Below, piece by piece: positions 1-64,000 of a DNA stretch of 64,000 nucleotides (position 1 is the first letter of the stretch; every line of letters starts with the position of its first letter). The stretch covers positions 248,001-312,000 of the forward strand of contig NZ_WJYO01000003.1 of assembly GCF_010994095.1 (NCBI RefSeq). Reading direction: 5' to 3'. The DNA comes from Mumia xiangluensis. Its GTDB lineage: Bacteria; Actinomycetota; Actinomycetes; Propionibacteriales; Nocardioidaceae. The position numbers were made by a program, and so were the translations under genes. The notes beneath the pieces were generated by a model. That model did no database searches. It was given only the letters and a program-made list of their open reading frames with translations, and was not told the DNA's origin.

Positions 1-81
1 GTCGAGTAGCCCGAGCCGCCAGCACTCCCCCCGCTGGTCGAGTAGCCCGAGCCGCCAGGCGAGGGCGTATCGAGACCCTCG
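1..81. repeat. REP-like palindromic element inside mfd (1.5 copies)
   Basis: A full copy covers about 34-81 and a partial copy covers 1-22. The two ends of the full copy are imperfect inverted repeats (GGTCGAGTAGCCCGAG against GCGAGGGCGTATCGAGACC). The same element recurs at about 57898-57941 with only a few mismatches. On the minus strand it is read in the mfd frame as GLDTPSPGGSGYSTS followed by a second GGSGYSTS-type peptide. Confidence 0.8.
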
Positions 82-1178
82 TCCACCAGGAACGGCGACG
101 TCGACCACCACGCACGCCCCGACGCGAGCGCGTGCTGGCGAACGTCGGCGAGCGACCAGTACGCGGCGGCCCCGAGGTCGATCGGTGCTTTGCCGCCGCC
201 CGCGGCCGCCGCCCACGACGCCGCGAGGAACTCCTCGCTGGTCGCCACGAGGTCGTGCGCCCGGGTCCGGACGCGTTCGGGGTCGCAGACGAGGATCGTC
301 GCGTCGGCCGGCAGCAGGTCGACGAGGAGCTCCATGCCGTCGACCAGCGCAGGCGCGAGGGACTCCATGCCCTCGACGGACTGTCCCTCGGCGAGCTTCT
401 CGAGCATCTCGCCGAGCTCGGGGTGGGCCTCGGCGAGCTCGCGTGCCTTCGCGCGGACGTCGTCGGTCAGCAGCAGCTCGCGGCACGGGGGCGCCCACAC
501 GTGCTCCACCGGGTCGGTCGAGCGCTGGTCTGCGACGGAGAAGTGCCGGATCTCGTCGACCTCGTCGCCGAAGAACTCGACGCGGAGCGGGTGGTCCTCG
601 GTCGGCGGGAACACGTCGATGATGCCGCCGCGGACCGCGAACTCGCCGCGCTTGGTGACGAGGTCGACCCGGGTGTACGCGGCGTCCGCCAGACCGCGGA
701 CGACGTCCTCGAGCACGGCGTCCTCGCCGCGGCGCAGCGCCACCGGCTCGAGGTCCGCGAGGCCCTTCACCTGCGGTTGCAGCACGGACCGGATCGGCGC
801 GACGACGACCTGGAGCGGCTTGGCGTCCGGCGTCGAGCCGGGGTGGACGATCCGGCGGAGGACCGCGAGGCGGCGTCCGACCGTGTCGGAGCGCGGCGAG
901 AGGCGCTCGTGCGGCAGCGTCTCCCAGGCCGGGAAGTCGACCACGTTGTCGGGCCCGATCAAGGACCCGATCTCCTCGGTCAACGTCTCGGCCTCGCGTG
1001 CGGTCGCGGTCACGACGAGGACGCAGGAGCTCGCCGGCACGAGCGTGGCGGCGAGAAAAGGGCGGACGGACGGTGGGGCGGAAACGTCGAGGGCGGTCAC
1101 TCCGGACCGGCGGTCGGAGACCACGCGGGCAAGGGTGGAGTCGGCTGCGACGGCCTCGGCCAAGGCGTGCAAAGACAT
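1..1178 (-). CDS. mfd: Transcription-repair coupling factor Mfd, N-terminal part
   Basis: This is the first 392 codons of Mfd, the SF2 translocase that removes stalled RNA polymerase and recruits UvrA; the gene runs off the left edge, so the helicase domains are not seen. The N-terminus (MSLHALAEAVAAD) and the UvrB-like module with the stretches FPAWETLPHERLSPRSD near residue 80 and RGGIIDVFPPT near residue 180 are typical. The start is the ATG at 1178; a possible -10 (TATCCT) lies 8 nt upstream. From about residue 368, after AWWSTSPFLVDEG, normal Mfd sequence is replaced by a Gly/Ser-rich stretch encoded by a REP-like DNA element that keeps the frame. Whether the frame is kept to the end of that insert cannot be seen. 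Confidence 0.93.
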   Translation of the reverse strand, partial: MSLHALAEAVAADSTLARVVSDRRSGVTALDVSAPPSVRPFLAATLVPASSCVLVVTATAREAETLTEEIGSLIGPDNVVDFPAWETLPHERLSPRSDTVGRRLAVLRRIVHPGSTPDAKPLQVVVAPIRSVLQPQVKGLADLEPVALRRGEDAVLEDVVRGLADAAYTRVDLVTKRGEFAVRGGIIDVFPPTEDHPLRVEFFGDEVDEIRHFSVADQRSTDPVEHVWAPPCRELLLTDDVRAKARELAEAHPELGEMLEKLAEGQSVEGMESLAPALVDGMELLVDLLPADATILVCDPERVRTRAHDLVATSEEFLAASWAAAAGGGKAPIDLGAAAYWSLADVRQHALASGRAWWSTSPFLVDEGLDTPSPGGSGYSTSGGSAGGSGYS

Positions 1179-1298
1179 AGGCCCCCAGGATAGTCCGCCG
1201 GTCAGACGCGCTGCGCCGACGGACGTCCGCTTGGCACGCGGGGCCTGATCAGGGGTGCGACGGGACCCGTCCCGCCGCACCCCTGCCAGCTCCGGGAC

Positions 1299-2459
1299 CT
1301 ACCGGTGATGGTGGCCGTGCCACTTCGGCAGCGGGTACTTCACCACCATGCCGCCCGGTGGGTCGGTCGGCGGCTCAGGTCCGGTCGGTGCGCCGATCAG
1401 CGCGCCGGTCGTCGCGTACAGACCCTTCGGCGACAGCTCGACGGCTGCTGGCATGAGAGCCTCGACGAAGGTCGACGGCGTCTTTGCTCCCTTCTTCAGC
1501 ACGGCGATCCGTCCACCGAACAGCTCGGACACGTAGATGTTGCCCTTGCGGTCCACCGCAAGGTTCGTCGACGAGGTGAAGCCCGACGCCACCTTCTTGA
1601 ACTTCCCCGTCCACGGGTGGACCTTGTAGACCGCGCCGCTTCCCGGCGCCTCGAGGCCACCTGGCAGGAGCGTGACGTAGATCCAGCCGTCCGGCCCCCA
1701 CTCCAGGTCGGTCGGGACCGGGTCACCCCAGTACGTCAGACCAACGACACACTCGGGGAACCCGAACTGCGCGGCGATCTCGGGTGTCACGGTCGCCGGG
1801 ATCGGCGGCAGCAGCGCCAACGTCGTGATCTTGCCGCGTGCGCTGATCCGCTGGATCGTGTTGGCGCCGGCGTCGGCGACGAACACGGTGCCGTGTGCGG
1901 CCGGGAGCGTCGCGTACGGATGCGGGTTGATGTCGCCGGTGTACTTCACGGGAGGGAACTCCGGCCCGGTCGGCACCTGCGCCAGGCACTCGTCGCTGAT
2001 GTCCCGCGCGCCGTACTCGACGTCTGCGTTCGGGTTGTACTTCTCCTCGTACTTCCCCGTGTCGGCCAGCACGCGAACCTTGCCGCGCGAGTCGATCGAC
2101 TTGATCCCGGTGAACCCGTTCGTGGCCGGGTCGCCGGTGAAGCCTGTCTCGGCGAAGTAGACGGTGCGGCCCTTCACGGAGACGCCGCCGACCTCCGCCC
2201 CGCCGGAGGCGTACAGCTCCGTCGGCGCGCCGCCGCGCCTGGGGACCCTGTTCAAGGTCCCTGCGAAGTTCTGGGTGACGTACGAAGTACCGTCGGCTCC
2301 GACCGCGAGGCTGAGCGGCGTCAGCAGCCCTTCGGCCAGCGTCGTCGGCGTCGGAGGCGGCGGCGGCTTGTGGCCGCCGTGCGCCTGAGCGGGTGAGATC
2401 GTCAGGGCCAGGCCGATCGCGGCTGCGGCACCGACGACGAGTACGGGTGCTCGTCTCAT
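1299..2459 (-). CDS. Secreted ScyD/ScyE-family beta-propeller protein
   Basis: A 386-residue exported protein. Residues 1-25 are a signal peptide ending in AQA, followed by a His/Pro-rich linker. The rest is made of NHL/SMP-30-like propeller blades with repeated patterns of the type GxxxVADAGANTIxRI, DLEWGPDGWIYVT and NLAVDRKGNIYVS, which is what the actinobacterial ScyD/ScyE family looks like. The tail ends in a His cluster (HGHHHR). The start at 2459 is preceded by a GGGGGAA Shine-Dalgarno; an in-frame extension to 2555 has no signal-peptide logic. The family name implies no tested function, and substrate and role are unknown. It is transcribed alone between mfd and an LCP gene. Confidence 0.8.
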   Translation of the reverse strand: MRRAPVLVVGAAAAIGLALTISPAQAHGGHKPPPPPTPTTLAEGLLTPLSLAVGADGTSYVTQNFAGTLNRVPRRGGAPTELYASGGAEVGGVSVKGRTVYFAETGFTGDPATNGFTGIKSIDSRGKVRVLADTGKYEEKYNPNADVEYGARDISDECLAQVPTGPEFPPVKYTGDINPHPYATLPAAHGTVFVADAGANTIQRISARGKITTLALLPPIPATVTPEIAAQFGFPECVVGLTYWGDPVPTDLEWGPDGWIYVTLLPGGLEAPGSGAVYKVHPWTGKFKKVASGFTSSTNLAVDRKGNIYVSELFGGRIAVLKKGAKTPSTFVEALMPAAVELSPKGLYATTGALIGAPTGPEPPTDPPGGMVVKYPLPKWHGHHHR

Positions 2460-2592
2460 GGTGTGGTTCCCCCGGTGTGATTCGAGGTCGCCCGAGACCG
2501 ACCGGTGGACAACTCGGTCAGGTTGACACAGGCCAGAGCGCCACCATCCAGACATTTCACCAACTCGTGGCGAGATCCTTTTCGACCGGTCG

Positions 2593-3675
2593 TCAGCTCA
2601 CCGACGCCGGCAGACCCGCGCCGTGGGCCTCCACCCACTCGTCGGCGCGGTCCTCGCGGACCGCACCCCACAGCTCACGCCCCTTGTCGCGGTCAAGGCG
2701 TACGACGCTCTGCGCGCCTTCGCGTCCCGTGCCCCTGACCGGTGCGGTGGTGAAGGCGACGTCGGCGGCGCGCAAGCTGCGCAGCGAGATCAGGAGGCCT
2801 CGCATGTCGCCGGTGGTCCACTCGGCGTCGACGGTCAAGTGCTTCGTCACCGCATCGAGGACGCCGTAGGCCTTCGTCGGACTGGCCAGCGTGTCGCTGG
2901 ACAGCGTCTGCCGCATCAGCGCACGGAGGAAGTTCTGCTGCCGCTTGATCCGGTCGAAGTCGCCACCCGCCAGTCCGTACCGCTGACGGACGTAGAGCAG
3001 CGCCTCGTCGCCGTTCATCCGGTGCTTGCCCGCCTCCCACGTCTTGTTCCGTGCGGAGTCGTGGACGGTCTCCGGGACGACGACCTCGACCCCGCCCAGC
3101 TCGTCGGTGAGCTCGCGGAAACCATCCCAGTCGACGATCGCGATGTGGTCGATGCGAAGGTCGGTCAACTGCTCCACGGTCGCGACGGCCAGGGACGGGC
3201 CCGCGATGGAGAACGCCGCGTTGATCTTGTTCTGGCCGTACCCGGGGATCGTGACCCAGGAGTCACGCGGGATGGACACGATCGACGCACCCTCACGGTC
3301 CGCGTCGACGTGCAGGACCATCAGCGAGTCGGTGCGCTGCTCGCCCGGCAGCCATGCGGGTGCCTCAGCGTCGTCGCCTGTCGTGGGCTCGTCCGACCGC
3401 CGGTCGGTGCCCATGACGAGGATGTTCACCCCGTCGCCCTTCGCCGGGGCGGGGCGGTTCTCCAAGCCGGAGAACGCGTCCTCGACGCGGTCGACCTGGC
3501 CCACCAGCCGCTCCTGCAGGTACCAGGCGGTGCCGCCGAGGGCGAGCGCGAGCACCACGAGGCACGCCAGTAGGCCGAGAAGGACCTTACGCAGGGTGTG
3601 CCTTCGGCGTGCGGGCTCGGTCGGCGGCGACGCGTCGTCGGACGTGGACTCGTCGGTCGTAGGGCTCTCGTTCAT
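2593..3675 (-). CDS. LytR-CpsA-Psr (LCP) family cell-wall glycopolymer ligase
   Basis: LCP proteins move undecaprenyl-linked glycopolymers onto peptidoglycan on the outer face of the membrane. This 360-residue protein has a charged cytoplasmic N-terminus, one membrane anchor at about residues 30-51, and the LCP domain from about 83. Visible motifs are NILVMGTDRR, TDSLMVLHVD, SIPRDSWV (R137 and D138), NKINAAF and FDRIKRQQNFL, which supply the acidic and arginine residues that bind the pyrophosphate of the lipid donor. It lies beside the exopolysaccharide locus on the same side as cysQ, so it is a good candidate for attaching the polymer made by that locus. Confidence 0.9.
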   Translation of the reverse strand: MNESPTTDESTSDDASPPTEPARRRHTLRKVLLGLLACLVVLALALGGTAWYLQERLVGQVDRVEDAFSGLENRPAPAKGDGVNILVMGTDRRSDEPTTGDDAEAPAWLPGEQRTDSLMVLHVDADREGASIVSIPRDSWVTIPGYGQNKINAAFSIAGPSLAVATVEQLTDLRIDHIAIVDWDGFRELTDELGGVEVVVPETVHDSARNKTWEAGKHRMNGDEALLYVRQRYGLAGGDFDRIKRQQNFLRALMRQTLSSDTLASPTKAYGVLDAVTKHLTVDAEWTTGDMRGLLISLRSLRAADVAFTTAPVRGTGREGAQSVVRLDRDKGRELWGAVREDRADEWVEAHGAGLPASVS

Positions 3676-3747
3676 CGCAGCGTCAGCGTACGCATGTCGG
3701 TGCCTTCTCCGCGCGCGAACGAGCCGATCGACGGGGTGAGGCTGACC

Positions 3748-4494
3748 TCAACCGAGACGGCTCGCGACGAACGTCGCGACGGTCTCGGCAAGCTCGGGGC
3801 GGCACACGAGGAGGTCTGGGAGCCACGGGTTCTCTCGGTTGTACTCGAGCGGACTGCCGTCGGCGCGACTGGTGGAAAGCCCGGCGGCTCGCGCAACCGC
3901 CACAGGGGCGGCCGAGTCCCACTCGTACTGCCCGCCGGCGTGAACGTACACGTCGGTCAGGTCGCGGACGACCGACATCACTTTCACGCCTGCCGACCCC
4001 ATCGGGACCAGCTCGGCCCCGATCTCCTCGGCGAGCTCACCGACGAAGGCGGGCGGGCGGCTGCGGCTGACTGCGATCCGCACCGGCCCGTCGCGTCGCG
4101 GCGGGACGCTCAGCGGCGACGCCGTGCTGAAGATCTCCCCCAGGGCGGGCTGCGCGACCGCGCCGACGGTCAGGTCGCCACGCTCCCAGAGCGCTACGTG
4201 GACGGCCCAGTCGTCGCGCGGGGGCTCGGAGAACTCGCGGGTGCCGTCGAGCGGGTCGATGATCCACACGCGCTCGGCCGAGACCCGCACCCGATCGTCG
4301 GCAGCCTCCTCGCTGAGCACCGCGTCGTCCGGCCGGTGCTCCGCCAGCAGCCGCGCGAGCACCGCCTGGCTGGCCGCGTCCCCGGCGTCCTTGAGCGCCT
4401 TTCCCTCCAGTCCGCCGCGGCGGACCTCCAAGAGCTCCGTACCGGCCTGTTCGGCCAGCCAGACTGCCAGGGCGCCGTCGTCAGCGAAGGTCAT
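3748..4494 (-). CDS. cysQ: 3'(2'),5'-bisphosphate nucleotidase CysQ (inositol monophosphatase fold)
   Basis: Li-sensitive, Mg-dependent phosphatase of the IMPase superfamily; actinobacterial CysQ turns PAP, the by-product of sulfotransferases, into AMP. The metal-binding motifs are visible: LSEEAADD, WIIDPLDGTREF and the C-terminal GGQYEWDSAAPVAVA. Length (248 aa from this start) is normal. The start ATG at 4494 is placed 6 nt after a CAGAAT -10 box, which suggests a leaderless mRNA; the 10-residue upstream extension is unlikely. It may also act on inositol phosphates. Its link to the sulfotransferase cluster 43 kb away is inference. Confidence 0.88.
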   Translation of the reverse strand: MTFADDGALAVWLAEQAGTELLEVRRGGLEGKALKDAGDAASQAVLARLLAEHRPDDAVLSEEAADDRVRVSAERVWIIDPLDGTREFSEPPRDDWAVHVALWERGDLTVGAVAQPALGEIFSTASPLSVPPRRDGPVRIAVSRSRPPAFVGELAEEIGAELVPMGSAGVKVMSVVRDLTDVYVHAGGQYEWDSAAPVAVARAAGLSTSRADGSPLEYNRENPWLPDLLVCRPELAETVATFVASRLG

Positions 4495-4500
4495 GCGGCC

Positions 4501-4506
4501 ATTCTG
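4501..4506 (-). promoter_or_regulatory. -10 box of leaderless cysQ promoter
   Basis: CAGAAT on the minus strand, separated by 6 nt from the cysQ ATG, so the first transcribed base should be at or next to the start codon. No Shine-Dalgarno fits in between. Confidence 0.5.
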
Positions 4507-4596
4507 TCGTGCGCTGGCGATCACTCGACCTAGCCCCCCCCTCGGGCGCCGCGCCCGCTACGCTGACGTGGCGCGACACGAGGAGGACCACACCGC

Positions 4597-5745
4597 ATGC
4601 CCCCGTCCAGGACGCCTCGCGGCACAGTGCTGGTAGCCACGCCGTCGGCCGACGTCTACGGCTCTGACCTGCAGCTGCGTGAGACCGTTCGCGCCCTGGT
4701 CGCAGCCGGCTGGCGGGTCCGCGTGGCCACCGGGAGCGACGGCCCTCTCGTCGCGATGATGCAGGCCGAGGGCGCCGAGGCCGCCGCCCTCGGGTTCCCT
4801 GCGCTGCGGAGGGCGTACGCATCCCCGGTCGGCCTCCTGCGCCTGGTGCGCGACGTCGCGGCTGCGGCACCCCGCGCCTGGCGGCTCGTGCGCCGTACCC
4901 GTCCCGATGTCGTGCTGGTCAACACGCTCACGCTCCCGTGGTGGACCGCCCTCGCACGCACGTGCCGCGTCCCTGTCGTGTGCCACGTCCACGAGGCCGA
5001 GCAGTCGGACCCGCGTCCGCTGCGGATCGCCCTCGCCCGTCCGCTCTCGTTGGCGACGACGGTCGTCGCCAACAGCAGCGCCACGATCGCCGAGCTCGCC
5101 GACGTCAACCCCCGACTCGGCGGGCGGGTCCGGCTCGTCCACAACGGCGTACGCGGGCCGGGTCCCATCCAGGCACCCCCGCCCGAGGGCCCTCGGCGTC
5201 TGGTCGTCGTCGGGCGTCTGTCCGTGCGCAAGGCCCCTCACGTCGCGCTCGACGTCCTGGAGCGGCTCCTCGCACAGGGGCGGGACGTTGAGCTCGCGCT
5301 CTGCGGGAGCGCACTCCCCGACCAGGCGGCGTACGAGGCGGAGCTGCACGCGCGCGCCTCGACCTCGCCGTTGGCCGGGCGGGTGCAGTTCGCCGGGCAC
5401 GTGGCACCGGTCTGGCCTGAGCTCGGGCGGGCCCACGTGCTGCTCGCACCCTCGCGCGGGGAGTCGCTCGGCAACGCCGTGATCGAGGCTCAGCTCGCCG
5501 GTCGGGCGGTCGTGGCGACCGCCGTGCAGGGACATCTCGAGTCGGTCGTCGACGGTGAGTCCGGACTCCTGGCGCCGGTCGACGACGCAGACGCGATGGC
5601 GTCGCAGGTCGCGCGGATCCTCGACGATCCCGAGCTGTACGCCGCGCTGGTCGCCGGCGGTCGAGCGCGCGCCGAGGAGATGTTCTCGCCGCAGCGCTAC
5701 GCCGAGGAGATGCAGGACGTGATCGCGTCAGCGGCAGACCGCTGA
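4597..5745 (+). CDS. Glycosyltransferase family 4 (GT-B fold)
   Basis: Cytoplasmic nucleotide-sugar-dependent glycosyltransferase of 382 residues, likely adding a sugar to the lipid-linked repeat unit. The N-terminal half holds the acceptor side; the C-terminal half carries RLVVVGRLSVRKAPHVALDVL and then APSRGESLGNAVIEAQLAGRAVVAT, the ExxxxxxxE-type motif that binds the donor nucleotide. A GAGGAGG Shine-Dalgarno precedes the ATG. A -10-like TACGCT lies near 4558, and the gene is divergent from cysQ. Sugar and acceptor cannot be read from the sequence. Confidence 0.88.
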   Translation: MPPSRTPRGTVLVATPSADVYGSDLQLRETVRALVAAGWRVRVATGSDGPLVAMMQAEGAEAAALGFPALRRAYASPVGLLRLVRDVAAAAPRAWRLVRRTRPDVVLVNTLTLPWWTALARTCRVPVVCHVHEAEQSDPRPLRIALARPLSLATTVVANSSATIAELADVNPRLGGRVRLVHNGVRGPGPIQAPPPEGPRRLVVVGRLSVRKAPHVALDVLERLLAQGRDVELALCGSALPDQAAYEAELHARASTSPLAGRVQFAGHVAPVWPELGRAHVLLAPSRGESLGNAVIEAQLAGRAVVATAVQGHLESVVDGESGLLAPVDDADAMASQVARILDDPELYAALVAGGRARAEEMFSPQRYAEEMQDVIASAADR

Positions 5746-5755
5746 GCCGGAAGTC

Positions 5756-6202
5756 TCAGGCCTCGGCCGCCAGCGCGGGGGCGCCGCCGACCTGACGCAG
5801 CGCGCGCCTGAGCTGGGTGCTCGACGTGTGCACCGTGTAGGGGAAGTAGACAACCTCCACGCCCACGGTCGCGAAGTCACGCTCGAGCTTGTCTCCCCGC
5901 GGTGTGCCGCGCCAGTCGTCGCCCTTGAAGATGCGGTCGAAGCGCAGCACCTCCCACGTCGCAAGCTTGTCCGGGACGACCTCGACGTGGACATCGTCCA
6001 CCACGTTGATGTGCCGCACGATCTCGACGCGCTCCGCGACCGGCACGAATGGTTCGAAGCCCTTCGCGTGCGCGCACATCTCGTCGGAGACGACGCCGGC
6101 GATGAGAAAGTCGCAGCGGGCCTTGGCCTGCTTGAGCACATTGAGGTGGCCGACGTGGAACAGGTCGTAGACCCCGGGTGCGTACCCGACGACGTGGCTC
6201 AT
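5756..6202 (-). CDS. Cytidylyltransferase (glycerol-3-phosphate cytidylyltransferase-like)
   Basis: A 148-residue nucleotidyltransferase of the TagD/RfaE type. The motifs are complete: GVYDLFHVGHLNVLKQAK (the HxGH site is HVGH), the RVEIVRH segment, and TVHTSSTQLRRAL, which matches the RTxGISTT-type signature. Family members make CDP-glycerol, CDP-ethanolamine or related CDP-alcohols. The next gene, divergent from this one, is a CDP-alcohol phosphotransferase, which suggests the two act in series. Start at 6202 is chosen for the GAGAGGGG Shine-Dalgarno; upstream codons to 6373 lie over the divergent promoter region. The exact alcohol is unknown. Confidence 0.82.
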   Translation of the reverse strand: MSHVVGYAPGVYDLFHVGHLNVLKQAKARCDFLIAGVVSDEMCAHAKGFEPFVPVAERVEIVRHINVVDDVHVEVVPDKLATWEVLRFDRIFKGDDWRGTPRGDKLERDFATVGVEVVYFPYTVHTSSTQLRRALRQVGGAPALAAEA

Positions 6203-6384
6203 GGCATCCCCTCTCCGAGACTTCCAGCACGAGAGTAGAGCGACAGAGGGGCATCTCGTCGCGGAATGTCCATAATCGCCCCCGCTCGGCCAGGGGCCGC
6301 CCGAATCCTCGCGTTCCGCCGCGGCTCGGCCCACGCAGGTGGGAGACTGTCGTGCGAAGACCGCACCCTTCACCGAGAGTCCCC

Positions 6385-7125
6385 ATGCCTGTCACCGAGA
6401 TGTCGCGCACGTCACGAATCCGCTCCAACGTGGCGGCGCTGTCGGCCGCTCAGAAGCCGTCGCGAGGCACCGCCGCGTACTCCCGCTACGTGAACCGCCC
6501 GCTCGGTCGGCGTGTCGCGGCGGTCGCGGCGGCCTTCGGGGTGACGCCCAACCAGGCCACCGCCGTGAGCGCCACGCTCTCGTTCTCAGGCCTCCTGCTC
6601 CTCTGCCTCGCCGACCCCAGCCTCGGCGTCGGCATCGCCGTGTCCCTCCTGCTCGCCGGCGGGTACGTCATGGACTCGGTCGACGGGCAGATCGCGAGGC
6701 TCACCGGCACCGGTTCGCGCAGCGGCGAGTGGCTCGACCACACCGTGGACTGCTTCAAGACCTGTAGCTTCCACCTCGCGGTGCTGATCTCGTTCTACCG
6801 CTTCCCCCCGGTCGAGCCCGAGTGGGCGCTGCTCGTCCCGGTCGGGTTCCAGATCGTCGACATGGTGACGTTCTTCGGGCTGATCATGATGCCGCTGCTG
6901 CGCCAGGGCACCCCGGCTCCGTCCGACGACCTGACTCCGGAGAACCCGCTCCGCACGTGGGCGATCCTGCCGACCGACTACGGCATCTTCTGCTGGGTCT
7001 TCGTGCTGATGGGATGGCCGACTCTCTACTTCGCCGGCTACACCGCGTTGTTCGCGATCAACGCGCTCGTCCTGGTGGTCGTCCTCCGCAAGTGGTGGCG
7101 CGAACTGAAGGCGATGGACCGATGA
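6385..7125 (+). CDS. CDP-alcohol phosphatidyltransferase family membrane protein
   Basis: Integral membrane enzyme of 246 residues that transfers a phospho-alcohol group from a CDP-alcohol. The signature DGx2ARx8Gx3Dx3D is complete (VDGQIARL ... GEWLDHTVD, around residues 95-120), and about six hydrophobic segments surround it. The stop overlaps the ATG of the next glycosyltransferase (ATGA), so the two are translated together. Given the TagD-like neighbour, it may add a polyol or alcohol phosphate to the surface polymer or its lipid carrier. The start (6385 or 6403) is uncertain because no strong Shine-Dalgarno is seen. Confidence 0.82.
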   Translation: MPVTEMSRTSRIRSNVAALSAAQKPSRGTAAYSRYVNRPLGRRVAAVAAAFGVTPNQATAVSATLSFSGLLLLCLADPSLGVGIAVSLLLAGGYVMDSVDGQIARLTGTGSRSGEWLDHTVDCFKTCSFHLAVLISFYRFPPVEPEWALLVPVGFQIVDMVTFFGLIMMPLLRQGTPAPSDDLTPENPLRTWAILPTDYGIFCWVFVLMGWPTLYFAGYTALFAINALVLVVVLRKWWRELKAMDR

Positions 7126-8276
7126 AGGTGGCACTGATCGGCACCCGCGGGGTCCCCGCCCGGTACGGAGGCTTCGAGACCGCAGTCGAGGAGATCGGGC
7201 GACGTCTCGCCGACTCCGGCCACGAGGTCTGGGTCTACTGCCGCACCGTCGAGGACGAGGACCGCCCGCGGACCTACCTCGGGATGCACCTCGTCCACCT
7301 GCCGGCGGTCCGCCGCAAGACCCTCGAGACGCTGTCCCACACCGCGCTGTCCGTCGCGCACGCGGTGACCCGCAGACGGCGCTTCGACGCGGCGGTCGTC
7401 TTCAACGCCGCCAACGCGCCGTTCGTCCCGGGGCTGAGGCTGCGTCGGACCCCCGTGGCCGTCCACGTGGACGGCTTGGAGTGGCAGCGGGCGAAGTGGA
7501 GCGGCGCGGGTCGGCGCTACTACCGGACGGCCGAGTCCGCGTCTGTCCGGTGGGCCGACGCGCTGATCGCCGACGCCGTCGGCATCGCCGACTACTACGA
7601 GGACGAGTTCGGCGTCGAGACCACGTTTGTCCCGTACGGCGCACCGATCCTCGACTCCTCGGCCGCCGACCGGATCGCTGAACTCGACCTGACGCCGGGT
7701 CGCTACCACCTCGTGGTGGCGCGCTTCGAGCCTGAGAACCACGTCCGCGAGATCGTCGCCGGCTATCGCGCGTCGCGCGCCGACCATCCCCTGGTGGTGG
7801 TGGGGTCGGCCCCGTACGCCGACGCTTACACCGCCGAGATCGAGGCGCTCGCCAGCGACGACCCTCGCATCCGCTTGGTCGGCGGGGTCTGGGACCAGGC
7901 TCAGCTCGACCAGCTGTACGCGAACGCTGCAACCTATCTCCACGGCCACTCCGTCGGCGGCACCAACCCGTCGCTGTTGCGAGCGATGGGAGCCGGAGCG
8001 CCGGTCATCGCCTTCGACGTCGTGTTCAACCGTGAGGTCCTCGGCGACGCCGCACCGGTGTTCAGCTCGCCCGACGATCTCGCCCGACTCGTCGAGAAGG
8101 CCGAGGGCGACCCGGAGGGGACGCGCGCGTTGGGTCGATCGCTGCAGGAGCGGGCCTCGCGCCGCTACCGCTGGGAAGACGTCGCAGACGCCTACGCCGA
8201 CCTGCTCGAACGACTGACCCGTGGGTACTCCACCCGTGGCGCAGCATCGGGGCGTCGCCTTGGCCACGCCGACTGA
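7122..8276 (+). CDS. Glycosyltransferase with DUF1972 domain (rhamnosyltransferase-like)
   Basis: A 384-residue GT-B enzyme. It starts with KVALIGTRGVPARYGGFETAVEEIGRRL, the hallmark of DUF1972 proteins such as Cps2T and RgpB-type rhamnosyltransferases. The C-terminal donor-binding half includes HGHSVGGTNPSLLRAMGAGAPVIAFD. The ATG overlaps the stop of the preceding gene, and its end overlaps the start of the flippase, so it sits inside a tight operon. It likely makes an early linkage of the repeat unit. Rhamnose as the sugar is only suggested by the family. Confidence 0.85.
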   Translation: MKVALIGTRGVPARYGGFETAVEEIGRRLADSGHEVWVYCRTVEDEDRPRTYLGMHLVHLPAVRRKTLETLSHTALSVAHAVTRRRRFDAAVVFNAANAPFVPGLRLRRTPVAVHVDGLEWQRAKWSGAGRRYYRTAESASVRWADALIADAVGIADYYEDEFGVETTFVPYGAPILDSSAADRIAELDLTPGRYHLVVARFEPENHVREIVAGYRASRADHPLVVVGSAPYADAYTAEIEALASDDPRIRLVGGVWDQAQLDQLYANAATYLHGHSVGGTNPSLLRAMGAGAPVIAFDVVFNREVLGDAAPVFSSPDDLARLVEKAEGDPEGTRALGRSLQERASRRYRWEDVADAYADLLERLTRGYSTRGAASGRRLGHAD

Positions 8277-9540
8277 CGACGCTCCGCGCGGCCGGCGGGT
8301 CCCGACCGCGCTCGTGGCGCTGGTGGCCCAGGCCACCCAGACGGGCGTGAGCTTCCTCCTTCAGGTCGCCGCCGCCCGCTCCCTGGGCGCGGACGGGTTC
8401 GGCGTGTACGCCCTCCTCTTCGGTGCCGTGGTCATGACGACGGCGGTGACGACGGGACTCGTCGGCGACAGCCTCACGGTCCTCGACCGCCGCGATGCGC
8501 GAACGCGTTCAGCACTTGTCGTGCTTGCGGCGACCAGTGTCGTGGCCGCGACCGTGCTGTCGTACGCGGGCGCCATCGTCTGGACCTCGCTCTCTCCCTC
8601 GGGATGCCTCACCTTCGCGGTCGCCACTGGCGCGTTCGTCGCGGCCGACCTTGTACGTCGCCTGCTCATGGCCACAATGCACTTCTGGCGTCTGGTCGTG
8701 GGTGACCTCGTCTCGCTGGTCGTGACGGCCGGGGTCGTCGTCGCGGTGCTCGCGCAGCCGGGCGCCCCGACGGTCGCTGGGTTCCTGCTCGCGCTCGCTG
8801 CCGGGCAGGCCGCCTCCGGCGTGACGGGTTGGCTGCTTGTCCCCCGGCACGAGCGCTCCGTACGCCCCTGGGCGCGACCCGACCTCGCCCGCGTGCTCCG
8901 TTTCGGCACGTGGCGCGCCGCCCAGCAGTTCGTGCGTCCGACGATGCTCAACGTCATGCGGTGGACCGTGCTCGCGGCCGCGGGCGCGGCGGCCGTCGGC
9001 GAGCTCGAAGCAGCGCGTGTCTACGTAGCACCCGCGATGCTGGTCGTCCAAGGTTTCGGCTCGTACCTGCTCTCGTCGTACGCGGCCAGCAGCGACCACA
9101 CCCTGCAAGCGCTGCTCACGAGAGCCGACCGCGCAGCGGCGACCATGCTCGCAGCCACCCTCGGTGCGAGCCTTCTCTCCGTCGTGGCGCTCCCGGTTCT
9201 CGGGCCGGTGGTCACCGGCGGTTCGTTCGAGATCGACGTCATCGCCGTCGTGGGGTGGGCCGTCTACGCGGGATCGTGCGCGGCCGTCCTGCCGTACGGG
9301 AGCCTCGCAGCTGTCCGCGGCCGCCCGGGCCAGGTCTTCGGCATCCGCGTGTCTGACTCCGTCTTGTCGATCGCTCTGCTCGTTCTCGCCCTCCAGCTGG
9401 GGTCACCTACGCAGTGGGCCCCGCTGTGGATCTCGTTCGGCTCGTTCGCCGGCGGCATCCTCTGCCGCCAGCTCCTCATCGTCCCTGTCGTCCGGCGGGA
9501 AGCTCCCGCGACGGACACGCCTCGAGCGGTCGTCCGATGA
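8221..9540 (+). CDS. Wzx-like polysaccharide flippase
   Basis: Polytopic membrane protein of about 439 residues with 12 or so hydrophobic segments and the fold expected of the MATE/MOP lipid-linked oligosaccharide flippases (opening QATQTGVSFLLQVAAARSLGADGFGVYALLF). It would carry the lipid-linked repeat unit to the outer face. It sits between glycosyltransferase and polymerase genes, as expected. The GTG at 8221 overlaps the upstream gene by 56 bp; GTG at 8236 or TTG at 8260 are alternatives, and the sequence does not decide between them. Confidence 0.82.
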   Translation: MGTPPVAQHRGVALATPTDDAPRGRRVPTALVALVAQATQTGVSFLLQVAAARSLGADGFGVYALLFGAVVMTTAVTTGLVGDSLTVLDRRDARTRSALVVLAATSVVAATVLSYAGAIVWTSLSPSGCLTFAVATGAFVAADLVRRLLMATMHFWRLVVGDLVSLVVTAGVVVAVLAQPGAPTVAGFLLALAAGQAASGVTGWLLVPRHERSVRPWARPDLARVLRFGTWRAAQQFVRPTMLNVMRWTVLAAAGAAAVGELEAARVYVAPAMLVVQGFGSYLLSSYAASSDHTLQALLTRADRAAATMLAATLGASLLSVVALPVLGPVVTGGSFEIDVIAVVGWAVYAGSCAAVLPYGSLAAVRGRPGQVFGIRVSDSVLSIALLVLALQLGSPTQWAPLWISFGSFAGGILCRQLLIVPVVRREAPATDTPRAVVR

Positions 9541-10769
9541 GCGCGGCCACGTCCCTCGACACGCGAGCGCCGTCGAATCCGACCGCCGACGGCAGCCCAT
9601 TCAGCCTGCGGATCCGGTTCACGCGGCTCCAGCTGATCATGATCCTGCTGGTCGTCTCGGCGATCTCCTGGAGACGAGGCGTCTACTACTCCGGCGGGGC
9701 CGACGTCGTGGTCGTCGCCAAAGCGATGCTCACCGTCATCGCGCTCGGCCTGGCGTTCACACTGCCGAAGCCCGACCGCCGTTGGAGCCAGGTCGAGGTC
9801 ACGCCCGTGCTCGGGTTGCTCGGATACCTCTCCATCGCCGTCATCAGCTCCCTGCTGATCAGCGACGAGACCGTCGCGTCGATGATCCTCGTCATCCGGC
9901 TGTCGATGCTCGCTGCGGCGCTCGTGCTCCTGGCTCGGGCACGACCGTGGGACGAGGTCGTCAACGCGATGCTCGTCGCCATGCTGGTGGTCGTGGTGTT
10001 CGCGACCCTGACCGGCGTCGGCACGCTCGCCAGCGGCCGGCTGGAGGGCGGTATCCCGCCGATCGGCCCCAACCAGGTCTGCCTCATGTTCAGCCTGCCG
10101 GCCCTCGCGGTCGCGCACCGCTGCATCTTCGGGTCGGCGACCATGTTCGACGTCGTCAGTCTTCCCCTGCTGCTCGGGCTCGTGTGGGCGACGGGCTCCC
10201 GGACCGGTCTGGCGGCCCTCGTCCTCGCCATGGCGATCATCGTGGTGCTGGCGCCCAGGATCTCGATCCCCGTGTTCGCGGCCGCTGTGATGAGCGTCCC
10301 CGCCGTCGCCGCCGTCGTCGGCCTCACCTCGGTGATGGCGGAGTTCGTCGGGCGAGGTGACACCGCGAGTCTGCTCACCCTGAACTCTCGTACGGTCGCC
10401 TGGTCCGCCGCGATCGACTATCCGAGCAACCTCCTCGAACGCCTGATCGGCGGCGGGCTGGCCCTGCGTCAGATCCCCGTGTCCGCGATGTACCGCGACA
10501 CCCAGATCCTCGACAGCACGTGGGTGTCCGCGTACCTGCAGGTCGGCCTGCTCGGGGTGCTCGCGCTGGTGCTGGCGATCGTCACGACCCTGGTGGCGGC
10601 GCGCCGCTGCGGACCCACGACGCGCGGCTTCTTCGTTGCCGTGATCGTGATGCTGGCCCTCGTCAGCATCTTGGAAAGCGGCCTCTTCGACACGTCCGTC
10701 AGCTTTATCGTGTTCTTCACGACAACGCTGGCGATCTACGCCCACCCGAAGCGAAAGCAGATGGCATGA
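9537..10769 (+). CDS. O-antigen ligase/polymerase-like membrane protein (Wzy-like)
   Basis: A 410-residue protein with about ten to twelve hydrophobic segments and the central GSRTGLAALVLAMAIIV segment typical of the Wzy_C/O-antigen ligase family, followed by a larger extracytoplasmic loop (about residues 270-320). The ATG overlaps the flippase stop (ATGA), and the stop overlaps the next gene in the same way. It is the best candidate for polymerising the repeat units. Sequence identity in this family is low, so the call rests on topology, motif and position. Confidence 0.75.
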   Translation: MSAATSLDTRAPSNPTADGSPFSLRIRFTRLQLIMILLVVSAISWRRGVYYSGGADVVVVAKAMLTVIALGLAFTLPKPDRRWSQVEVTPVLGLLGYLSIAVISSLLISDETVASMILVIRLSMLAAALVLLARARPWDEVVNAMLVAMLVVVVFATLTGVGTLASGRLEGGIPPIGPNQVCLMFSLPALAVAHRCIFGSATMFDVVSLPLLLGLVWATGSRTGLAALVLAMAIIVVLAPRISIPVFAAAVMSVPAVAAVVGLTSVMAEFVGRGDTASLLTLNSRTVAWSAAIDYPSNLLERLIGGGLALRQIPVSAMYRDTQILDSTWVSAYLQVGLLGVLALVLAIVTTLVAARRCGPTTRGFFVAVIVMLALVSILESGLFDTSVSFIVFFTTTLAIYAHPKRKQMA

Positions 10770-11437
10770 AGTTCCGCATCCTCACCGTGTGCTCCGCCAA
10801 CGTCTGCCGCTCGCCATTCATCGAGACGTTGCTGAGCCGTGCTCTGGCCGACAGCCCCACCCACTTCGTCGTGGCGAGTGCCGGCGAGAACGCCGCCGAC
10901 GGGCAACACGCTTGCACCGTCGTCGCGCAGGATCACGGGACCTCCGACGCCGAGCTCATCGCTCACCGGGCGACGACCCTCTCCACGCGGGCCGTCGAGG
11001 CTGCCGACCTCGTGCTCGCGGCCGACCGTCCGTCGCGGGCCGCGGTGGTGCGACTGCAGCCCACGTCGCATGCCCGGGCGTTCACCCTCCGCGAGGCGGC
11101 CGTTCTCGCCGAGCACGCCGTCGGCACGGAACGCCCCACGCACGACGACCCTGTCGATGCGCTCCTCGCGCTCGTCGCCGAGATGTCCGACCTGCGGGGG
11201 ACCGTCGAGATGCCACGAAGCACTCGGCACCGCGTTCCTCGCAAGCCCTGGCGACGCGTCGAGGTGCACGGCAACGACGTGCCAGATGCACACAAGGCCG
11301 TCGATCCTGTCTCGCACGCCGTCGTGTCGCGCATGATCATCGAGAACGCCAGCACCATGGCATCCGTGCTCAGCACGGTCGTCCGATCCGCCTCCGACGG
11401 CACCGGGCCCGGGCAGGCCCGTTACGTGCTGGGCTGA
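10766..11437 (+). CDS. Low-molecular-weight protein tyrosine phosphatase
   Basis: A 223-residue cytoplasmic phosphatase. The P-loop CSANVCRSPF (C9 nucleophile, R15) follows the first beta strand, as in Wzb/PtpA, and THDDPVDAL near residue 125 supplies the general-acid Asp. In capsule systems such phosphatases dephosphorylate the BY-kinase; the kinase here is directly opposite, convergent, with 16 bp of coding overlap at the 3' ends. It is longer than a standard LMW-PTP (about 150 aa); residues 150-223 have no assigned function. Last gene of the operon starting near 6385. Confidence 0.88.
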   Translation: MKFRILTVCSANVCRSPFIETLLSRALADSPTHFVVASAGENAADGQHACTVVAQDHGTSDAELIAHRATTLSTRAVEAADLVLAADRPSRAAVVRLQPTSHARAFTLREAAVLAEHAVGTERPTHDDPVDALLALVAEMSDLRGTVEMPRSTRHRVPRKPWRRVEVHGNDVPDAHKAVDPVSHAVVSRMIIENASTMASVLSTVVRSASDGTGPGQARYVLG

Positions 11438-13038
11438 ACGCGTCCGGACACCGCGTCAGCTGAGGCATCGTCGGCATCGTCGCCGTCGACCTCGTCGTGC
11501 TCATCGTGCTCGAAGTGGTAGCCACGGGCGAGCGCATCGGTGACGGCGGGCATGATCGCGGTGGTGACCGCTGGCGGCTGGTGGTGGTCGTCGTCCTCGA
11601 CGTCTGCGTGCGTGATGCCCTCGCCCCGGGCGGGAGGCTCGTTGGTGGTCGGAGACAGCTCCGTGCGTTGTGATGTCACGTCGGCGGCGTACGCGTGCTC
11701 GCCTGAGCGCCCCTCGCGGCGAACCCCCACCACCACGGTGCCGAGCACCTTGACCCGTGCCGCGTCTGCCTTGTCGAGCGAGCGGGTCAGGTCCTCTTTG
11801 AGCGACTTGCCTGAGCGGACCACCAGCAGGAGTCCGTCGACCTTCTCCCCGAGCACGGTGGCGTCGGTGACGGGAAGCATGGGCGGCGCGTCGTACACGA
11901 CGACGTCGAAGCGCTCCGACAGGGCTTCGACGAGGTTGCCCATCGCCGTCGACTCCAGAAGCGCGACGGGGTCTGGGGGAAGCGAGCCGGCCGGCAGGAT
12001 CTGGAGCAGGGCGTGGTTCCAGCTGACGAGGACGTCGTCGAGCGTCGCCGCTCCGACGAGCACGTCCGAAAGGCCGAGGTTGCCATCCACACCCAGGTAG
12101 CCGGCGGCGCGTGGACGGCGCAGGTCGGCCTCCACAAGACACACCGACGCACCGCCCTGGGCGAGGCTGATCGCGAGGTTGCACGCAGCGGTGCTCTTGC
12201 CCTCGCCCGACAACGGTGATGTGACGACGAAGTGCCGCACCTCGCGGTCGATCGAGGCGAACCGCAGCGCGGTACGGATGGTGCGGAAGCGCTCGGCAGC
12301 CTCCGACCGCCAGTCGAGCGCGACCAGCGGCATGCGCTGCGAGGCCGCCTGGTGGGACGTCGTGCCCAGCGGCGAGATGCCGGTGACCTCACGGACGTCG
12401 TCCGCGCTCTTGATCCGTCGGTCGTAGTGATTGCGGACGACGGCCGCCACCATGCCCGCCGAGAGGCCGAGGAGCGCACCCAGCACGAGGTTGATCAGCG
12501 TCCGCGGCGACGACGGCGAGATCGGCGGCGTCGCCGGCGCGGTGATGGAGACCCTGACGTTGCTCTCCGGCTCGCCGGTGCGTGAGACGGTGCCGTTGCT
12601 CTCGATGTCCTCGATCACGGCGCCCAGCGACTCGGTCACGGCGTTTGCGATGAGAGCCGCCTGATCGGGATCCTCGTCAACGACGGAGACCTCCATCACC
12701 ACCGTGTCAGGCGGGCTCGTCATCGAGGTCTTTCGAGCAAGCTCACGGACGGTCAGGTCGAGCCGCAGGTCGATGATGACCGGCTCGAGGACCCGCGGGC
12801 TGTCGACGAGCGAGGTGTACGACTTGACCCGCTGCACGGCGAACTGCGAGTTCTGGAAGTTCTGCGCCTGCTGGCCGCTGCTGCCGTCGGAGACGTTCAC
12901 GAAGGCCGTCGCTGTCGAGGTGTAGCGGACGGTCGCGGTCGCGTTGTACGCGACGGCTGCGAGGATGCCGACCACGAGGAACGACACCCACACACGCCAA
13001 CGCCGCTGAAGGATGGCGGCGTACTCCGAGAAAGTCAC
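11422..13038 (-). CDS. Polysaccharide co-polymerase fused to BY-type tyrosine kinase (Wzz/CpsD-like)
   Basis: A 538-residue membrane protein controlling chain length. Residues 17-35 and 181-203 are the two membrane segments that flank an extracytoplasmic Wzz domain. The kinase follows, with Walker A SPLSGEGKST (274-283), Walker A' VCLVEADLRRPR and a Walker B strand VVVYDAPPM. The C-terminal tail of about 90 residues is acidic and His-rich with only a couple of tyrosines (HAYAADV and GYHFEHD), so the usual Tyr cluster that is autophosphorylated is poor. Its convergent neighbour is the cognate phosphatase candidate. Start ATG 13038. Confidence 0.9.
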   Translation of the reverse strand: MTFSEYAAILQRRWRVWVSFLVVGILAAVAYNATATVRYTSTATAFVNVSDGSSGQQAQNFQNSQFAVQRVKSYTSLVDSPRVLEPVIIDLRLDLTVRELARKTSMTSPPDTVVMEVSVVDEDPDQAALIANAVTESLGAVIEDIESNGTVSRTGEPESNVRVSITAPATPPISPSSPRTLINLVLGALLGLSAGMVAAVVRNHYDRRIKSADDVREVTGISPLGTTSHQAASQRMPLVALDWRSEAAERFRTIRTALRFASIDREVRHFVVTSPLSGEGKSTAACNLAISLAQGGASVCLVEADLRRPRAAGYLGVDGNLGLSDVLVGAATLDDVLVSWNHALLQILPAGSLPPDPVALLESTAMGNLVEALSERFDVVVYDAPPMLPVTDATVLGEKVDGLLLVVRSGKSLKEDLTRSLDKADAARVKVLGTVVVGVRREGRSGEHAYAADVTSQRTELSPTTNEPPARGEGITHADVEDDDHHQPPAVTTAIMPAVTDALARGYHFEHDEHDEVDGDDADDASADAVSGRVQPST

Positions 13039-13269
13039 GCGTCACCTCCGGCTCTCTCTCGACGCCCGACGACACCGTGCCCCGAGCCTCTCCAGCATAG
13101 TGACCTGCTGGGCCACTGTCTCGAAGGTGGTGAAGTCACCCGCTCGGGCGAGCCAGACTCCGCGAAACGGCCCGGAGGGCCCCCGACGATGGTTATGATT
13201 TCGGTTCCGACAGGAGGGGCCGTTGGTCGGACTTTCTGCCATGCCCTCTCGACTTCCGGACGGGGGACC

Positions 13270-14796
13270 GTGCACGTTCAGATCCTGCTGCGCCGCGACC
13301 GCGTTCGGCGCTGGCACCACGACCTCGTGGCTGCGCTCGACGCACTCGACGTCGTCGACGGCGTCAGCACCGCGTGGGTGACAGGGGCGTACGATCCCGA
13401 CCCACGCCTGGAGCGTCTTCTGCGCACCGACCGTCGTCTCCACCACCTCCCTGCCGGCCGCTGGGCCTTGGCGGACCCGGCTCCGCTCGAGGCCCGCACG
13501 GGGGCCGGTTCTCTCCAGCCGGACCTCACCCTCGACGTCGTCGGGGCGGATGTCCACGGCGGTCCCACCTGGGGGCTGACGTTCGACGGCAGTGCGGGAG
13601 ACGACGCCGCCGTCGCCGCCCTGCTCGCCCGCCGACCTCCGGTGGTCGCGGTCATCGATCGCGTCGACGGGACGACGCTCGCCAGCGGACGGCCTGGAAG
13701 CGAGCACCCCGGGCTGCTCCCTCGCGCGCTCGACGACCTCGTTGCCGGCGTCACCACTCTGATCACCACCGCGATCAGGCTGCGTGATGTCCCTGGCGCC
13801 GACGTACCCGGCTTCTCCCCCGACCTGCGGGGCACCGCTCCCGAGGACCGCGCGACAAACGGCGTCGCGACCTCGTGGTCTCGCCGCGTGGCAAAGACTG
13901 CATTCCATGCGGGCGTCCACGGCGTCTACCGCCGACTGTTCCGTGCTCCGCACTGGCGAGTCGGTTGGAGATTCGTCGACGCCGAGGATGTGATCGACCT
14001 CGAGACCGTGACGACGACGCAGTGGAACCGCCTCCCCGACGACGGCTACCACTTCTATGCAGACCCCTTCCCCTTCCTCCACGACGGACGCCACCACCTC
14101 TTCGTGGAGGACTACGACCACCGGGTCGGCCGGGGCGTGGTCTCCGTCGTCGAAATGACGCCGGAGGGCCCGGTCGGCACCCCGTACCCCGTCCTCGAGC
14201 GCCCTTACCACCTGTCGTACCCGTGGGTCGGCGAGGACGAGGGCGAGCTGTGGATGATCCCCGAGTCGTCGGCTGCCGGCACGCTCGAGATCTACCGCGC
14301 GGCTGCCTTTCCCGACCGGTGGGAGCATGTCGCGACCCTCCTCGAGGGTGCCGAGATCAGCGACGCCACACCGTTCCGCCACGCGGGCAGATGGTGGATG
14401 ACGGCGACCGTGCGCCACGGCGGCTCGTTCTCCGACACGCTCCACGTCTGGCACGCTGACCGCCTCCGCGGGCCGTGGACGGCCCATGCGGCCAACCCCG
14501 TCCTGGTCGACATCGCGACCGCCCGACCCGCAGGGCGGGTCGTCGAGCGCGAGGGGCGACTTCTCCGCCCCGTGCAGGACGGCCGCACGGGCTACGGGGC
14601 AGCCCTCGCGCTCACCGAGATCACGCGGCTCGACGAGACCGCCTTCGAGCAGCGTCACGTCGCATCGCTCTCCCCCGGCGGTACCTGGGGAGGGTCTCGC
14701 TTGCACACCCTCAACCGCGCAGGACGGCTGGAGTGCATCGACGGCTCCGCACGGTCGCCGCGGATCCGCCGACGACCCGCCGCCGAAAGGACCTGA
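13270..14796 (+). CDS. GINT1-like protein with formyltransferase-like N-terminal half
   Basis: A protein of about 508 residues. The C-terminal half contains DGYHFYADPFPFLHDGRHHLFVEDY, PYHLSYPWVG, MIPESSAAGTLEIYRA and GRWWMTATV, a five-bladed-propeller pattern like the N-terminal domain of glucosamine inositolphosphorylceramide transferase (GINT1_N), which also occurs in bacterial polysaccharide loci. The N-terminal half resembles the proteins in which this domain follows a formyltransferase-like fold, but no catalytic motif is clear. The GTG at 13270 fits the conserved start of the protein and has GGGGGA upstream; ATG 13189 is possible. Function is unknown; polysaccharide modification is inferred from the context. 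Confidence 0.65.
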   Translation: MHVQILLRRDRVRRWHHDLVAALDALDVVDGVSTAWVTGAYDPDPRLERLLRTDRRLHHLPAGRWALADPAPLEARTGAGSLQPDLTLDVVGADVHGGPTWGLTFDGSAGDDAAVAALLARRPPVVAVIDRVDGTTLASGRPGSEHPGLLPRALDDLVAGVTTLITTAIRLRDVPGADVPGFSPDLRGTAPEDRATNGVATSWSRRVAKTAFHAGVHGVYRRLFRAPHWRVGWRFVDAEDVIDLETVTTTQWNRLPDDGYHFYADPFPFLHDGRHHLFVEDYDHRVGRGVVSVVEMTPEGPVGTPYPVLERPYHLSYPWVGEDEGELWMIPESSAAGTLEIYRAAAFPDRWEHVATLLEGAEISDATPFRHAGRWWMTATVRHGGSFSDTLHVWHADRLRGPWTAHAANPVLVDIATARPAGRVVEREGRLLRPVQDGRTGYGAALALTEITRLDETAFEQRHVASLSPGGTWGGSRLHTLNRAGRLECIDGSARSPRIRRRPAAERT

Positions 14797-14798
14797 CC

Positions 14799-15938
14799 AT
14801 GCTCGACATCCAGATCGAGACACCCTTCGACTTCCGCTCGGAGGAGTACCACCGCCTGTACGACTCGGCGGGTGCGACCGCGTTCCAGCACCCCGTGTGG
14901 CTGCACCACCTGTACGCGGACCTCGCACCCAGGCGCGGCGCCGACCCATTGGTCGTTACCGGACGCGACGCGGCTACGGGACGCCTCCTGCTGGTCCTCC
15001 CCCTGGTGCGCCGGCGAACCGGCCCGTTCCGCCGGATCGAGTTCGCCGACCTCGGAGTCAGCGACTACGCGAGCCCGGTGGTTGACGGCTCGCTCGACGT
15101 CGGTGACCTCGTCAAGTCCGGGGTGCCCGGCGAGATCCGGCGGTGCCTCGGTCGGTACGACCTCCTGCGCATCGACAAGATCGCATTCCGCCCCGACGAG
15201 GTGCACGCACTCCTCGGGACCCGCCGGCCACGCCGCCACCGCTACGGCCGTTGGCCTGTCCCGCTCGACCCCCCGACCTTCGACGACTGGACCGCGTCGC
15301 TCGACCCGGCGTTCGCGCGGCACCTCGTGAGCCGTCGCAAGAAGCTCCGCCCCAAGGGCGTCATCGACTTCCGCGAGCTCACAGACCCGTCCCAGATCGC
15401 CGACGCGTTCGACGACATGCGACGGTTCCGCGCGGACCGGTTCGCGGACCGGCGGGCCATCGATCTCGTCCAGGACCCCGACTGCTTCGACTTCTATCTC
15501 AAGGTCGCCCAGACCAGCGCCGCCGAGGGCGGGCCGGGCCGCACTGCGGCGATCACGGTCGACGACGCGTACGCCGCAGTCTCGTTCGGTCTCCTTGAGC
15601 CGGACCGGCTGGTGTGGCTCCTGGTCGGCTACGACTTCAACCGCTACAAGCGACAGGCGCTCGGTCTACTGGTGGTCGAGGACGAGATCCGGGCATCGTA
15701 CGACCGTGGTGAGCGTGTCTTCGACCTGACACTCGGTGACGAACCGTACAAGGCGAGCTTCGGGGCCGTCGGGCGCCCGGTGTCATCCACCACCGCGCCC
15801 CGCACCGCCCGTGGCCTTCTGCTCGACCAGTGGGAGCGGGCCGACGACCGCGGTCGCGCCGCCGCCAAGCGTGCCGTCGCCTACAAGGAGGAGAAGCTCG
15901 ACCCCTTGCTCGAGCGCTTCCGACGCGACGCGTCGTAG
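14799..15938 (+). CDS. GNAT/FemAB-like acyltransferase of the polysaccharide locus
   Basis: A 379-residue cytoplasmic protein with a tandem GNAT fold as in the BioF2/CelD-like proteins (PF13480): FQHPVWLHHLYADLAP at the start, a basic HLVSRRKKLRPKG segment near 175, and the AAVSFGLLEPDRLVWLLVGYD and FDLTLGDEPYKASFGA strands near the C-terminus. Such proteins often sit in exopolysaccharide clusters and probably acylate a sugar or amino group. It starts 2 bp after the previous stop with an AAAGGA Shine-Dalgarno, so it is coexpressed with the GINT1-like gene. Confidence 0.78.
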   Translation: MLDIQIETPFDFRSEEYHRLYDSAGATAFQHPVWLHHLYADLAPRRGADPLVVTGRDAATGRLLLVLPLVRRRTGPFRRIEFADLGVSDYASPVVDGSLDVGDLVKSGVPGEIRRCLGRYDLLRIDKIAFRPDEVHALLGTRRPRRHRYGRWPVPLDPPTFDDWTASLDPAFARHLVSRRKKLRPKGVIDFRELTDPSQIADAFDDMRRFRADRFADRRAIDLVQDPDCFDFYLKVAQTSAAEGGPGRTAAITVDDAYAAVSFGLLEPDRLVWLLVGYDFNRYKRQALGLLVVEDEIRASYDRGERVFDLTLGDEPYKASFGAVGRPVSSTTAPRTARGLLLDQWERADDRGRAAAKRAVAYKEEKLDPLLERFRRDAS

Positions 15939-16061
15939 ACCCAGCGACACCATCGGTCGCCACGTCCCTTTCGGTCCGGATTGCCGGGTACGTCCCCTCA
16001 TGCACAGAATGCAGGGAGGGATGGCTCGCGGGATTCCGTCGTCACCAGGGGGTAGTGGCGT

Positions 16062-17867
16062 ATGCCGGAACTGGCACGCACATCGAGCACCGACACGGCG
16101 CCCGGTCCGTTCATCCTGCCGATTCTCGCCGCCTCCGCGCTCGCGATCGCCCTGATTCCGGGCGGGAGCCCACCCGCGCAGGCGGGGAGCGCGTCCCCTG
16201 AGCGGGCGTCCGTCGAGTCCCGCTCCGGGATCGTGCTCGCCGCAGCCGCAGGGCGGACCTACGTCGTGGCGACGAACGGGAACGACCGCGCTGTGGGCTC
16301 GATCAGTGCTCCGATGCGTACGATCAGCGCGGCCGTCGCTCGAGCTCGCTCCGGAGACACCGTCGCGATCCGGAAGGGGACCTACCACGAGTCGGTGAAG
16401 GTCCCCGATGCGAAGCGTCTCGTGCTGCGTGCCCACGCCGGCGAAAGGGTCGTGCTCGACGGGAGCCGGCGCGTGACCGGCTGGAGCAGGTCCGGGAAGA
16501 ACGTCGTCACCAGCTGGACGACGCGCTTCGACTCCAGCCCGACCTACTCGTGGGGTGTTCCCGACAACAGCGAGGAAGGCTGGCAGTTCGTCAGTCGCCG
16601 CTACCCGATGGCCGCGCACCCCGACCAGGTATGGGTGGGCGCTGCTCGCTTGCGGCAGGTCGGCTCGGTGGCTGCGTTGCGACCGGGAACGTTCTACGTG
16701 GACTACGCCCGCGGTCGGCTCTTCCTCGGTCAGTCTCCAGGCAAGCGAGAGGTGCGGGCGAGCGCGCTTGCCAAGGCTCTCAGCCTCCGGTCGCCTGGCA
16801 CCGAGATCAGAGGCATCGATGTGCGGCGGTATGCGCCATCGGTCCCGCACATGGGTGCGGTCACCATCACGGGCGCCCGCACACGCCTCGTGGACATGTC
16901 GATCGACGAGAACGCGACGACCGGTCTTCACGTCGCCGCACGCAACGTCGTCCTCGACCGCGTCCGTACCCGGTCCAACGGCATGATCGGCGCAACCGCG
17001 ACCTACGCAGACGGCCTTCGGATCACCCGGATGGAGAGCCGTGGCAACAACACCGAGCGCTTCAACACCTCGCCGGTAGCCGGCGGCATGAAGATCGGGC
17101 GTACTCGTGGCGTGGCCGTACGCCGAAGCGTCTTCCGCGGGAACCGCGGGACGGGCCTGTGGCTGGACGAGTCGGTGGACGGCGCCAAGGTGCTCGACAG
17201 CCGGATGGTCAAGAACCTCCGCCACGGTCTGTCCGCTGAGATCTCCGCCAACGTCCTGGTCGCAGGCAACTTCGTCTCGGGCAACCGCGGCCACGGCGTG
17301 AAGGTCAACAACACCAGCGGCGTCTCGATCTGGAACAACACCATCGTCGGCAACGGGCGGGCGGTGAACGTCGTGCAGGACGCACGAAGACCGACGTCAC
17401 GGACGACCGCCGGACGCGACCCGCGCCGAGCCTTCCCCGACCGACGCATGACCTGGCGCATCGCTCGGGTGACGGTCCGCAACAACATCCTGTCGATCAA
17501 GGCCGGTCGCGCCACGTGCGTGCTGTGCGTGGAGGACTACACCGGCAGGCGCACCGCTCGGCAGATGGGCGTCACCGCGAGGGGCAACGTCTACCGTCGC
17601 CCTGGCAGACGGCCCGCGTGGCTCGTCGTCTGGTCACGCGGCCCGCGCAATCCAGCGACGTTCCGGACGATTGCGCAGTTCAGGCGGGCGACATCTCAGG
17701 AACGGCGCCATCTGCACGTCAAGCGCCAGCGCGTCGCCACCAGCTCGGGCGCTGCGACCCGCTACGTCGCCCGCAAGGCCCGCCGCATCGCGTCACCGCT
17801 CCCGAGCAGCGTCGCAGCCGCGGCCTCACGGGCCCGTGGACTCCGCGTGCTCGGCCGGTGGCGCTGA
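16062..17867 (+). CDS. Secreted right-handed parallel beta-helix protein
   Basis: A 601-residue exported protein. Residues 12-42 are a signal peptide. The start TYVVATNGNDRAVGSISAPMRTISAAVARARSGDTVAIRKGTY is the classic opening of pectate-lyase-like and alginate-lyase-like beta-helix proteins, and residues 230-480 show repeated NxxxxNxxxGI-type coils. It may be a polysaccharide lyase, epimerase or binding protein; no catalytic triad is clear. The last 60 residues are Arg-rich. The gene is convergent with the first giant PKD protein, with 24 bp between the stops. Its position suggests that it works on the polymer outside the cell. Confidence 0.8.
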   Translation: MPELARTSSTDTAPGPFILPILAASALAIALIPGGSPPAQAGSASPERASVESRSGIVLAAAAGRTYVVATNGNDRAVGSISAPMRTISAAVARARSGDTVAIRKGTYHESVKVPDAKRLVLRAHAGERVVLDGSRRVTGWSRSGKNVVTSWTTRFDSSPTYSWGVPDNSEEGWQFVSRRYPMAAHPDQVWVGAARLRQVGSVAALRPGTFYVDYARGRLFLGQSPGKREVRASALAKALSLRSPGTEIRGIDVRRYAPSVPHMGAVTITGARTRLVDMSIDENATTGLHVAARNVVLDRVRTRSNGMIGATATYADGLRITRMESRGNNTERFNTSPVAGGMKIGRTRGVAVRRSVFRGNRGTGLWLDESVDGAKVLDSRMVKNLRHGLSAEISANVLVAGNFVSGNRGHGVKVNNTSGVSIWNNTIVGNGRAVNVVQDARRPTSRTTAGRDPRRAFPDRRMTWRIARVTVRNNILSIKAGRATCVLCVEDYTGRRTARQMGVTARGNVYRRPGRRPAWLVVWSRGPRNPATFRTIAQFRRATSQERRHLHVKRQRVATSSGAATRYVARKARRIASPLPSSVAAAASRARGLRVLGRWR

Positions 17868-17891
17868 CCCCGGCCGAGCCCGCGGAGCAGG

Positions 17892-20800
17892 TCACGGCAG
17901 TGCGACCGCGTTGACCTCGTCGAACGACGCGATGATCGGCGCATTGGTTGCCGAACCGGACAGGTACGGGTTGAACGCGATCCCACCCGCTGCCTGGAGC
18001 GCTGCCGTGGAATCGGTCGCCGTGACCAGCCACGACCCGGGCTCGCTGGTGCCGGCACGCCAGATCTTCGCGCGGATCGTCGTCGGGGCCGTGCCCGTGG
18101 CCTGGACGCGGATCCGCCAGGTGTCTCCTGCCGCGTGCGACCCTGCGACGGCACCAGTCGCTATCGCCGTCTCGGTGCCACCCTCGGTGCGTGTGAGCGC
18201 CGCCGACAGGCTGCCATCCGCGAGGAAGCGTGTCTTCAAGCCATAGCCACCCACGCCTGCGATGCTCCGCGCGCTGGCCGTGATGTAGATCCCGCCGCCG
18301 GTCGCCACCTTGTCGAGGCTCGCGCTCAGTGTCAGGTCCGAGCTGGTCGAGGACACACCGTTGAGGGCGATCGACGGTCCAGCACCGGCTGAGCCCATCC
18401 TGATCCGGCCAGTACCGGCCGCGACCGAGAAGTTGGTCGCCGACCCCGTCCTGGTCCACGCACCGCCGGTCTCGGCGCTGCCCCAGCCGTCCACGACGGT
18501 GCGAGCGAAAGTGTCAACCGCGAACGGCACGGGCGGGCCTGACACCGTCACCTGATGCGTCACCGAGCCCGTCGCACCGTCGTCATCGGTCACCGTGAGG
18601 GTGATGTCGTACGTCCCCGGCGTCGTGTAGCCGTGGGACGCCGTCGCCCCGGTCGCCGTCGCGCCGTCACCGAAGTTCCAGGCATAAGACGCGATCGAGC
18701 CGTCCGGGTCGCTCGACGCGCCGGCGTTGACGCTCACGGAGAGATCGTTCTTCGTCGTGCTGAACGCAGCCGTCGGCGCCTGGTTCGGCGGCGGCGCGGT
18801 CACGGTCACCTGCCGGGTGAGGACGTCGGTCGCGCCCCCGCCGTCGGTGACCGTGAGCGTGACGTCGTACGTGCCCGAGTCGGCGTAGGTGTGCGTTGCC
18901 GTCGCGCCTGTCGCCGTCGCGCCGTCGCCGAAGTCCCACGCGTGCGAGGCGATCGAGCCGTCGACGTCGAACGACGTGGAGCCGTTGACCGACACCGTGA
19001 GGTCCTGCGTCGACGTCGTCATCGCCGCCGTCGGTGCAGCGTTCTGCCCCTGACCGGTCTTGCCCGCCTGATAGTGCGCAGCCACGTCGGCGTCGCTGAG
19101 AACCGACTTGTAGATCGCGACCTCGTCCAGGCTGCCCTTGAAGTTGCCGCTCGAGCTCGAGGCGTTCGGCCACGACGCCAGGTTGTCGCCGCCGAGACGC
19201 CAGTAGCCCCAGAAGCCGTTCTGGCCGTTCTTCACGTCGGTCCGCGAGGCGACCTTGGACCCGTCGATGTACAGCTTCATGCCGTCCGGACCGAGCGACG
19301 CCACGACGTGGTGCCACTGGCCGTTGTTGACCTTGCCCGTGCTCGAGACGACGGCGGCAGAGCCGGGATAGACACCGAAGTGCACGCGGCCGGACGAGTC
19401 GAGGTAGACATGGCGGTCGTAGTTGGACGACGCGCCGGTCATCTTGTCGCCGAAGCCGAGCAGCTTGCCTCCGCTTCCAGTGGTGGTCTTGACCCAGGTC
19501 TCCAGCGTGAACACGTTCGGAGGGGTCTCGGCCACCTGCGTCGACGCGGCGCCGTTGAAGAGGATGTTGCCGAAGGTCACCGACTTGTCGGAGTCTCCCG
19601 ACAGCGCGCCGGTGCCGCCCCGGCTGTAGGTGCCGTTGAGCGCGACGTTGCCCTGCCCGAGCGTGTCGGCGGCGTTGGACCCGCTCGACTCACCGAGCCG
19701 CCAGTAGTACTCCGGCTCGGAGGCATGCACCGCGTTCAGGTACGCGCTGGGCGTGCCGGCCGCGGACACGGTCACGTCGACCCACGGCGAGTTGGCGATG
19801 TTGCCGTCGGGATCCGTCACCGCCACGCGGTAGCGGTGCGTCGACCCGGGCGCCAGACCTCGGTCCGTGAAGCCCATCGTCGTGCGGTTCCACCAGCGGG
19901 CCCGTGCGACGCGTTGGTGGATCAGGCCCGAGCCGTTCTGGTCGTCGCGGTAGACGCGGTAGGTCAACGAGTCGTTGTCGTCGTCCTGGTTGGCCTTCCA
20001 GTTGATCCGGACGGCGCCAGGCTCGGTCGAGACGACGTTGATCGGGTACGTCGTGCTGAACAGCTGCGGGCCACGCGTACGAGGTGCGACCGCACGCTTG
20101 GCGTAGCGGACGAGGCCCTGCTGCCCGGTGTAGTTGACCCGCGTGAACTCGCCGCCCATGAGGACGTAGTCGCCCGAGCCCGTGACGGACCACGGGCCCT
20201 GGTTCTGTCCGGTGTAGGTGCCGGCGTTCATCGTCGGGAACCACGCGAGCAGCTCCGAGCGGGGCTGTCCGGCGAAGTTGGCATAGCCGTACGGGTCGTT
20301 GGTCACGGTGCCGGTGGCCTGCTTGCCGAAGGCGATCGCCCGATAGAACGACCAGTTCGGCTCGGTCTGAGGGAAGCCGTCGACGTTGCCGCAGTAGTGC
20401 GCGTGGCCGGCGGTGTAGACGACTCCGTCCTGGGGGTGCGCCGCGTAGGTGTCGCCGTGGCAGTCGTTGATCCACTGCAGCGCACCGTCGGACCAGCGGG
20501 CCGCGAAGGTGCCCTCGACGTTGCCGCCGCTCCCGAAGACGTAGCCCGTGCCGTAGACGTTCTGGTCGTCGGCGGAGAGCGACGTGATCGAGGCCTCGGT
20601 GCCGCCGTTGCGCACGACGCTGTTCGAGAGCCAGGGCTTCAGTGCCCCTGTGGAGGCATCGACGGCAGCGAGACCGTAGCCGGGGTCGGAGGATCCGTTC
20701 ATCGTCGTGAAGCTGCCGCCGGCGACGACGGTCGTGCCGTCGGGTGACAGGACGATCGATGTCACAAGGCCACCCGCGGCGACCGGTGCCCAGGCGAGGA

Positions 20801-21437
20801 GGGCGCCGGTCTGCGCGTCGAACGCCGCCAGGTTGCCGCGCGACTGGGTCCCGACACCAAGGAAGTTGCCCGCCGCGTAGACGACGTCGTCGGTGGCCAC
20901 GATCGAGTACACGTGGTAGTTCACCGGCGGGGCGAAGCCTGCGACGAGGGCTCCGGTGGTGGCGTCGAAGGCGGCGATGCGGTTGCGCGTCGTCCCGTCC
21001 ACCGCGGTGAAGTCACCGCCGACGTACACGCGCGACTTGTCCGGTGAGACCGCGACGGTCCGCACTTGCGCATTGAAGCTCGGCGAGAAGGTCGAGTCGA
21101 GCACGCCCGTGGACAGGTTGTAGCGCAGCAAGTTGCCTCGCGGCGTCTCACCGGTTCCGGCTGCGGCACCTGCCGGGCGGGCGCTGCTGAAGCTGCCGCC
21201 CGCGTAGACCGCACCGCCAACGACAGCCTGCGACCAGACGACCCCGTCGACCTGCACGGTCGGGAGGGCGTCGGCGGTCACCGTCGTCGGTGTGCGCGGA
21301 TCCGTCGGGTCCGCCGGCGCAGAGTCCGCCGCAGCCGGAAGGGCCGATGCAGTGATGGCGGCAGCGACCACGAGCGTCGCCGTCATCACCCCGGTGATCC
21401 GGCGCACAGCCTGGCGCAGTGGACGAGCTGTCGACAT
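17892..21437 (-). CDS. Giant secreted propeller-FN3-LamG-PKD protein (copy A)
   Basis: An 1181-residue exported protein. Order of domains: signal peptide to about residue 38 (ALPAAADS); a delta-60/DUF5122-like beta-propeller region (about 55-450, with repeats such as VRTVAVSPDKSRVYVGGDFTAV); an FN3-like domain (about 470-570); a LamG/concanavalin-like lectin fold (about 590-780, ending in GSLDEVAIYKSVLSDADVAAHY); two PKD domains with the WDFGDG/WNFGDG signature (about 800-965); and a C-terminal 200-residue beta-rich domain starting FARTVVDGWGSAETGG. No LPXTG or membrane anchor is seen. Start 21437 has a GGGGAG Shine-Dalgarno. It is a tandem paralog of the next gene; an adhesive or glycan-binding surface role is inferred. 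Confidence 0.85.
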   Translation of the reverse strand: MSTARPLRQAVRRITGVMTATLVVAAAITASALPAAADSAPADPTDPRTPTTVTADALPTVQVDGVVWSQAVVGGAVYAGGSFSSARPAGAAAGTGETPRGNLLRYNLSTGVLDSTFSPSFNAQVRTVAVSPDKSRVYVGGDFTAVDGTTRNRIAAFDATTGALVAGFAPPVNYHVYSIVATDDVVYAAGNFLGVGTQSRGNLAAFDAQTGALLAWAPVAAGGLVTSIVLSPDGTTVVAGGSFTTMNGSSDPGYGLAAVDASTGALKPWLSNSVVRNGGTEASITSLSADDQNVYGTGYVFGSGGNVEGTFAARWSDGALQWINDCHGDTYAAHPQDGVVYTAGHAHYCGNVDGFPQTEPNWSFYRAIAFGKQATGTVTNDPYGYANFAGQPRSELLAWFPTMNAGTYTGQNQGPWSVTGSGDYVLMGGEFTRVNYTGQQGLVRYAKRAVAPRTRGPQLFSTTYPINVVSTEPGAVRINWKANQDDDNDSLTYRVYRDDQNGSGLIHQRVARARWWNRTTMGFTDRGLAPGSTHRYRVAVTDPDGNIANSPWVDVTVSAAGTPSAYLNAVHASEPEYYWRLGESSGSNAADTLGQGNVALNGTYSRGGTGALSGDSDKSVTFGNILFNGAASTQVAETPPNVFTLETWVKTTTGSGGKLLGFGDKMTGASSNYDRHVYLDSSGRVHFGVYPGSAAVVSSTGKVNNGQWHHVVASLGPDGMKLYIDGSKVASRTDVKNGQNGFWGYWRLGGDNLASWPNASSSSGNFKGSLDEVAIYKSVLSDADVAAHYQAGKTGQGQNAAPTAAMTTSTQDLTVSVNGSTSFDVDGSIASHAWDFGDGATATGATATHTYADSGTYDVTLTVTDGGGATDVLTRQVTVTAPPPNQAPTAAFSTTKNDLSVSVNAGASSDPDGSIASYAWNFGDGATATGATASHGYTTPGTYDITLTVTDDDGATGSVTHQVTVSGPPVPFAVDTFARTVVDGWGSAETGGAWTRTGSATNFSVAAGTGRIRMGSAGAGPSIALNGVSSTSSDLTLSASLDKVATGGGIYITASARSIAGVGGYGLKTRFLADGSLSAALTRTEGGTETAIATGAVAGSHAAGDTWRIRVQATGTAPTTIRAKIWRAGTSEPGSWLVTATDSTAALQAAGGIAFNPYLSGSATNAPIIASFDEVNAVALP

Positions 21438-21550
21438 GAGTTCTCCCCACCCGAGACATGTGTCGGCAGCGCCGACGTTGACGATGTTTCGCAACCGTAG
21501 GCTATTGGAGCAGGCCCCGTGCCACGGGCGTTTTCACGATCCGGTCGCGC

Positions 21551-24500
21551 TCATTCTGTGCGCGCGACGAGATCGTCGAAGCTGGCCACGACCGGCGCAT
21601 TGGTCGCCGAGCTGGAGAGGTAGGTCCCCAGTCCCAGTCCACCGGCCGTCTGCAAGGACGCAGCGGTGTCCGTCGCGGTCAAGCGCCACGCCGCCGGCTC
21701 CGCGGTCCCGGCCTTCCAGACCTTTGCCCGCAGGGTTGTCGGTGACGTGCCCGATGCTGCGACGCGCACCTGCAGCGCCTCTCCTGCAGCCACGCTCAGG
21801 CCGGTGATCGTGCCGCTCGCCAGGGCCGTCTCCGCGCCTGCGACGATCTTGCCGATGCTCAGTGAGACGGTGCCGCCTGCCACCAGCCGCACATCGGCGA
21901 AGTAGTGGTCACCGTTGGCGATGCGCCTCGGATGGAAGCTGAGGTACGTACCGCCACCCGTCGCGGCCTTGTCCACGCTGGTGGTCAGGGTCAGGTCGGT
22001 GCTGCTAGAGGAGACGCCGTTCAGCGACATGCCTGGGCCCGCGCCGGGCGTACCCATCCGGATCTTGCCGCTCCCGCTCGACACCGAGAAGTTGGTCGCC
22101 GAGCCCGAGCGCGTCCACGCGCCACCGATCTCTGCGCTGCCCCACCCGTCGGCCACCGTGCGCGCGAAGAGGTCCCGTGCGAACGGTGCGGGTGCACCGG
22201 CAACCGTGACGTCCTTCGTGAGCGAGGCAGTCGCGCCATCGTCGTCCGTGACAGTCAGGGTCACCGGGTAGGTGCCCGCGGCGGCGTACGTGTGCGTCGG
22301 ATTGACGCCGGTCGCCGTGCCACCATCGCCGAACGTCCACGCGTAGGCCTGCACCGTGCCGTCGGTGTCCGACGAACCGCTGCCGTTGGGGTTCACGGTC
22401 AGACCGTCGGTCGGTGTCGTGAACGACGCCGTCGGCGGCTGGTTTGGCGGCGGCGGTGCCACGGTGACCTGACGCGACGTCTGGTGGGTCGCACCGTCGT
22501 CGTCGGTCACCGTCAAGGTGATCGTGTAGGTGCCGGCGGCCTCGAAGGTGCGGGTCGCGGTCGCGCCGCTCGCCGTGGTTCCGTCACCGAACGTCCACGC
22601 GTGGCTCGCGATGGTCCCGTCGGAGTCCGACGACGTCGAACCGTTGACCGTCACCTTCAGGCCGTCGATGGTCGGTGTCGGGAACGCGGCCGTCGGGGGC
22701 AGGTTCGGGATCGGTGCGCCCGTCGCCGCGGCGTAGTGCGCGGCGATCTCGCTGTCGCTGAGGACCGAGGAGTACACCGCGGCCTCATCGATGTCGCCTG
22801 CGAAGAACGCACTGCTCGAGGCCGACGGCCAGTTGTTCAGCGTGTCTCCGCCGACGCGCCAGAACCCGCGCGAGAGGTGCTCGCCGACGGTCACGTCCGC
22901 ACGGTCGGCGACCTTCGTCCCGTCAAGGTAGAGCTTCATCCCGTCCGGCCCCAGCGTCGCCGCGACGTGGTGCCACTGGCCGTTGTTGTACGTGCCCGGG
23001 CTCGTCACGACCTTGCGGGTCTGGTCGGGCTTCACGCCGAAGTGGATCCGTCCGGTGTTGTCCATGTAGACGTGACGGTCGGCCTTCGACGAGTTGCGGT
23101 CGTTGCGGTTGCCCCAGCCGATGATCTTGCCGCCGGTGGTCGAAGTGGTCTTGAACCACGCCTCCACGGTGAGCACGTCGAGCGGGTTGCCGGTCGCCGG
23201 TGTGGTGGCGTATCCGGTGGTCGTCCCGCTGAAGGTCGCCGCAGGGTCGCTGTCGCCACCGATGGCGCCGTTGGCCGGGCGCGTCACGCCTGCGTTGACG
23301 TTGAGCGCCGTGAAGCCCACGAGGTCACCCGCGGTCCCGGTCGGCTCGCTGAAGCGCCAGTAGTGGTCGGGCTGGCTGCGCTGGACCGCCTCGCGATAGG
23401 CACTCGACGTGTTGGCAGTCGCCACGGTCACGCTCACCCACGGCGACTGCGCGACGTTGCCCGCAGGGTCGGTCGCGGTGACGCGGTACTGGCGGGTGGA
23501 GCCCGGCGGCTGACCGGTGTCGGTGAAACCTTGGACGGGGAGGCGCCAGTACGGGGTCCGCACGACGCGGGTGTCGATGAGCCCCGCCGCGTTCTGCGTC
23601 TGACGGTAGAGCCGGTAGGTGAGGTTCTCGTTGTCGCGGTCGTAGTTCGCCCCGAACGTCACGTGGACCTCCCCGGGCTTGGACGACACGGCCTTCAACG
23701 GGAAGGACGCGCCCCCCAGCTGGGGTCCCTGGTCGTTGGGAGCCTGGCCGCGCATCGCGTACCGGACGAGGCCCTGCTGGTTGGCGCCGTTGACGCGGGT
23801 GAACTCGCCGCCCATCACCACGTAGTTGCTGTTGCCGGCGAGCGACCACGGCCCCTGGCTCTGACCGGTGTAGCTGCCGGCGTTCAGGTCCGGGAACCAG
23901 GTCAGCTGCTCGGGAGCGGGCTGTCCGAGGTAGGAGTAGTAACGGCCCTGGTCGGGCTCCCACGTCGCGGTCCGCGTCGCCGCCTTGCTCATGGCTGTGC
24001 CGCGGTTGTACGGGTAGGAGCCGACCCCTCCGTCGCCCTGGATGAAGCCGCCGATGTTCTCGCAGTAGTGGAAGTGGCCGGCCTGGTAGATGACGTCGCC
24101 CTGCGGCAGGATGTCGTAGCTGTCACCGTGGCAGTCGTTGATCCAGGTCAGGTCACCGCCGTCCCAGTCCGCAGCGAAGACACCCTCGAGCGTCCCGCCG
24201 GACTTGCCGTAGGTGTAGCCGGCGCCGTACACGTTGTCGGCGTCAGCCCTCAGGGTGAGGATCGCGCCGTCGACCGTGCCGTTGCGGATGACCGTGTTGG
24301 CTCCCATGGGGAGGTTCGCGCCGGTCGTCGCGTCGACCATACCGAGGCCGTAGCCCGGGTTCGAGGAGCCGTTGAGCGAGGTGAACGAGCCGCCGACCGC
24401 GACCTTGGTGCCTTCGGGGTTGATCGCCAGAGCCTCGACGGTGCCGCCCGCCGTCACGGGTGCCCAGTCGAGGAGCGCACCGTTCGTGGCGCTGAAGGCG

Positions 24501-25117
24501 GCGACGTTGTAGCGGTCCTGGTTGCCGACGCCGAGGAAGCTGCCTCCGGCGTAGACCGTGGTGTTCGTCGCGGCGATCGCATCGACCGAGCCGTTCACGG
24601 ACGGGGCGAAGCTTGCGATCAGTGCACCGCTGGCGGCATCGAATGCCGCGATCCTGCGTCGGGTCTGACCGTTCACCGTCGTGAAGTTGCCACCAACGTA
24701 GACGCGCGCCCCGTTGGGCGAGACGGCGACCGCGGTCACCTGGGCATTGAGGGTCGGCGCGAAGTTGCTGACGAGCACCCCGGTCTGGACGTCGTACGCG
24801 AGCAGGTGACTGCGTGCGACCGTGTTGCTGCCGGCCGGCGAACCTGCAGGGCGGGCGTTGGTGAAGCTGCCGCCGGCGTACACGCGGTTGCCCGCGATCG
24901 CCTGCGCCCAAACGACACCGTTGATCTGGACGGTCGGCAAGGCGTCGGAGGTGACGGTCGTCGGAGTCGCGGGATCGGTGGGGTCGGCCGGCTGGGAGTC
25001 GGCGAGCGCTGGGGCGGCAGGGACGAGAACGGCCGCTGTCAGTGCGGCGACGGCCGCCAGTCGCGCCACCGAGCGCGTGCGTCGTCCCGCGTGCTGCTGA
25101 AAGCTCTGGGTGAACAT
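21551..25117 (-). CDS. Giant secreted propeller-FN3-LamG-PKD protein (copy B)
   Basis: An 1188-residue paralog of the downstream protein with the same domains in the same order: signal peptide (to about 40), DUF5122-like propeller with GGxFT repeats, FN3-like domain, LamG domain, two PKD domains (WTFGDG twice) and the C-terminal FARTVADGWGSAEIGG domain. The two copies are similar along their whole length but clearly diverged, for example in the Cys-containing region (INDCHGDSYD ... HFHYCENIGGF here, INDCHGDTYA ... HAHYCGNVDGF in copy A); these Cys pairs are conserved and may form a disulfide. GGAGAG precedes the ATG. The spacing to copy A is 113 bp, so they may be cotranscribed. Confidence 0.87.
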   Translation of the reverse strand: MFTQSFQQHAGRRTRSVARLAAVAALTAAVLVPAAPALADSQPADPTDPATPTTVTSDALPTVQINGVVWAQAIAGNRVYAGGSFTNARPAGSPAGSNTVARSHLLAYDVQTGVLVSNFAPTLNAQVTAVAVSPNGARVYVGGNFTTVNGQTRRRIAAFDAASGALIASFAPSVNGSVDAIAATNTTVYAGGSFLGVGNQDRYNVAAFSATNGALLDWAPVTAGGTVEALAINPEGTKVAVGGSFTSLNGSSNPGYGLGMVDATTGANLPMGANTVIRNGTVDGAILTLRADADNVYGAGYTYGKSGGTLEGVFAADWDGGDLTWINDCHGDSYDILPQGDVIYQAGHFHYCENIGGFIQGDGGVGSYPYNRGTAMSKAATRTATWEPDQGRYYSYLGQPAPEQLTWFPDLNAGSYTGQSQGPWSLAGNSNYVVMGGEFTRVNGANQQGLVRYAMRGQAPNDQGPQLGGASFPLKAVSSKPGEVHVTFGANYDRDNENLTYRLYRQTQNAAGLIDTRVVRTPYWRLPVQGFTDTGQPPGSTRQYRVTATDPAGNVAQSPWVSVTVATANTSSAYREAVQRSQPDHYWRFSEPTGTAGDLVGFTALNVNAGVTRPANGAIGGDSDPAATFSGTTTGYATTPATGNPLDVLTVEAWFKTTSTTGGKIIGWGNRNDRNSSKADRHVYMDNTGRIHFGVKPDQTRKVVTSPGTYNNGQWHHVAATLGPDGMKLYLDGTKVADRADVTVGEHLSRGFWRVGGDTLNNWPSASSSAFFAGDIDEAAVYSSVLSDSEIAAHYAAATGAPIPNLPPTAAFPTPTIDGLKVTVNGSTSSDSDGTIASHAWTFGDGTTASGATATRTFEAAGTYTITLTVTDDDGATHQTSRQVTVAPPPPNQPPTASFTTPTDGLTVNPNGSGSSDTDGTVQAYAWTFGDGGTATGVNPTHTYAAAGTYPVTLTVTDDDGATASLTKDVTVAGAPAPFARDLFARTVADGWGSAEIGGAWTRSGSATNFSVSSGSGKIRMGTPGAGPGMSLNGVSSSSTDLTLTTSVDKAATGGGTYLSFHPRRIANGDHYFADVRLVAGGTVSLSIGKIVAGAETALASGTITGLSVAAGEALQVRVAASGTSPTTLRAKVWKAGTAEPAAWRLTATDTAASLQTAGGLGLGTYLSSSATNAPVVASFDDLVARTE

Positions 25118-25241
25118 CTCTCCACCACCGTTCTGCCGACGGGCCCTTCCCGTCCGGCACTGACGTCAGTCAGTCGGCCCGCGAGGGCGGTCGACGCCCC
25201 GCGGTCGGCCCGACGACGTGGCTCCTGCCACGTTCCGGGCT

Positions 25242-25877
25242 TCATCGCCCCTCCTGCGAGGCGTCTCCTTCGAACACCGCAGGCGGCTGCCCAGCGGTGT
25301 ACGCGATCGTGACCTGCACCCGTCCGCGGGCGTCCTTCGGCACACCGAAGACGTACGTCCCCTCGGCGGTGTCTCCTGCTGCGAGCGCAGCTGGGAAGGG
25401 TGCGGCACCCGGTCCGCTGAGCTCCATCCCTGGCGTGCGCTTCTTGCCGTACGTCACCTCGACGACGGCGCGGCCGAGATCGATCTTCTCGTCGGAGCCG
25501 TTCGTGACGGCGATCTTGACCTGTAGCGCGGGGCCTGCGATCTCGCCCGCTCCGCGCGCCGTGCCCTTGACCGGCCGAAGGGCCTCCAAGGTCGCCGAGA
25601 TGTCGGGCCCGAGGGCCGCCTTCTCGTCCAGGCCGACCGGGCTGGCCGGCTCGACCTCCTCGACCGGCACCGTCTCGAGCGAGCCCGGCGTGAAGTCGCT
25701 CGACGGGTTGTCCGGAAGCTGCTGCGCCGAGGCCTCGGAGTCCGCGCCAGTGTCGCCGTCGCCGTCCGAAGGCCGAGTGACGAGGAAGACGACGACCAGC
25801 GCGATGACGATCACGCCGACTGCCGCACCGACAACACCGGCGAGCCGACGACGCCCCATCTCGTTCTGCGTGCTCAT
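25242..25877 (-). CDS. Membrane-anchored protein of unknown function
   Basis: A 211-residue protein with a short cytoplasmic start, one membrane segment (about residues 11-33, VVGAAVGVIVIALVVVFLV) and an extracytoplasmic part: an acidic linker (35-90) and a beta-rich domain (95-205, including LQVKIAVTNGSDEKIDLGRAVVEVTYG) that looks like a DUF4352/immunoglobulin-like fold. The ATG overlaps the stop of the polyprenyl sugar transferase by one base (TGATG), so the two are translationally coupled. I do not recognise the family. An assembly or export factor for the polysaccharide is possible. Confidence 0.7.
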   Translation of the reverse strand: MSTQNEMGRRRLAGVVGAAVGVIVIALVVVFLVTRPSDGDGDTGADSEASAQQLPDNPSSDFTPGSLETVPVEEVEPASPVGLDEKAALGPDISATLEALRPVKGTARGAGEIAGPALQVKIAVTNGSDEKIDLGRAVVEVTYGKKRTPGMELSGPGAAPFPAALAAGDTAEGTYVFGVPKDARGRVQVTIAYTAGQPPAVFEGDASQEGR

Positions 25878-27295
25878 CAGTGCGCTCCGTCGCCCTTGAT
25901 GACGGCTCGAGCGGTCCTGGCGGCGATCGCGAAATCGCTGCGGATGGTCCAGTTGTCGACGTAGTCGATGTCGAGACGGACCGAGTCCTGCCAGCTGAGG
26001 TTTGAGCGGCCACTGACCTGCCACAGGCCGGTGATGCCCGGCTTCACGTGGAGACGACGACGGATCCAGTCGTCGTAGGTCTCGACCTCTGACGGCAGGC
26101 CTGGGCGTGGACCGATCATGGACATCTCGCCGATCAGCACGTTGATCAGCTGCGGAAGCTCGTCGAGGGAGGTCTTGCGGAGGAACCCGCCGATCGGCGT
26201 CACACGAGGATCGTCACGAAGCTTGAACAAGGGGCCTGACCCCTCGTTGAGGTCCATCAGGTCGACCAGGCGGTCCTCAGCGTCCACGACCATCGTCCGG
26301 AACTTGAGCATGTCGAACGGTGAACCGCCGATACCGGTCCTCGTCTGTCGGAAGAAGACCGGGCCTGTCGTCGTGAGCTTCACGGCGAGCGCAATGCCGA
26401 CGAAGACGGGAGAGAGCAGGAGCAGGAGTAGGAGCGCGCCGACGCGATCGATCACGCCCTTGATCCATAGGGCGAGGGCGGGACGACGCGGCGAGCGCAC
26501 CGACAGCATCAGGCGGCGCCCGAGGACCCGGGGCTGGACGCGTCGGGGTACCGCACCGTGAACCTCGGTCGCCACGGTCAGCTCCACGAGCGAGTGGTCC
26601 ATCGCCCAGGTGAGCCGACGGACGTCGTACGCGCTGAGGCTCGGGCCCGGCGAGACCACGACCTCGTCGACGGCGAGTCGCTCCGATGCCGCCGTCACGT
26701 CGGCGAGGGCCCCCACGACCGGGACGCCGCCGAGCGCGAGCGGCACGACCTCGTCAGGAGCGAGACCGACGAGGCAGATGCCCTTCATCTCGATGTCGCT
26801 GCGTCCGCCCCATTGAGCGATGAAGTGGCCGACACCCGTGCGATCCCCGACGAGCAGCGTGGATCGCGGGGCCGCGACGAAGTGGCGGAGAACCACCGCG
26901 GCCGCACAGAGCGTGGCGGCCGTGACGATCAGGAGCATGCTCACGCGCGCGGTGCTCGGCCGGATGACCTCGAGGATTGTCAGCGCCAGCACCACGATGC
27001 TCCCCGTCACGACGAGGTGTTTGGACGGGCGGAGCGACCGCGTGCGCTCGTAGGCGGGGATGGTGAAATATTCGACGGTGAGCGTCACGCCGATCGCGCT
27101 GACGACGAGCCACACGTGGTGTCCGGCATACGGGGCAATGATTGCTGCGACCACGGCGGCACCGAGGGTCGACAGGACGAAGGCGAGCGCCGCCATCCTC
27201 GAGCGGTTGCGCATCTTGCGCGCGAGGTTCGACGTCGTGCGGTCCGCGAGCACCGGGACCGCCCGTCCCAGCGCCGACTCCCTCGCGATCTCCAT
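25877..27295 (-). CDS. Polyprenyl glycosylphosphotransferase (initiating sugar transferase, WbaP/CpsE type)
   Basis: Starts repeat-unit synthesis by moving a sugar-1-phosphate to undecaprenyl phosphate. The 472-residue protein has four or five N-terminal membrane segments (about 30-170), a CoA-binding-like middle domain (TLLVGDRTGVGHFIAQWGG), a further membrane helix (IKGVIDRVGALLLLLLLSPVFVGIAL), and the catalytic bacterial sugar transferase domain with FFRQTRTGIGGSPFDMLKFRTMV, RKTSLDELPQLINVLIGEMSMIGPRP and KPGITGLWQVSGRS. The start at 27295 is taken for MEIARESALG with GGAGGG upstream; the longer frame to 27424 has no support. Confidence 0.93.
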   Translation of the reverse strand: MEIARESALGRAVPVLADRTTSNLARKMRNRSRMAALAFVLSTLGAAVVAAIIAPYAGHHVWLVVSAIGVTLTVEYFTIPAYERTRSLRPSKHLVVTGSIVVLALTILEVIRPSTARVSMLLIVTAATLCAAAVVLRHFVAAPRSTLLVGDRTGVGHFIAQWGGRSDIEMKGICLVGLAPDEVVPLALGGVPVVGALADVTAASERLAVDEVVVSPGPSLSAYDVRRLTWAMDHSLVELTVATEVHGAVPRRVQPRVLGRRLMLSVRSPRRPALALWIKGVIDRVGALLLLLLLSPVFVGIALAVKLTTTGPVFFRQTRTGIGGSPFDMLKFRTMVVDAEDRLVDLMDLNEGSGPLFKLRDDPRVTPIGGFLRKTSLDELPQLINVLIGEMSMIGPRPGLPSEVETYDDWIRRRLHVKPGITGLWQVSGRSNLSWQDSVRLDIDYVDNWTIRSDFAIAARTARAVIKGDGAH

Positions 27296-27430
27296 CTCGG
27301 TCAAGCCCTCCACCCCGATTGGTTTGCTAATCCAGCCACGAGTGAAGCACGGCGGGAGGGTCGCTCGTGCCGCTTTTCCACAAAGCAGCCGAAAGGTTAG
27401 CGGAAGGGGTGTGGGCCTGCCCACACGGCC

Positions 27431-28015
27431 TCAAGAATTGAACTCGCGCTGCGCGATTTCGAGGCCCCGGGCGACGAGTGTCTGCACCGCGTCGGCCGCC
27501 GTCTCGACCACCAGCGGGAGCTCTTTGCGCTCCGGGGTGCTGAACGGCTTGAGCACGTAGTCGGCGGGATCCTGGCGACCCGGCGGGCGGCCGATGCCGA
27601 CGCGGACCTTGAAGTAGTCGCCGGTGCCGAGCGACGACCGGATGGACTTCAGCCCGTTGTGGCCGTTGTCGCCACCGCCGAACTTCACCCGCATCGTCTC
27701 GTACGGCAGGTCCAGCTCGTCGTAGACCACGACGAGCTGCGTCGGGGGGACCTTGTAGAAGGTGGAGAGCGCGCGGACACCACCGCCGCTCTCGTTCATG
27801 TAGCCGCGGGAGCGCCCGAGCACGACACGGACGCCGGAAGGGCCACCGAGGCGACCCTCCACGACGTCCGTGCGCGTGGGCTTGTGCGACTTCCAGCGGC
27901 CGCCGGCCATCTCAGCGAGACGGTCGGCGACCATGTAGCCGATGTTGTGACGCGTCGAGGCGTAGGAGGACCCAGGGTTGCCGAGTCCCACCACGAGCCA
28001 CGGCGACTCCGTCAT
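27431..28015 (-). CDS. pth: Peptidyl-tRNA hydrolase
   Basis: Frees tRNA from prematurely released peptidyl-tRNA in the cytoplasm. The 194-residue protein has the complete motif WLVVGLGNPGSSYASTRHNIGY with N13 and catalytic H23, and later GHNGLKSI and DYFKVRVGIGRPPG. Start 28015 gives the standard N-terminus; the longer reading to 28084 overlaps rplY. It follows rplY by 65 bp, the usual actinobacterial order prs-rplY-pth. Confidence 0.96.
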   Translation of the reverse strand: MTESPWLVVGLGNPGSSYASTRHNIGYMVADRLAEMAGGRWKSHKPTRTDVVEGRLGGPSGVRVVLGRSRGYMNESGGGVRALSTFYKVPPTQLVVVYDELDLPYETMRVKFGGGDNGHNGLKSIRSSLGTGDYFKVRVGIGRPPGRQDPADYVLKPFSTPERKELPLVVETAADAVQTLVARGLEIAQREFNS

Positions 28016-28080
28016 GGCGTGGTTCTCCTGATCGCGTCGTCGGCGGGGTGTCGGCGGTCCGGCGAGGAACCGCCGGAGGA

Positions 28081-28740
28081 TCACTCGGAGGGAGCAGCCT
28101 CGGTGGCGTCGTCCTCGGCAGCCTCGGAGACCACCTGCGGCTCGTCGCGCTCGACGCCGGCCTCGGCCTCGGCGGTCTCGAGCTCGGCCTCGACCTGCTC
28201 GGCCGTCGGTGCGGGGACGACGTTGACGATCAGCTGCTCAGGATCGACGGCGAGCGACGAGCCCTTGGCGAGCTTGAGGTCGGACGCGTGGATCTGCGCA
28301 CCGGCGTCGAGACCCTCGACATCGACCTCGATGGTCTCGGGAAGGTGCGTCGCCTCGGCCTCGATCGGGACCGACGCGTGCTCGGTGACGACCATCGCGC
28401 CGCTGATGACCTCGCCGGTCACGACGATCGGGACGTCGACGGTGACCTTCTCGCCGCGACGCACGACCAGCAGGTCGGCGTGCTCGATGAAGCCCTTGAT
28501 CGGGTCGCGCTGGACCTGCTTGGGGAGTGCGAGCTGCGCGTCACCCTCGATGTCGACCGACAGCAGCGCGTTGGGCTGCTTGAGCGCGAGCATCAGCTCG
28601 TGGCCCGGCAGCACGACGTGGATCGGGTCGATGCCGTGACCGTAGAGGACCGCAGGAACCTTGCTGTCGCGACGGATGCGGCGGGCGGCGCCCTTGCCGA
28701 ACTCCGTACGCGTCTCTGCCTTGATCTTGATCTCGGACAC
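28081..28740 (-). CDS. rplY: 50S ribosomal protein L25/general stress protein Ctc
   Basis: 5S-rRNA-binding protein of the CTC form, 219 residues. Residues 1-95 are the L25 domain (KIKAETRTEFGKGAARRIRR, VPAVLYGHG), residues 100-185 the TL5-type beta domain, and the tail from 185 is strongly acidic. It lies between prs and pth. A TAGGAT -10-like box at 28906-28911 on the minus strand may give it a promoter separate from prs, with a leader of about 160 nt in which I see no riboswitch. Confidence 0.94.
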   Translation of the reverse strand: MSEIKIKAETRTEFGKGAARRIRRDSKVPAVLYGHGIDPIHVVLPGHELMLALKQPNALLSVDIEGDAQLALPKQVQRDPIKGFIEHADLLVVRRGEKVTVDVPIVVTGEVISGAMVVTEHASVPIEAEATHLPETIEVDVEGLDAGAQIHASDLKLAKGSSLAVDPEQLIVNVVPAPTAEQVEAELETAEAEAGVERDEPQVVSEAAEDDATEAAPSE

Positions 28741-28923
28741 GGGGTACTGCTCCTTCAGGATTCTGGACGATCTTCAGAGGTCGCACCCCGGCGACGGTGG
28801 TCTTTCGGACGGCCGCATCGCGCAGCGGTCCGACACACGGAGTGTCCAAGACACCAAGTCGATCACGGCTGACGGAAAGCCAACCCTCGCCGAGGCAACT
28901 TCCCCATCCTACAAGGCCAGGCC

Positions 28924-28944
28924 GAGCCCTGTCGAAACGGGCTC
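28924..28944 (-). terminator. Possible terminator hairpin after prs
   Basis: GAGCCC and GGGCTC form a 6-bp stem around a 9-nt loop right after the prs stop codon. There is no T-run, as is common in actinobacteria, so this is only a candidate. Confidence 0.35.
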
Positions 28945-29924
28945 TACGCCTTGCCGTCGAACAGGCTCGTGACCGAGCCGTCCTCGAACACCTCGCGGAT
29001 CGCGCGTGCGAGCAGCGGGGCGATCGACAGCTCGGTGAGCTTGGCGAACCGCTTCTCGTCGGGCAGCGGCAGCGTGTTGGTGATGATCACCTCGGACGCC
29101 GAGCAGCCCTCGAGCCGCTCGATGGCCGGCCCGGAGAAGACGGCGTGGGTCGCGGCGATGACGACGTCGGCGGCCCCTGCCTGCATGAGGGCCTCGCACG
29201 CCTGCACGATCGTGCCGCCCGTGTCGATCAGGTCGTCGACCAGGACGCACGTACGGCCGGCGATCTCTCCGACGACGCGGTTGGCGATGCTCTCGTTCGG
29301 ACGGTCGATGTCCCGCGTCTTGTGGATGAACGCCAGCGGGACACCGCCGAGCTTCTCGGCCCAGTTCTCGGCGACCTTGATCCGGCCGGCGTCTGGTGAG
29401 ACGACGGCGAGACGCTTGTCGCCGTACCGCTCGAGGACGTGGTCGGTGAGGGTCGGCATCGCCATCAGGTGGTCGACGGGACCGTCGAAGAAGCCCTGGA
29501 TCTGCGCGGTGTGGAGATCGACGACCATGAGCCGGTCGGCACCGGCGGTGAGGAACAGGTCGGCCATGAGCCGTGCGGAGATGGGCTCGCGACCGCGGTG
29601 CTTCTTGTCCTGGCGGGCGTACCCGTAGAACGGCTGGATGACCGTGATCCGCTTCGCCGAGGCGCGCTTGAGCGCGTCGACCATCAGCAGCTGCTCCATG
29701 ATCGCCTCGTTGATCGGAGCGGCGTGGCTCTGGATCACGAACGCGTCGGAACCACGCACCGACTCCTGGTAGCGCACATAGATCTCGCCGTTGGCGAAGT
29801 CGTACACCGACGTCGGCACCAGTGCGGTCCCGACCTCCTTCGCCACCTCCTCGGCGAGCGCGGGGTGGGCTCGGCCCGAGAAGAGCATGAGGTTCTTCTC
29901 GGTGGTCCGCTTGATACCGGTCAC
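28944..29924 (-). CDS. prs: Ribose-phosphate pyrophosphokinase
   Basis: Makes PRPP from ribose 5-phosphate and ATP for nucleotide, His and Trp synthesis. The 326-residue sequence has the ATP/Mg motif VVDLHTAQIQGFFDGPVDHL, the flexible-loop region GGVPLAFIHKTRD and the PRPP-binding loop CVLVDDLIDTGGTIV. The GTG start at 29924 overlaps the glmU stop as GTGA and has AGGAGA upstream, so prs is translated by coupling to glmU. Confidence 0.96.
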   Translation of the reverse strand: MTGIKRTTEKNLMLFSGRAHPALAEEVAKEVGTALVPTSVYDFANGEIYVRYQESVRGSDAFVIQSHAAPINEAIMEQLLMVDALKRASAKRITVIQPFYGYARQDKKHRGREPISARLMADLFLTAGADRLMVVDLHTAQIQGFFDGPVDHLMAMPTLTDHVLERYGDKRLAVVSPDAGRIKVAENWAEKLGGVPLAFIHKTRDIDRPNESIANRVVGEIAGRTCVLVDDLIDTGGTIVQACEALMQAGAADVVIAATHAVFSGPAIERLEGCSASEVIITNTLPLPDEKRFAKLTELSIAPLLARAIREVFEDGSVTSLFDGKA

Positions 29925-31387
29925 GGCGTGGTCTCCTGGACGTCGTCGTCGCTCTCGTGCTCCGCGAGGGCGCGCGAGGCGGCCTCCGCAGACGGGGTGC
30001 CCGGACGCTTCCGGGCCACCCACCCTTCCATGGTGCGCTGTGATCCGGCCGACACCGCGAGTGCCCCCGGAGGGACGTCTTCACGGATCGTCGCGCCGGC
30101 GCCGGTGAAGGCTCCGTCGCCGACCGTCACAGGGGCCACGAAGGTGTTGTTGGACGAGGTCCGGGCGTGGGCGCCGATCCTCGTACGGTTCTTGTTCACT
30201 CCGTCGTAGTTGGCGAAGATCGTGCCCGCGCCGACGTTCGCGCCCTCACCGATGTCACCGTCGCCGACGTACGACAGGTGGGGAACCTTGGCGCCCGCGC
30301 CGAGGCGGGTGTTCTTGGCCTCGACGAAGGCGCCGAGCTTGCCGCCGGGTCCGACGGTCGTGCCGGGGCGCAGGTAGGTGAACGGCCCCGTGCTCGCGCC
30401 GGCCTCGACGACCGACAGCGAGGCGTGCGTGCGTACGACGCTCGCTCCGTCGCCGACCTCCATGTCGAGCAGGGTCGAGTCCGGCCCGATGACGGCGTCC
30501 TCCCCGATGCTGGTGGCGCCGAGGATCTGGGTCCCCGGGAGGACGGTCGTGTCCGCGCCGATCGAGACGTCGGCGTCGATCCAGGTCGTCGCCGGGTCGA
30601 CGACGGTCACCCCGGCCAGCATGTGGCGCTCGACGATGCGCCGGTTGGCCTCCGTGGCGAGGCGTGCGAGCTGGACACGGGTGTTCACGCCCTCGGTCTG
30701 GAGCGCGTCCTCGATCTGGAAGGCGCCGACGGAGCGTCCCTCCGAGACGGCCACGCCGACGAGGTCGGTCAGGTAGTACTCGCCCTGGGCGTTGTCGTTG
30801 CCGATGGTGCGCAGTGCTTCCTGCGCCCACGCGAGGTCGAACGCGAGGATCCCGGAGTTGATCTCGTCGACAGCCCGCTGCTCGTCCGTGGCGTCGCGCT
30901 CCTCGACGATCGCCGTGACGGAGCCGTCGGCGGCCCGCAGGACGCGCCCGTAGCCGGCGGGCTGCTCGACGCGGGCGGTGAGGACGCTGAGCGTACGGCC
31001 TCCGGTGCGATGGTCGGACACGAACGCGGCGAGCGTCTCGGGCTCGAGCAGAGGCACGTCGCCGTACAGGACGACCGCGGTCCCGCTGCCGGCGTCCCCG
31101 AGCGCCGCGAGGCCGACCGCGACCGCATGACCGGTGCCGAGCTGCTCCTCCTGGACCGCCTGGACGACGTCCGGGTCGACCTGGGCGAGGTGCTCGGCGA
31201 CCTGCTCGCGCTGGTTGCCGATGACGGCGACGACGTGGTCGGGCGAGATGCCGCGGGCTGCATGGAGTGCATGGCCCAGCAGCGTGCGCCCGGCCAGCGG
31301 GTGCAGCACCTTCATGGTCTTGGACCGCATCCGCGTGCCGCCCCCGGCGGCCAGCACGATCACTGTGGTCGGAGCCTGATCGCTCAC
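29921..31387 (-). CDS. glmU: Bifunctional UDP-GlcNAc pyrophosphorylase/GlcN-1-P acetyltransferase
   Basis: Makes UDP-GlcNAc, precursor of peptidoglycan and possibly of the polymer encoded earlier in the window. The N-terminal uridyltransferase has AAGGGTRMRSKTMKVLHPLAG (residues 14-34), EEQLGTGHAV and LYGDVPLL; the C-terminal half is a left-handed beta helix of hexapeptide repeats with GAFVEAKNTRLGAGAKVPHLS and GAGTIFANYDGVNK. Length 488 aa is normal. The GTG start at 31387 follows GAGGGA. It is preceded by a tRNA gene on the same strand, and forms an operon with prs. Confidence 0.96.
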   Translation of the reverse strand: MSDQAPTTVIVLAAGGGTRMRSKTMKVLHPLAGRTLLGHALHAARGISPDHVVAVIGNQREQVAEHLAQVDPDVVQAVQEEQLGTGHAVAVGLAALGDAGSGTAVVLYGDVPLLEPETLAAFVSDHRTGGRTLSVLTARVEQPAGYGRVLRAADGSVTAIVEERDATDEQRAVDEINSGILAFDLAWAQEALRTIGNDNAQGEYYLTDLVGVAVSEGRSVGAFQIEDALQTEGVNTRVQLARLATEANRRIVERHMLAGVTVVDPATTWIDADVSIGADTTVLPGTQILGATSIGEDAVIGPDSTLLDMEVGDGASVVRTHASLSVVEAGASTGPFTYLRPGTTVGPGGKLGAFVEAKNTRLGAGAKVPHLSYVGDGDIGEGANVGAGTIFANYDGVNKNRTRIGAHARTSSNNTFVAPVTVGDGAFTGAGATIREDVPPGALAVSAGSQRTMEGWVARKRPGTPSAEAASRALAEHESDDDVQETTP

Positions 31388-31424
31388 GGGTCCCTCTCTG
31401 CCGCCGTCGCAAGGATCGGATGAG

Positions 31425-31504
31425 CTCCCCGGGTAGGAGTCGAACCTACGTCGCTTTATCCGCATTCAAAGTGCGGCGGGCCCTGCCGGCAGACCAACCG
31501 GGGA
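31425..31504 (-). tRNA. tRNA-Gln (anticodon TTG), structurally unusual
   Basis: An 80-nt cloverleaf can be drawn: acceptor TCCCCGG/CCGGGGA, D stem GGTC/GGCC, anticodon stem CCGCA/TGCGG with loop CTTTGAA (anticodon TTG), T arm GTAGG-TTCGACT-CCTAC and discriminator G. The position upstream of glmU matches the tRNA-Gln seen there in other actinobacteria. Oddities are a 10-nt variable region, two bases instead of one between the D and anticodon stems, and flanks GGATGA/TCATCC that extend the acceptor pairing. The amino acid follows from the anticodon only. Confidence 0.65.
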
Positions 31505-31635
31505 TCATCCGCCCCCAGCGTACGGAATCCGTGACCGAGCGCATACATCGCGTCCACGGCGTGGGGTACCGGAAGGGCGTGACGAGCAACGCGCCGCGCA
31601 GGCTTGCCGCTCCGCGACCGACCAGAGACACTGAA

Positions 31636-31653
31636 ACCTACGCAACCGTAGGT
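31636..31653. promoter_or_regulatory. Palindromic operator before the desaturase gene
   Basis: ACCTACG-CAAC-CGTAGGT is a perfect 7+4+7 inverted repeat 42 bp before the desaturase ATG, in the position of its promoter. The TAGGTCT at its right arm could belong to the -10 region. TetR-type regulators of fatty-acid genes bind sites of this shape; the regulator is not identified. Confidence 0.55.
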
Positions 31654-31695
31654 CTTGGATCCTTCTGAGGTCGCCCAAAGTTCGAGGAGATCCCG

Positions 31696-32655
31696 ATGTC
31701 CACCACCCAAGTCGCGACCCCGATACGCAACGAAGCCGGACACGGTGCCGAAGGCGCGCCTCCTGGCAAGGCGGAGCAGCTGACGCTCGCCGTCTTCGTC
31801 GGCGTCCCCTTCATCGCCCTGCTGGCAGCGATCCCGGTGGCGTGGGGCGGCTGGCTCGGGCCGGTGGACCTCGCCCTGCTGGTCTTCTTCTACCTGACCG
31901 GGTCGCTCGGCGTGACCGTCGGGCTGCACCGCTACTTCACCCACAAGTCGTTCAAGCCGAACCGTGCCGTGAAGATCGCCCTCGGCGTCGCGGGCAGCCT
32001 CGCGATCGAGGGCCCGATCACGCGATGGGTGGCCGACCACCGCAAGCACCACAAGTTCTCCGACCGCGAGGGCGACCCGCACTCGCCCTGGCGCTACGGC
32101 GAGACGATCCCGGCACTGACCAAGGGCTTCGCGTACGCCCACCTCGGCTGGATGTTCAACGCCGAGCAGACGCCTCAGCGCCAGTACGCCCCCGACCTCC
32201 TGAAGGACCAGGACATCGTCCGGCTCTCTCGCCAGTTCCCGATGTGGGTGTTCGTCTCGCTCGCCGCACCGGCCGTGATCGGCGGGCTCGCCACCTGGTC
32301 CTGGCAGGGCGCTGTCACGGGGTTCTTCTGGGGCTCCCTCGTCCGTGTCTTCCTCGTGCACCACGTGACCTGGTCGATCAACTCGATCTGCCACACGATG
32401 GGCGAGGCGCCGTTCAAGTCCCGCGACCGCTCCGGCAACGTCTGGTGGCTGGCGATCCCCTCGATGGGCGAGTCGTGGCACAACCTCCACCACGCCGACC
32501 CCACGTGCGCCCGGCACGGCGTGCTGCGCGGTCAGGTCGACATCTCGGCCCGGCTGATCTGGCTGATGGAGAAGGCGGGCTGGGTCCGCGACGTCCGCTG
32601 GCCGGTGGCTTCCCGGCTCGAGTCCAAGCGCGTCGAGGCACCTGCGGCGGCATAG
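31696..32655 (+). CDS. Membrane acyl-CoA (delta-9 type) fatty acid desaturase
   Basis: Non-haem di-iron desaturase of 319 residues that puts a cis double bond in an acyl chain. The three histidine boxes are complete: HRYFTH (near residue 76), HRKHH (near 115) and HNLHH (near 263). Four hydrophobic stretches flank them as membrane segments. GAGGAG lies before the ATG, and a palindromic operator precedes it, so it is probably controlled by a lipid- or temperature-responsive repressor. Redox partner genes are not adjacent. Confidence 0.92.
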   Translation: MSTTQVATPIRNEAGHGAEGAPPGKAEQLTLAVFVGVPFIALLAAIPVAWGGWLGPVDLALLVFFYLTGSLGVTVGLHRYFTHKSFKPNRAVKIALGVAGSLAIEGPITRWVADHRKHHKFSDREGDPHSPWRYGETIPALTKGFAYAHLGWMFNAEQTPQRQYAPDLLKDQDIVRLSRQFPMWVFVSLAAPAVIGGLATWSWQGAVTGFFWGSLVRVFLVHHVTWSINSICHTMGEAPFKSRDRSGNVWWLAIPSMGESWHNLHHADPTCARHGVLRGQVDISARLIWLMEKAGWVRDVRWPVASRLESKRVEAPAAA

Positions 32656-32713
32656 GCACGTACGCCGGCGGTGACCACCGACGTACGGCGTCCTGGACGA
32701 CCTCGGCCGTGAC

Positions 32714-32947
32714 TCAGTGGGGCTGCGCGTCCCGCTTGGTCTTGTGCGTGCCGATGTCTGCCTCGGCGATGCCGACGATCAGCGCGGTCACCGCGCCGAA
32801 GATCGCGAGCGCGGTGCCCACCGACTCCCACGGATAGCTGTCGATCGCGCCGCTGCGGGCGAGCGCGAGGACCGTGAGGCCGGAGATCACGAAGGTTGCG
32901 ACGACCACGACGACCGCGGCCCACTTGGCAAGTCTGCTGATGTGCAT
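32714..32947 (-). CDS. Small two-helix membrane protein
   Basis: A 77-residue protein with two hydrophobic helices (about 9-30, WAAVVVVVATFVISGLTVLAL, and 44-63) and a charged, His-containing C-terminus (GTHKTKRDAQPH). The ATG at 32947 has GGGGA upstream. I do not recognise the family. It is divergent from the TetR gene, whose promoter lies within about 90 bp, so the two may be linked in regulation. Confidence 0.6.
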   Translation of the reverse strand: MHISRLAKWAAVVVVVATFVISGLTVLALARSGAIDSYPWESVGTALAIFGAVTALIVGIAEADIGTHKTKRDAQPH

Positions 32948-33028
32948 GGCGTCCCCTTCACGAGGCTGTCCTTCCACGGTCGACCCGTCGAGCCGATGAC
33001 GCAAGCGGAGCCGCTCGCCCGAGTACGG

Positions 33029-33034
33029 CAGAAT
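33029..33034 (+). promoter_or_regulatory. -10 box of leaderless TetR gene
   Basis: CAGAAT ends 6 nt before the GTG at 33041. This supports the GTG as the start over the upstream ATG at 32996. Confidence 0.45.
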
Positions 33035-33040
33035 GCCCAG

Positions 33041-33691
33041 GTGGCGAAGAACCCTGAGCCGGAGACCAAGCGCAGCAGCAAGCGGATGACCGCGGCCGAG
33101 CGGCGCGAACAGCTGATCGCGATCGCGCGCACGCTCTTCGCCGACCGGGGCGTCGACGGGACGACCGTCGAGGAGATCGCGGCGCGAGCCTCCGTCTCGA
33201 AGCCCGTCGTCTACGAGCACTTCGGCGGCAAGGAGGGGCTGTACGCCGTGGTCGTCGACCGCGAGGTCCGCACCCTGCTCGACATGATGCGCGCCGCCCT
33301 CACCAGCGGCGGCCCGCGGGAGCTCCTGCAGCAGGCGGCGTTCGCGCTGCTGACCTACGTCGAGACCAGCTCCGACGGCTTCCGGATCCTCGTACGGGAC
33401 GCGCCCGTCGGGTCGCCCACCGGGTCGTACGTCAGCATCATCGGCGACATCGCCAGCCGCGTCGAGGACATCCTGGCCGGCGAGTTCAAACGACGCGGGT
33501 ACGACTCGAAGCTCGCACCGATGTACGCCCAGATGCTCGTCGGCATGGTCTCCACCACCGGCCAGTGGTGGCTGCACGCGCGCAAGCCCAGCAAGGACGT
33601 CGTGGCCGCGCACCTCGTCAACCTCGCGTGGAACGGCCTCTCCAACCTCGACATGAAGCCGGTCCTGCTCACCCCCCACGACGAGGACTGA
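33041..33691 (+). CDS. TetR/AcrR family transcriptional regulator
   Basis: A 216-residue repressor. Residues 15-65 are the TetR HTH: TAAERREQLIAIARTLFADRGVDGTTVEEIAARASVSKPVVYEHFGGKEGLY. The C-terminal ligand-binding part contains ILVRDAPVGSPTGSYVSIIGDIA and WWLHARKPSKD, like the mycobacterial lipid-responsive TetR proteins. It lies downstream of the desaturase, so it may control that gene, but this is inference. The end is convergent with tam, and its stop lies in a 25-bp tandem repeat. Confidence 0.85.
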   Translation: MAKNPEPETKRSSKRMTAAERREQLIAIARTLFADRGVDGTTVEEIAARASVSKPVVYEHFGGKEGLYAVVVDREVRTLLDMMRAALTSGGPRELLQQAAFALLTYVETSSDGFRILVRDAPVGSPTGSYVSIIGDIASRVEDILAGEFKRRGYDSKLAPMYAQMLVGMVSTTGQWWLHARKPSKDVVAAHLVNLAWNGLSNLDMKPVLLTPHDED

Positions 33692-33757
33692 CGCGCCGCT
33701 TCGCGACTCCCTCAGACGCGCCGCTTCGCGACTCCCTCAGACGCGCCGCTTCGCGAC
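33690..33757. repeat. 25-bp tandem repeat (2.7 copies) between convergent genes
   Basis: Copies start at 33690, 33715 and 33740 and are identical where they overlap. The unit holds the last six codons and the stop codon of tam (VAKRRV-stop, minus strand), so the end of tam is followed by two further copies of its own 3' end. The TetR stop overlaps the first unit. Confidence 0.85.
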
Positions 33758-34507
33758 GACGAACGTCCTCGGGAACGGCAGCACCGTCCCGTACTCCCGT
33801 CTCGGGTACGCGTCCCGGAGCGCGGCCTTGTAGTCGGCCGTGAACCGCGCGCGCAGGTCGTCCGGCAGTGCCTGCAGCACCGGCCTTGCTCCCGTCCCCG
33901 AGATCCAGCGGAAGACCGGGTCCTCGCCGTCGAGCACGTGGAAGTAGGTCGTCCCCCACACGTCCAGGTCCCAGCGGTCGTCGACCAGACGCTCGAGGTA
34001 CGCCGCTGGCGAGACACCACGGGCCGCCGCGAGCCCCGCGGTGTGGGCGGCGTACGGCGCACGCCCCGCGAGCTCACGCAGCAGCACGTGGTTCGGCTCG
34101 TCGTGGTTGTCCGGGACCTGGAACGCGAGCACCCCACCGGGCGCGACATGTCGACGCAGCCTCGGGACGACCTCCAGCTGGCGCGGGACCCACTGGAACG
34201 CGGCGTTCGAGACGACGAGGTCGACCGGCTCGCTCGGCTCCCACGTGGCGATGTCACCGAGCGCGTACGAGACTCCCGGGACATCGCCATCGCGCCGAGC
34301 CTGCTCGATCATCTCCGGCGACGAGTCGACGCCGGAGATGAGGGCATCGGGCCACCGGTGGCGCAGGACCCCGCTCAGGTGACCCGGCCCGCAGCCGAGG
34401 TCGACGATCGTGCGGGGTTCGATCGGGACACGCGCCACGAGGTCGAGGAACGGGCGCGCCCGCTCGGACTCGTACGCGAGGTAGAGGCTCGGGTCCCACC
34501 CGGGCAC
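33737..34507 (-). CDS. tam: Trans-aconitate 2-methyltransferase-like SAM methyltransferase
   Basis: Class I SAM-dependent methyltransferase of 256 residues, matching Tam in length and motifs: WDPSLYLAYESERARPFLDL, motif I IVDLGCGPGHLS, GVDSSPEMIEQAR, and SNAAFQWVP, plus the C-terminal RREYGTVLPFPRTFVVAKR. Tam methylates trans-aconitate, an inhibitor of aconitase. The GTG start at 34507 directly follows the stop of the ClpN-domain gene (TGAGTG), so it belongs to the HTH-ClpN-tam operon. Confidence 0.86.
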   Translation of the reverse strand: MPGWDPSLYLAYESERARPFLDLVARVPIEPRTIVDLGCGPGHLSGVLRHRWPDALISGVDSSPEMIEQARRDGDVPGVSYALGDIATWEPSEPVDLVVSNAAFQWVPRQLEVVPRLRRHVAPGGVLAFQVPDNHDEPNHVLLRELAGRAPYAAHTAGLAAARGVSPAAYLERLVDDRWDLDVWGTTYFHVLDGEDPVFRWISGTGARPVLQALPDDLRARFTADYKAALRDAYPRREYGTVLPFPRTFVVAKRRV

Positions 34508-35038
34508 TCAGGCCGCCTTTCCTGAGACGGCGCGTGCCACCTCGTCGCGCAGCGCCGCCGGGTCGTCGCAGACGGCCGCGATCACGGCCGTCGTCCGCGG
34601 GTCGTTCACCGCAAGGACGCCGGCGAGCAGCTGCGGTGCGCCGATCTCCCGCCCGGGCCCAGCCACGGTCGCACGGAGTGCCTGCTCGAGCGCGGCCTTG
34701 CTGCCGCGAGCGAACCTGAGATGTCCACGGCCGCGACCCGCTCGGTCGAGTGCACCCGGTCCGAACGTCGTGTCCGCCTGCTCGCGGACGGCGTCGAGGT
34801 CGACGCCCAGGGACGCGAGCGCGGCAGCGTCGAGCGTGCCGTCGCCGCTGCCGGCGATCTGCGCACGGACGGCGGCGTACGTGACGCCGTGGCGCGACAG
34901 GATCCCGTCAGCCGGATCGTGCTTCACCAGCGCACCCAGCACGTGCACCGGCTCGATGCGCCGGTCCCCCACGTCGTGCGCCTCCGCCTGAGCCTCCGTG
35001 ACCGCGGTGCGCGCGGTCGCCGTGAACTTCTCGAACAT
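34508..35038 (-). CDS. Standalone Clp N-terminal domain protein
   Basis: A 176-residue protein made only of the two Clp-N repeats that form the adaptor-binding N domain of ClpC/ClpB (MFEKFTATARTAVTEAQAEAHDVGDRRIEPVHVLGAL, then GREIGAPQLLAGVLAVNDP). No AAA+ module or Walker motif follows. Such proteins are common in actinobacteria next to a small HTH protein, as here, and may modulate Clp substrate delivery or act as the partner of the HTH protein. It follows the HTH gene by 1 bp. Confidence 0.85.
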   Translation of the reverse strand: MFEKFTATARTAVTEAQAEAHDVGDRRIEPVHVLGALVKHDPADGILSRHGVTYAAVRAQIAGSGDGTLDAAALASLGVDLDAVREQADTTFGPGALDRAGRGRGHLRFARGSKAALEQALRATVAGPGREIGAPQLLAGVLAVNDPRTTAVIAAVCDDPAALRDEVARAVSGKAA

Positions 35039-35039
35039 G

Positions 35040-35270
35040 TCAGTCCTCTCCCTGTCGTGCGGATCCTCGGCGCTCGAGGCCGCCGTGCTTCTTGTGGGCG
35101 GCCTGGCGCGACACCCCGAGCGCGTCCGCGATCTGCTGCCACGACCACCCGAGCTCGCGCGCCCGTTCGACCTGGAGCCGCTCCAGTCGTGCGGCGAGCT
35201 CGCCGAGCGCGCGGACGGCGCGGAGCCCGACGGCGGGGTCGGGGTCAGTGGTGCCTGCCATGTCAGCCAT
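35040..35270 (-). CDS. Small helix-turn-helix regulator paired with the ClpN protein
   Basis: A 76-residue DNA-binding protein. Residues 13-40 form an amphipathic helix (LRAVRALGELAARLERLQVERARELG) and 42-63 the HTH (SWQQIADALGVSRQAAHKKH). The ATG at 35270 lies 6 nt after a TAGAGT -10 box (35277-35282, minus strand), with a TTGACG -35 17 bp further up, so the mRNA is probably leaderless. Two GTCAA...TTGAC inverted repeats overlap the promoter, which suggests autoregulation. Confidence 0.8.
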   Translation of the reverse strand: MADMAGTTDPDPAVGLRAVRALGELAARLERLQVERARELGWSWQQIADALGVSRQAAHKKHGGLERRGSARQGED

Positions 35271-35272
35271 GC

Positions 35273-35316
35273 GTCAACTCTAGTTGACGCTTTGCAGGTC
35301 GTCAACATTCATTGAC
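35273..35316 (-). promoter_or_regulatory. Promoter with two inverted-repeat operators of the HTH-ClpN-tam operon
   Basis: Site 1 is GTCAACT-CT-AGTTGAC (35273-35288), a perfect palindrome over the -10. Site 2 is GTCAA-N6-TTGAC (35301-35316), over the -35. The minus-strand promoter TTGACG-N17-TAGAGT runs through both. The sites share the half-site GTCAA and are about 28 bp apart centre to centre. Confidence 0.6.
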
Positions 35317-35353
35317 GCGCTCGATGCGCACTCCTGCCGGCTTGCACGCAGAC

Positions 35354-35383
35354 TCTCGACGTCGAGAATCTTGACGGTAGGCT
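35354..35383 (+). promoter_or_regulatory. marR promoter with 14-bp palindromic operator
   Basis: TCTCGACGTCGAGA (35354-35367) is a perfect palindrome in the -35 region; TAGGCT (35378-35383) is the -10 and lies 6 nt before the GTG start. The layout suggests autorepression and a leaderless mRNA. Confidence 0.55.
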
Positions 35384-35389
35384 GGGCGG

Positions 35390-35920
35390 GTGCGAGACGC
35401 AGGAAGGGCATCCGGTGCTGGGCACGACGAGGTGGACCGCCTCGTCGCGGCGTGGCGACGTGAACGCCCCGACCTCGATGTCGAGCCGATGGAGGTTCTG
35501 AGCCGGGTCTCGCGGTTGTCCCGCCACCTCGACCTCGCTCGCCGCGAGGCGTTCGCCGACCAGGATCTCGACGGGTGGGAGTTCGACGTGCTCTCGGCGC
35601 TGCGGCGCGCGGGCGAGCCGTACCAGCTCTCGCCCGGCCAGCTCCTGCGCGAGACCCTCGTCACCAGCGGCACCATGACAAACCGGATCGACCGGCTCAC
35701 GTCGCGTGGCTTCGTCGAACGCCTGCCGGACCCGGCAGATCGTCGCGGCGTCCAGGTACGCCTCACCGACGAGGGCCGATCCGTCGTCGACGCGGCGCTG
35801 GAGGCGCTGCTGTCCCGCGAGCGTCAGCTGCTCGCGGCGCTCGGCGACGACGACGCCGGCAGGCTCTCCGCCCTGCTGCGCGGCCTGCTGCTCCCGTTCG
35901 ACGCCCCCGACGGGTCCTGA
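35390..35920 (+). CDS. MarR family transcriptional regulator
   Basis: A 176-residue winged-helix regulator. The DNA-binding part is about residues 60-125: LSPGQLLRETLVTSGTMTNRIDRLTSRGFVERLPDPADRRGVQVRLTDEGR. N-terminal helices (EVLSRVSRLSRHLDLARREAF) form the dimer region. It is convergent with an MMPL exporter (10 bp between stops), so a drug- or lipid-export role is possible, though convergent genes do not share a promoter. The GTG start fits the leaderless promoter. Confidence 0.9.
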   Translation: MRDAGRASGAGHDEVDRLVAAWRRERPDLDVEPMEVLSRVSRLSRHLDLARREAFADQDLDGWEFDVLSALRRAGEPYQLSPGQLLRETLVTSGTMTNRIDRLTSRGFVERLPDPADRRGVQVRLTDEGRSVVDAALEALLSRERQLLAALGDDDAGRLSALLRGLLLPFDAPDGS

Positions 35921-35930
35921 CCGGACTCGC

Positions 35931-38024
35931 TCAGCGCCGGCGCTGGAGCCCGCTGGGCCACCAGATGCGCGACCCGATGTCGTACGACAGCGCCGGCACG
36001 AGCAGCGACCGCACGATCAACGTGTCGAGGAGCACCCCGAACGCGACCAGGAACGCGATCTGCGCCAGGAACAGGATCGGGATCACGGCGAGCGCCGAGA
36101 ACGTCGCCGCGAGCACCACACCTGCGGACGTGATGACGCCGCCCGTCACGACCAGCCCGTGCAGGATGCCCTCACGGGTCCCCCGCCGTACGGACTCCTC
36201 CCGGACCCGGGTCATCAAGAAGATGTTGTAGTCGATACCGAGCGCGACGAGGAACACGAACGCGTACAGGGGCACCGAGGGGTCGGCTCCCGGCCAGCCG
36301 AACGCGTGGTCGAACACGAGCCCGGCGACCCCGAGGGTCGAGAAGAAGCTCAGCACCGTCGTCGCCACCAGGAGGACGGGAGCGAGCACCGACCGGAGCA
36401 GCACGATCAGCACCAGCAGGATCACCAGGAGAACGACGGGGATGATCAGCGTACGGTCGTGCTCGGCGACGTCGTTGCCGTCGACCTGCTGGGCGGTCTC
36501 GCCCCCGACGAGGACGCCGTCACCGAGCTCGTGGAGCTCGGTGCGCAGGTTGCGCACGGTCTCCTCCGCGGCGTGGCTGTCAGCTGGGTCCGCCAGGGTC
36601 ACCTCGAGCATCACCAGCCCGTCGACGACCTTCGGTGGCGCGTCGGCCGCGTCGGCGTCGCCGCCCGCCGGCATCGGCGCCATGGTCGCGACGCCGTCGA
36701 CCTGCGCGACGATGCGCTCGACCTCCTCCAGGTCACCCTCGGGAGCGACGACGACCGCGGGAGAGCCGGACCCGCCCGGGAAGTGACGCGCGACCGCCTC
36801 CTGGCCCGTGACGGCCTCCGACTCGCCCAGGAGGATGTCGCTCTGCGAGACGCCCGAAGCACTGAAGGTGGGCGCGAACGCGGCTGCGAGCACGAGGGCG
36901 AGCGTGGCACCGGCCCACAGCCGGCGCGGGCGGTTCTTGACCAGCCGTGCGACCGAGCCCCAGATGCCGGACTCCTCGGGCTTGGCGCTCCCGACGTGCG
37001 GGCGGAACGGCCAGAACGCGGCGCGTCCGAGGAGCACCAGCACCGCCGGGAGGAACGTCAGCGCCGAGAACATCGCCGCCGCGATGCCGAGGGCGGCGAC
37101 CGGACCGAGGCTGCGGTTCGAGGTGAGGTCTGACAGCAGCAGGCACAGCAGGCCGAGGATGACGGTGCTGCCGGAGGCGAGGACCGGCCGCAGCGCGCGG
37201 CGCCAGGCGACCCGCATCGCGGTGAAGCGGTCCTCGTGCGCGCGCAGCTCCTCGCGGTAGCGCGCGACGAGGAGCAGGGCGTAGTCGGTCGCAGCCCCGA
37301 CGACGAGGATCGACATGATCCCCTGGCTCTGCCCGTTGAGATCCAGCACGCCGGCGTCGGCAAGCTGGTAGACGACGAACGCCGCCAGCCCGAGGCCCAG
37401 CACCGAGGTGAGGAGCACCGCGAACGGCAGCAGCGGACTCCGGTAGACCACGAGCAGGATGACGAGGACGACGACGAGGGCGACGCCCAGGAGCAGGCCG
37501 TCGATGCCGCCGAACGCGGAACCGATGTCGGCGGCGAACCCGCCCGGACCGGTGACGTACGCGGTGGCGCCGTCGACGTCGTCGACAGTGGCCCGGACGT
37601 CGTCGACGACGGTCTCCACCTCGCCCGCAGCCTCAGGGTCGATCTGTGCGTAGCCGGCGAGCGCGCGGCCGTCCTCCGACGGGACGGGTCCGCGTCCGGG
37701 CCCCTCGATGCCGTCGATCCTGCCGACGGCGGCGAGCTGGTCGGCCGCAGCCGCACGACCCTCGGCAGAGATCGGCTCGTCCGACTCCCACACGATGACG
37801 AGCGGCACGGAGTCGGGGGCGAACCTCGCCTGGATCGCCGCGACCTCCGTCGACTCCGCGCTCTCGGGGAGGAAGGCTGCGGTGTCGTTCTCCGCGACCT
37901 CGCCCAGCTTCCCGGCGAACGGGCCGGCGAGCCCGCCGAGCACGAGCCAGACGATGACGACGACGACCGGCAGGACCCACCGGACTCGTGAGTGCGAGCC
38001 TCGGGCGGGTTCGGAACGGGCCAC
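35931..38024 (-). CDS. MMPL/RND family membrane transporter
   Basis: A 697-residue RND-type exporter. The topology is a helix near residue 15-35, an extracytoplasmic loop (about 40-165), five helices (about 170-320), a second helix-loop unit (about 360-520), and five more helices to the end, with GAATDYALLLVARYREEL and ALGIDYNIFLMTRVREE as the two proton-relay MMPL motifs. The likely cargo is a lipid or hydrophobic drug, powered by the proton gradient. A GGAG Shine-Dalgarno precedes the GTG. It is not in a lipid-synthesis locus, so the cargo is unknown. Confidence 0.9.
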   Translation of the reverse strand: MARSEPARGSHSRVRWVLPVVVVIVWLVLGGLAGPFAGKLGEVAENDTAAFLPESAESTEVAAIQARFAPDSVPLVIVWESDEPISAEGRAAAADQLAAVGRIDGIEGPGRGPVPSEDGRALAGYAQIDPEAAGEVETVVDDVRATVDDVDGATAYVTGPGGFAADIGSAFGGIDGLLLGVALVVVLVILLVVYRSPLLPFAVLLTSVLGLGLAAFVVYQLADAGVLDLNGQSQGIMSILVVGAATDYALLLVARYREELRAHEDRFTAMRVAWRRALRPVLASGSTVILGLLCLLLSDLTSNRSLGPVAALGIAAAMFSALTFLPAVLVLLGRAAFWPFRPHVGSAKPEESGIWGSVARLVKNRPRRLWAGATLALVLAAAFAPTFSASGVSQSDILLGESEAVTGQEAVARHFPGGSGSPAVVVAPEGDLEEVERIVAQVDGVATMAPMPAGGDADAADAPPKVVDGLVMLEVTLADPADSHAAEETVRNLRTELHELGDGVLVGGETAQQVDGNDVAEHDRTLIIPVVLLVILLVLIVLLRSVLAPVLLVATTVLSFFSTLGVAGLVFDHAFGWPGADPSVPLYAFVFLVALGIDYNIFLMTRVREESVRRGTREGILHGLVVTGGVITSAGVVLAATFSALAVIPILFLAQIAFLVAFGVLLDTLIVRSLLVPALSYDIGSRIWWPSGLQRRR

Positions 38025-38065
38025 GCTCTACTCCGGAGGGGGGTGCTGACGGGCGATGGGCCCGG

Positions 38066-39838
38066 TCAACCTAACACCTCTGCGAGCTCCAGCCAGATTG
38101 ACTCCAAGGAGGCCTTCTCGTCGGTGAGCTCGGTCAGCCTGGCCTGCAGCTCGGACAGCTTCGCGCCGTCGGTCGCGTGGGCCGTCATCTCCTCAGCGAC
38201 CGCGGCCGAGAGCTCCGAGATCTTGGCCAGGCGACGGTCGATCCGCGCCATCTCCTTCTGAGCCGCACGCTCCTCGGCGCCGGACAGACCAGCACCCTCG
38301 GTTGGCGCCGCGGCCGTCGCTCCCGCGACCAGGTCCATCGGTGTCGGACCTGCTGCGGCGGCCCCACGCGCCGCCGCATCGCGGGGACGGTACGCGTCCA
38401 CACCGCCGACGAGCATGCGTACGGACCCGTCGCCCGGCAGCTCGTAGACGGTGTCCGTGACCCGCTCGAGGAAGTAGCGGTCGTGCGAGACGACCACCAG
38501 GGTCCCGGGCCACCGGTCGAGGTAGTCCTCGATCACGGTGAGGGTGTCGATGTCGAGGTCGTTGGTCGGCTCGTCGAGCAGGAGGACGTTCGGCTCCGAC
38601 AGCAGCAGCCGCATCACCTGGAGCCGGCGCCGCTCGCCACCGGACAGGTCGCCGATGCGCGAGGTGAGCAGGTCGCCGGTGAAGCCGAACCCCTCCAGCA
38701 ACGACGTCGCCCGCAGCTCGGGGCCGCTCACCGAGTCGAGGACGCGCTCCTGCGGGTCGAGCTCGTCGAGGGCCTGCGAGAGATAGGCGACCGAGATCGT
38801 CTTGCCCCGCTTCACCCGGCCGCTGTCCGGTTCGAGCGTGCCGGCGACGAGTCGCATCACCGAGGTCTTGCCCGTCCCGTTCGGCCCGACGAGACCGACA
38901 CGGTCGCCGGGGCCGAGCCGCCACGTCGCGCGGTCGAGGATCCGCGCCGTGCCGCGGGTGAGGCTGACGTCCTCGAGGTCGACGACGTCCTTGCCGAGCC
39001 GGCTGGTCGCGAAGCGCTCGAGCTCCAGCCGGTCGCGGGGCGGCGGCTCGTCGGCGATCAGGGCGTTCGCGGCGTCGATGCGGAACTTCGGCTTGGACGT
39101 CCGTGCGGGCGCGCCGCGACGCAGCCAGGCCAGCTCCTTGCGGGCGAGGTTCTGGCGCCGGCTCTCCGTGGCGGCTGCCTGCCGGTCGCGCTCGGCGCGG
39201 GCGAGGACGTACGCCGCGTACCCGCCGTCGTACTGGTCGACGACGCCGTCGTGGACCTCCCAGGTCCGGGTCGCGACCTCGTCGAGGAACCAGCGGTCGT
39301 GCGTCACGACGACGATCGCGCACTCGCGGATGCGGAGGTGCCGCGCGAGCCAGGCGATGGCGTCGATGTCGAGATGGTTCGTCGGCTCGTCGAGCACGAG
39401 GAGGTCGTGCTGGCCGAGCAGCAGCCGTGCCAGGGAGGCGCGGCGGCGCTCACCGCCGGACATGCCCTCGACGATGCGGTCGAGCGAGATCCCCGCGAGC
39501 AGGACGGTGACGACCTCGCGCGTCGTCGGGTCGGATGCCCACTCGTGGTCGGCCTTGCCGCCGAGGACCGCCTCACGGAGCGTGTGCGCCTCGTGGAGCT
39601 CGTCGGTCTGCGTCAGGAACCCGACCTCGAGCCCGCGGGTGTGCGTGACCCGGCCGGCGTCGGTCGGCTCGATCCTTGCGAGGACCCGCAGCAGGGTGGT
39701 CTTGCCGCCGCCGTTGCGGCCGACGACGCCGATCCGGTCGGTGGCGGCGACTCCCAGGCTGACCGAGTCCAGCAGCGTACGGGTGCCGTGGGACTTGTCG
39801 ACACCGTCCAGGTTCACGAGGTTCTGCGGCGGAGTCAC
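38066..39838 (-). CDS. ABC-F family ATPase
   Basis: A soluble 590-residue protein with two ABC modules and no membrane segments. Module 1 has Walker A GRNGGGKTT, signature MSGGERRR and Walker B LLVLDEPTNHLD; module 2 has GPNGTGKTS, LSGGERRR and VLLLDEPTNDLD. The linker (about 230-290, Arg/Lys-rich) is the arm that reaches into the ribosome in EttA/Uup-type proteins, and the C-terminal 70 residues are a coiled coil, as in Uup. It probably acts on stalled or structured ribosomes; an antibiotic-resistance role is not excluded. Confidence 0.92.
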   Translation of the reverse strand: MTPPQNLVNLDGVDKSHGTRTLLDSVSLGVAATDRIGVVGRNGGGKTTLLRVLARIEPTDAGRVTHTRGLEVGFLTQTDELHEAHTLREAVLGGKADHEWASDPTTREVVTVLLAGISLDRIVEGMSGGERRRASLARLLLGQHDLLVLDEPTNHLDIDAIAWLARHLRIRECAIVVVTHDRWFLDEVATRTWEVHDGVVDQYDGGYAAYVLARAERDRQAAATESRRQNLARKELAWLRRGAPARTSKPKFRIDAANALIADEPPPRDRLELERFATSRLGKDVVDLEDVSLTRGTARILDRATWRLGPGDRVGLVGPNGTGKTSVMRLVAGTLEPDSGRVKRGKTISVAYLSQALDELDPQERVLDSVSGPELRATSLLEGFGFTGDLLTSRIGDLSGGERRRLQVMRLLLSEPNVLLLDEPTNDLDIDTLTVIEDYLDRWPGTLVVVSHDRYFLERVTDTVYELPGDGSVRMLVGGVDAYRPRDAAARGAAAAGPTPMDLVAGATAAAPTEGAGLSGAEERAAQKEMARIDRRLAKISELSAAVAEEMTAHATDGAKLSELQARLTELTDEKASLESIWLELAEVLG

Positions 39839-39914
39839 CCGGCAAGCCTACGAGGCGGACCACGTGCCGCCGCTCCCGCCTCCAATCCGGACATCGGGTG
39901 TCCGGGTGCTCCCC

Positions 39915-39920
39915 TACCGT
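39915..39920 (+). promoter_or_regulatory. -10 box of leaderless ridA promoter
   Basis: TACCGT lies 7 nt before the ATG at 39928; no Shine-Dalgarno is present. Confidence 0.5.
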
Positions 39921-39927
39921 CGAAGAC

Positions 39928-40329
39928 ATGACCGAGATTGCACTGCACAGTCCGTCAGGCCTGGTCCAGAGCCCGGCCTTCAGCCACGTCGCCGTCATCC
40001 CGCCGGGAGCCACGACCGTCCTCGTCGGCGGTCAGAACGGCGTCGACGAGTCCGGGGCGATCGTCTCCGACGAGGCCGCCGTCCAGGTCGCGCAGGCTCT
40101 CGACAACGTCGAGACCGCTCTCGCCGGGGCGGGAGCCACGCTCGAGGACGTCGTCTCGTGGACGATCCTGTTCGCCGAGGGCATCGACGTCCAGGCGGCG
40201 TACGCCGTCGCCGGGCCACGGCTCGCGCGCGACGGCGCCCCGCCACTCGTCACGGCGGCTATCGTGTCGTCCCTCGCAGTTCCGGGAGCGCTGATCGAGC
40301 TCGGCGTGACCGCCGCCGTGGTGCGGTGA
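39928..40329 (+). CDS. RidA family protein
   Basis: A 133-residue trimeric-type protein of the YjgF/YER057c/UK114 superfamily, members of which hydrolyse reactive enamines and imines. The pattern LVGGQNGVDESGAIV, QVAQALDNVETALAGAGATLEDVVSWTIL and GAPPLVTAAIVSSLAVPGALIEL is recognisable. The usual RidA arginine (in the R-x-x-V/I motif) is not present in the normal form, so this may be a Rid subfamily with a different activity. It is convergent with the SDR gene. Confidence 0.78.
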   Translation: MTEIALHSPSGLVQSPAFSHVAVIPPGATTVLVGGQNGVDESGAIVSDEAAVQVAQALDNVETALAGAGATLEDVVSWTILFAEGIDVQAAYAVAGPRLARDGAPPLVTAAIVSSLAVPGALIELGVTAAVVR

Positions 40330-40339
40330 GCCCGGCGGC

Positions 40340-41107
40340 TCAGCGCGCGTGCGTGACGCCGCCGTCGACGACGAGCGTCTCGCCGACCACGTAGTCCCCG
40401 GCGCGGGACGCGAGGAAGATCGCGGCTCCCGCCATGTCCGCGGGTGTGCCGATGCGACCCGCTGGGATCCTCGCGGCGACGGCGTCCGCGTGGTCGCGCG
40501 CCGTACGGTTCATCTCCGACGCGAACGCGCCGGGCGCGATGCCGCTGACGACGATGTTGTCCGGAGCCAGCCGGACCCCGAGCTTGCGCGTCAGGTGGAC
40601 GAGACCGGCCTTGCTCGCGTGGTACGAGTACGTCTCGTCGGCGTTGAGCGAGAGTCCGTCGATCGAGGCGATGTTGATGACCTTCGCCGGGTGGTCCGTG
40701 GCTGCCTTCGCGAGCAGCGGGGTGAGCGCCTGGGTCAGGAAGAACGGCGCCTTGACGTTCACGTCCATGACCTTGTCCCAACCGCCCTCCGGGAACTCCG
40801 CGTACGGCGCGCCCCAGGCGGCTCCGGCGTTGTTCACGAGGATGTCCAGCGAGTCCTCGAGCGCGGCGTAGCGCTCCGCGAGGTCGCGTACGCCGTCGGT
40901 GGTCGAGACGTCGGACGGCAGCGAGACGCAGGTGCCGAGCGCAGACATCTCCTCGGCTGCTCGGTCGCAGGCCTCGGCCTTCCGCGCGGTGACGTAGACA
41001 CGGGCACCCTGGGCGAGGAACCCCTCGGCGATCATGCGGCCGATGCCGCGTGACCCACCGGTGACGAGTGCGGTGCGGCCTTCGAGGGAGAAGAGGTCAG
41101 TCGGCAT
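40340..41107 (-). CDS. Short-chain dehydrogenase/reductase
   Basis: A 255-residue classical SDR oxidoreductase. The cofactor motif is TGGSRGIG (residues 16-23), then NNAG near 92, the catalytic S-Y-K (SIDGLSLNADETYSYHASKAG, near 145-165) and the PG motif GIAPGAF. The basic residue after the Gly motif suggests NADP. The C-terminus ends VVDGGVTHAR, as in the family. The ATG lies 6 nt after a TAGTAT -10 box that overlaps an 18-bp palindrome. Substrate unknown; this subgroup acts on acyl-CoA or alcohol substrates. Confidence 0.9.
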   Translation of the reverse strand: MPTDLFSLEGRTALVTGGSRGIGRMIAEGFLAQGARVYVTARKAEACDRAAEEMSALGTCVSLPSDVSTTDGVRDLAERYAALEDSLDILVNNAGAAWGAPYAEFPEGGWDKVMDVNVKAPFFLTQALTPLLAKAATDHPAKVINIASIDGLSLNADETYSYHASKAGLVHLTRKLGVRLAPDNIVVSGIAPGAFASEMNRTARDHADAVAARIPAGRIGTPADMAGAAIFLASRAGDYVVGETLVVDGGVTHAR

Positions 41108-41113
41108 GGGCCG

Positions 41114-41133
41114 ATACTAAGCGAGCGCTTAGT
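41114..41133 (-). promoter_or_regulatory. SDR promoter with 18-bp palindromic operator
   Basis: ACTAAGCG-AG-CGCTTAGT (41116-41133) is a perfect inverted repeat that shares bases with the minus-strand -10 TAGTAT (41114-41119). AAGCG/CGCTT half-sites are typical of TetR/AcrR operators. No TetR gene is adjacent, so the regulator is elsewhere. Confidence 0.6.
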
Positions 41134-41168
41134 TCTCGTCCACGTCCACGTCCACGGCACGCACGCGG

Positions 41169-42086
41169 TCAGATCAGGTGCGCGCCGGCCTCGGGGCCGG
41201 AGGCCTGCACGGCGTCGGCGCAGACGCCGGTCGCGAGCAGCAGGCGTGCCAGCTCCTCGGAGTGGCTCGCGTCCTCCGCGAGGACCATCACCGTCGGCCC
41301 CGAGCCTGAGACGAGCGCCCCCAGGGCGTCCCCCTCCTCCGCCACCTCGAAGACCCGCTGGAGCTCCGGGCGCAGGCCGAGCGCAGGAGCCTGGAGGTCG
41401 TTCGACAGGGCACGGCCGAGCCCCGTGGCGTCGCCCGCCGCGAGCGCGGTGAGGAGCGCCTGCGGGACCTCCGGCATCGGCGGCGGGGAGTCGGCGTGCA
41501 GCACGTCGTACTCGGCGTACACCTGCGCCGTGGACAGCCCGTGGTCAGCGATCGCGAACACCCAGTGGAAGCGGCCGCGGGCCAGCACCGGGCTGACCTC
41601 CTCGCCTCGACCACCGCCGAGCGCCGTCCCGCCGTGCAGCAGGAACGGCACGTCCGAGCCGAGGGTCGCCGCGATCTCCTCGAGCTCGCGCCGCTTCGCC
41701 TGCGTCCCCCAGAGCGCGTCGCACGCGACCAGCGCCGCAGCCGCGTCCGCGGAACCGCCGGCCATGCCGCCCATCACCGGGATCGCCTTGCGGATCGCGA
41801 GCGACACACCGGCATCGACGCCGAACGCCTCGCGCAGCGCCAGCGCAGCGCGTACGGCGAGGTTGTCGGGGCCGGTCGGGACCGGCGCCTGCTCACGCGT
41901 GCCGTCGCCGGCGAACTGCGTACGGACCGTCACCGTGTCGTCGTCGACCTCGGTCGCCCGGACCTCGTCGCACAGGTCGACCGCCTGGTAGACGGTCGCC
42001 AACGGGTGGTATCCGTCGTCGCGTCGGGGCCCGACGCCGAGACACAGGTTGATCTTCGCGGGCACCCGCGCGGTCGTCGTACGCAC
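41169..42086 (-). CDS. ispE: 4-diphosphocytidyl-2-C-methyl-D-erythritol kinase
   Basis: GHMP kinase of the MEP isoprenoid pathway, 305 residues. ARVPAKINLCLGVGPRRDDGYHPL is the family start, PVMGGMAGGSADAAAAL the ATP-binding loop, and GALVSGSGPTVMVLAED the C-terminal motif. It feeds the polyprenyl carriers used by the surface polymers. The GTG start lies 6 nt after TAGGTT (42093-42098), and that box contains the rsmA stop codon, so ispE has its own promoter at the end of rsmA. The order rpf-rsmA-ispE is conserved in actinobacteria. Confidence 0.95.
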   Translation of the reverse strand: MRTTTARVPAKINLCLGVGPRRDDGYHPLATVYQAVDLCDEVRATEVDDDTVTVRTQFAGDGTREQAPVPTGPDNLAVRAALALREAFGVDAGVSLAIRKAIPVMGGMAGGSADAAAALVACDALWGTQAKRRELEEIAATLGSDVPFLLHGGTALGGGRGEEVSPVLARGRFHWVFAIADHGLSTAQVYAEYDVLHADSPPPMPEVPQALLTALAAGDATGLGRALSNDLQAPALGLRPELQRVFEVAEEGDALGALVSGSGPTVMVLAEDASHSEELARLLLATGVCADAVQASGPEAGAHLI

Positions 42087-42095
42087 CGGCTCAAC

Positions 42096-45262
<3,167 letters not shown>

Positions 45263-45266
<4 letters not shown>

Positions 45267-47122
45267 GCCGGGGCATCCTCTGCGCTGTCGACCGTGTCCG
45301 CGCGGACGATCGGGGCCCAGTCGGGTCCGGTCTCGCCGAGCGAGGGATCGAGCTTCGCGAACAGGGGCGACGGCTTGGACAGCGCGGTGCCCGCGACGAT
45401 CGGCGTACGGCGCCAGGCTGCCTGCTCGACGCTGTAGTCGCCGGTGATCACGGGGTAGGAGCGACCCATGTCGGGGATGCCGACGCCGATCGGGTCCGCC
45501 GGGATGTCGTCGACCACCTCACGGACCTCGGGCTGCGCCGCCCACACGCCGGTGCCGCCGAGGGTCTCGAAGACCCGCTGCGCCGCGTGCGGGAGGAACG
45601 GGGTGAGCAGCGTGTTGGCGTCGGCGACGACCTGGAGCGCGGTGTGCAGCACGGTGGCCTGCCGCTCGGGGTCGTCCTTGAGCTTCCACGGCTCCATGTC
45701 GGACAGGTAGCGGTTGGCGGCGGTCACGACCCGCATCGCCTCGCCGATGCCCTGCTTGAAGCGGCTGCGCGCGAGGTGCCCGCCGACGACGTCGTACGCC
45801 GCGGCGGCCGTGTCGAGCAACGCCTGGTCGGCGTCGGTGAGCGCCCCCGGTGCAGGGATCTCGCCGAAGTTCTTGTGTGCCATCGAGACCGAGCGGTTCA
45901 CGAGGTTGCCCCACTCGTTGGCGAGCTCGAAGTTGGTCCGGCGGACGAACTCCTCCCACGTGAAGTCGGCGTCCTGGTTCTCCGGTCCGGCGACGGCGAT
46001 GAAGTAGCGCAGCGCGTCGGGCCCGAACGCAGCAAGGAAGTCACCGACGTAGATGACGGTGCCGCGGCTGGTCGAGAACTTGGAGCCGCTCATCGTGAGG
46101 TACTCGCTGGACACGACCTCGGTCGGGAGCTCCAGCTCGCCGAGCGGACCTGCCTCGCCGCCCTTGCTGCCGAGACCCCGGTAGCCGAGCAGGAGCGCCG
46201 GCCAGATCTGGCTGTGGAAGGTGATGTTGTCCTTGCCCATGAAGTAGGCGGACTCGGCATCGGGGTTGGTCCACCACTCGCGCCACGCCTCGGGGTCGCC
46301 GGAGCGGACGGCCCACTCGACCGACGCCGAGAGGTAGCCGATGACCGCATCGAACCACACGTACAGCTTCTTGTCCGTGCGGTCGTCCCACCCCTGCAGC
46401 GGGACGGGCACACCCCAGTCGATGTCGCGGGTGACAGCACGCGGTCGCAGGTTCTCGACGAGGTTGAGGCTGAAGCGCAGCACGTTGGGACGCCAGTCGG
46501 TGCGCGACTTCAGCCACTCGGTCAGCGCCTCGGCGAGCGCGGGGAGGTCGAGGAAGAAGTGCTCGGTCTCGACGAACTTCGGCGTCTCGCCGTTGACCTT
46601 GCTGCGTGGGTTGAGCAGGTCCGCGGGGTCGAGCTGGTTGCCGCAGTTGTCGCACTGGTCGCCGCGCGCACCGTCGTACCCGCAGATCGGGCAGGTGCCC
46701 TCGATGTAGCGGTCCGGGAGCGTACGGCCCGTCGACGGGGAGATCGCGCCGGTCGTCACCTTCGGGACGAGGTAGCCGTTGCGGTGCAGGCCGGCGAAGA
46801 TCTCCTGCGCGATCGCGTAGTGGTTGCGCGTCGTCGTGCGGGTGAAGAGGTCGTACGAGACGCCGAGCCCGGCGAGGTCCTCGACGATGACCCGGTTGTA
46901 GCGGTCGGCCAGCTCCCGCGCGGTGGAGCCCTCGGCGTCGGCCTGGACCAGGATCGGGGTGCCGTGCTCGTCGGTGCCCGACACCATCAGCACGCGGTCG
47001 CCCATCATGCGGTGGTACCGGGAGAAGATGTCGGAAGGAACTCCGAACCCGGACACGTGACCGATGTGGCGCGGGCCGTTGGCGTAGGGCCAGGCGACCG
47101 CGGTGAGGACAGACTTCGACAT
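45263..47122 (-). CDS. metG: Methionyl-tRNA synthetase
   Basis: Charges tRNA-Met; class I synthetase of 619 residues. [22 protein letters not shown] holds the HIGH box, [23 protein letters not shown] the four-Cys zinc knuckle (near residues 135-160), and [11 protein letters not shown] the KMSKS-equivalent loop. The anticodon-binding helical domain follows; no C-terminal tRNA-binding domain is present. ATG 47122 ([13 protein letters not shown]) is chosen because the ATG three codons upstream lies within the -10 TAGGAT of a leaderless promoter. Confidence 0.96.
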
Positions 47123-47129
47123 GGCGCCC

Positions 47130-47135
47130 ATCCTA
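47130..47135 (-). promoter_or_regulatory. -10 box of leaderless metG promoter
   Basis: TAGGAT on the minus strand, 7 nt before the ATG at 47122. Confidence 0.5.
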
Positions 47136-47152
47136 CGGAGGCGCCGACGACC

Positions 47153-48280
47153 TCAGCCGCGCCGCCCGCGCGGCAGGACTCGCTCGATGATCTCGGACGG
47201 TGGCAGCTGGCGCGCACGACGCAGCATCGGCTTCAGACCGGACTGTGGCTCGAGCGCGGCCTCGATCGCTCCCGCGACGGCGCGAGCGGCGACGTCGGCG
47301 GGGAGCGACGTCGTACGGGGGTGGGCGCCGCGAGTCCTCGGCGAGCGGGCCGGGTCCACGACGAGCGAGTCGAGTTCGCCGACCACGTGGACACCGCTCG
47401 CGCGAAGGTCGACGACGATCTCCTGGCTCACGTCGCGCAGGTGGGTGATGGCCCACCGCGGCAGCTCCACGCGTGAGGCGTCCGGATCGGGCGGCGCGCT
47501 CTTGAGCATCTGGTTCACCCCCATCCGGACGAACCGCCGGTAGTCGCGAGGATCCCAGTCGCGCGCGCGGAACTCGCGGTTGAGGGCGCGGACGAGCTCG
47601 ACCTCCGGCAGGGTCAGCGACCGGTTGAGGCGGTCCGGCTCGGGCACGAGCACGCCGTCGGGTGCGCCGACCATCGCCTCGAAGACCCGGAGCAGCGCGG
47701 ACCTGTCGCTCTCGTCCACCACCACGACCGTGACCCGGTCCGGACCGACGACGTCAGCCCAACGGCGTACGAGGACGTCGTGGCGGTGCCGCACCCAGAA
47801 CCGGGAGCTGGTGGGGACGTCGTCGAGCAGGATCCCCTTCAGCCATCGGCGCCACGAGCCTCGTCGGCCGTTCTGGACGTACTGCTGCCACTGCGACGGC
47901 ACGATGCGGTCGAGCGCGCGCAACGTGACGACCACGTGGACGCGGTCACGACCGAGATCGGTGACGACCCGCTCGACCGCGGCACCCTGGGCGTCGGCGA
48001 AGAACTCGTTCGAGACCACGACCCGTCCCCGTTCGGGGACCGATGCCACGAACCGCTGCCAGTCACGGATGTCGACCGGCGGCTCACCGGTCATCGGCGA
48101 GCCCCCGGTGACGGCGATCACCGCCTGCGTCGGCGTGCGAGAGCGGCCGGGATAGCTGACCCCCTCGGCTCGGAGCGCCCGACGCGCGCGGAAGAACGCG
48201 CTCTGCACCGCGGTCGTCCCCGTCTTGTGCGGTCCGACGTGGAGGAGCAGTCCGTCCTCCGGCAGCAGTAGGTCACTCAT
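47153..48280 (-). CDS. Sulfotransferase family protein (1)
   Basis: A 375-residue PAPS-dependent sulfotransferase-like protein. LLHVGPHKTGTTAVQSAFF (residues 13-31) is the 5'-phosphosulfate loop, and RVVVSNEFFAD near 85 is in the place of the 3'-phosphate motif. PSQWQQYVQNG and GPDRVTVVVVDESDR follow, as in the other members of this cluster. The substrate is unknown; family members sulfate glycans, lipids or small molecules. Last gene of a four-gene minus-strand operon, with 18 bp to the gene before it. Confidence 0.82.
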   Translation of the reverse strand: MSDLLLPEDGLLLHVGPHKTGTTAVQSAFFRARRALRAEGVSYPGRSRTPTQAVIAVTGGSPMTGEPPVDIRDWQRFVASVPERGRVVVSNEFFADAQGAAVERVVTDLGRDRVHVVVTLRALDRIVPSQWQQYVQNGRRGSWRRWLKGILLDDVPTSSRFWVRHRHDVLVRRWADVVGPDRVTVVVVDESDRSALLRVFEAMVGAPDGVLVPEPDRLNRSLTLPEVELVRALNREFRARDWDPRDYRRFVRMGVNQMLKSAPPDPDASRVELPRWAITHLRDVSQEIVVDLRASGVHVVGELDSLVVDPARSPRTRGAHPRTTSLPADVAARAVAGAIEAALEPQSGLKPMLRRARQLPPSEIIERVLPRGRRG

Positions 48281-48298
48281 GGGCGAGTCCGATCCGGG

Positions 48299-49453
48299 TC
48301 AGCCCTTGTCGTGCCGGGTGGTCAGCCGGCGGCGGAGCAGACCTGCGAGCTCTCGCGTCGTCAGGTCGTCGACCGGGCGCCACGCGCGACGACGGCTCGC
48401 GTCGATCTTGGGGTCTCCCGTCGCCGCCATCGCCCCGACCATCGCGAGCGAGGCGACCTCGGCCGACACCCGCCTCGCCGACTCGGGCTGCTCGGCGGCG
48501 TCGGCCGCCGCCGGCTCGGCCACGAGGGTGTCCAGGTCGCCGACGACCCGTACGCCGGACGTGCGCAGGTTGGCGACCATCGTCTCGGTGAGTGCGGCCA
48601 TCCGGTCCTGCGCCCAGGCGGGCGTCACGATCTTCGGCTCGTCCTTGCCGGGCTGCCGGGTCCGCAGCTCGTTGATCACGCCGTTGCGGAGGTAGTGGAA
48701 GTGCGCCGACGAGGGCCACTCCGCCTCCCGGTAGAGCCGGTTGAACTCGCGGACGACCTCGACCTCCCCCAGCGTGAGCGACCGGTTCGACAGGTCCTGC
48801 TGGAGCTCGAGCAGGCCGTCGGGGAGCCCGACGAGCTGTTCGAACACCCGCAGCACGAGCTCGTGGTCGCGCGGGTCGAGCACGACGACGGTGACGTTCT
48901 CCGGACCGACGACGTCCGCCCAGCGCTTCGTCAGCTGGTCGTGACGGTGGCGGACCCAGAACGTCGGCGTGAGCCCCTTGCGCGGCTCGTCGCTGAACAT
49001 CTCGCGGAGCCACTCGTCGTACGAGATGTCGTAGCCGGTCTGGACGTACTGCTGCCACTGCGACGGGATGAGCCGGTCGAGCGGGCGCAGCGTCAGGACG
49101 ACGTGCATGTCCTCGCGGCCGATCTCGTCGACGAGGCGACGCACCTTCTGCGGGCGCGCCTGGGCGAGGTACTCGCTGCTGAGCACGACGCGCTGTCGGC
49201 CGGCGGCCTCCATGTCGGCGAGCAGCGCGTTCCACTCGGTGAGATCGGGCTCCGGTCCACCGAGGAAGCCCTTGCCGCCGACGGCGGCGACCACCGCGAG
49301 CATCTCGTGGCGCCGGCGGCCCGCGTAGTGGACGCCGTGCTCCTCGAGCTGAGGACGAGCAGCGTGGAACGAGGCCTGGAGCGAGGTCGTCGCGGTCTTC
49401 GGCGGACCGATGTGGACCAGTCGGACACCCTCGGGCAGGAGCAGGTCGCTCAT
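48299..49453 (-). CDS. Sulfotransferase family protein (2)
   Basis: A 384-residue paralog of its neighbours. The 5'-phosphosulfate loop reads VHIGPPKTATTSLQASF, with Pro and Ala where the others have His and Gly, and VVLSSEYLAQA is the 3'-phosphate-like motif. LRPLDRLIPSQWQQYVQTG and PENVTVVVLDPRDH are shared with the first member. The last 60 residues are a helical tail rich in Ala and Arg. ATG at 49453 overlaps the stop of the small upstream gene (ATGA), so they are translated together. Confidence 0.82.
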   Translation of the reverse strand: MSDLLLPEGVRLVHIGPPKTATTSLQASFHAARPQLEEHGVHYAGRRRHEMLAVVAAVGGKGFLGGPEPDLTEWNALLADMEAAGRQRVVLSSEYLAQARPQKVRRLVDEIGREDMHVVLTLRPLDRLIPSQWQQYVQTGYDISYDEWLREMFSDEPRKGLTPTFWVRHRHDQLTKRWADVVGPENVTVVVLDPRDHELVLRVFEQLVGLPDGLLELQQDLSNRSLTLGEVEVVREFNRLYREAEWPSSAHFHYLRNGVINELRTRQPGKDEPKIVTPAWAQDRMAALTETMVANLRTSGVRVVGDLDTLVAEPAAADAAEQPESARRVSAEVASLAMVGAMAATGDPKIDASRRRAWRPVDDLTTRELAGLLRRRLTTRHDKG

Positions 49454-49830
49454 CGCTTCCCTCCGCCGCGAAGCACCCGGCGCGCGAGGATGTCGGACAG
49501 CTGGGCGAACCCGAGCTGCGACGGCGGCCGGCTCCCGACAGGAAGGTCGGCGGCGTCCTCGGACCCGGCGTCGGCGGGGTCGGGCACGAGCGGAGCGTGC
49601 TCCCGCTGGAGCGCCTCGGCGACTACGACGGCGACGGCGGCCGCGACCTTCTCGGGTGAGACGGTCGTGTCTCCCTCGATGCTGTGCGGGTCGGCACCCG
49701 CCTCGACCCAGGCGCCGGCGACGCGACGACGAGCGTCCCTGCTCCACAGCCGCTTCTGCGCCTCGGCGTCGACCAGACGCAAGACCTCGGCGTCCGCCGC
49801 CGTGGCAGGCCCCGTGCCGGCAGGCCCCAT
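49450..49830 (-). CDS. Small protein in the sulfotransferase operon, tail-like
   Basis: A 126-residue Ala-rich helical protein that I do not recognise. It has a good AGGAG Shine-Dalgarno and a stop coupled to the next gene. Its second half (VSPEKVAAAVAVVVAEAL ... QLSDILARRVLRGGGKR) resembles the C-terminal tails of the three sulfotransferases beside it (for example VSAEVASLAMVGAMAA ... LAGLLRRRL), but the P-loop and catalytic part are missing. It could be a truncated paralog or a partner subunit. Confidence 0.6.
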   Translation of the reverse strand: MGPAGTGPATAADAEVLRLVDAEAQKRLWSRDARRRVAGAWVEAGADPHSIEGDTTVSPEKVAAAVAVVVAEALQREHAPLVPDPADAGSEDAADLPVGSRPPSQLGFAQLSDILARRVLRGGGKR

Positions 49831-49885
49831 CGTGTCCAGCTCCTGTTATCAGTCGGGATGAACGAAACCACAGGCTACACGCCCG

Positions 49886-51886
49886 TCAACGCGCCGGGGA
49901 CCGCCTGTCACGCCGGCCGGCGAGGCGAGAGACGAGGTCGCGCACGGAGGGTACGGCGTCGTCCTCGCGCGCACGCCACGCCTGCCTGCGTGCGTCGTCG
50001 ATCTCGGGGACGCCGGCAGCCTCGATGGCACCGACCAGGGCTGCTGCCGCCAGCCCCGCGCTCACCTCCGGCGCAGCCTCTGGGCCCGGGGCGGCGGGGG
50101 CCGCGGCGAGCAGACTCTCGACGCGGCCGACCACCGTCACACCACGCTCGCGCAGCACGTCGACCGCAGCCCGCGACGACGCGGCGATCTCGGGGTGCGC
50201 CCAGCCCGGGAGGGCCACGGGCCGTTCACCGGGTGCGGGTCTGCGAGCCCGCAGCGGCTCGACGACGCCGCCGACGACGAACCGTGCACGTTCCTCGGCG
50301 GACCACCCCGCCGTGCCGGCGATGCGGTTGAGCTCCCGGACGATCTCGAGCTCGACGAGGGTGAGATCGCGACCGGGCGCGGGGGCGTCAGCGACGACCA
50401 CGGTCACCTGCTCCGCACCGGCTGCCTCGATCGCGTCGAGCACGACGGCCTCGTAGCGCAGCTCTGGGCGGACGTGACGGCCTTCGTGGTGTCCCTCGCT
50501 GGTCGGGTCTGCGCTAGATCGGCCGGCCAGCCAGTCGTCGTACGTGTCGACGCCGCCGGCCTCGACGTGGCGCTGCCATCCCCGGGACGCGGCGAGCTCG
50601 GGGGCGCCCAGGGTGAGGACGACGCCGCCGCGGGCTGCGCGGTCCACGACGGGCGGGTCGACACGGGAGGTCGTGGCACCCGCGCCGGCATCGGGCGTAC
50701 GCCGTCGCGCCCGACGTCGCGCCCGCTGCGCGATGAGCCTCGCCGTCTCGCCCACCCCGGGGTCGTCGTTGCGCGTCAGCCGCAGGTGCCTGAGCGACGC
50801 TGGGTCGCCGTCGGGGTCGGCGACGATCGGCTTGGCGGGGCCCTTGCGCGCACGCTCGGCGACGGCGGCGACACCGTTGGCGACCGAGCGGGGCGACGAC
50901 GTGGCGAAGCGCTCGCGCAGCTGGTCGTCGGGCAGTGAACGGACGGTGCCGGCGTCCAGCCGCAGCGTGCTCGGGTCACCGATCACGCGGACCGGGAGGG
51001 ACTCAAGCGCCTCGACGTTGCGGTTGCTGGCCTCGACGACGGCGTCGACCCATCGTTCGGGGATCATCAGCTTCGGGGTTCCGGCAGCCGGGGCCGGCAG
51101 CTTGAGTCCGCGCACGGCGGAGTTGCGGATCAGCCTCAGGTGGGTCTCGGCCGCCCAGCGGCGTTGGCGCGCGATCCTGTTCACCCGCCTGATCGCAGCG
51201 GCCCCACCCGGGCTCAGCGACAGGTTGTCGGGGCTGTCGCCGGCCTTGAGCGTCCCGCGGGGCAGACCGGTCATGTCCTCGAAGACGTCGAGCAGCCACC
51301 GCCGGTCGGTCTCGTCGACCACGACGACGGTCACGTTCTCGGGACCCACGACCTCGGCCCACTTCATGGTGAGGTCGGTGTAGTTCTGACGCTCCCAGAA
51401 GTTGTGGTCCGGCTTCGACAGCACGTCGCCGATCCAGCGGAGGTACGACTGCTGCCTGCCGTTGGTCAGCGACTGCTGCCACGACGACGGGAGCAGCCGG
51501 TCGAACCGGCGCACCATCCGCACGACGTGGACACGATCGGCGCCGAGGTCGTCACGGACCCGCGCGGCGGTGTCGACCGACGCCCCGTCGAGCGACTCGC
51601 AGGACAGGACCACGCGGTCGTCGCCGGCCGCGTCGATCGACGCGACGAGACGCTCCCAGGTCCTGACCGAACCATGTCGCGACCCGAGCCGGCCGGCACC
51701 GGGCATCAGCGAGCGGACCTCGGCGTACGGTTGCAGGCCGCGGCCCGCGTACACGACGCCGTGCTCGGCGGTGGCGTCACGGTTCAGGTGGAACGCACGC
51801 TGGACAGCCGTGGTGCCGGTCTTGTGCGGGCCGATGTGGACCAGCCGGGTGCCCTCGGGGAGCAGCAGGCCATCGGCATCGCTCAT
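49886..51886 (-). CDS. Fused sulfotransferase with a second, P-loop-less sulfotransferase-like domain (3)
   Basis: A 666-residue protein about twice the family length. Domain 1 (about 1-340) is complete: VHIGPHKTGTTAVQRAFH (16-33), RVVLSCESLDG (91-101), RRFDRLLPSSWQQSLTNG and PENVTVVVVDETDR. A linker rich in Arg (340-415) follows. Domain 2 (about 420-660) aligns with the middle and C-terminal parts of the family (VVLTLGAPELAASRGWQRHVEAGG; EQVTVVVADAPAPGRDLTLVELEIVRELNRI; a tail like the neighbours) but has no 5'-phosphosulfate loop, so it cannot bind PAPS in the usual way. First gene of the operon; start at 51886. Confidence 0.8.
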   Translation of the reverse strand: MSDADGLLLPEGTRLVHIGPHKTGTTAVQRAFHLNRDATAEHGVVYAGRGLQPYAEVRSLMPGAGRLGSRHGSVRTWERLVASIDAAGDDRVVLSCESLDGASVDTAARVRDDLGADRVHVVRMVRRFDRLLPSSWQQSLTNGRQQSYLRWIGDVLSKPDHNFWERQNYTDLTMKWAEVVGPENVTVVVVDETDRRWLLDVFEDMTGLPRGTLKAGDSPDNLSLSPGGAAAIRRVNRIARQRRWAAETHLRLIRNSAVRGLKLPAPAAGTPKLMIPERWVDAVVEASNRNVEALESLPVRVIGDPSTLRLDAGTVRSLPDDQLRERFATSSPRSVANGVAAVAERARKGPAKPIVADPDGDPASLRHLRLTRNDDPGVGETARLIAQRARRRARRRTPDAGAGATTSRVDPPVVDRAARGGVVLTLGAPELAASRGWQRHVEAGGVDTYDDWLAGRSSADPTSEGHHEGRHVRPELRYEAVVLDAIEAAGAEQVTVVVADAPAPGRDLTLVELEIVRELNRIAGTAGWSAEERARFVVGGVVEPLRARRPAPGERPVALPGWAHPEIAASSRAAVDVLRERGVTVVGRVESLLAAAPAAPGPEAAPEVSAGLAAAALVGAIEAAGVPEIDDARRQAWRAREDDAVPSVRDLVSRLAGRRDRRSPAR

Positions 51887-52047
51887 ACGAGCTCCTCTGT
51901 CATGGTCGTCGCCGTCCAGCACGCGGTACGTCAGCGGCGGACGACCTCACACGATACAGGGCGCGAACGCCCGTCCTCGCCCGCTGCTGGAGGCAGCGTG
52001 GCCCCGCTCTGTGCCACCATTTGTCCAATCGCCCGCAAGGAGTCGTC

Positions 52048-53706
52048 ATGGCTGGTTCCGTTCACTTCCGCCGATCCCTCAGAACGCCGGTGATGCTGGT
52101 TGCCGCGGCGATGGTCGCCGGCCTGCTGCTGGCCGCGCCACCGGCGACGGCCGCCCCGAAGGGGACCTCGACGATCACCGGGAAGGTGATCCTGGCCGAC
52201 ATCGGCGGCCGGATCGACACCCTGGTCTACGCGTACCGTCGCAGTCCGTCGACCGGTCGGTGGGTCCACGTGGGCTCGACGATCACCAGCAAGAAGGGCA
52301 GGTTCTCGATCAAGCGGCTCCCTGCAGGCAAGTACCGGCTCCTCGCGATGCGCGGGACCCACGCCGACCGCTGGTTCGGCGGCACGCCCTCGTGGGAGGG
52401 CGAACGACACGCCCGCACGCTCACCAAGACCGGTGGCAAGTCCTTCACCGTGAAGGACGGCAAGGTCTCGAGAGGGCACCGCACGGTCCTCCCCGCCGCA
52501 GGCAACCCCAGGGTCACGTTCGAGGACGACCGCGGCCTTCAGCCGGTGGAGGGCAAGCTCTACTTCCGGCGGACGGCGGACGGAGTCAGCGGCGGCCGGT
52601 GGCGGGCGCACGCGACCGCGTACCGGACGGACCTCCTCAAGCTCCAGCCCGGCTGGCACACCCTGAAGCACCGTGGGATCGGCAGCGCCTGGCGCACGTC
52701 ACGGATCTATGTGAGGGCCGACCGGACGCCCATCACTCTCAAGGTCCCCGCGACGATCCGGTCGCGCGGCTTTGCTCCGTCGGTCGCCCATCCCTTGTTC
52801 CCGACGGTCGGGAACACCGTGAAGGTGAGGTCGCTCCACGGTCTCTTCAACTACCCGGCCAACCTCCTGACGTTCGGCTACCAGTGGTTCCGCTCCGGGG
52901 TCGCCATCCCCGGCGCTACCGGTCAGAGCTACACGATCGCCGACGCTGACCGCGGCAAGTCCCTGCGGGTCCGCCTGACCGCGTCACGTCCCGGGTACGC
53001 CCCGGTCAGCATCGACTCACGCAGCGCCGAGGTGGCGCGGAGCACGACGACGACCACGCTGGCACTCTCGCGGAGCAGCGCACGATTCGGCGAGACCGAC
53101 GCGATCACCGCGACGGCCCAGGTCACGGCTGCTGACGGCGGTCCGGTGGCCGGGACCGTGCACTTCAGCGCCGGACCGCAGTGCGAGGACGGCGACGACC
53201 TGTGCCCCTCCGTCGGGTGGGATGCCAGCGCCGCCGTGAACGCCTCCGGTGCCGCCGCCGTGCGCCTCCCGCGCAGACTGAGCGTGGTGCGTCAGATCGA
53301 GGCGTCGTTCGAGCCCTCCGTGGCGCCGGGCTACGCCGCGCCGTCGAACGCCCGAACACCGATCACCGTCGTTCCTCGCGTCTCTCGTACGACGGCGACC
53401 CTGCGCTCGACGTCGATCCGACGCACCCAGCGCGCGAAGGTCACGGTGCGCGTCTCGGTGCCCGGCGGCATCAAGTGGCACCAGGTCGTGGGCACGGTCG
53501 TCGTCACCGCCGACGGCAAGCGGGTGGGCACCTGGAAGCGTGGCCGCTTCACCAAGGAGGTCACGGTCAAGCTCGCCCGGCTGCGGCGCGGCACCTACAA
53601 GATTCGCGCCCACTTCATCGCCGCGGGAGCACCCGTGGGTCTCTACAAGCTGGAGAGCGCCGCGAAGTCCAGCCGGAGCAAGCCGGTGAAGCTGCGCGTG
53701 CGCTGA
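52048..53706 (+). CDS. Secreted Ig-like repeat protein
   Basis: A 552-residue exported protein. Residues 1-36 are a signal peptide (VMLVAAAMVAGLLLAAPPATAAP). Next come a carboxypeptidase-regulatory-like/SdrD-type fold (TSTITGKVILADIGGRIDTLVYAY ... RFSIKRLPAGKYRLLAMRG), a domain of the type YQWFRSGVAIPGATGQSYTIADADRGKSLRVRLTA, then two Ig-like (Big) domains that end in a Lys/Arg-rich tail. There is one Cys pair (near 405-415). ATG 52048 has AAGGAG upstream. It is divergent from the sulfotransferase operon. Function unknown; probably an adhesin-like surface protein. Confidence 0.78.
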   Translation: MAGSVHFRRSLRTPVMLVAAAMVAGLLLAAPPATAAPKGTSTITGKVILADIGGRIDTLVYAYRRSPSTGRWVHVGSTITSKKGRFSIKRLPAGKYRLLAMRGTHADRWFGGTPSWEGERHARTLTKTGGKSFTVKDGKVSRGHRTVLPAAGNPRVTFEDDRGLQPVEGKLYFRRTADGVSGGRWRAHATAYRTDLLKLQPGWHTLKHRGIGSAWRTSRIYVRADRTPITLKVPATIRSRGFAPSVAHPLFPTVGNTVKVRSLHGLFNYPANLLTFGYQWFRSGVAIPGATGQSYTIADADRGKSLRVRLTASRPGYAPVSIDSRSAEVARSTTTTTLALSRSSARFGETDAITATAQVTAADGGPVAGTVHFSAGPQCEDGDDLCPSVGWDASAAVNASGAAAVRLPRRLSVVRQIEASFEPSVAPGYAAPSNARTPITVVPRVSRTTATLRSTSIRRTQRAKVTVRVSVPGGIKWHQVVGTVVVTADGKRVGTWKRGRFTKEVTVKLARLRRGTYKIRAHFIAAGAPVGLYKLESAAKSSRSKPVKLRVR

Positions 53707-53707
53707 C

Positions 53708-54535
53708 TCAGCGGTGCACGAGGTCGAACACAGCGCGTCGTCGCACCCCGGTGCGGCGGGCGACGTCGGCGATGGCGTCCTTGCGCGACATCCCGCCCCG
53801 CTCGGCGGCTGCCACCAGGTCGCGCAGGGTCTCCTCGTCGTACTCGCGCGCGGGAGCGCCCTCGACCACGATCGTGATCTCGCCGCGGACCCGTTCGTCG
53901 TCACCCTCGGGCCTGGCCCAGGAGGCGAGCTCGGCGAGAGTCCCGCGCCGGACCTCCTCGTACGTCTTGGTGAGCTCTCGGCACACGGCCCCACGGCGAC
54001 CCTCGCCGAGCGCGACCACCATCGCGTCGAGGGTGTCGGCGGTGCGGTGCGGCGACTCGAAGAAGACCATCGTGCGTGGCTCGTCGGCGAGCGCGCCGAG
54101 CACGCGGTCGCGTTCTCCAGTCTTGCGCGGTGGGAAGCCCTCGAAGGTGAAGCGGTCGACCGGCAGCCCCGAGACGGCGAGCGCGGCGAGCGCGGCGGAC
54201 GGGCCCGGTGCGCTGGTCACGTCGACCTCGGCCTCGACCGCCGCGGCCACGAGCCGGTAGCCCGGGTCGGAGACGCTCGGCATCCCGGCGTCGGTGACGA
54301 GCAGGACGGTGCGGCCGGCCTCGAGGTCGGCGACCAGCTCAGGCGTACGCCGTGCCTCGTTGCCCTCGAAGTAGGAGACGACGCGGCCACCGATCCGTAC
54401 GCCCAGGTCCGAGGCGAGGCGGTGCAGCCGGCGCGTGTCCTCTGCCGCGACCACGTCGGCGTCGGCGAGCAGGTCGCGAAGACGCTGCGACGCGTCCGCC
54501 GGGTTGCCGATGGGTGTCGCGGCGAGGATCAGCAC
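53708..54535 (-). CDS. rsmI: 16S rRNA (cytidine1402-2'-O)-methyltransferase
   Basis: SAM-dependent methyltransferase of the tetrapyrrole-methylase fold, 275 residues. LILAATPIGNPADASQRL at the N-terminus, ADVVAAEDTRRLHRL, VTDAGMPSVSDPGYRLVAAA and SGLPVDRFTFEGFPPRK are diagnostic. The GTG start lies 6 nt after TAGGCT, a leaderless promoter that is back to back with that of the mannosyltransferase gene. The pairing with a divergent pmt gene is common in actinobacteria. Confidence 0.95.
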   Translation of the reverse strand: MLILAATPIGNPADASQRLRDLLADADVVAAEDTRRLHRLASDLGVRIGGRVVSYFEGNEARRTPELVADLEAGRTVLLVTDAGMPSVSDPGYRLVAAAVEAEVDVTSAPGPSAALAALAVSGLPVDRFTFEGFPPRKTGERDRVLGALADEPRTMVFFESPHRTADTLDAMVVALGEGRRGAVCRELTKTYEEVRRGTLAELASWARPEGDDERVRGEITIVVEGAPAREYDEETLRDLVAAAERGGMSRKDAIADVARRTGVRRRAVFDLVHR

Positions 54536-54571
54536 GCGATCAGCCTACGGGCAGGCCGCTAGGGTGGCGGC
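54536..54571. promoter_or_regulatory. Back-to-back leaderless promoters of rsmI and pmt
   Basis: The 36-bp gap holds two -10 boxes: TAGGCT (54542-54547, minus) 6 nt before the rsmI GTG, and TAGGGT (54560-54565, plus) 6 nt before the pmt GTG. Each -35 would lie within or close to the other gene, so the promoters overlap. Confidence 0.6.
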
Positions 54572-56254
54572 GTGTCCGTGACCGTCGACCAAGAGCGCCC
54601 CGTCAGCGAGCGCCCCGCGGTCCCTCTCGGCCGTACACCCGAGGGGGACGAGCTGCCGCCGCTGAGCGAACGGTTCCGGTCCCGGATCGCGGACTCCCCC
54701 CGGCTCGCCGGATGGCTCGGCCCGCTGGCGATCGCGCTGCTCGCGTTCGCGGCGCGCGTCTGGCGCCTCGAGTACCCGCCGCGGCTGCTGTTCGACGAGA
54801 CCTACTACGCGAAGGACGCCTGGTCGCTGCTGAACTTCGGCTACGCGCAGGACTGGGTCGAGGGCGCCAACGCGAAGGTCGAGGCCGGTCAGGTGACCGG
54901 CCTGTGGACCGGCGAGCCGACGCAGGTGGTCCATCCCGAGGTCGGCAAGTGGATGATCGCGATCGGTGAGCACCTGCTCGGCATGAACTCGTTCGGCTGG
55001 CGGATCTCCGCGGCCGTCGTCGGCGCGCTCACCGTGCTCGTCCTCGCGAGGATGGTGCGCCGGATGAGCGGCTCGACCGCCCTTGGCTGCCTCGCCGGGC
55101 TCCTGCTCGCCGTGGACGGCGTGCACCTCGTCATGTCTCGCCTGGCGCTGCTCGACGTGTTCCTGGCGTTCTGGCTGGTGTGCGCCCTCGCGTGTGTGGT
55201 CGCCGACCGCGAGTGGGGGCGCACGCGCCTGGCGCGTCGCTTCGAGCACACGGAGGTCGTCTCAGGGTTCGGTCCCGTCCGCATGCTGCTGCTGCGGCCG
55301 TGGCGACTCGCCGCGGGCGTGTGCTTCGGGCTGGCCGTGGGGACGAAGTGGAGCGCCCTGTACGTCCTGGCGGTGGTCGGCGTCGTCGTCTGGGTCCTCG
55401 ACGCGATCGACCGCAACGCGATCGGCGTACGGGGTGCGTGGTGGCGGTCGATCCTCGTCGACGGCCTGCCGGCGTTCGTGTCGCTCGTGGTGGTCGCCCT
55501 GTTCGTCTACGTGATCACCTGGACCGGTTTCCTGATGAACCACGAGGTGTTCGAGGCGCGGTTCGGGATGGGCTACGGCGACGCGGCACCCTGGGGGTCG
55601 TACGTCGACCAGTCCGACAAGGGCTTCTTCGGCGAGCTGATCCAGCCGCTGCAGTCGCTGTGGCACTACCACCAGATGGTCTACTCGTTCCACACCGGCG
55701 ACTACCTGGCCGGCAAGTCCCACCCGTACCAGTCCGACCCTTGGGGCTGGCTCGTCCTCAACCGCCCGGTCGGTGTCGACGCGCAGACCGACCTCGCCGC
55801 CTCGACCGCCGGGTGTGCTGCGACCGGGACGGACACGTGCCTCCGTCAGATCCTGATCCTCGGCAACCCCGCGGTCTGGTGGGGCGGCCTCGTCGCGCTG
55901 CTCGCGTCGGGGTGGTTCTGGCTGCGCGACCGCGACTGGCGGTTCGGCATCGTCGTCCTCGTCGTGCTCACGGCGTGGCTGCCGTGGTTCGCCTACGACG
56001 ACCGTCCGATCTTCCTCTTCTACGCGACGGCGTTCGTCCCGTTCACGGTGGCGGCGATCGCGCTGGTGGTGGGGCGGCTCCTGCGCAGCCCGCGGTCGGC
56101 CTCGCGGCGACGACGCCGGTGGGTGGCCGTCGCTCTCGGGGTCTACGTGGCGGTGACGCTCGCGCTGTCCGCGTGGTTCTTCCCGATCTGGACCGACATC
56201 CTGATCACCCACGACCAGTGGCTGAACCGCATGTGGTTCCAGCGCTGGATCTGA
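54572..56254 (+). CDS. pmt: Polyprenyl-phosphate-mannose protein mannosyltransferase
   Basis: GT39 membrane enzyme of 560 residues that moves mannose from polyprenyl-phosphate mannose to Ser/Thr of exported proteins. FDETYYAKDAWSLLNFGYA with the DE motif (near residues 75-76), VHPEVGKWMIAIGEHLLGM, and about eleven hydrophobic segments are as in Rv1002c. The second characteristic part is WHYHQMVYSFHTGDYLAGKSHPYQSDPWGWLV. Secreted proteins of this window could be substrates; this is inference. The start is leaderless (GTG 54572). Confidence 0.94.
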   Translation: MSVTVDQERPVSERPAVPLGRTPEGDELPPLSERFRSRIADSPRLAGWLGPLAIALLAFAARVWRLEYPPRLLFDETYYAKDAWSLLNFGYAQDWVEGANAKVEAGQVTGLWTGEPTQVVHPEVGKWMIAIGEHLLGMNSFGWRISAAVVGALTVLVLARMVRRMSGSTALGCLAGLLLAVDGVHLVMSRLALLDVFLAFWLVCALACVVADREWGRTRLARRFEHTEVVSGFGPVRMLLLRPWRLAAGVCFGLAVGTKWSALYVLAVVGVVVWVLDAIDRNAIGVRGAWWRSILVDGLPAFVSLVVVALFVYVITWTGFLMNHEVFEARFGMGYGDAAPWGSYVDQSDKGFFGELIQPLQSLWHYHQMVYSFHTGDYLAGKSHPYQSDPWGWLVLNRPVGVDAQTDLAASTAGCAATGTDTCLRQILILGNPAVWWGGLVALLASGWFWLRDRDWRFGIVVLVVLTAWLPWFAYDDRPIFLFYATAFVPFTVAAIALVVGRLLRSPRSASRRRRRWVAVALGVYVAVTLALSAWFFPIWTDILITHDQWLNRMWFQRWI

Positions 56255-56269
56255 CCGGTCATACCAGGT

Positions 56270-56275
56270 TATACT
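56270..56275 (+). promoter_or_regulatory. -10 box of leaderless mazE promoter
   Basis: TATACT, close to the sigma-A consensus, ends 6 nt before the antitoxin GTG at 56282. The flanking ATACCAGGTTAT is a weak inverted repeat that may be the autoregulatory site. Confidence 0.55.
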
Positions 56276-56281
56276 CCAGGC

Positions 56282-56527
56282 GTGAAGACCGCCATCTCGA
56301 TCCCTGACCGGCTGTTCGAGCGCGTCGACGCCGAAGCCGCCGAGCGCGGCATGTCCCGATCGGCATTCTTCGCCGCTGCTGCCGAGCACTATCTGGCGGA
56401 GATCGAGCACGACGACGTGACACGCCGCATCGATCTCTTCTTCGCCTCTGACGGCTCAGACGCACGTGACGCGGTGATCGTCAATCACGGCATGGCCCAG
56501 CTCGCCGCGGACGCCGAGGACTGGTGA
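56282..56527 (+). CDS. Ribbon-helix-helix antitoxin (MazE-like)
   Basis: An 81-residue antitoxin. Residues 1-45 form the RHH DNA-binding fold (KTAISIPDRLFERVDAEAAERGMSRSAFFAAAAEHYL), as in MazE partners of the actinobacterial MazF group; the C-terminal acidic segment should block the toxin. The toxin GTG begins 1 bp after this stop. The pair probably represses its own promoter, which is leaderless. Confidence 0.85.
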   Translation: MKTAISIPDRLFERVDAEAAERGMSRSAFFAAAAEHYLAEIEHDDVTRRIDLFFASDGSDARDAVIVNHGMAQLAADAEDW

Positions 56528-56528
56528 C

Positions 56529-56870
56529 GTGCTCCATCGCGGTGACGTGCACTGGATCGACTTCGGTGCTCCCCACGGCAGCGCGCCCGCACTGCGGCGC
56601 CCAGCTCTTATCGTTCAGTCGGACGGCTTCAATGCCAGCCGCATCGCGACCGTCGTGGTCGCCGCACTGACCTCCAACCTGCGACTGGCCTCGATGCCTG
56701 GCAACGTCTTCGTCAGCCGAGGCATGACCGGTCTCCCCAAGGACTCCGTCGTCAACGTCTCGCAGATCGCGACCATCGACAAGAGCGATGTCGCCGATCG
56801 GGCCGGCAGCCTCACGCCAGCACTGCTCGCTGACGTCGACGACGGGATCCGACTGCTCCTCGGCGTCTAG
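56529..56870 (+). CDS. MazF/PemK family endoribonuclease toxin
   Basis: A 113-residue mRNA interferase. HRGDVHWIDFGAPHGSAPALRRPALIVQSDGFN and the strand TVVVAALTSNLRLASMPGNVF hold the conserved Gly, Arg and Thr/Ser residues of the MazF active site, and LPKDSVVNVSQIATIDKSDV follows the usual pattern. The GTG is 1 bp after the antitoxin stop. Its stop overlaps the stop of the broken sigma gene on the other strand. Confidence 0.88.
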   Translation: MLHRGDVHWIDFGAPHGSAPALRRPALIVQSDGFNASRIATVVVAALTSNLRLASMPGNVFVSRGMTGLPKDSVVNVSQIATIDKSDVADRAGSLTPALLADVDDGIRLLLGV

Positions 56871-58218
56871 ACCCCCAGGCGGTCGCGCGCCCGCTCGAGG
56901 AATCCGCGGCTGACGGTGTCGGTCGTCAGCGAGATCGCCTTCTCGTAGGCGGCGCCCGCCTCGTCGCGGCGGCCCAGCTCGGCGTACAGGTGCGCGCGCA
57001 GCGCCCACGCCGGCTGGAACCTCCGCGCCGCATCAGGATCCGCGCCGTTGGCGAGGGCGTCGAGGAGCACCAGCCCTGCCTCGGCGCCGTCGGTCCGTGC
57101 CGTCGCGGCCGCCAGCGCGACCCGGGCGCCGAGGGTGGGCGCCAGGGCGACGAGGGCACGGTGGAGGCGCAGCAGGGCCTGGTCGTCGGTACGACCCGTG
57201 CGCGCGCGGTCGCAGTGCGCCGACTGGATCGCCGCCTCGAGCTGGAAGCGACCCGGGCGACCGAGTCGTGCAGCGGAGTGGAGCAGCTGCTCGCCGTTGG
57301 CTGATGAGGTCGGTGTCCCAGCGCGAGGGGTCCTGCGCGTCGAGGGGGACGAACCGTCCGCTGTCGTCGGTACGGGCGCCGGCGCGCGCGAGTGACAGGG
57401 ACACGAGCGCGGCGAGTCCCAGAGCCTCCGGCTCGTCCGGCAGCAGTGCGGCCAGCAGGACCGCGAGGTAGTGCGCCTCGCCGGCGAGCGACTCCCGCAA
57501 CGCGCTGCTCGGCACGGCGGCCCAGTCGATCGCGTACGCGCCGTACACCGCCTCGAGCACCGCCGGAAGCCGCTGGGGCAGCTCGTCGCGATCGGGCACG
57601 GCGAACGGGATGCGGGTGTCGCGGATGCGGCGCTTCGCCCGGACCAGCCGCTGGGCCATCGCGCTCGTCGGCACCGCGTACGCCTCGGCGATGCGGCGCG
57701 CGTCGAGCCCGAGGGCGGTCTGCAGCATCAGCGGCGTGCGTACGGCGCCGTCGATCGCCGGGTGCGCGCACACGAACAGCAGGGCGAGCCGCTCGTCGGG
57801 GATCGCACGCTCGCCGGTCGTGGCCTCCATCCCGCTGGTCGAGGCCAGGTCCCCGCTGGTCGAGGCCAGGTACCCGCTGGTCGAAGGCCTCCATCCCGCT
57901 GGTCGAGTAGCCCGAGCCCCTGGGCGAGGGCGTATCGAGACCCCACCCCTCGGGCTCCAGCGGCGCTGCGCTGCGGTACGCCGCGGACCGGTAGAGGTCG
58001 CGGAGCCGGTTGCGTCCTGCCGTCAGCAGCCACGCCTCAGGGTTGTCCGGCACGCCGCGCTCCGGCCAGGTGGCGAGTGCCCGCTCGAAGGCGTCCGCGA
58101 GCGCGTCCTCCGCCGCGGCGATGTCGCCGGTCGGTGCCGCGAGGAGCGCGAGCAGGCGCCCGTACGACGTACGCGCCGCCCGCTCGGCCTCCTCGCTCGC
58201 CGTCAGGGCTGGTACCAC
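56867..58218 (-). pseudogene. ECF42-type sigma factor with TPR-like C-terminal domain, disrupted
   Basis: The N-terminal part (YGRLLALLAAPTGDIAAAEDALADAF, sigma region 2), the middle (LGLDARRIAEAYAVPTSAMAQRLVRAKRRI, region 4) and the DUF6596 C-terminal part (LLDALANGADPDAARRFQPAWALRAHLYAELGRRDEAGAAYEKAI) are each well kept but lie in three different frames. The first shift comes from a 64-bp tandem duplication at about 57831-57894, beside a REP-like element; the second is one extra base or two missing bases near 57300 (after DTDLIS). The gene should be about 420 codons. The start GTG 58218 overlaps the DGPF gene. Either a true pseudogene, a product of recent repeat slippage, or sequencing error at the second site. 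Confidence 0.8.
57831..57945. repeat. REP-like element with 21-bp tandem units inside the sigma gene
   Basis: Units starting CCCGCTGGTCGA lie at 57831, 57852, 57873 and 57895, with spacings of 21, 21 and 22 bp. The last one runs into a full element to about 57945 that matches the copy in mfd (34-81). Read in the sigma frame it encodes GLDTPSPRGSGYSTSG and then LDQR-type heptapeptides. Confidence 0.82.
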
Positions 58219-58580
58219 TCGCGCTCACGGCTCCACGTGAGCGTCGTGGGGCGGACCTCGACCGCGCCGTACATCGTGCCCGGGCACTTCTGCGCCCACG
58301 CCAGTGCGGCGTCGAGGTCAGGGACGTCGATGACGAAGACCCCGCCGACGTACTCCTTGCTGTCGGCGAACGGCCCGTCCTGGATCTTCGGCTGGCCGTC
58401 GACGGCGGTGACCGTTGTGGCCGCATCCGGGAACCCGAGGATCTGGGTCGTGACGAAGACGCCGGCCTCGTCGAGCTCCTTGGCATAGGCGCCGAACGCC
58501 GCCTCGACCGGCGCCATGTCGTCCTGGCTGACACCTGCCTCGCGCGGGTCGGCGTTGTGGATGAAGAGCGTGTACAGCAT
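58203..58580 (-). CDS. DGPF/YCII-domain protein, partner of the ECF42 sigma factor
   Basis: A 125-residue protein of the YCII-related (DGPF) family. MLYTLFIHNADP at the N-terminus and KIQDGPFADSKEYVGGVFVIDVPDLDAALAWAQKCP are characteristic, with the DGPF motif itself near residue 70. DGPF proteins are encoded next to ECF42 sigma factors throughout actinobacteria. The ATG at 58580 has GAAGG upstream; its stop overlaps the start of the sigma gene by 16 bp. It looks intact although its sigma partner is broken. Confidence 0.9.
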   Translation of the reverse strand: MLYTLFIHNADPREAGVSQDDMAPVEAAFGAYAKELDEAGVFVTTQILGFPDAATTVTAVDGQPKIQDGPFADSKEYVGGVFVIDVPDLDAALAWAQKCPGTMYGAVEVRPTTLTWSREREWYQP

Positions 58581-58664
58581 CGGAGCACCTTCCGTCGTTG
58601 TCGATCCTGACACCGTGATGACGGATGAGCCACACGCGGATCGACACCTGGGCGCCGCCGTACG

Positions 58665-59492
58665 TCAGAACTCCTCGTGCGTGTCCGGCTCCCCGCCGCC
58701 GCGGACCTGCGCACGATCGGCGACGCGGGCCATCTCCGCCTCGCTCAGAACGAACCCGAACACGTCGAGGTTCTCCCGCTGCCGTTGCGGGTTGCCCGAC
58801 TTGGGGATCGGCACGACTCCGCTCTGGACGTGCCACCTCAGGACCACCTGGCCGGGGGTCACGCTGTGCCGCTCGGCGATCTCCGTGATCTCGGGCTGGG
58901 ACAGCAGGTCGGTCTTCCGCGCGAGCGGCTGCCAGCCCTCGGTGACGATCCCGTGCTCGGCGTCGAAGGCCCGCATGTCCTCCTGGACGAAGTGCGGGTG
59001 GAGCTCGATCTGGTTGACGACCGGCCCCACGCCGGTCTCGTCGACGAGCCGCGTGATCTGCTCCGGCATGAAGTTGGAGACGCCGAGGCTGTTGACCAGA
59101 CCGTCGTCGCGCAGCTTGATCATCGCCTTCCAGGAGTCCACGTAGAGGTCGAGCCTGGGGAGCGGCCAGTGGATCAGGTAGAGGTCGACGTACTCGACGC
59201 CGAGCCGCTGCCGAGACTCCCCGAACGCGCGCAGCGTCGCCTCGTAGCCCTGGTGCTCGCCGCGCAGCTTCGTCGTCACGACGACCTCGTCGCGGGGGAC
59301 GTCGCTCATGGCGATGCCCTGCCCGACTCCCGCCTCGTTGCCGTACGAGGCTGCCGTGTCAACGAGGCGGTAGCCGATGTCGAGGGCGCAGCGTACGGCC
59401 TCGGCCGCCTCCGCATCATCCATCGGATAGGTGCCGAGCCCGATCAGCGGGAGGTCACGGCCGTCGGTCATGGTCGTCGTCGGAGCCTGCAT
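58665..59492 (-). CDS. Aldo/keto reductase
   Basis: NADPH-dependent TIM-barrel reductase of 275 residues. The catalytic tetrad is visible: D45 and Y50 (VDTAASYGNEAGVG), K75 (VVTTKL) and H108 (LYLIHWPLP). LGVSNFMPEQI and the C-terminal PIPKSGNPQRQREN cofactor motif are present. A CAGGCT box lies 6 nt before the ATG, which points to a leaderless mRNA. It follows a TetR gene by 12 bp on the same strand, so it may also be read from the TetR promoter. Substrate unknown. Confidence 0.92.
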   Translation of the reverse strand: MQAPTTTMTDGRDLPLIGLGTYPMDDAEAAEAVRCALDIGYRLVDTAASYGNEAGVGQGIAMSDVPRDEVVVTTKLRGEHQGYEATLRAFGESRQRLGVEYVDLYLIHWPLPRLDLYVDSWKAMIKLRDDGLVNSLGVSNFMPEQITRLVDETGVGPVVNQIELHPHFVQEDMRAFDAEHGIVTEGWQPLARKTDLLSQPEITEIAERHSVTPGQVVLRWHVQSGVVPIPKSGNPQRQRENLDVFGFVLSEAEMARVADRAQVRGGGEPDTHEEF

Positions 59493-59504
59493 GGAACGAG
59501 CCTG

Positions 59505-60116
59505 TCACCGCTGCGGTCGGGCCGCAGGACGACCTTCGCGCCGCAGCCCGCCCAGGATCGCGGTCAGCGCGGCGTGGGCCTCGGCACGCGTCCTGCCGCC
59601 CGCCTCGGCCGTCCAGAGTGCCGCCTCGTTCATCGCTCCGGACAGCGTGACCGCGAGTGCAGCGGCCGAGCCGTCGTCGAGGTCGCCGTGGGCCTCGAGC
59701 TCCCGGAGCCCCTCCTCGAGCAGACGGCGGGAGTTCACGGCGTCGAGCTCACGCCACTCCTGCCAGCCCACGACCGACGGCCCGTCCACCAGAAGGATGC
59801 GTCGTACGGAGTCGTCGGCAGCGGCGTCGAGGAAGGCGTGGCAGCCGGCGACGAGCGCGTCCCACGGGTCTGTGGTGGCAGCGGCTGCTTCGGCGACCAC
59901 GTGCGCGACGGCCTCCTGCGCCTGGGTGAGCGCCGCGAGGAAGAGCCCGCGCTTGCTCCCGAAGTGGTGGTAGACGGCTCCGCGGGTCTGCCCCGCGGCA
60001 GCGGCGACGTCGTCGAGCCCCACCGACTCGTAGCCTCGCTCGGCGAACAGCTCGCACGCCAGGTCGACGAGGTGCGCACGGTTGATCGCGCTCTGCGCCT
60101 TGGTCGAGCGGCCCAT
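59505..60116 (-). CDS. TetR/AcrR family transcriptional regulator
   Basis: A 203-residue repressor. Residues 14-60 are the [48 protein letters not shown]. The C-terminal half ([48 protein letters not shown]) matches the TetR_C_13-like group. The start [10 protein letters not shown] at 60116 is preferred over 60173, which lies in the operator region. It is divergent from the glyoxalase gene, with inverted repeats between, so it probably controls itself and that gene. Confidence 0.9.
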
Positions 60117-60128
60117 CCTCGTCCCCTT

Positions 60129-60189
60129 CCCCTGGATACATGCGTAGTGTATGTTATCGAAATACATACTCAAAGCATGTATCCAGGGG
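60129..60189. promoter_or_regulatory. TetR/glyoxalase operator region with 15-bp inverted repeat
   Basis: CCCCTGGATACATGC (60129-60143) and GCATGTATCCAGGGG (60175-60189) are perfect inverted repeats. Two likely operators are ATACA-N7-TGTAT (60136-60152) and ATACAT-N9-ATGTAT (60162-60182). The right arm also holds the GGGGAGG Shine-Dalgarno of the glyoxalase gene. Confidence 0.65.
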
Positions 60190-60196
60190 AGGACTC

Positions 60197-60613
60197 ATGA
60201 CGCTCACCAGCTTCTATCCCGTTCTCGGGACCCGCGACGTCGATGGCGCCGCAGCGTTCTACGAGCGCTGGTTCGGGTTCCGGCGAACCTTCAGCGCCGA
60301 CTGGTACGTCTCGCTGGAGCGCGACGGCCACGAGCTCGCACTGCTCGATCCTGACCACGAGTCCATCCCCGCCGGGTACGGCTCGCCTGCCGGCGGCATG
60401 CTCCTGAACGTCGAGGTGGACGACGTCGACGCGGAGTACGCGCGCCTCGTCACCGTCGGTGGACTGTCGCCGGTCCTCGACCTGAGGTCGGAGCCGTTCG
60501 GTCAACGCCACTTCATCCTCCCCGCGCCCGGCGGCGTCCTCGTCGACGTCATCACCCCGATCGAGCCCACGGGCGCGTTCGCGGAGTCGTACACGTCGCA
60601 CCCTGGGTCTTGA
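60197..60613 (+). CDS. VOC/glyoxalase family protein
   Basis: A 138-residue single-domain VOC protein, with the two beta-alpha-beta-beta-beta modules [51 protein letters not shown] and [22 protein letters not shown] ... [21 protein letters not shown]. The metal or substrate residues cannot be assigned with confidence. Such genes under a divergent TetR often deal with a toxic small molecule such as bleomycin-like drugs. AGGGGAGGA lies before the ATG. Confidence 0.85.
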
Positions 60614-60640
60614 CCTCAAGTCGACTTGAGCCGCGACGCT
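60610..60640 (+). promoter_or_regulatory. SoxR/MerR-type promoter: palindrome in a 19-bp spacer
   Basis: TTGACC (-35, 60610-60615), a 19-bp spacer, and GACGCT (-10, 60635-60640). CTCAAGTCGACTTGAG (60615-60630) is a perfect palindrome that matches the arms of the SoxR box (CCTCAAG...CTTGAGG). The 19-bp spacer is the MerR-family feature. The -10 ends 6 nt before the ATG of the next gene. Confidence 0.75.
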
Positions 60641-60646
60641 GGGGGC

Positions 60647-61072
60647 ATGACCACCACGGCAACAGATCCCGAGACCCGCCCGCGCGAGATCAAGGCCCTC
60701 ACGGCCGTCGTCGCCGACCTCGAGCGCGCACAGAACACCGAGAACGTCGACGCCTTCGTCGCCCTCTTCCGCGAGGACGCCATCTGGACGACCGGGCACG
60801 GCAGGCTCCTCGTCGGCCGCGACGCGATCGCCGCGTTCACACGCACCGTGCTCCCCGGCGCGATGGCCGAGACGGTCGGCTCTTACGAGGTCGTCCACGT
60901 GCTGTTCCTCCGACCCGACGTTGCCGCCGTGAAGGTCCGCCAGCGCGTCGTTCGACGTGACGGGGCGCCCACAGACGACGCGTACGAGGGCTCCCCCCTC
61001 TACGTGATGACGAAGGACGACGGCCGGTGGATGCTCGCCGCGAACCAGAACACGGTGGTGGTCGACGGATAA
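60647..61072 (+). CDS. SnoaL-like/SgcJ-EcaC family protein
   Basis: A 141-residue protein of the cystatin-like NTF2 fold: EIKALTAVVADLERAQNTENVDAFVALFREDAIWTTGHGRLLVGRDAIAAF, then VVHVLFLRPDVAAVKVRQRVVRRDG and GRWMLAANQNTVV, as in the SgcJ/EcaC proteins (DUF4440-like). No enzyme activity can be assigned. The upstream SoxR-type operator implies control by a redox- or drug-sensing MerR protein, for which no gene is found in this window. Confidence 0.85.
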   Translation: MTTTATDPETRPREIKALTAVVADLERAQNTENVDAFVALFREDAIWTTGHGRLLVGRDAIAAFTRTVLPGAMAETVGSYEVVHVLFLRPDVAAVKVRQRVVRRDGAPTDDAYEGSPLYVMTKDDGRWMLAANQNTVVVDG

Positions 61073-61148
61073 CGGTTACGAAACGGCGACGAGACGGTCG
61101 CGGCTCTCACGACATGGGGAGGATGAGGGACGACCTGAACGGAGCGCC

Positions 61149-61721
61149 ATGTCGACAGACCTCCCGCTCGAGAGCGACGCGGACGACCGCCTGCTGTGGG
61201 CTCGAGCGCGCCGCGGTGATCGCGACGCGTTCGGCACCCTGTACGCGCGGCACGTCCGTCCCGTCTACTGGCAGGCCTATCGCCTGGTCGGCAACGCCTC
61301 GGAGGCCGAGGAGGTCGTCCAGGACGTCTTCGTGACAGCGTGGCGCCGGCGGAGCGAGATCTCGCTCGTCGACACCTCGGTGCTCCCGTGGCTGCTCGTC
61401 ACCGCGAAGTACACCGCGCTCAACCATCGACGCCGCAGCAGCCGACGCCGGTGGGAGCCGCTCGACGACAGCGTCCCCAGCGGGGAGCAGGCACCCGACG
61501 ACGCCGTCGTCTCCGACCTGCTGCTCGCGCGTGTCCGTGCCAGCGTCGCCGGCCTGTCGCCGCTGGACCAGCGCCTCTTCGAGCTGTGCGTCGTCGGCGA
61601 CAGCACGTACGCGGACGCCGCTCGCGAGGTCGGTGTCACCCATGCGGCGGTCCGCAACCGCGTGTCCCGCATCCGAAGCCGCGTGCGCGCGGCGACCGAC
61701 GACCTGAGGGGGCCAGCATGA
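61149..61721 (+). CDS. ECF-type RNA polymerase sigma factor
   Basis: A 190-residue extracytoplasmic-function sigma factor. Region 2 is about residues 22-90 (RDAFGTLYARHVRPVYWQAYRLVGNASEAEEVVQDVFVTAW) and region 4 about 130-185 (SPLDQRLFELCVVGDSTYADAAREVGVTHAAVRNRVSRIRSRVR). GGAG precedes the ATG. The stop overlaps the ATG of a membrane protein (ATGA) that is likely its regulator. The signal and regulon are unknown. Confidence 0.92.
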   Translation: MSTDLPLESDADDRLLWARARRGDRDAFGTLYARHVRPVYWQAYRLVGNASEAEEVVQDVFVTAWRRRSEISLVDTSVLPWLLVTAKYTALNHRRRSSRRRWEPLDDSVPSGEQAPDDAVVSDLLLARVRASVAGLSPLDQRLFELCVVGDSTYADAAREVGVTHAAVRNRVSRIRSRVRAATDDLRGPA

Positions 61722-62707
61722 ACGTCCAGCCCGAGATCCCTGAGCTCACGGACGAGCAGATCGACCGGATGTACCGCACGATCACGACGACGATCACCCG
61801 TGACGACTCCGTACGCCGCGGAAAGCGGCGAAAGGTCGCCCTCGTGGCGGCGTCAGCGGTTGCGGTACTCGGGCTCGGCGGATACTTCGTGACAGCCGTG
61901 GAGCCGAGCGGCTCCGACAGCGCCGGCGACAGCTCCGCAGTCCAGGAATCGGCACCGGACGACGCCGGCGCCGATGCCGACGGCGGCGCAGGCGCAGGCA
62001 CCAGCGACCTCCGCGAGGAGGTGGCCCCTGAGGACACGCCGGCGCCTGAGTCAGGACCGCGCGAGATCATCACCACGACGTACGGCTCGGTCGAGGTCGA
62101 CGACGCACCCACGTCGGCCGATGCGCTCTCGGGCTGGGTCGTCAGCGCCGGTGGACGCGTCGAGAACCGCTCCGAGTACTCCTCCGGCGACTCGACGCGA
62201 GTCTCCCTCCGGCTCCGCGTGCCGGCTTCGCGTGCCAGCGATGCCACTGCACGCCTGCGCGACCTCGGGACACTCTCGGATCTCTCCATCGAGAGCACCG
62301 ACGTCACAGCGCAGGGCCGCGACCTCGACGCACGCATCGCGGCGCTGCAGGCCTCGGTCGCGCGCCTCCAGCAATTCGTGGCCGATGCGCCGACGACGGC
62401 GGCCCTCCTCGCTGCCGAGGAGACGCTGGCGCAGCGTCAGGGCGAGCTCGAGTCGTTGCAGGCCGAGCGCCGGGGCCTGTCCGACCAGGTGGCCATGGCG
62501 ACGTACGAGCTGGAGCTCTCTGAGCCGCAGAAGGCGGACGAGCCGGATGCGTCGGGATTCCTCGGCGGGCTCACCTCGGGGTGGAACGGGCTGGTCGCGA
62601 CGTTCGACGGCGCCGTCACGGTGGTCGGAGTGCTGCTGCCGTGGGCAGTGGTCCTGGCCCTCCTCGGCGGCGCGTACGTCGTGGGGCGCCGCGTCGTACG
62701 ACGGTGA
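61718..62707 (+). CDS. DUF4349 membrane protein, likely anti-sigma partner
   Basis: A 329-residue protein. A cytoplasmic N-terminus of about 38 residues is followed by a membrane helix (about 40-58), an acidic Ala/Gly-rich linker (60-110), the DUF4349 domain with a coiled coil (about 115-285, DARIAALQASVARLQQFVAD ... EETLAQRQGELESLQAERRGL), and a second membrane helix near the end (VVGVLLPWAVVLALLGGAYVV). Coupling to the ECF sigma gene suggests that the N-terminus binds the sigma factor. No zinc-binding anti-sigma motif (HxxxCxxC) is seen. Confidence 0.82.
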   Translation: MNVQPEIPELTDEQIDRMYRTITTTITRDDSVRRGKRRKVALVAASAVAVLGLGGYFVTAVEPSGSDSAGDSSAVQESAPDDAGADADGGAGAGTSDLREEVAPEDTPAPESGPREIITTTYGSVEVDDAPTSADALSGWVVSAGGRVENRSEYSSGDSTRVSLRLRVPASRASDATARLRDLGTLSDLSIESTDVTAQGRDLDARIAALQASVARLQQFVADAPTTAALLAAEETLAQRQGELESLQAERRGLSDQVAMATYELELSEPQKADEPDASGFLGGLTSGWNGLVATFDGAVTVVGVLLPWAVVLALLGGAYVVGRRVVRR

Positions 62708-62771
62708 CGACTCGCTGGACACCTCCGTACGGCGAGCGACCATCCACGCTTGATGCCCGCCGACAGAACGA

Positions 62772-62807
62772 CGAAGGCCGGAACCACGGGTGTGGTTCCG
62801 GCCTTCG
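62772..62807. terminator. Strong bidirectional hairpin terminator
   Basis: A perfect 16-bp stem (CGAAGGCCGGAACCAC and its complement) with a GGGT loop. It lies 6 nt downstream of tRNA-Ala on the minus strand and 64 bp after the DUF4349 gene on the plus strand, so it can end both. There is no T-run. Confidence 0.8.
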
Positions 62808-62812
62808 GCTGG

Positions 62813-62885
62813 TGGAGCTACGGGGATTCGAACCCCGGACCTTCTCATTGCGAACGAGACGCGCTACCAACTGCGCCATAGCCCC
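62813..62885 (-). tRNA. tRNA-Ala (anticodon CGC)
   Basis: A 73-nt cloverleaf: acceptor GGGGCTA/TAGCTCC, D arm GCGC with AGTTGGTA loop, anticodon stem-loop CTCGT-TCGCAA-type with anticodon CGC, T arm CGGGG-TTCGAAT-CCCCG and discriminator A, followed by CC. It reads GCG codons, which are common in this genome. Confidence 0.93.
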
Positions 62886-62948
62886 AAAGCGAGATCGAGA
62901 TTACCACGCGGGTGCGGGCTTCCCGAACCCCACCCCCTGCTTCAGCGG

Positions 62949-63881
62949 TCAGTCACCGACGGCGCGGCGCGAGGTGCCCGCATCGCCCTCGGAACCCTCG
63001 TCCTGAGCGCGCTCGGCGGCCGGGCCGTCCCCGAAGTCGATGGTGCGGACGGTCCGCGCGGCGGCAGGCTTCGTGACGTACGTCGGGAGCGTCACCGGCA
63101 CCGGGTCCCACAGGGTCGTGCCCGAGGTGGTGCTCAGCGGGACCGCCCCCAGCACCTGCTGGTCGAGCGCCCCCTCGGGGAGCGGACCGCGCTCCATGAC
63201 GTTGCGCCGACCGGGGTCGTGGTCCTCGAACTGGCCGGACAGCACGACCGTCAGCTCGGAGTCGGGGTCGACCTGGAGGTCGGCCTCGTCCTGGGCGTCA
63301 CGGGCGGCGCGGCGCTCGGTCTTGCGGATCTCCCGCTTGCGAGAGCGGGTGGCTCGTCCTTCGGAGGAGAAGGCGCGCGGCATGCGGACCGGTCGCCCGA
63401 TCTCACGACGCACCATGACGCGGCACAGCACCAGCCAGGCCACCACGATCCCCGCGGGGATGGCAGGTGCCCACGGCAGCAGGATGCCGGCGACGGCCAG
63501 GCCACCGACGATCGCGCACGCCGCGAGGAGCACGAGCAGCACGCGACGGCGGCGACGCGCGGCGATCCGTGCGGCGCGACGGTTGTAGCGGTGCGGGACG
63601 GGCGCCGGCGCCGCCGACGCGTCATCGGCCGAATCAGCCGACTCGTCAGACGCATCCTTCGCGGCCTCGGCCGACGGAGTGGACTCGGCCGACGGAGCGA
63701 CCTCGGCCGTGACCGGCTCAGCCTCGGCGTCGTCCTTGCGATGGGTGAGAACGCGCAGCGCTCCCGAGAAGCTGGTCACGCCTCCGGCACGGCTCGCCTC
63801 CTCGTGACGCCGCAGCGCCAGAGGGACGCCGTACGCCACCCAGATGGCGATCACGGCTGCGAAGATGAGACCCGTACCCAC
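62949..63881 (-). CDS. SepX/GlpR-like divisome membrane protein
   Basis: A 310-residue protein. The N-terminal helix GTGLIFAAVIAIWVAYGVPLALRRHEEASRA and the following SGALRVL match the actinobacterial SepX/GlpR family, which binds SepH and FtsZ-linked proteins at the septum or acts as a receptor for the Glp gephyrin-like protein. An acidic Ala/Ser-rich linker (about 50-90), two membrane helices (about 110-155) and a cytoplasmic tail follow. The GTG at 63881 is the start because TACGGT lies exactly 6 nt upstream; the reading to 63908 runs through this box. Confidence 0.8.
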   Translation of the reverse strand: MGTGLIFAAVIAIWVAYGVPLALRRHEEASRAGGVTSFSGALRVLTHRKDDAEAEPVTAEVAPSAESTPSAEAAKDASDESADSADDASAAPAPVPHRYNRRAARIAARRRRRVLLVLLAACAIVGGLAVAGILLPWAPAIPAGIVVAWLVLCRVMVRREIGRPVRMPRAFSSEGRATRSRKREIRKTERRAARDAQDEADLQVDPDSELTVVLSGQFEDHDPGRRNVMERGPLPEGALDQQVLGAVPLSTTSGTTLWDPVPVTLPTYVTKPAAARTVRTIDFGDGPAAERAQDEGSEGDAGTSRRAVGD

Positions 63882-63887
63882 GGAAGA

Positions 63888-63893
63888 ACCGTA
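63888..63893 (-). promoter_or_regulatory. -10 box of leaderless sepX-like promoter
   Basis: TACGGT on the minus strand, 6 nt before the GTG at 63881. Confidence 0.5.
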
Positions 63894-63956
63894 CGCGGAA
63901 GGCACCATGGCTCTCGGGGACCTCGTGCGGTGTGTCGCGAGGAGGTTGAGACCGAG

Positions 63957-64000
63957 TCAGCGCTCGGCGTCCGCGGAGTCGACCCGCGCGATGAGTCCGC
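63957..64000 (-). CDS. 3' end of an unidentified gene
   Basis: On the minus strand, a frame open to the right edge ends with GLIARVDSADAER and a TGA at 63957-63959. Codon use (G or C in third position) fits coding sequence. Only 13 codons are visible, so the product cannot be named. Confidence 0.35.
   Translation of the reverse strand, partial: GLIARVDSADAER

Follow-up and report, generated by a model that had tools for sequence, protein, structure and literature searches.

A sulfotransferase fused in frame to a degenerate sulfotransferase paralog in Mumia xiangluensis

The sulfotransferase array and its fused gene

The window analysed here, a stretch of 64,000 nucleotides from the genome of the soil actinobacterium Mumia xiangluensis, contains an operon-like row of four minus-strand genes flanked by rsmI and metG. 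We refer to these genes as A, sml, B and C:

A, 49886-51886, minus strand: fused gene, 666 aa
sml, 49450-49830, minus strand: 126-aa truncated relic of an A-type sulfotransferase, whose stop codon overlaps the start of B (ATGA)
B, 48299-49453, minus strand: intact paralogous sulfotransferase of the same family, 384 aa
C, 47153-48280, minus strand: intact paralogous sulfotransferase of the same family, 375 aa

The ATG start of A at 51886 has GAGGAG on its 5′ side, and a GTG start would extend the gene to 49886-51922; residue numbers refer to the 666-aa protein that begins with the ATG. AGGAGC stands 5′ of the sml start, and 18 nt separate B from C. We set aside PMT and rsmI as functional clues, since their place beside the array is a general actinobacterial arrangement. 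The array is also adjoined by a gene on the plus strand (52021-53706) for a 561-aa, secreted-looking, Ig-repeat-like protein that has no Pfam match; its relatives adjoin the array in three other Mumia genomes (G001, G004 and G005).

A preliminary description of this stretch had proposed that A encodes a sulfotransferase fused to a degenerate second one, with bounds at residues 1-340 and 420-660. The fusion is borne out, in that the open reading frame runs uninterrupted from start to stop and both halves are homologous to the same family (see below), and the two units stand; their limits are corrected to 1-~404 and ~405-666. The features of the fused gene are as follows:

50675..51886, minus strand: first unit (residues 1-404), a complete A-type sulfotransferase with a C-terminal tail of its own
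51806..51835, minus strand: 5′-phosphosulfate (PSB) loop IGPHKTGTTA (residues 18-27), invariant or almost invariant across 53 members of the family
51485..51511, minus strand: 3′-phosphate motif R126-RFDRLLP-S134, with R126 invariant and S134 nearly invariant in the same 53 members
50618..50692, minus strand: linker (about residues 399-423) with no stop, occupying the place of A's stop codon and of the N-terminus lost from B
49886..50674, minus strand: second unit (residues 405-666 plus stop), a degenerate B-type sulfotransferase reduced to its C-terminal two thirds
50582..50608, minus strand: degenerate 3′-phosphate motif (G427...R435 for R...S) in the family alignment
50372..50389, minus strand: internal deletion of ~25 residues, between ~500 and ~505 and before the NRS motif, in the alignment with B and the family

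The openness of the frame is itself weak evidence, as GC content is 73%, 3.7% of shuffled sequences stay open, and one antisense frame is likewise free of stops. The two halves agree in their coding statistics. We also considered that an assembly or sequencing error might have joined two genes, an idea that gains from the separate genes found at the same place in relatives. Single-domain A genes followed by an intact B (G003 and G004) or overlapping a separate degenerate gene (G002) do exist in other Mumia species, so that the refuting case set out in the preliminary description applies in part. No repeat at the junction is longer than 15 nt, the longest exact stretch common to B and the second half is 13 nt, the linker is in frame and codon-like, there is no second copy in the genome, and a similar architecture is present in two genomes of other species. 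An assembly artefact is nevertheless unlikely, and we consider any error of this sort very improbable.

A complete and a degenerate sulfotransferase unit

Residues 1-404 correspond to one whole single-domain gene. Orthologs in other Mumia species (G003, 51% identity; G004, 50%; G002, 42%) span about positions 14-416 in GTG-start numbering and end around query residue 400-416; because the C-terminal tail belongs to these single-domain proteins, we set the first unit to run to ~404. The A clade, comprising A, its Mumia orthologs and two Nocardioides proteins, has support of 99/97, and over residues 1-308 the identity with paralog B is 41%. By sequence comparison the first half carries every PAPS motif of the family: among the 53 members, G19 and P20 of the PSB loop are invariant and K22-T26 nearly so, and these residues together with R126 and S134 confirm the earlier statement that this part holds the whole PAPS apparatus.

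In the first half, the AlphaFold2 model is confident over about residues 10-340, with blocks mostly above 90. The top ten structural matches of this half by VIA-align are all sulfotransferases (Z 13.3-14.9), although Foldseek alone ranked candidates weakly and gave no convincing match. Over residues 10-312, the predicted fold most resembles the heparan sulfate enzymes, namely 3-O-sulfotransferase 3 (Z 14.9 over 223 residues, 3.3 Å) and the sulfotransferase domain of NDST1 (1nst, Z 14.8), with which it shares a KTGTT-type PAPS loop. These enzymes differ from the first half in sequence (about 12-14% identity), and NDST is joined to a deacetylase, whereas the Mumia protein is joined to a second, dead sulfotransferase. 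The nearest bacterial structure is the Alicyclobacillus acidocaldarius sulfotransferase 3rnl (Z 14.5), which has a single domain and is 14-16% identical. Judged by its motifs and predicted fold, residues 1-404 are a complete, divergent PAPS-sulfotransferase with predicted activity.

Searches of Pfam, NCBIfam and PDB sequences with the fused protein returned no usable match. The fused protein gave no hit to the Pfam family Sulfotransfer_4 (PF17784) at the curated cut-off; its best relatives reached E 5e-4, which is below threshold, and B of the window scored 14.3 bits against a cut-off of 22.8. The family is one without its own Pfam or NCBIfam model, and no PDB sequence matches it.

Residues 422-661 align with residues 118-383 of B at 35% identity (E 1e-28), and B is matched on to its end. 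A profile built from the second half and its G002 relative matches the B/C family with a probability of 99.8% (E 3e-29), so this match is not due to chance. In a tree of the C-terminal halves, the second half of the fused protein stands next to the B clade; its descent within that clade is not rejected (p 0.08), and a one-clade test speaks against its descent from the A-type enzyme itself (p 0.03). On sequence comparison, the second half derives from the neighbouring B-type paralog.

This unit has nonetheless lost much. As had been proposed for the 5′-phosphosulfate loop, the equivalent of B residues 1-117, that is the first ~115 residues including the PAPS loop, is absent. We ruled out that this missing part sits in another frame, as just ~75 nt lie between the units. 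The 37 near-invariant family positions that are present divide into 23 kept and 14 changed, the latter including R427G, P434S, S435R, F472V, W473R, H476L, H478Y, R484D, W485A, N505G and S507D, and five more fall within the internal deletion; intact controls retain 38/46 to 42/42 such positions. Lost are the 3′-phosphate Arg/Ser with its neighbours, the FWxRHRHDxLxxRW motif, the N and S of the NRS motif, and one Asp. Changes thus cluster in cofactor and active-site motifs, and tail and scaffold positions stay, among them the fold-type residues W437, W452, P560-W562-A563, G582-V583 and G587. The preliminary description had both middle and tail motifs preserved: the helical tail is, and the middle motif is not. 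Homologous to an active family and devoid of the catalytic residues, the second half fits the definition of a pseudoenzyme. That both halves are derived from sulfotransferases might suggest a bifunctional enzyme with two active sites, but a second half that lacks the PSB loop, the 3′-phosphate Arg/Ser, the FWxRHRHD motif and the NRS motif leaves that idea next to no chance.

Since the first strand and the P-loop region are missing, the sequence of the second half is one that cannot form a full sulfotransferase fold. Modelled alone on an alignment of intact relatives, from which the fold is partly borrowed, it reaches a mean pLDDT of 81.5, and in the full-length model it is less certain. Three sulfotransferases lead its VIA-align matches (Z 6.0-6.1 over 127-139 residues, next 3.3), with 3rnl again the best bacterial one (Z 6.0), all for a model that leans on those relatives; Foldseek alone found no convincing match for it. 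Given this dependence on intact relatives, we regard the model as compatible with a partial sulfotransferase fold rather than as proof of one.

Relatives and constraint on the degenerate pieces

We searched for relatives in 200 family-wide genomes, 216 Nocardioides genomes and 58-genome relative sets; the genus Mumia was represented by five further genomes. In three other Mumia species (G002, G003 and G004), the A gene ends after the first half. Two of these (G003 and G004) have A followed by an intact B, and the degenerate partner is absent. A separate gene of 275 aa in G002 overlaps A and encodes a degenerate B-type enzyme. It lacks both the N-terminal loop and the internal region that is also missing from the second half of the fused protein, and these two sequences group together next to the B clade with support of 85/89. 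This grouping could reflect common origin or repeated decay, and it may be a product of long-branch attraction. G001 and G005 lack A and have kept sml.

Outside Mumia, Nocardioides sp. Iso805N (G206) and a second Nocardioides genome (G337) encode an A-type enzyme and a tail domain of ~160 aa in one chain. Both fusion genes share a conserved genomic setting that includes glmM, coaA-like and glmS genes, named from our own reading of the sequences, and no other copy lies near them. With a profile of the C-terminal halves, the tails score 17.0 (G206) and 8.3 bits, at most one of 2000 shuffles scoring as high; the G206 tail outscores all 2000, and just 2 of 10,522 background windows beat it, both being sml genes. 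As direct comparison of the tail with the sulfotransferase by hhalign is weak (probability 18%), we grade homology to the sulfotransferase second half as likely rather than proven, and the tail could have another origin. The layout of an A-type enzyme with a degenerate B-type unit probably recurs, by these sequence scores, in two Nocardioides species, and with this pair found we set aside a fusion confined to one genome. The search for the same fusion in other actinobacteria has therefore yielded a probable match, and the catalytic plus pseudo-enzyme layout first proposed is supported by homology, active-site loss, predicted folds and this probable recurrence. A scan of ~85,000 species genomes, which requires conserved peptides and of which the best 80 loci were taken, gave no further fusion of the kind among 94 sulfotransferase ORFs, a number that counts the two Nocardioides fusions.

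The Nocardioides pair, rather than the window's own copy, supplies the selection figures for a fused tail. Between the two species, the tail is 50% identical and the catalytic half 83%; dN is 0.434 in the tail and 0.107 in the catalytic half, about four times faster, and dN/dS is 0.60 and 0.19, respectively. The pN/pS of the tail, whose homology to the second half of the Mumia fusion is likely but weak, is 0.71 (CI 0.57-0.94), a value that protein-guided alignment biases slightly downwards. In neutral simulations the mean lies at 0.98-1.15, with a value this small in 0-1 of 200. With pN/pS below nearly all neutral simulations, and in frame in both species despite several indels, the tail appears weakly constrained, not free.

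These observations bear on whether the second half is a decaying passenger: a B copy on its way out would have been joined to A as the tandem array turned over, and the harmless tail would persist through inertia and the scarcity of stop codons at 73% GC. Such decay would account for the lost active-site residues and two large deletions, for the other Mumia species without a fused second half, for the low tail identity in Nocardioides and for an array truncated repeatedly (sml and the 275-aa gene of G002), and the open antisense frame shows that openness is cheap. It sits less well with the sub-neutral pN/pS of the Nocardioides tail, its maintained frame, the preferential retention of scaffold positions and the strong constraint on sml described next. 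We judge this explanation possible, at clearly less than an even chance.

The sml protein aligns with the A tails of G003 and G004 (z 9.9) and is also found by the C-half profile. It is conserved in G001 and G005, and copies of this truncated relic were located as follows:

window, 49450-49830, minus strand
locus L035, 6122-6502, minus strand
locus L039, 8107-8499, plus strand

Across three Mumia species, dN/dS is 0.31-0.32 for sml, 0.23-0.33 for intact C and 0.12-0.16 for B, and none of 200 neutral simulations reaches the sml value. From these rates sml is clearly under purifying selection, so truncated fragments can be kept as proteins. We infer that the row of A with a dead B, followed by a dead A (sml) with B, is the trace of a duplicated A-B pair that underwent reciprocal decay.

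Small genes resembling the C-terminal tail alone also occur as immediate neighbours, on one side or the other, of an intact sulfotransferase gene in Nocardioides and in one more Nocardioidaceae genome (L159, 6720-7004; L165, about 6660-6995; L040, about 7327-7668; all plus strand). In a Streptomyces member (L148, 6905-8136, plus strand), the tail continues in another frame (7909-8136), a frameshift having replaced it.

Stand-alone tail-like proteins coupled to intact enzymes (sml, L159, L165 and L040), together with the fact that what remains is the helical C-terminal region with a basic stretch at its end, would also fit a substrate-binding or tethering module that grips the acceptor polymer or anchors the enzyme to membrane or wall machinery. 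However, the same tail is found in intact single-domain members and so is no special addition, and the Pfam and NCBIfam searches recognised no known binding domain. We think such a module rather improbable.

A possible accessory role and the acceptor

The explanation we favour, to which we give about an even chance, is a chimera made from tandem genes in which the dead half serves the active one as an accessory pseudo-subunit. A deletion between tandem sulfotransferase genes would have cost an A-type enzyme, its PAPS site complete, its stop codon and joined it in frame to a B-type paralog that lacked its first ~115 residues. Homologous sulfotransferases commonly dimerise, and A and B may once have acted as partners. 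The dead half would then keep the partner surface, built of C-terminal helices; as a pseudo-protomer without catalysis of its own, it would support the active half in cis, either by stabilising it or by shaping its acceptor cleft. In favour of this reading are the B origin of the second half, the concentration of its losses in cofactor and active-site motifs, the separate degenerate B-type gene of G002, the probable Nocardioides recurrence with its sub-neutral tail, and the constraint on sml; the recurrence suggests that the dead half is kept as a helper. Against it stand G003 and G004, which manage without a degenerate partner, the fast change of the Nocardioides tail relative to the catalytic half, the weak similarity of that tail to a sulfotransferase, and the partly borrowed fold of the second-half model; the passenger model ranks close behind.

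The pairing of a catalytic and a dead homologous domain in one chain is well known for kinases and phosphatases, as in Janus kinases and tandem tyrosine phosphatase domains (PMC5106787); those are other enzyme classes, and the Mumia dead domain lacks over a third of its length. Cooperation of active and dead paralogs, as proposed for A and B, is known from trypanosomatid deoxyhypusine synthase, in which the dead paralog is a separate gene whose product forms a complex with 3000-fold activation (PMC3663545). We found no description of a sulfotransferase joined to a dead sulfotransferase in the open-access full-text literature.

As to the acceptor, a gene for a bifunctional protein (IspD/TarI-like plus short-chain dehydrogenase, CDP-ribitol type) lies within 2.5 kb of the sulfotransferase gene, mostly within about 400 bp, at 50 of the 80 best loci, many of the Streptomyces ones being a single ortholog group and so not independent. 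These loci are mainly from Streptomyces, with several from Nocardioides, and examples from loci L099-L178 are:

L159, 5208-6653, minus strand: CDP-ribitol-type gene
L148, 8414-9754, plus strand: CDP-ribitol-type gene

The score with the NCBIfam ribitol-5-phosphate cytidylyltransferase model is just under the cut-off (150.3 vs 166), and CDP-glycerol glycerophosphotransferases are present at some of these loci (Nocardioides). No teichoic acid or CDP-ribitol-type gene lies beside the window's own array. Because relatives adjoin CDP-ribitol-type genes and the predicted fold is that of glycan sulfotransferases, the evidence suggests that the acceptor may be a sugar or polyol unit in a polymer of the cell envelope, and hints at wall polymer sulfation. 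For the actinomycete Actinoplanes, a recent paper predicts a sulfated polysaccharide on the basis of sulfotransferase genes required to form sporangia (PMC13390465). A metagenome contig from a putative Chloroflexi bin (L125, 496-4717, plus strand) carries three tandem sulfotransferase genes of the family studied here, so the family and its tandem habit may extend beyond Actinomycetota.

In a broader reading, which we consider unlikely, this actinobacterial family would sulfate a ribitol- or glycerol-phosphate wall polymer, and Nocardioidaceae would use its dead or tail-only pieces (the fused second halves, the overlapping 275-aa gene and the tail proteins of 94-126 aa) as dedicated accessory subunits, the reciprocal decay of an ancestral A-B pair into A with a dead B and a live B with a dead A (sml) being the trace. 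The locus and its relatives form a decay series of one enzyme, from intact through an overlapping dead gene and a fused dead half to a tail-only gene, and are thus natural material for testing why a dead paralog is kept. That the family stands next to genes of the CDP-ribitol type in many Streptomyces and Nocardioides would, in turn, imply sulfated wall polymers in these bacteria.
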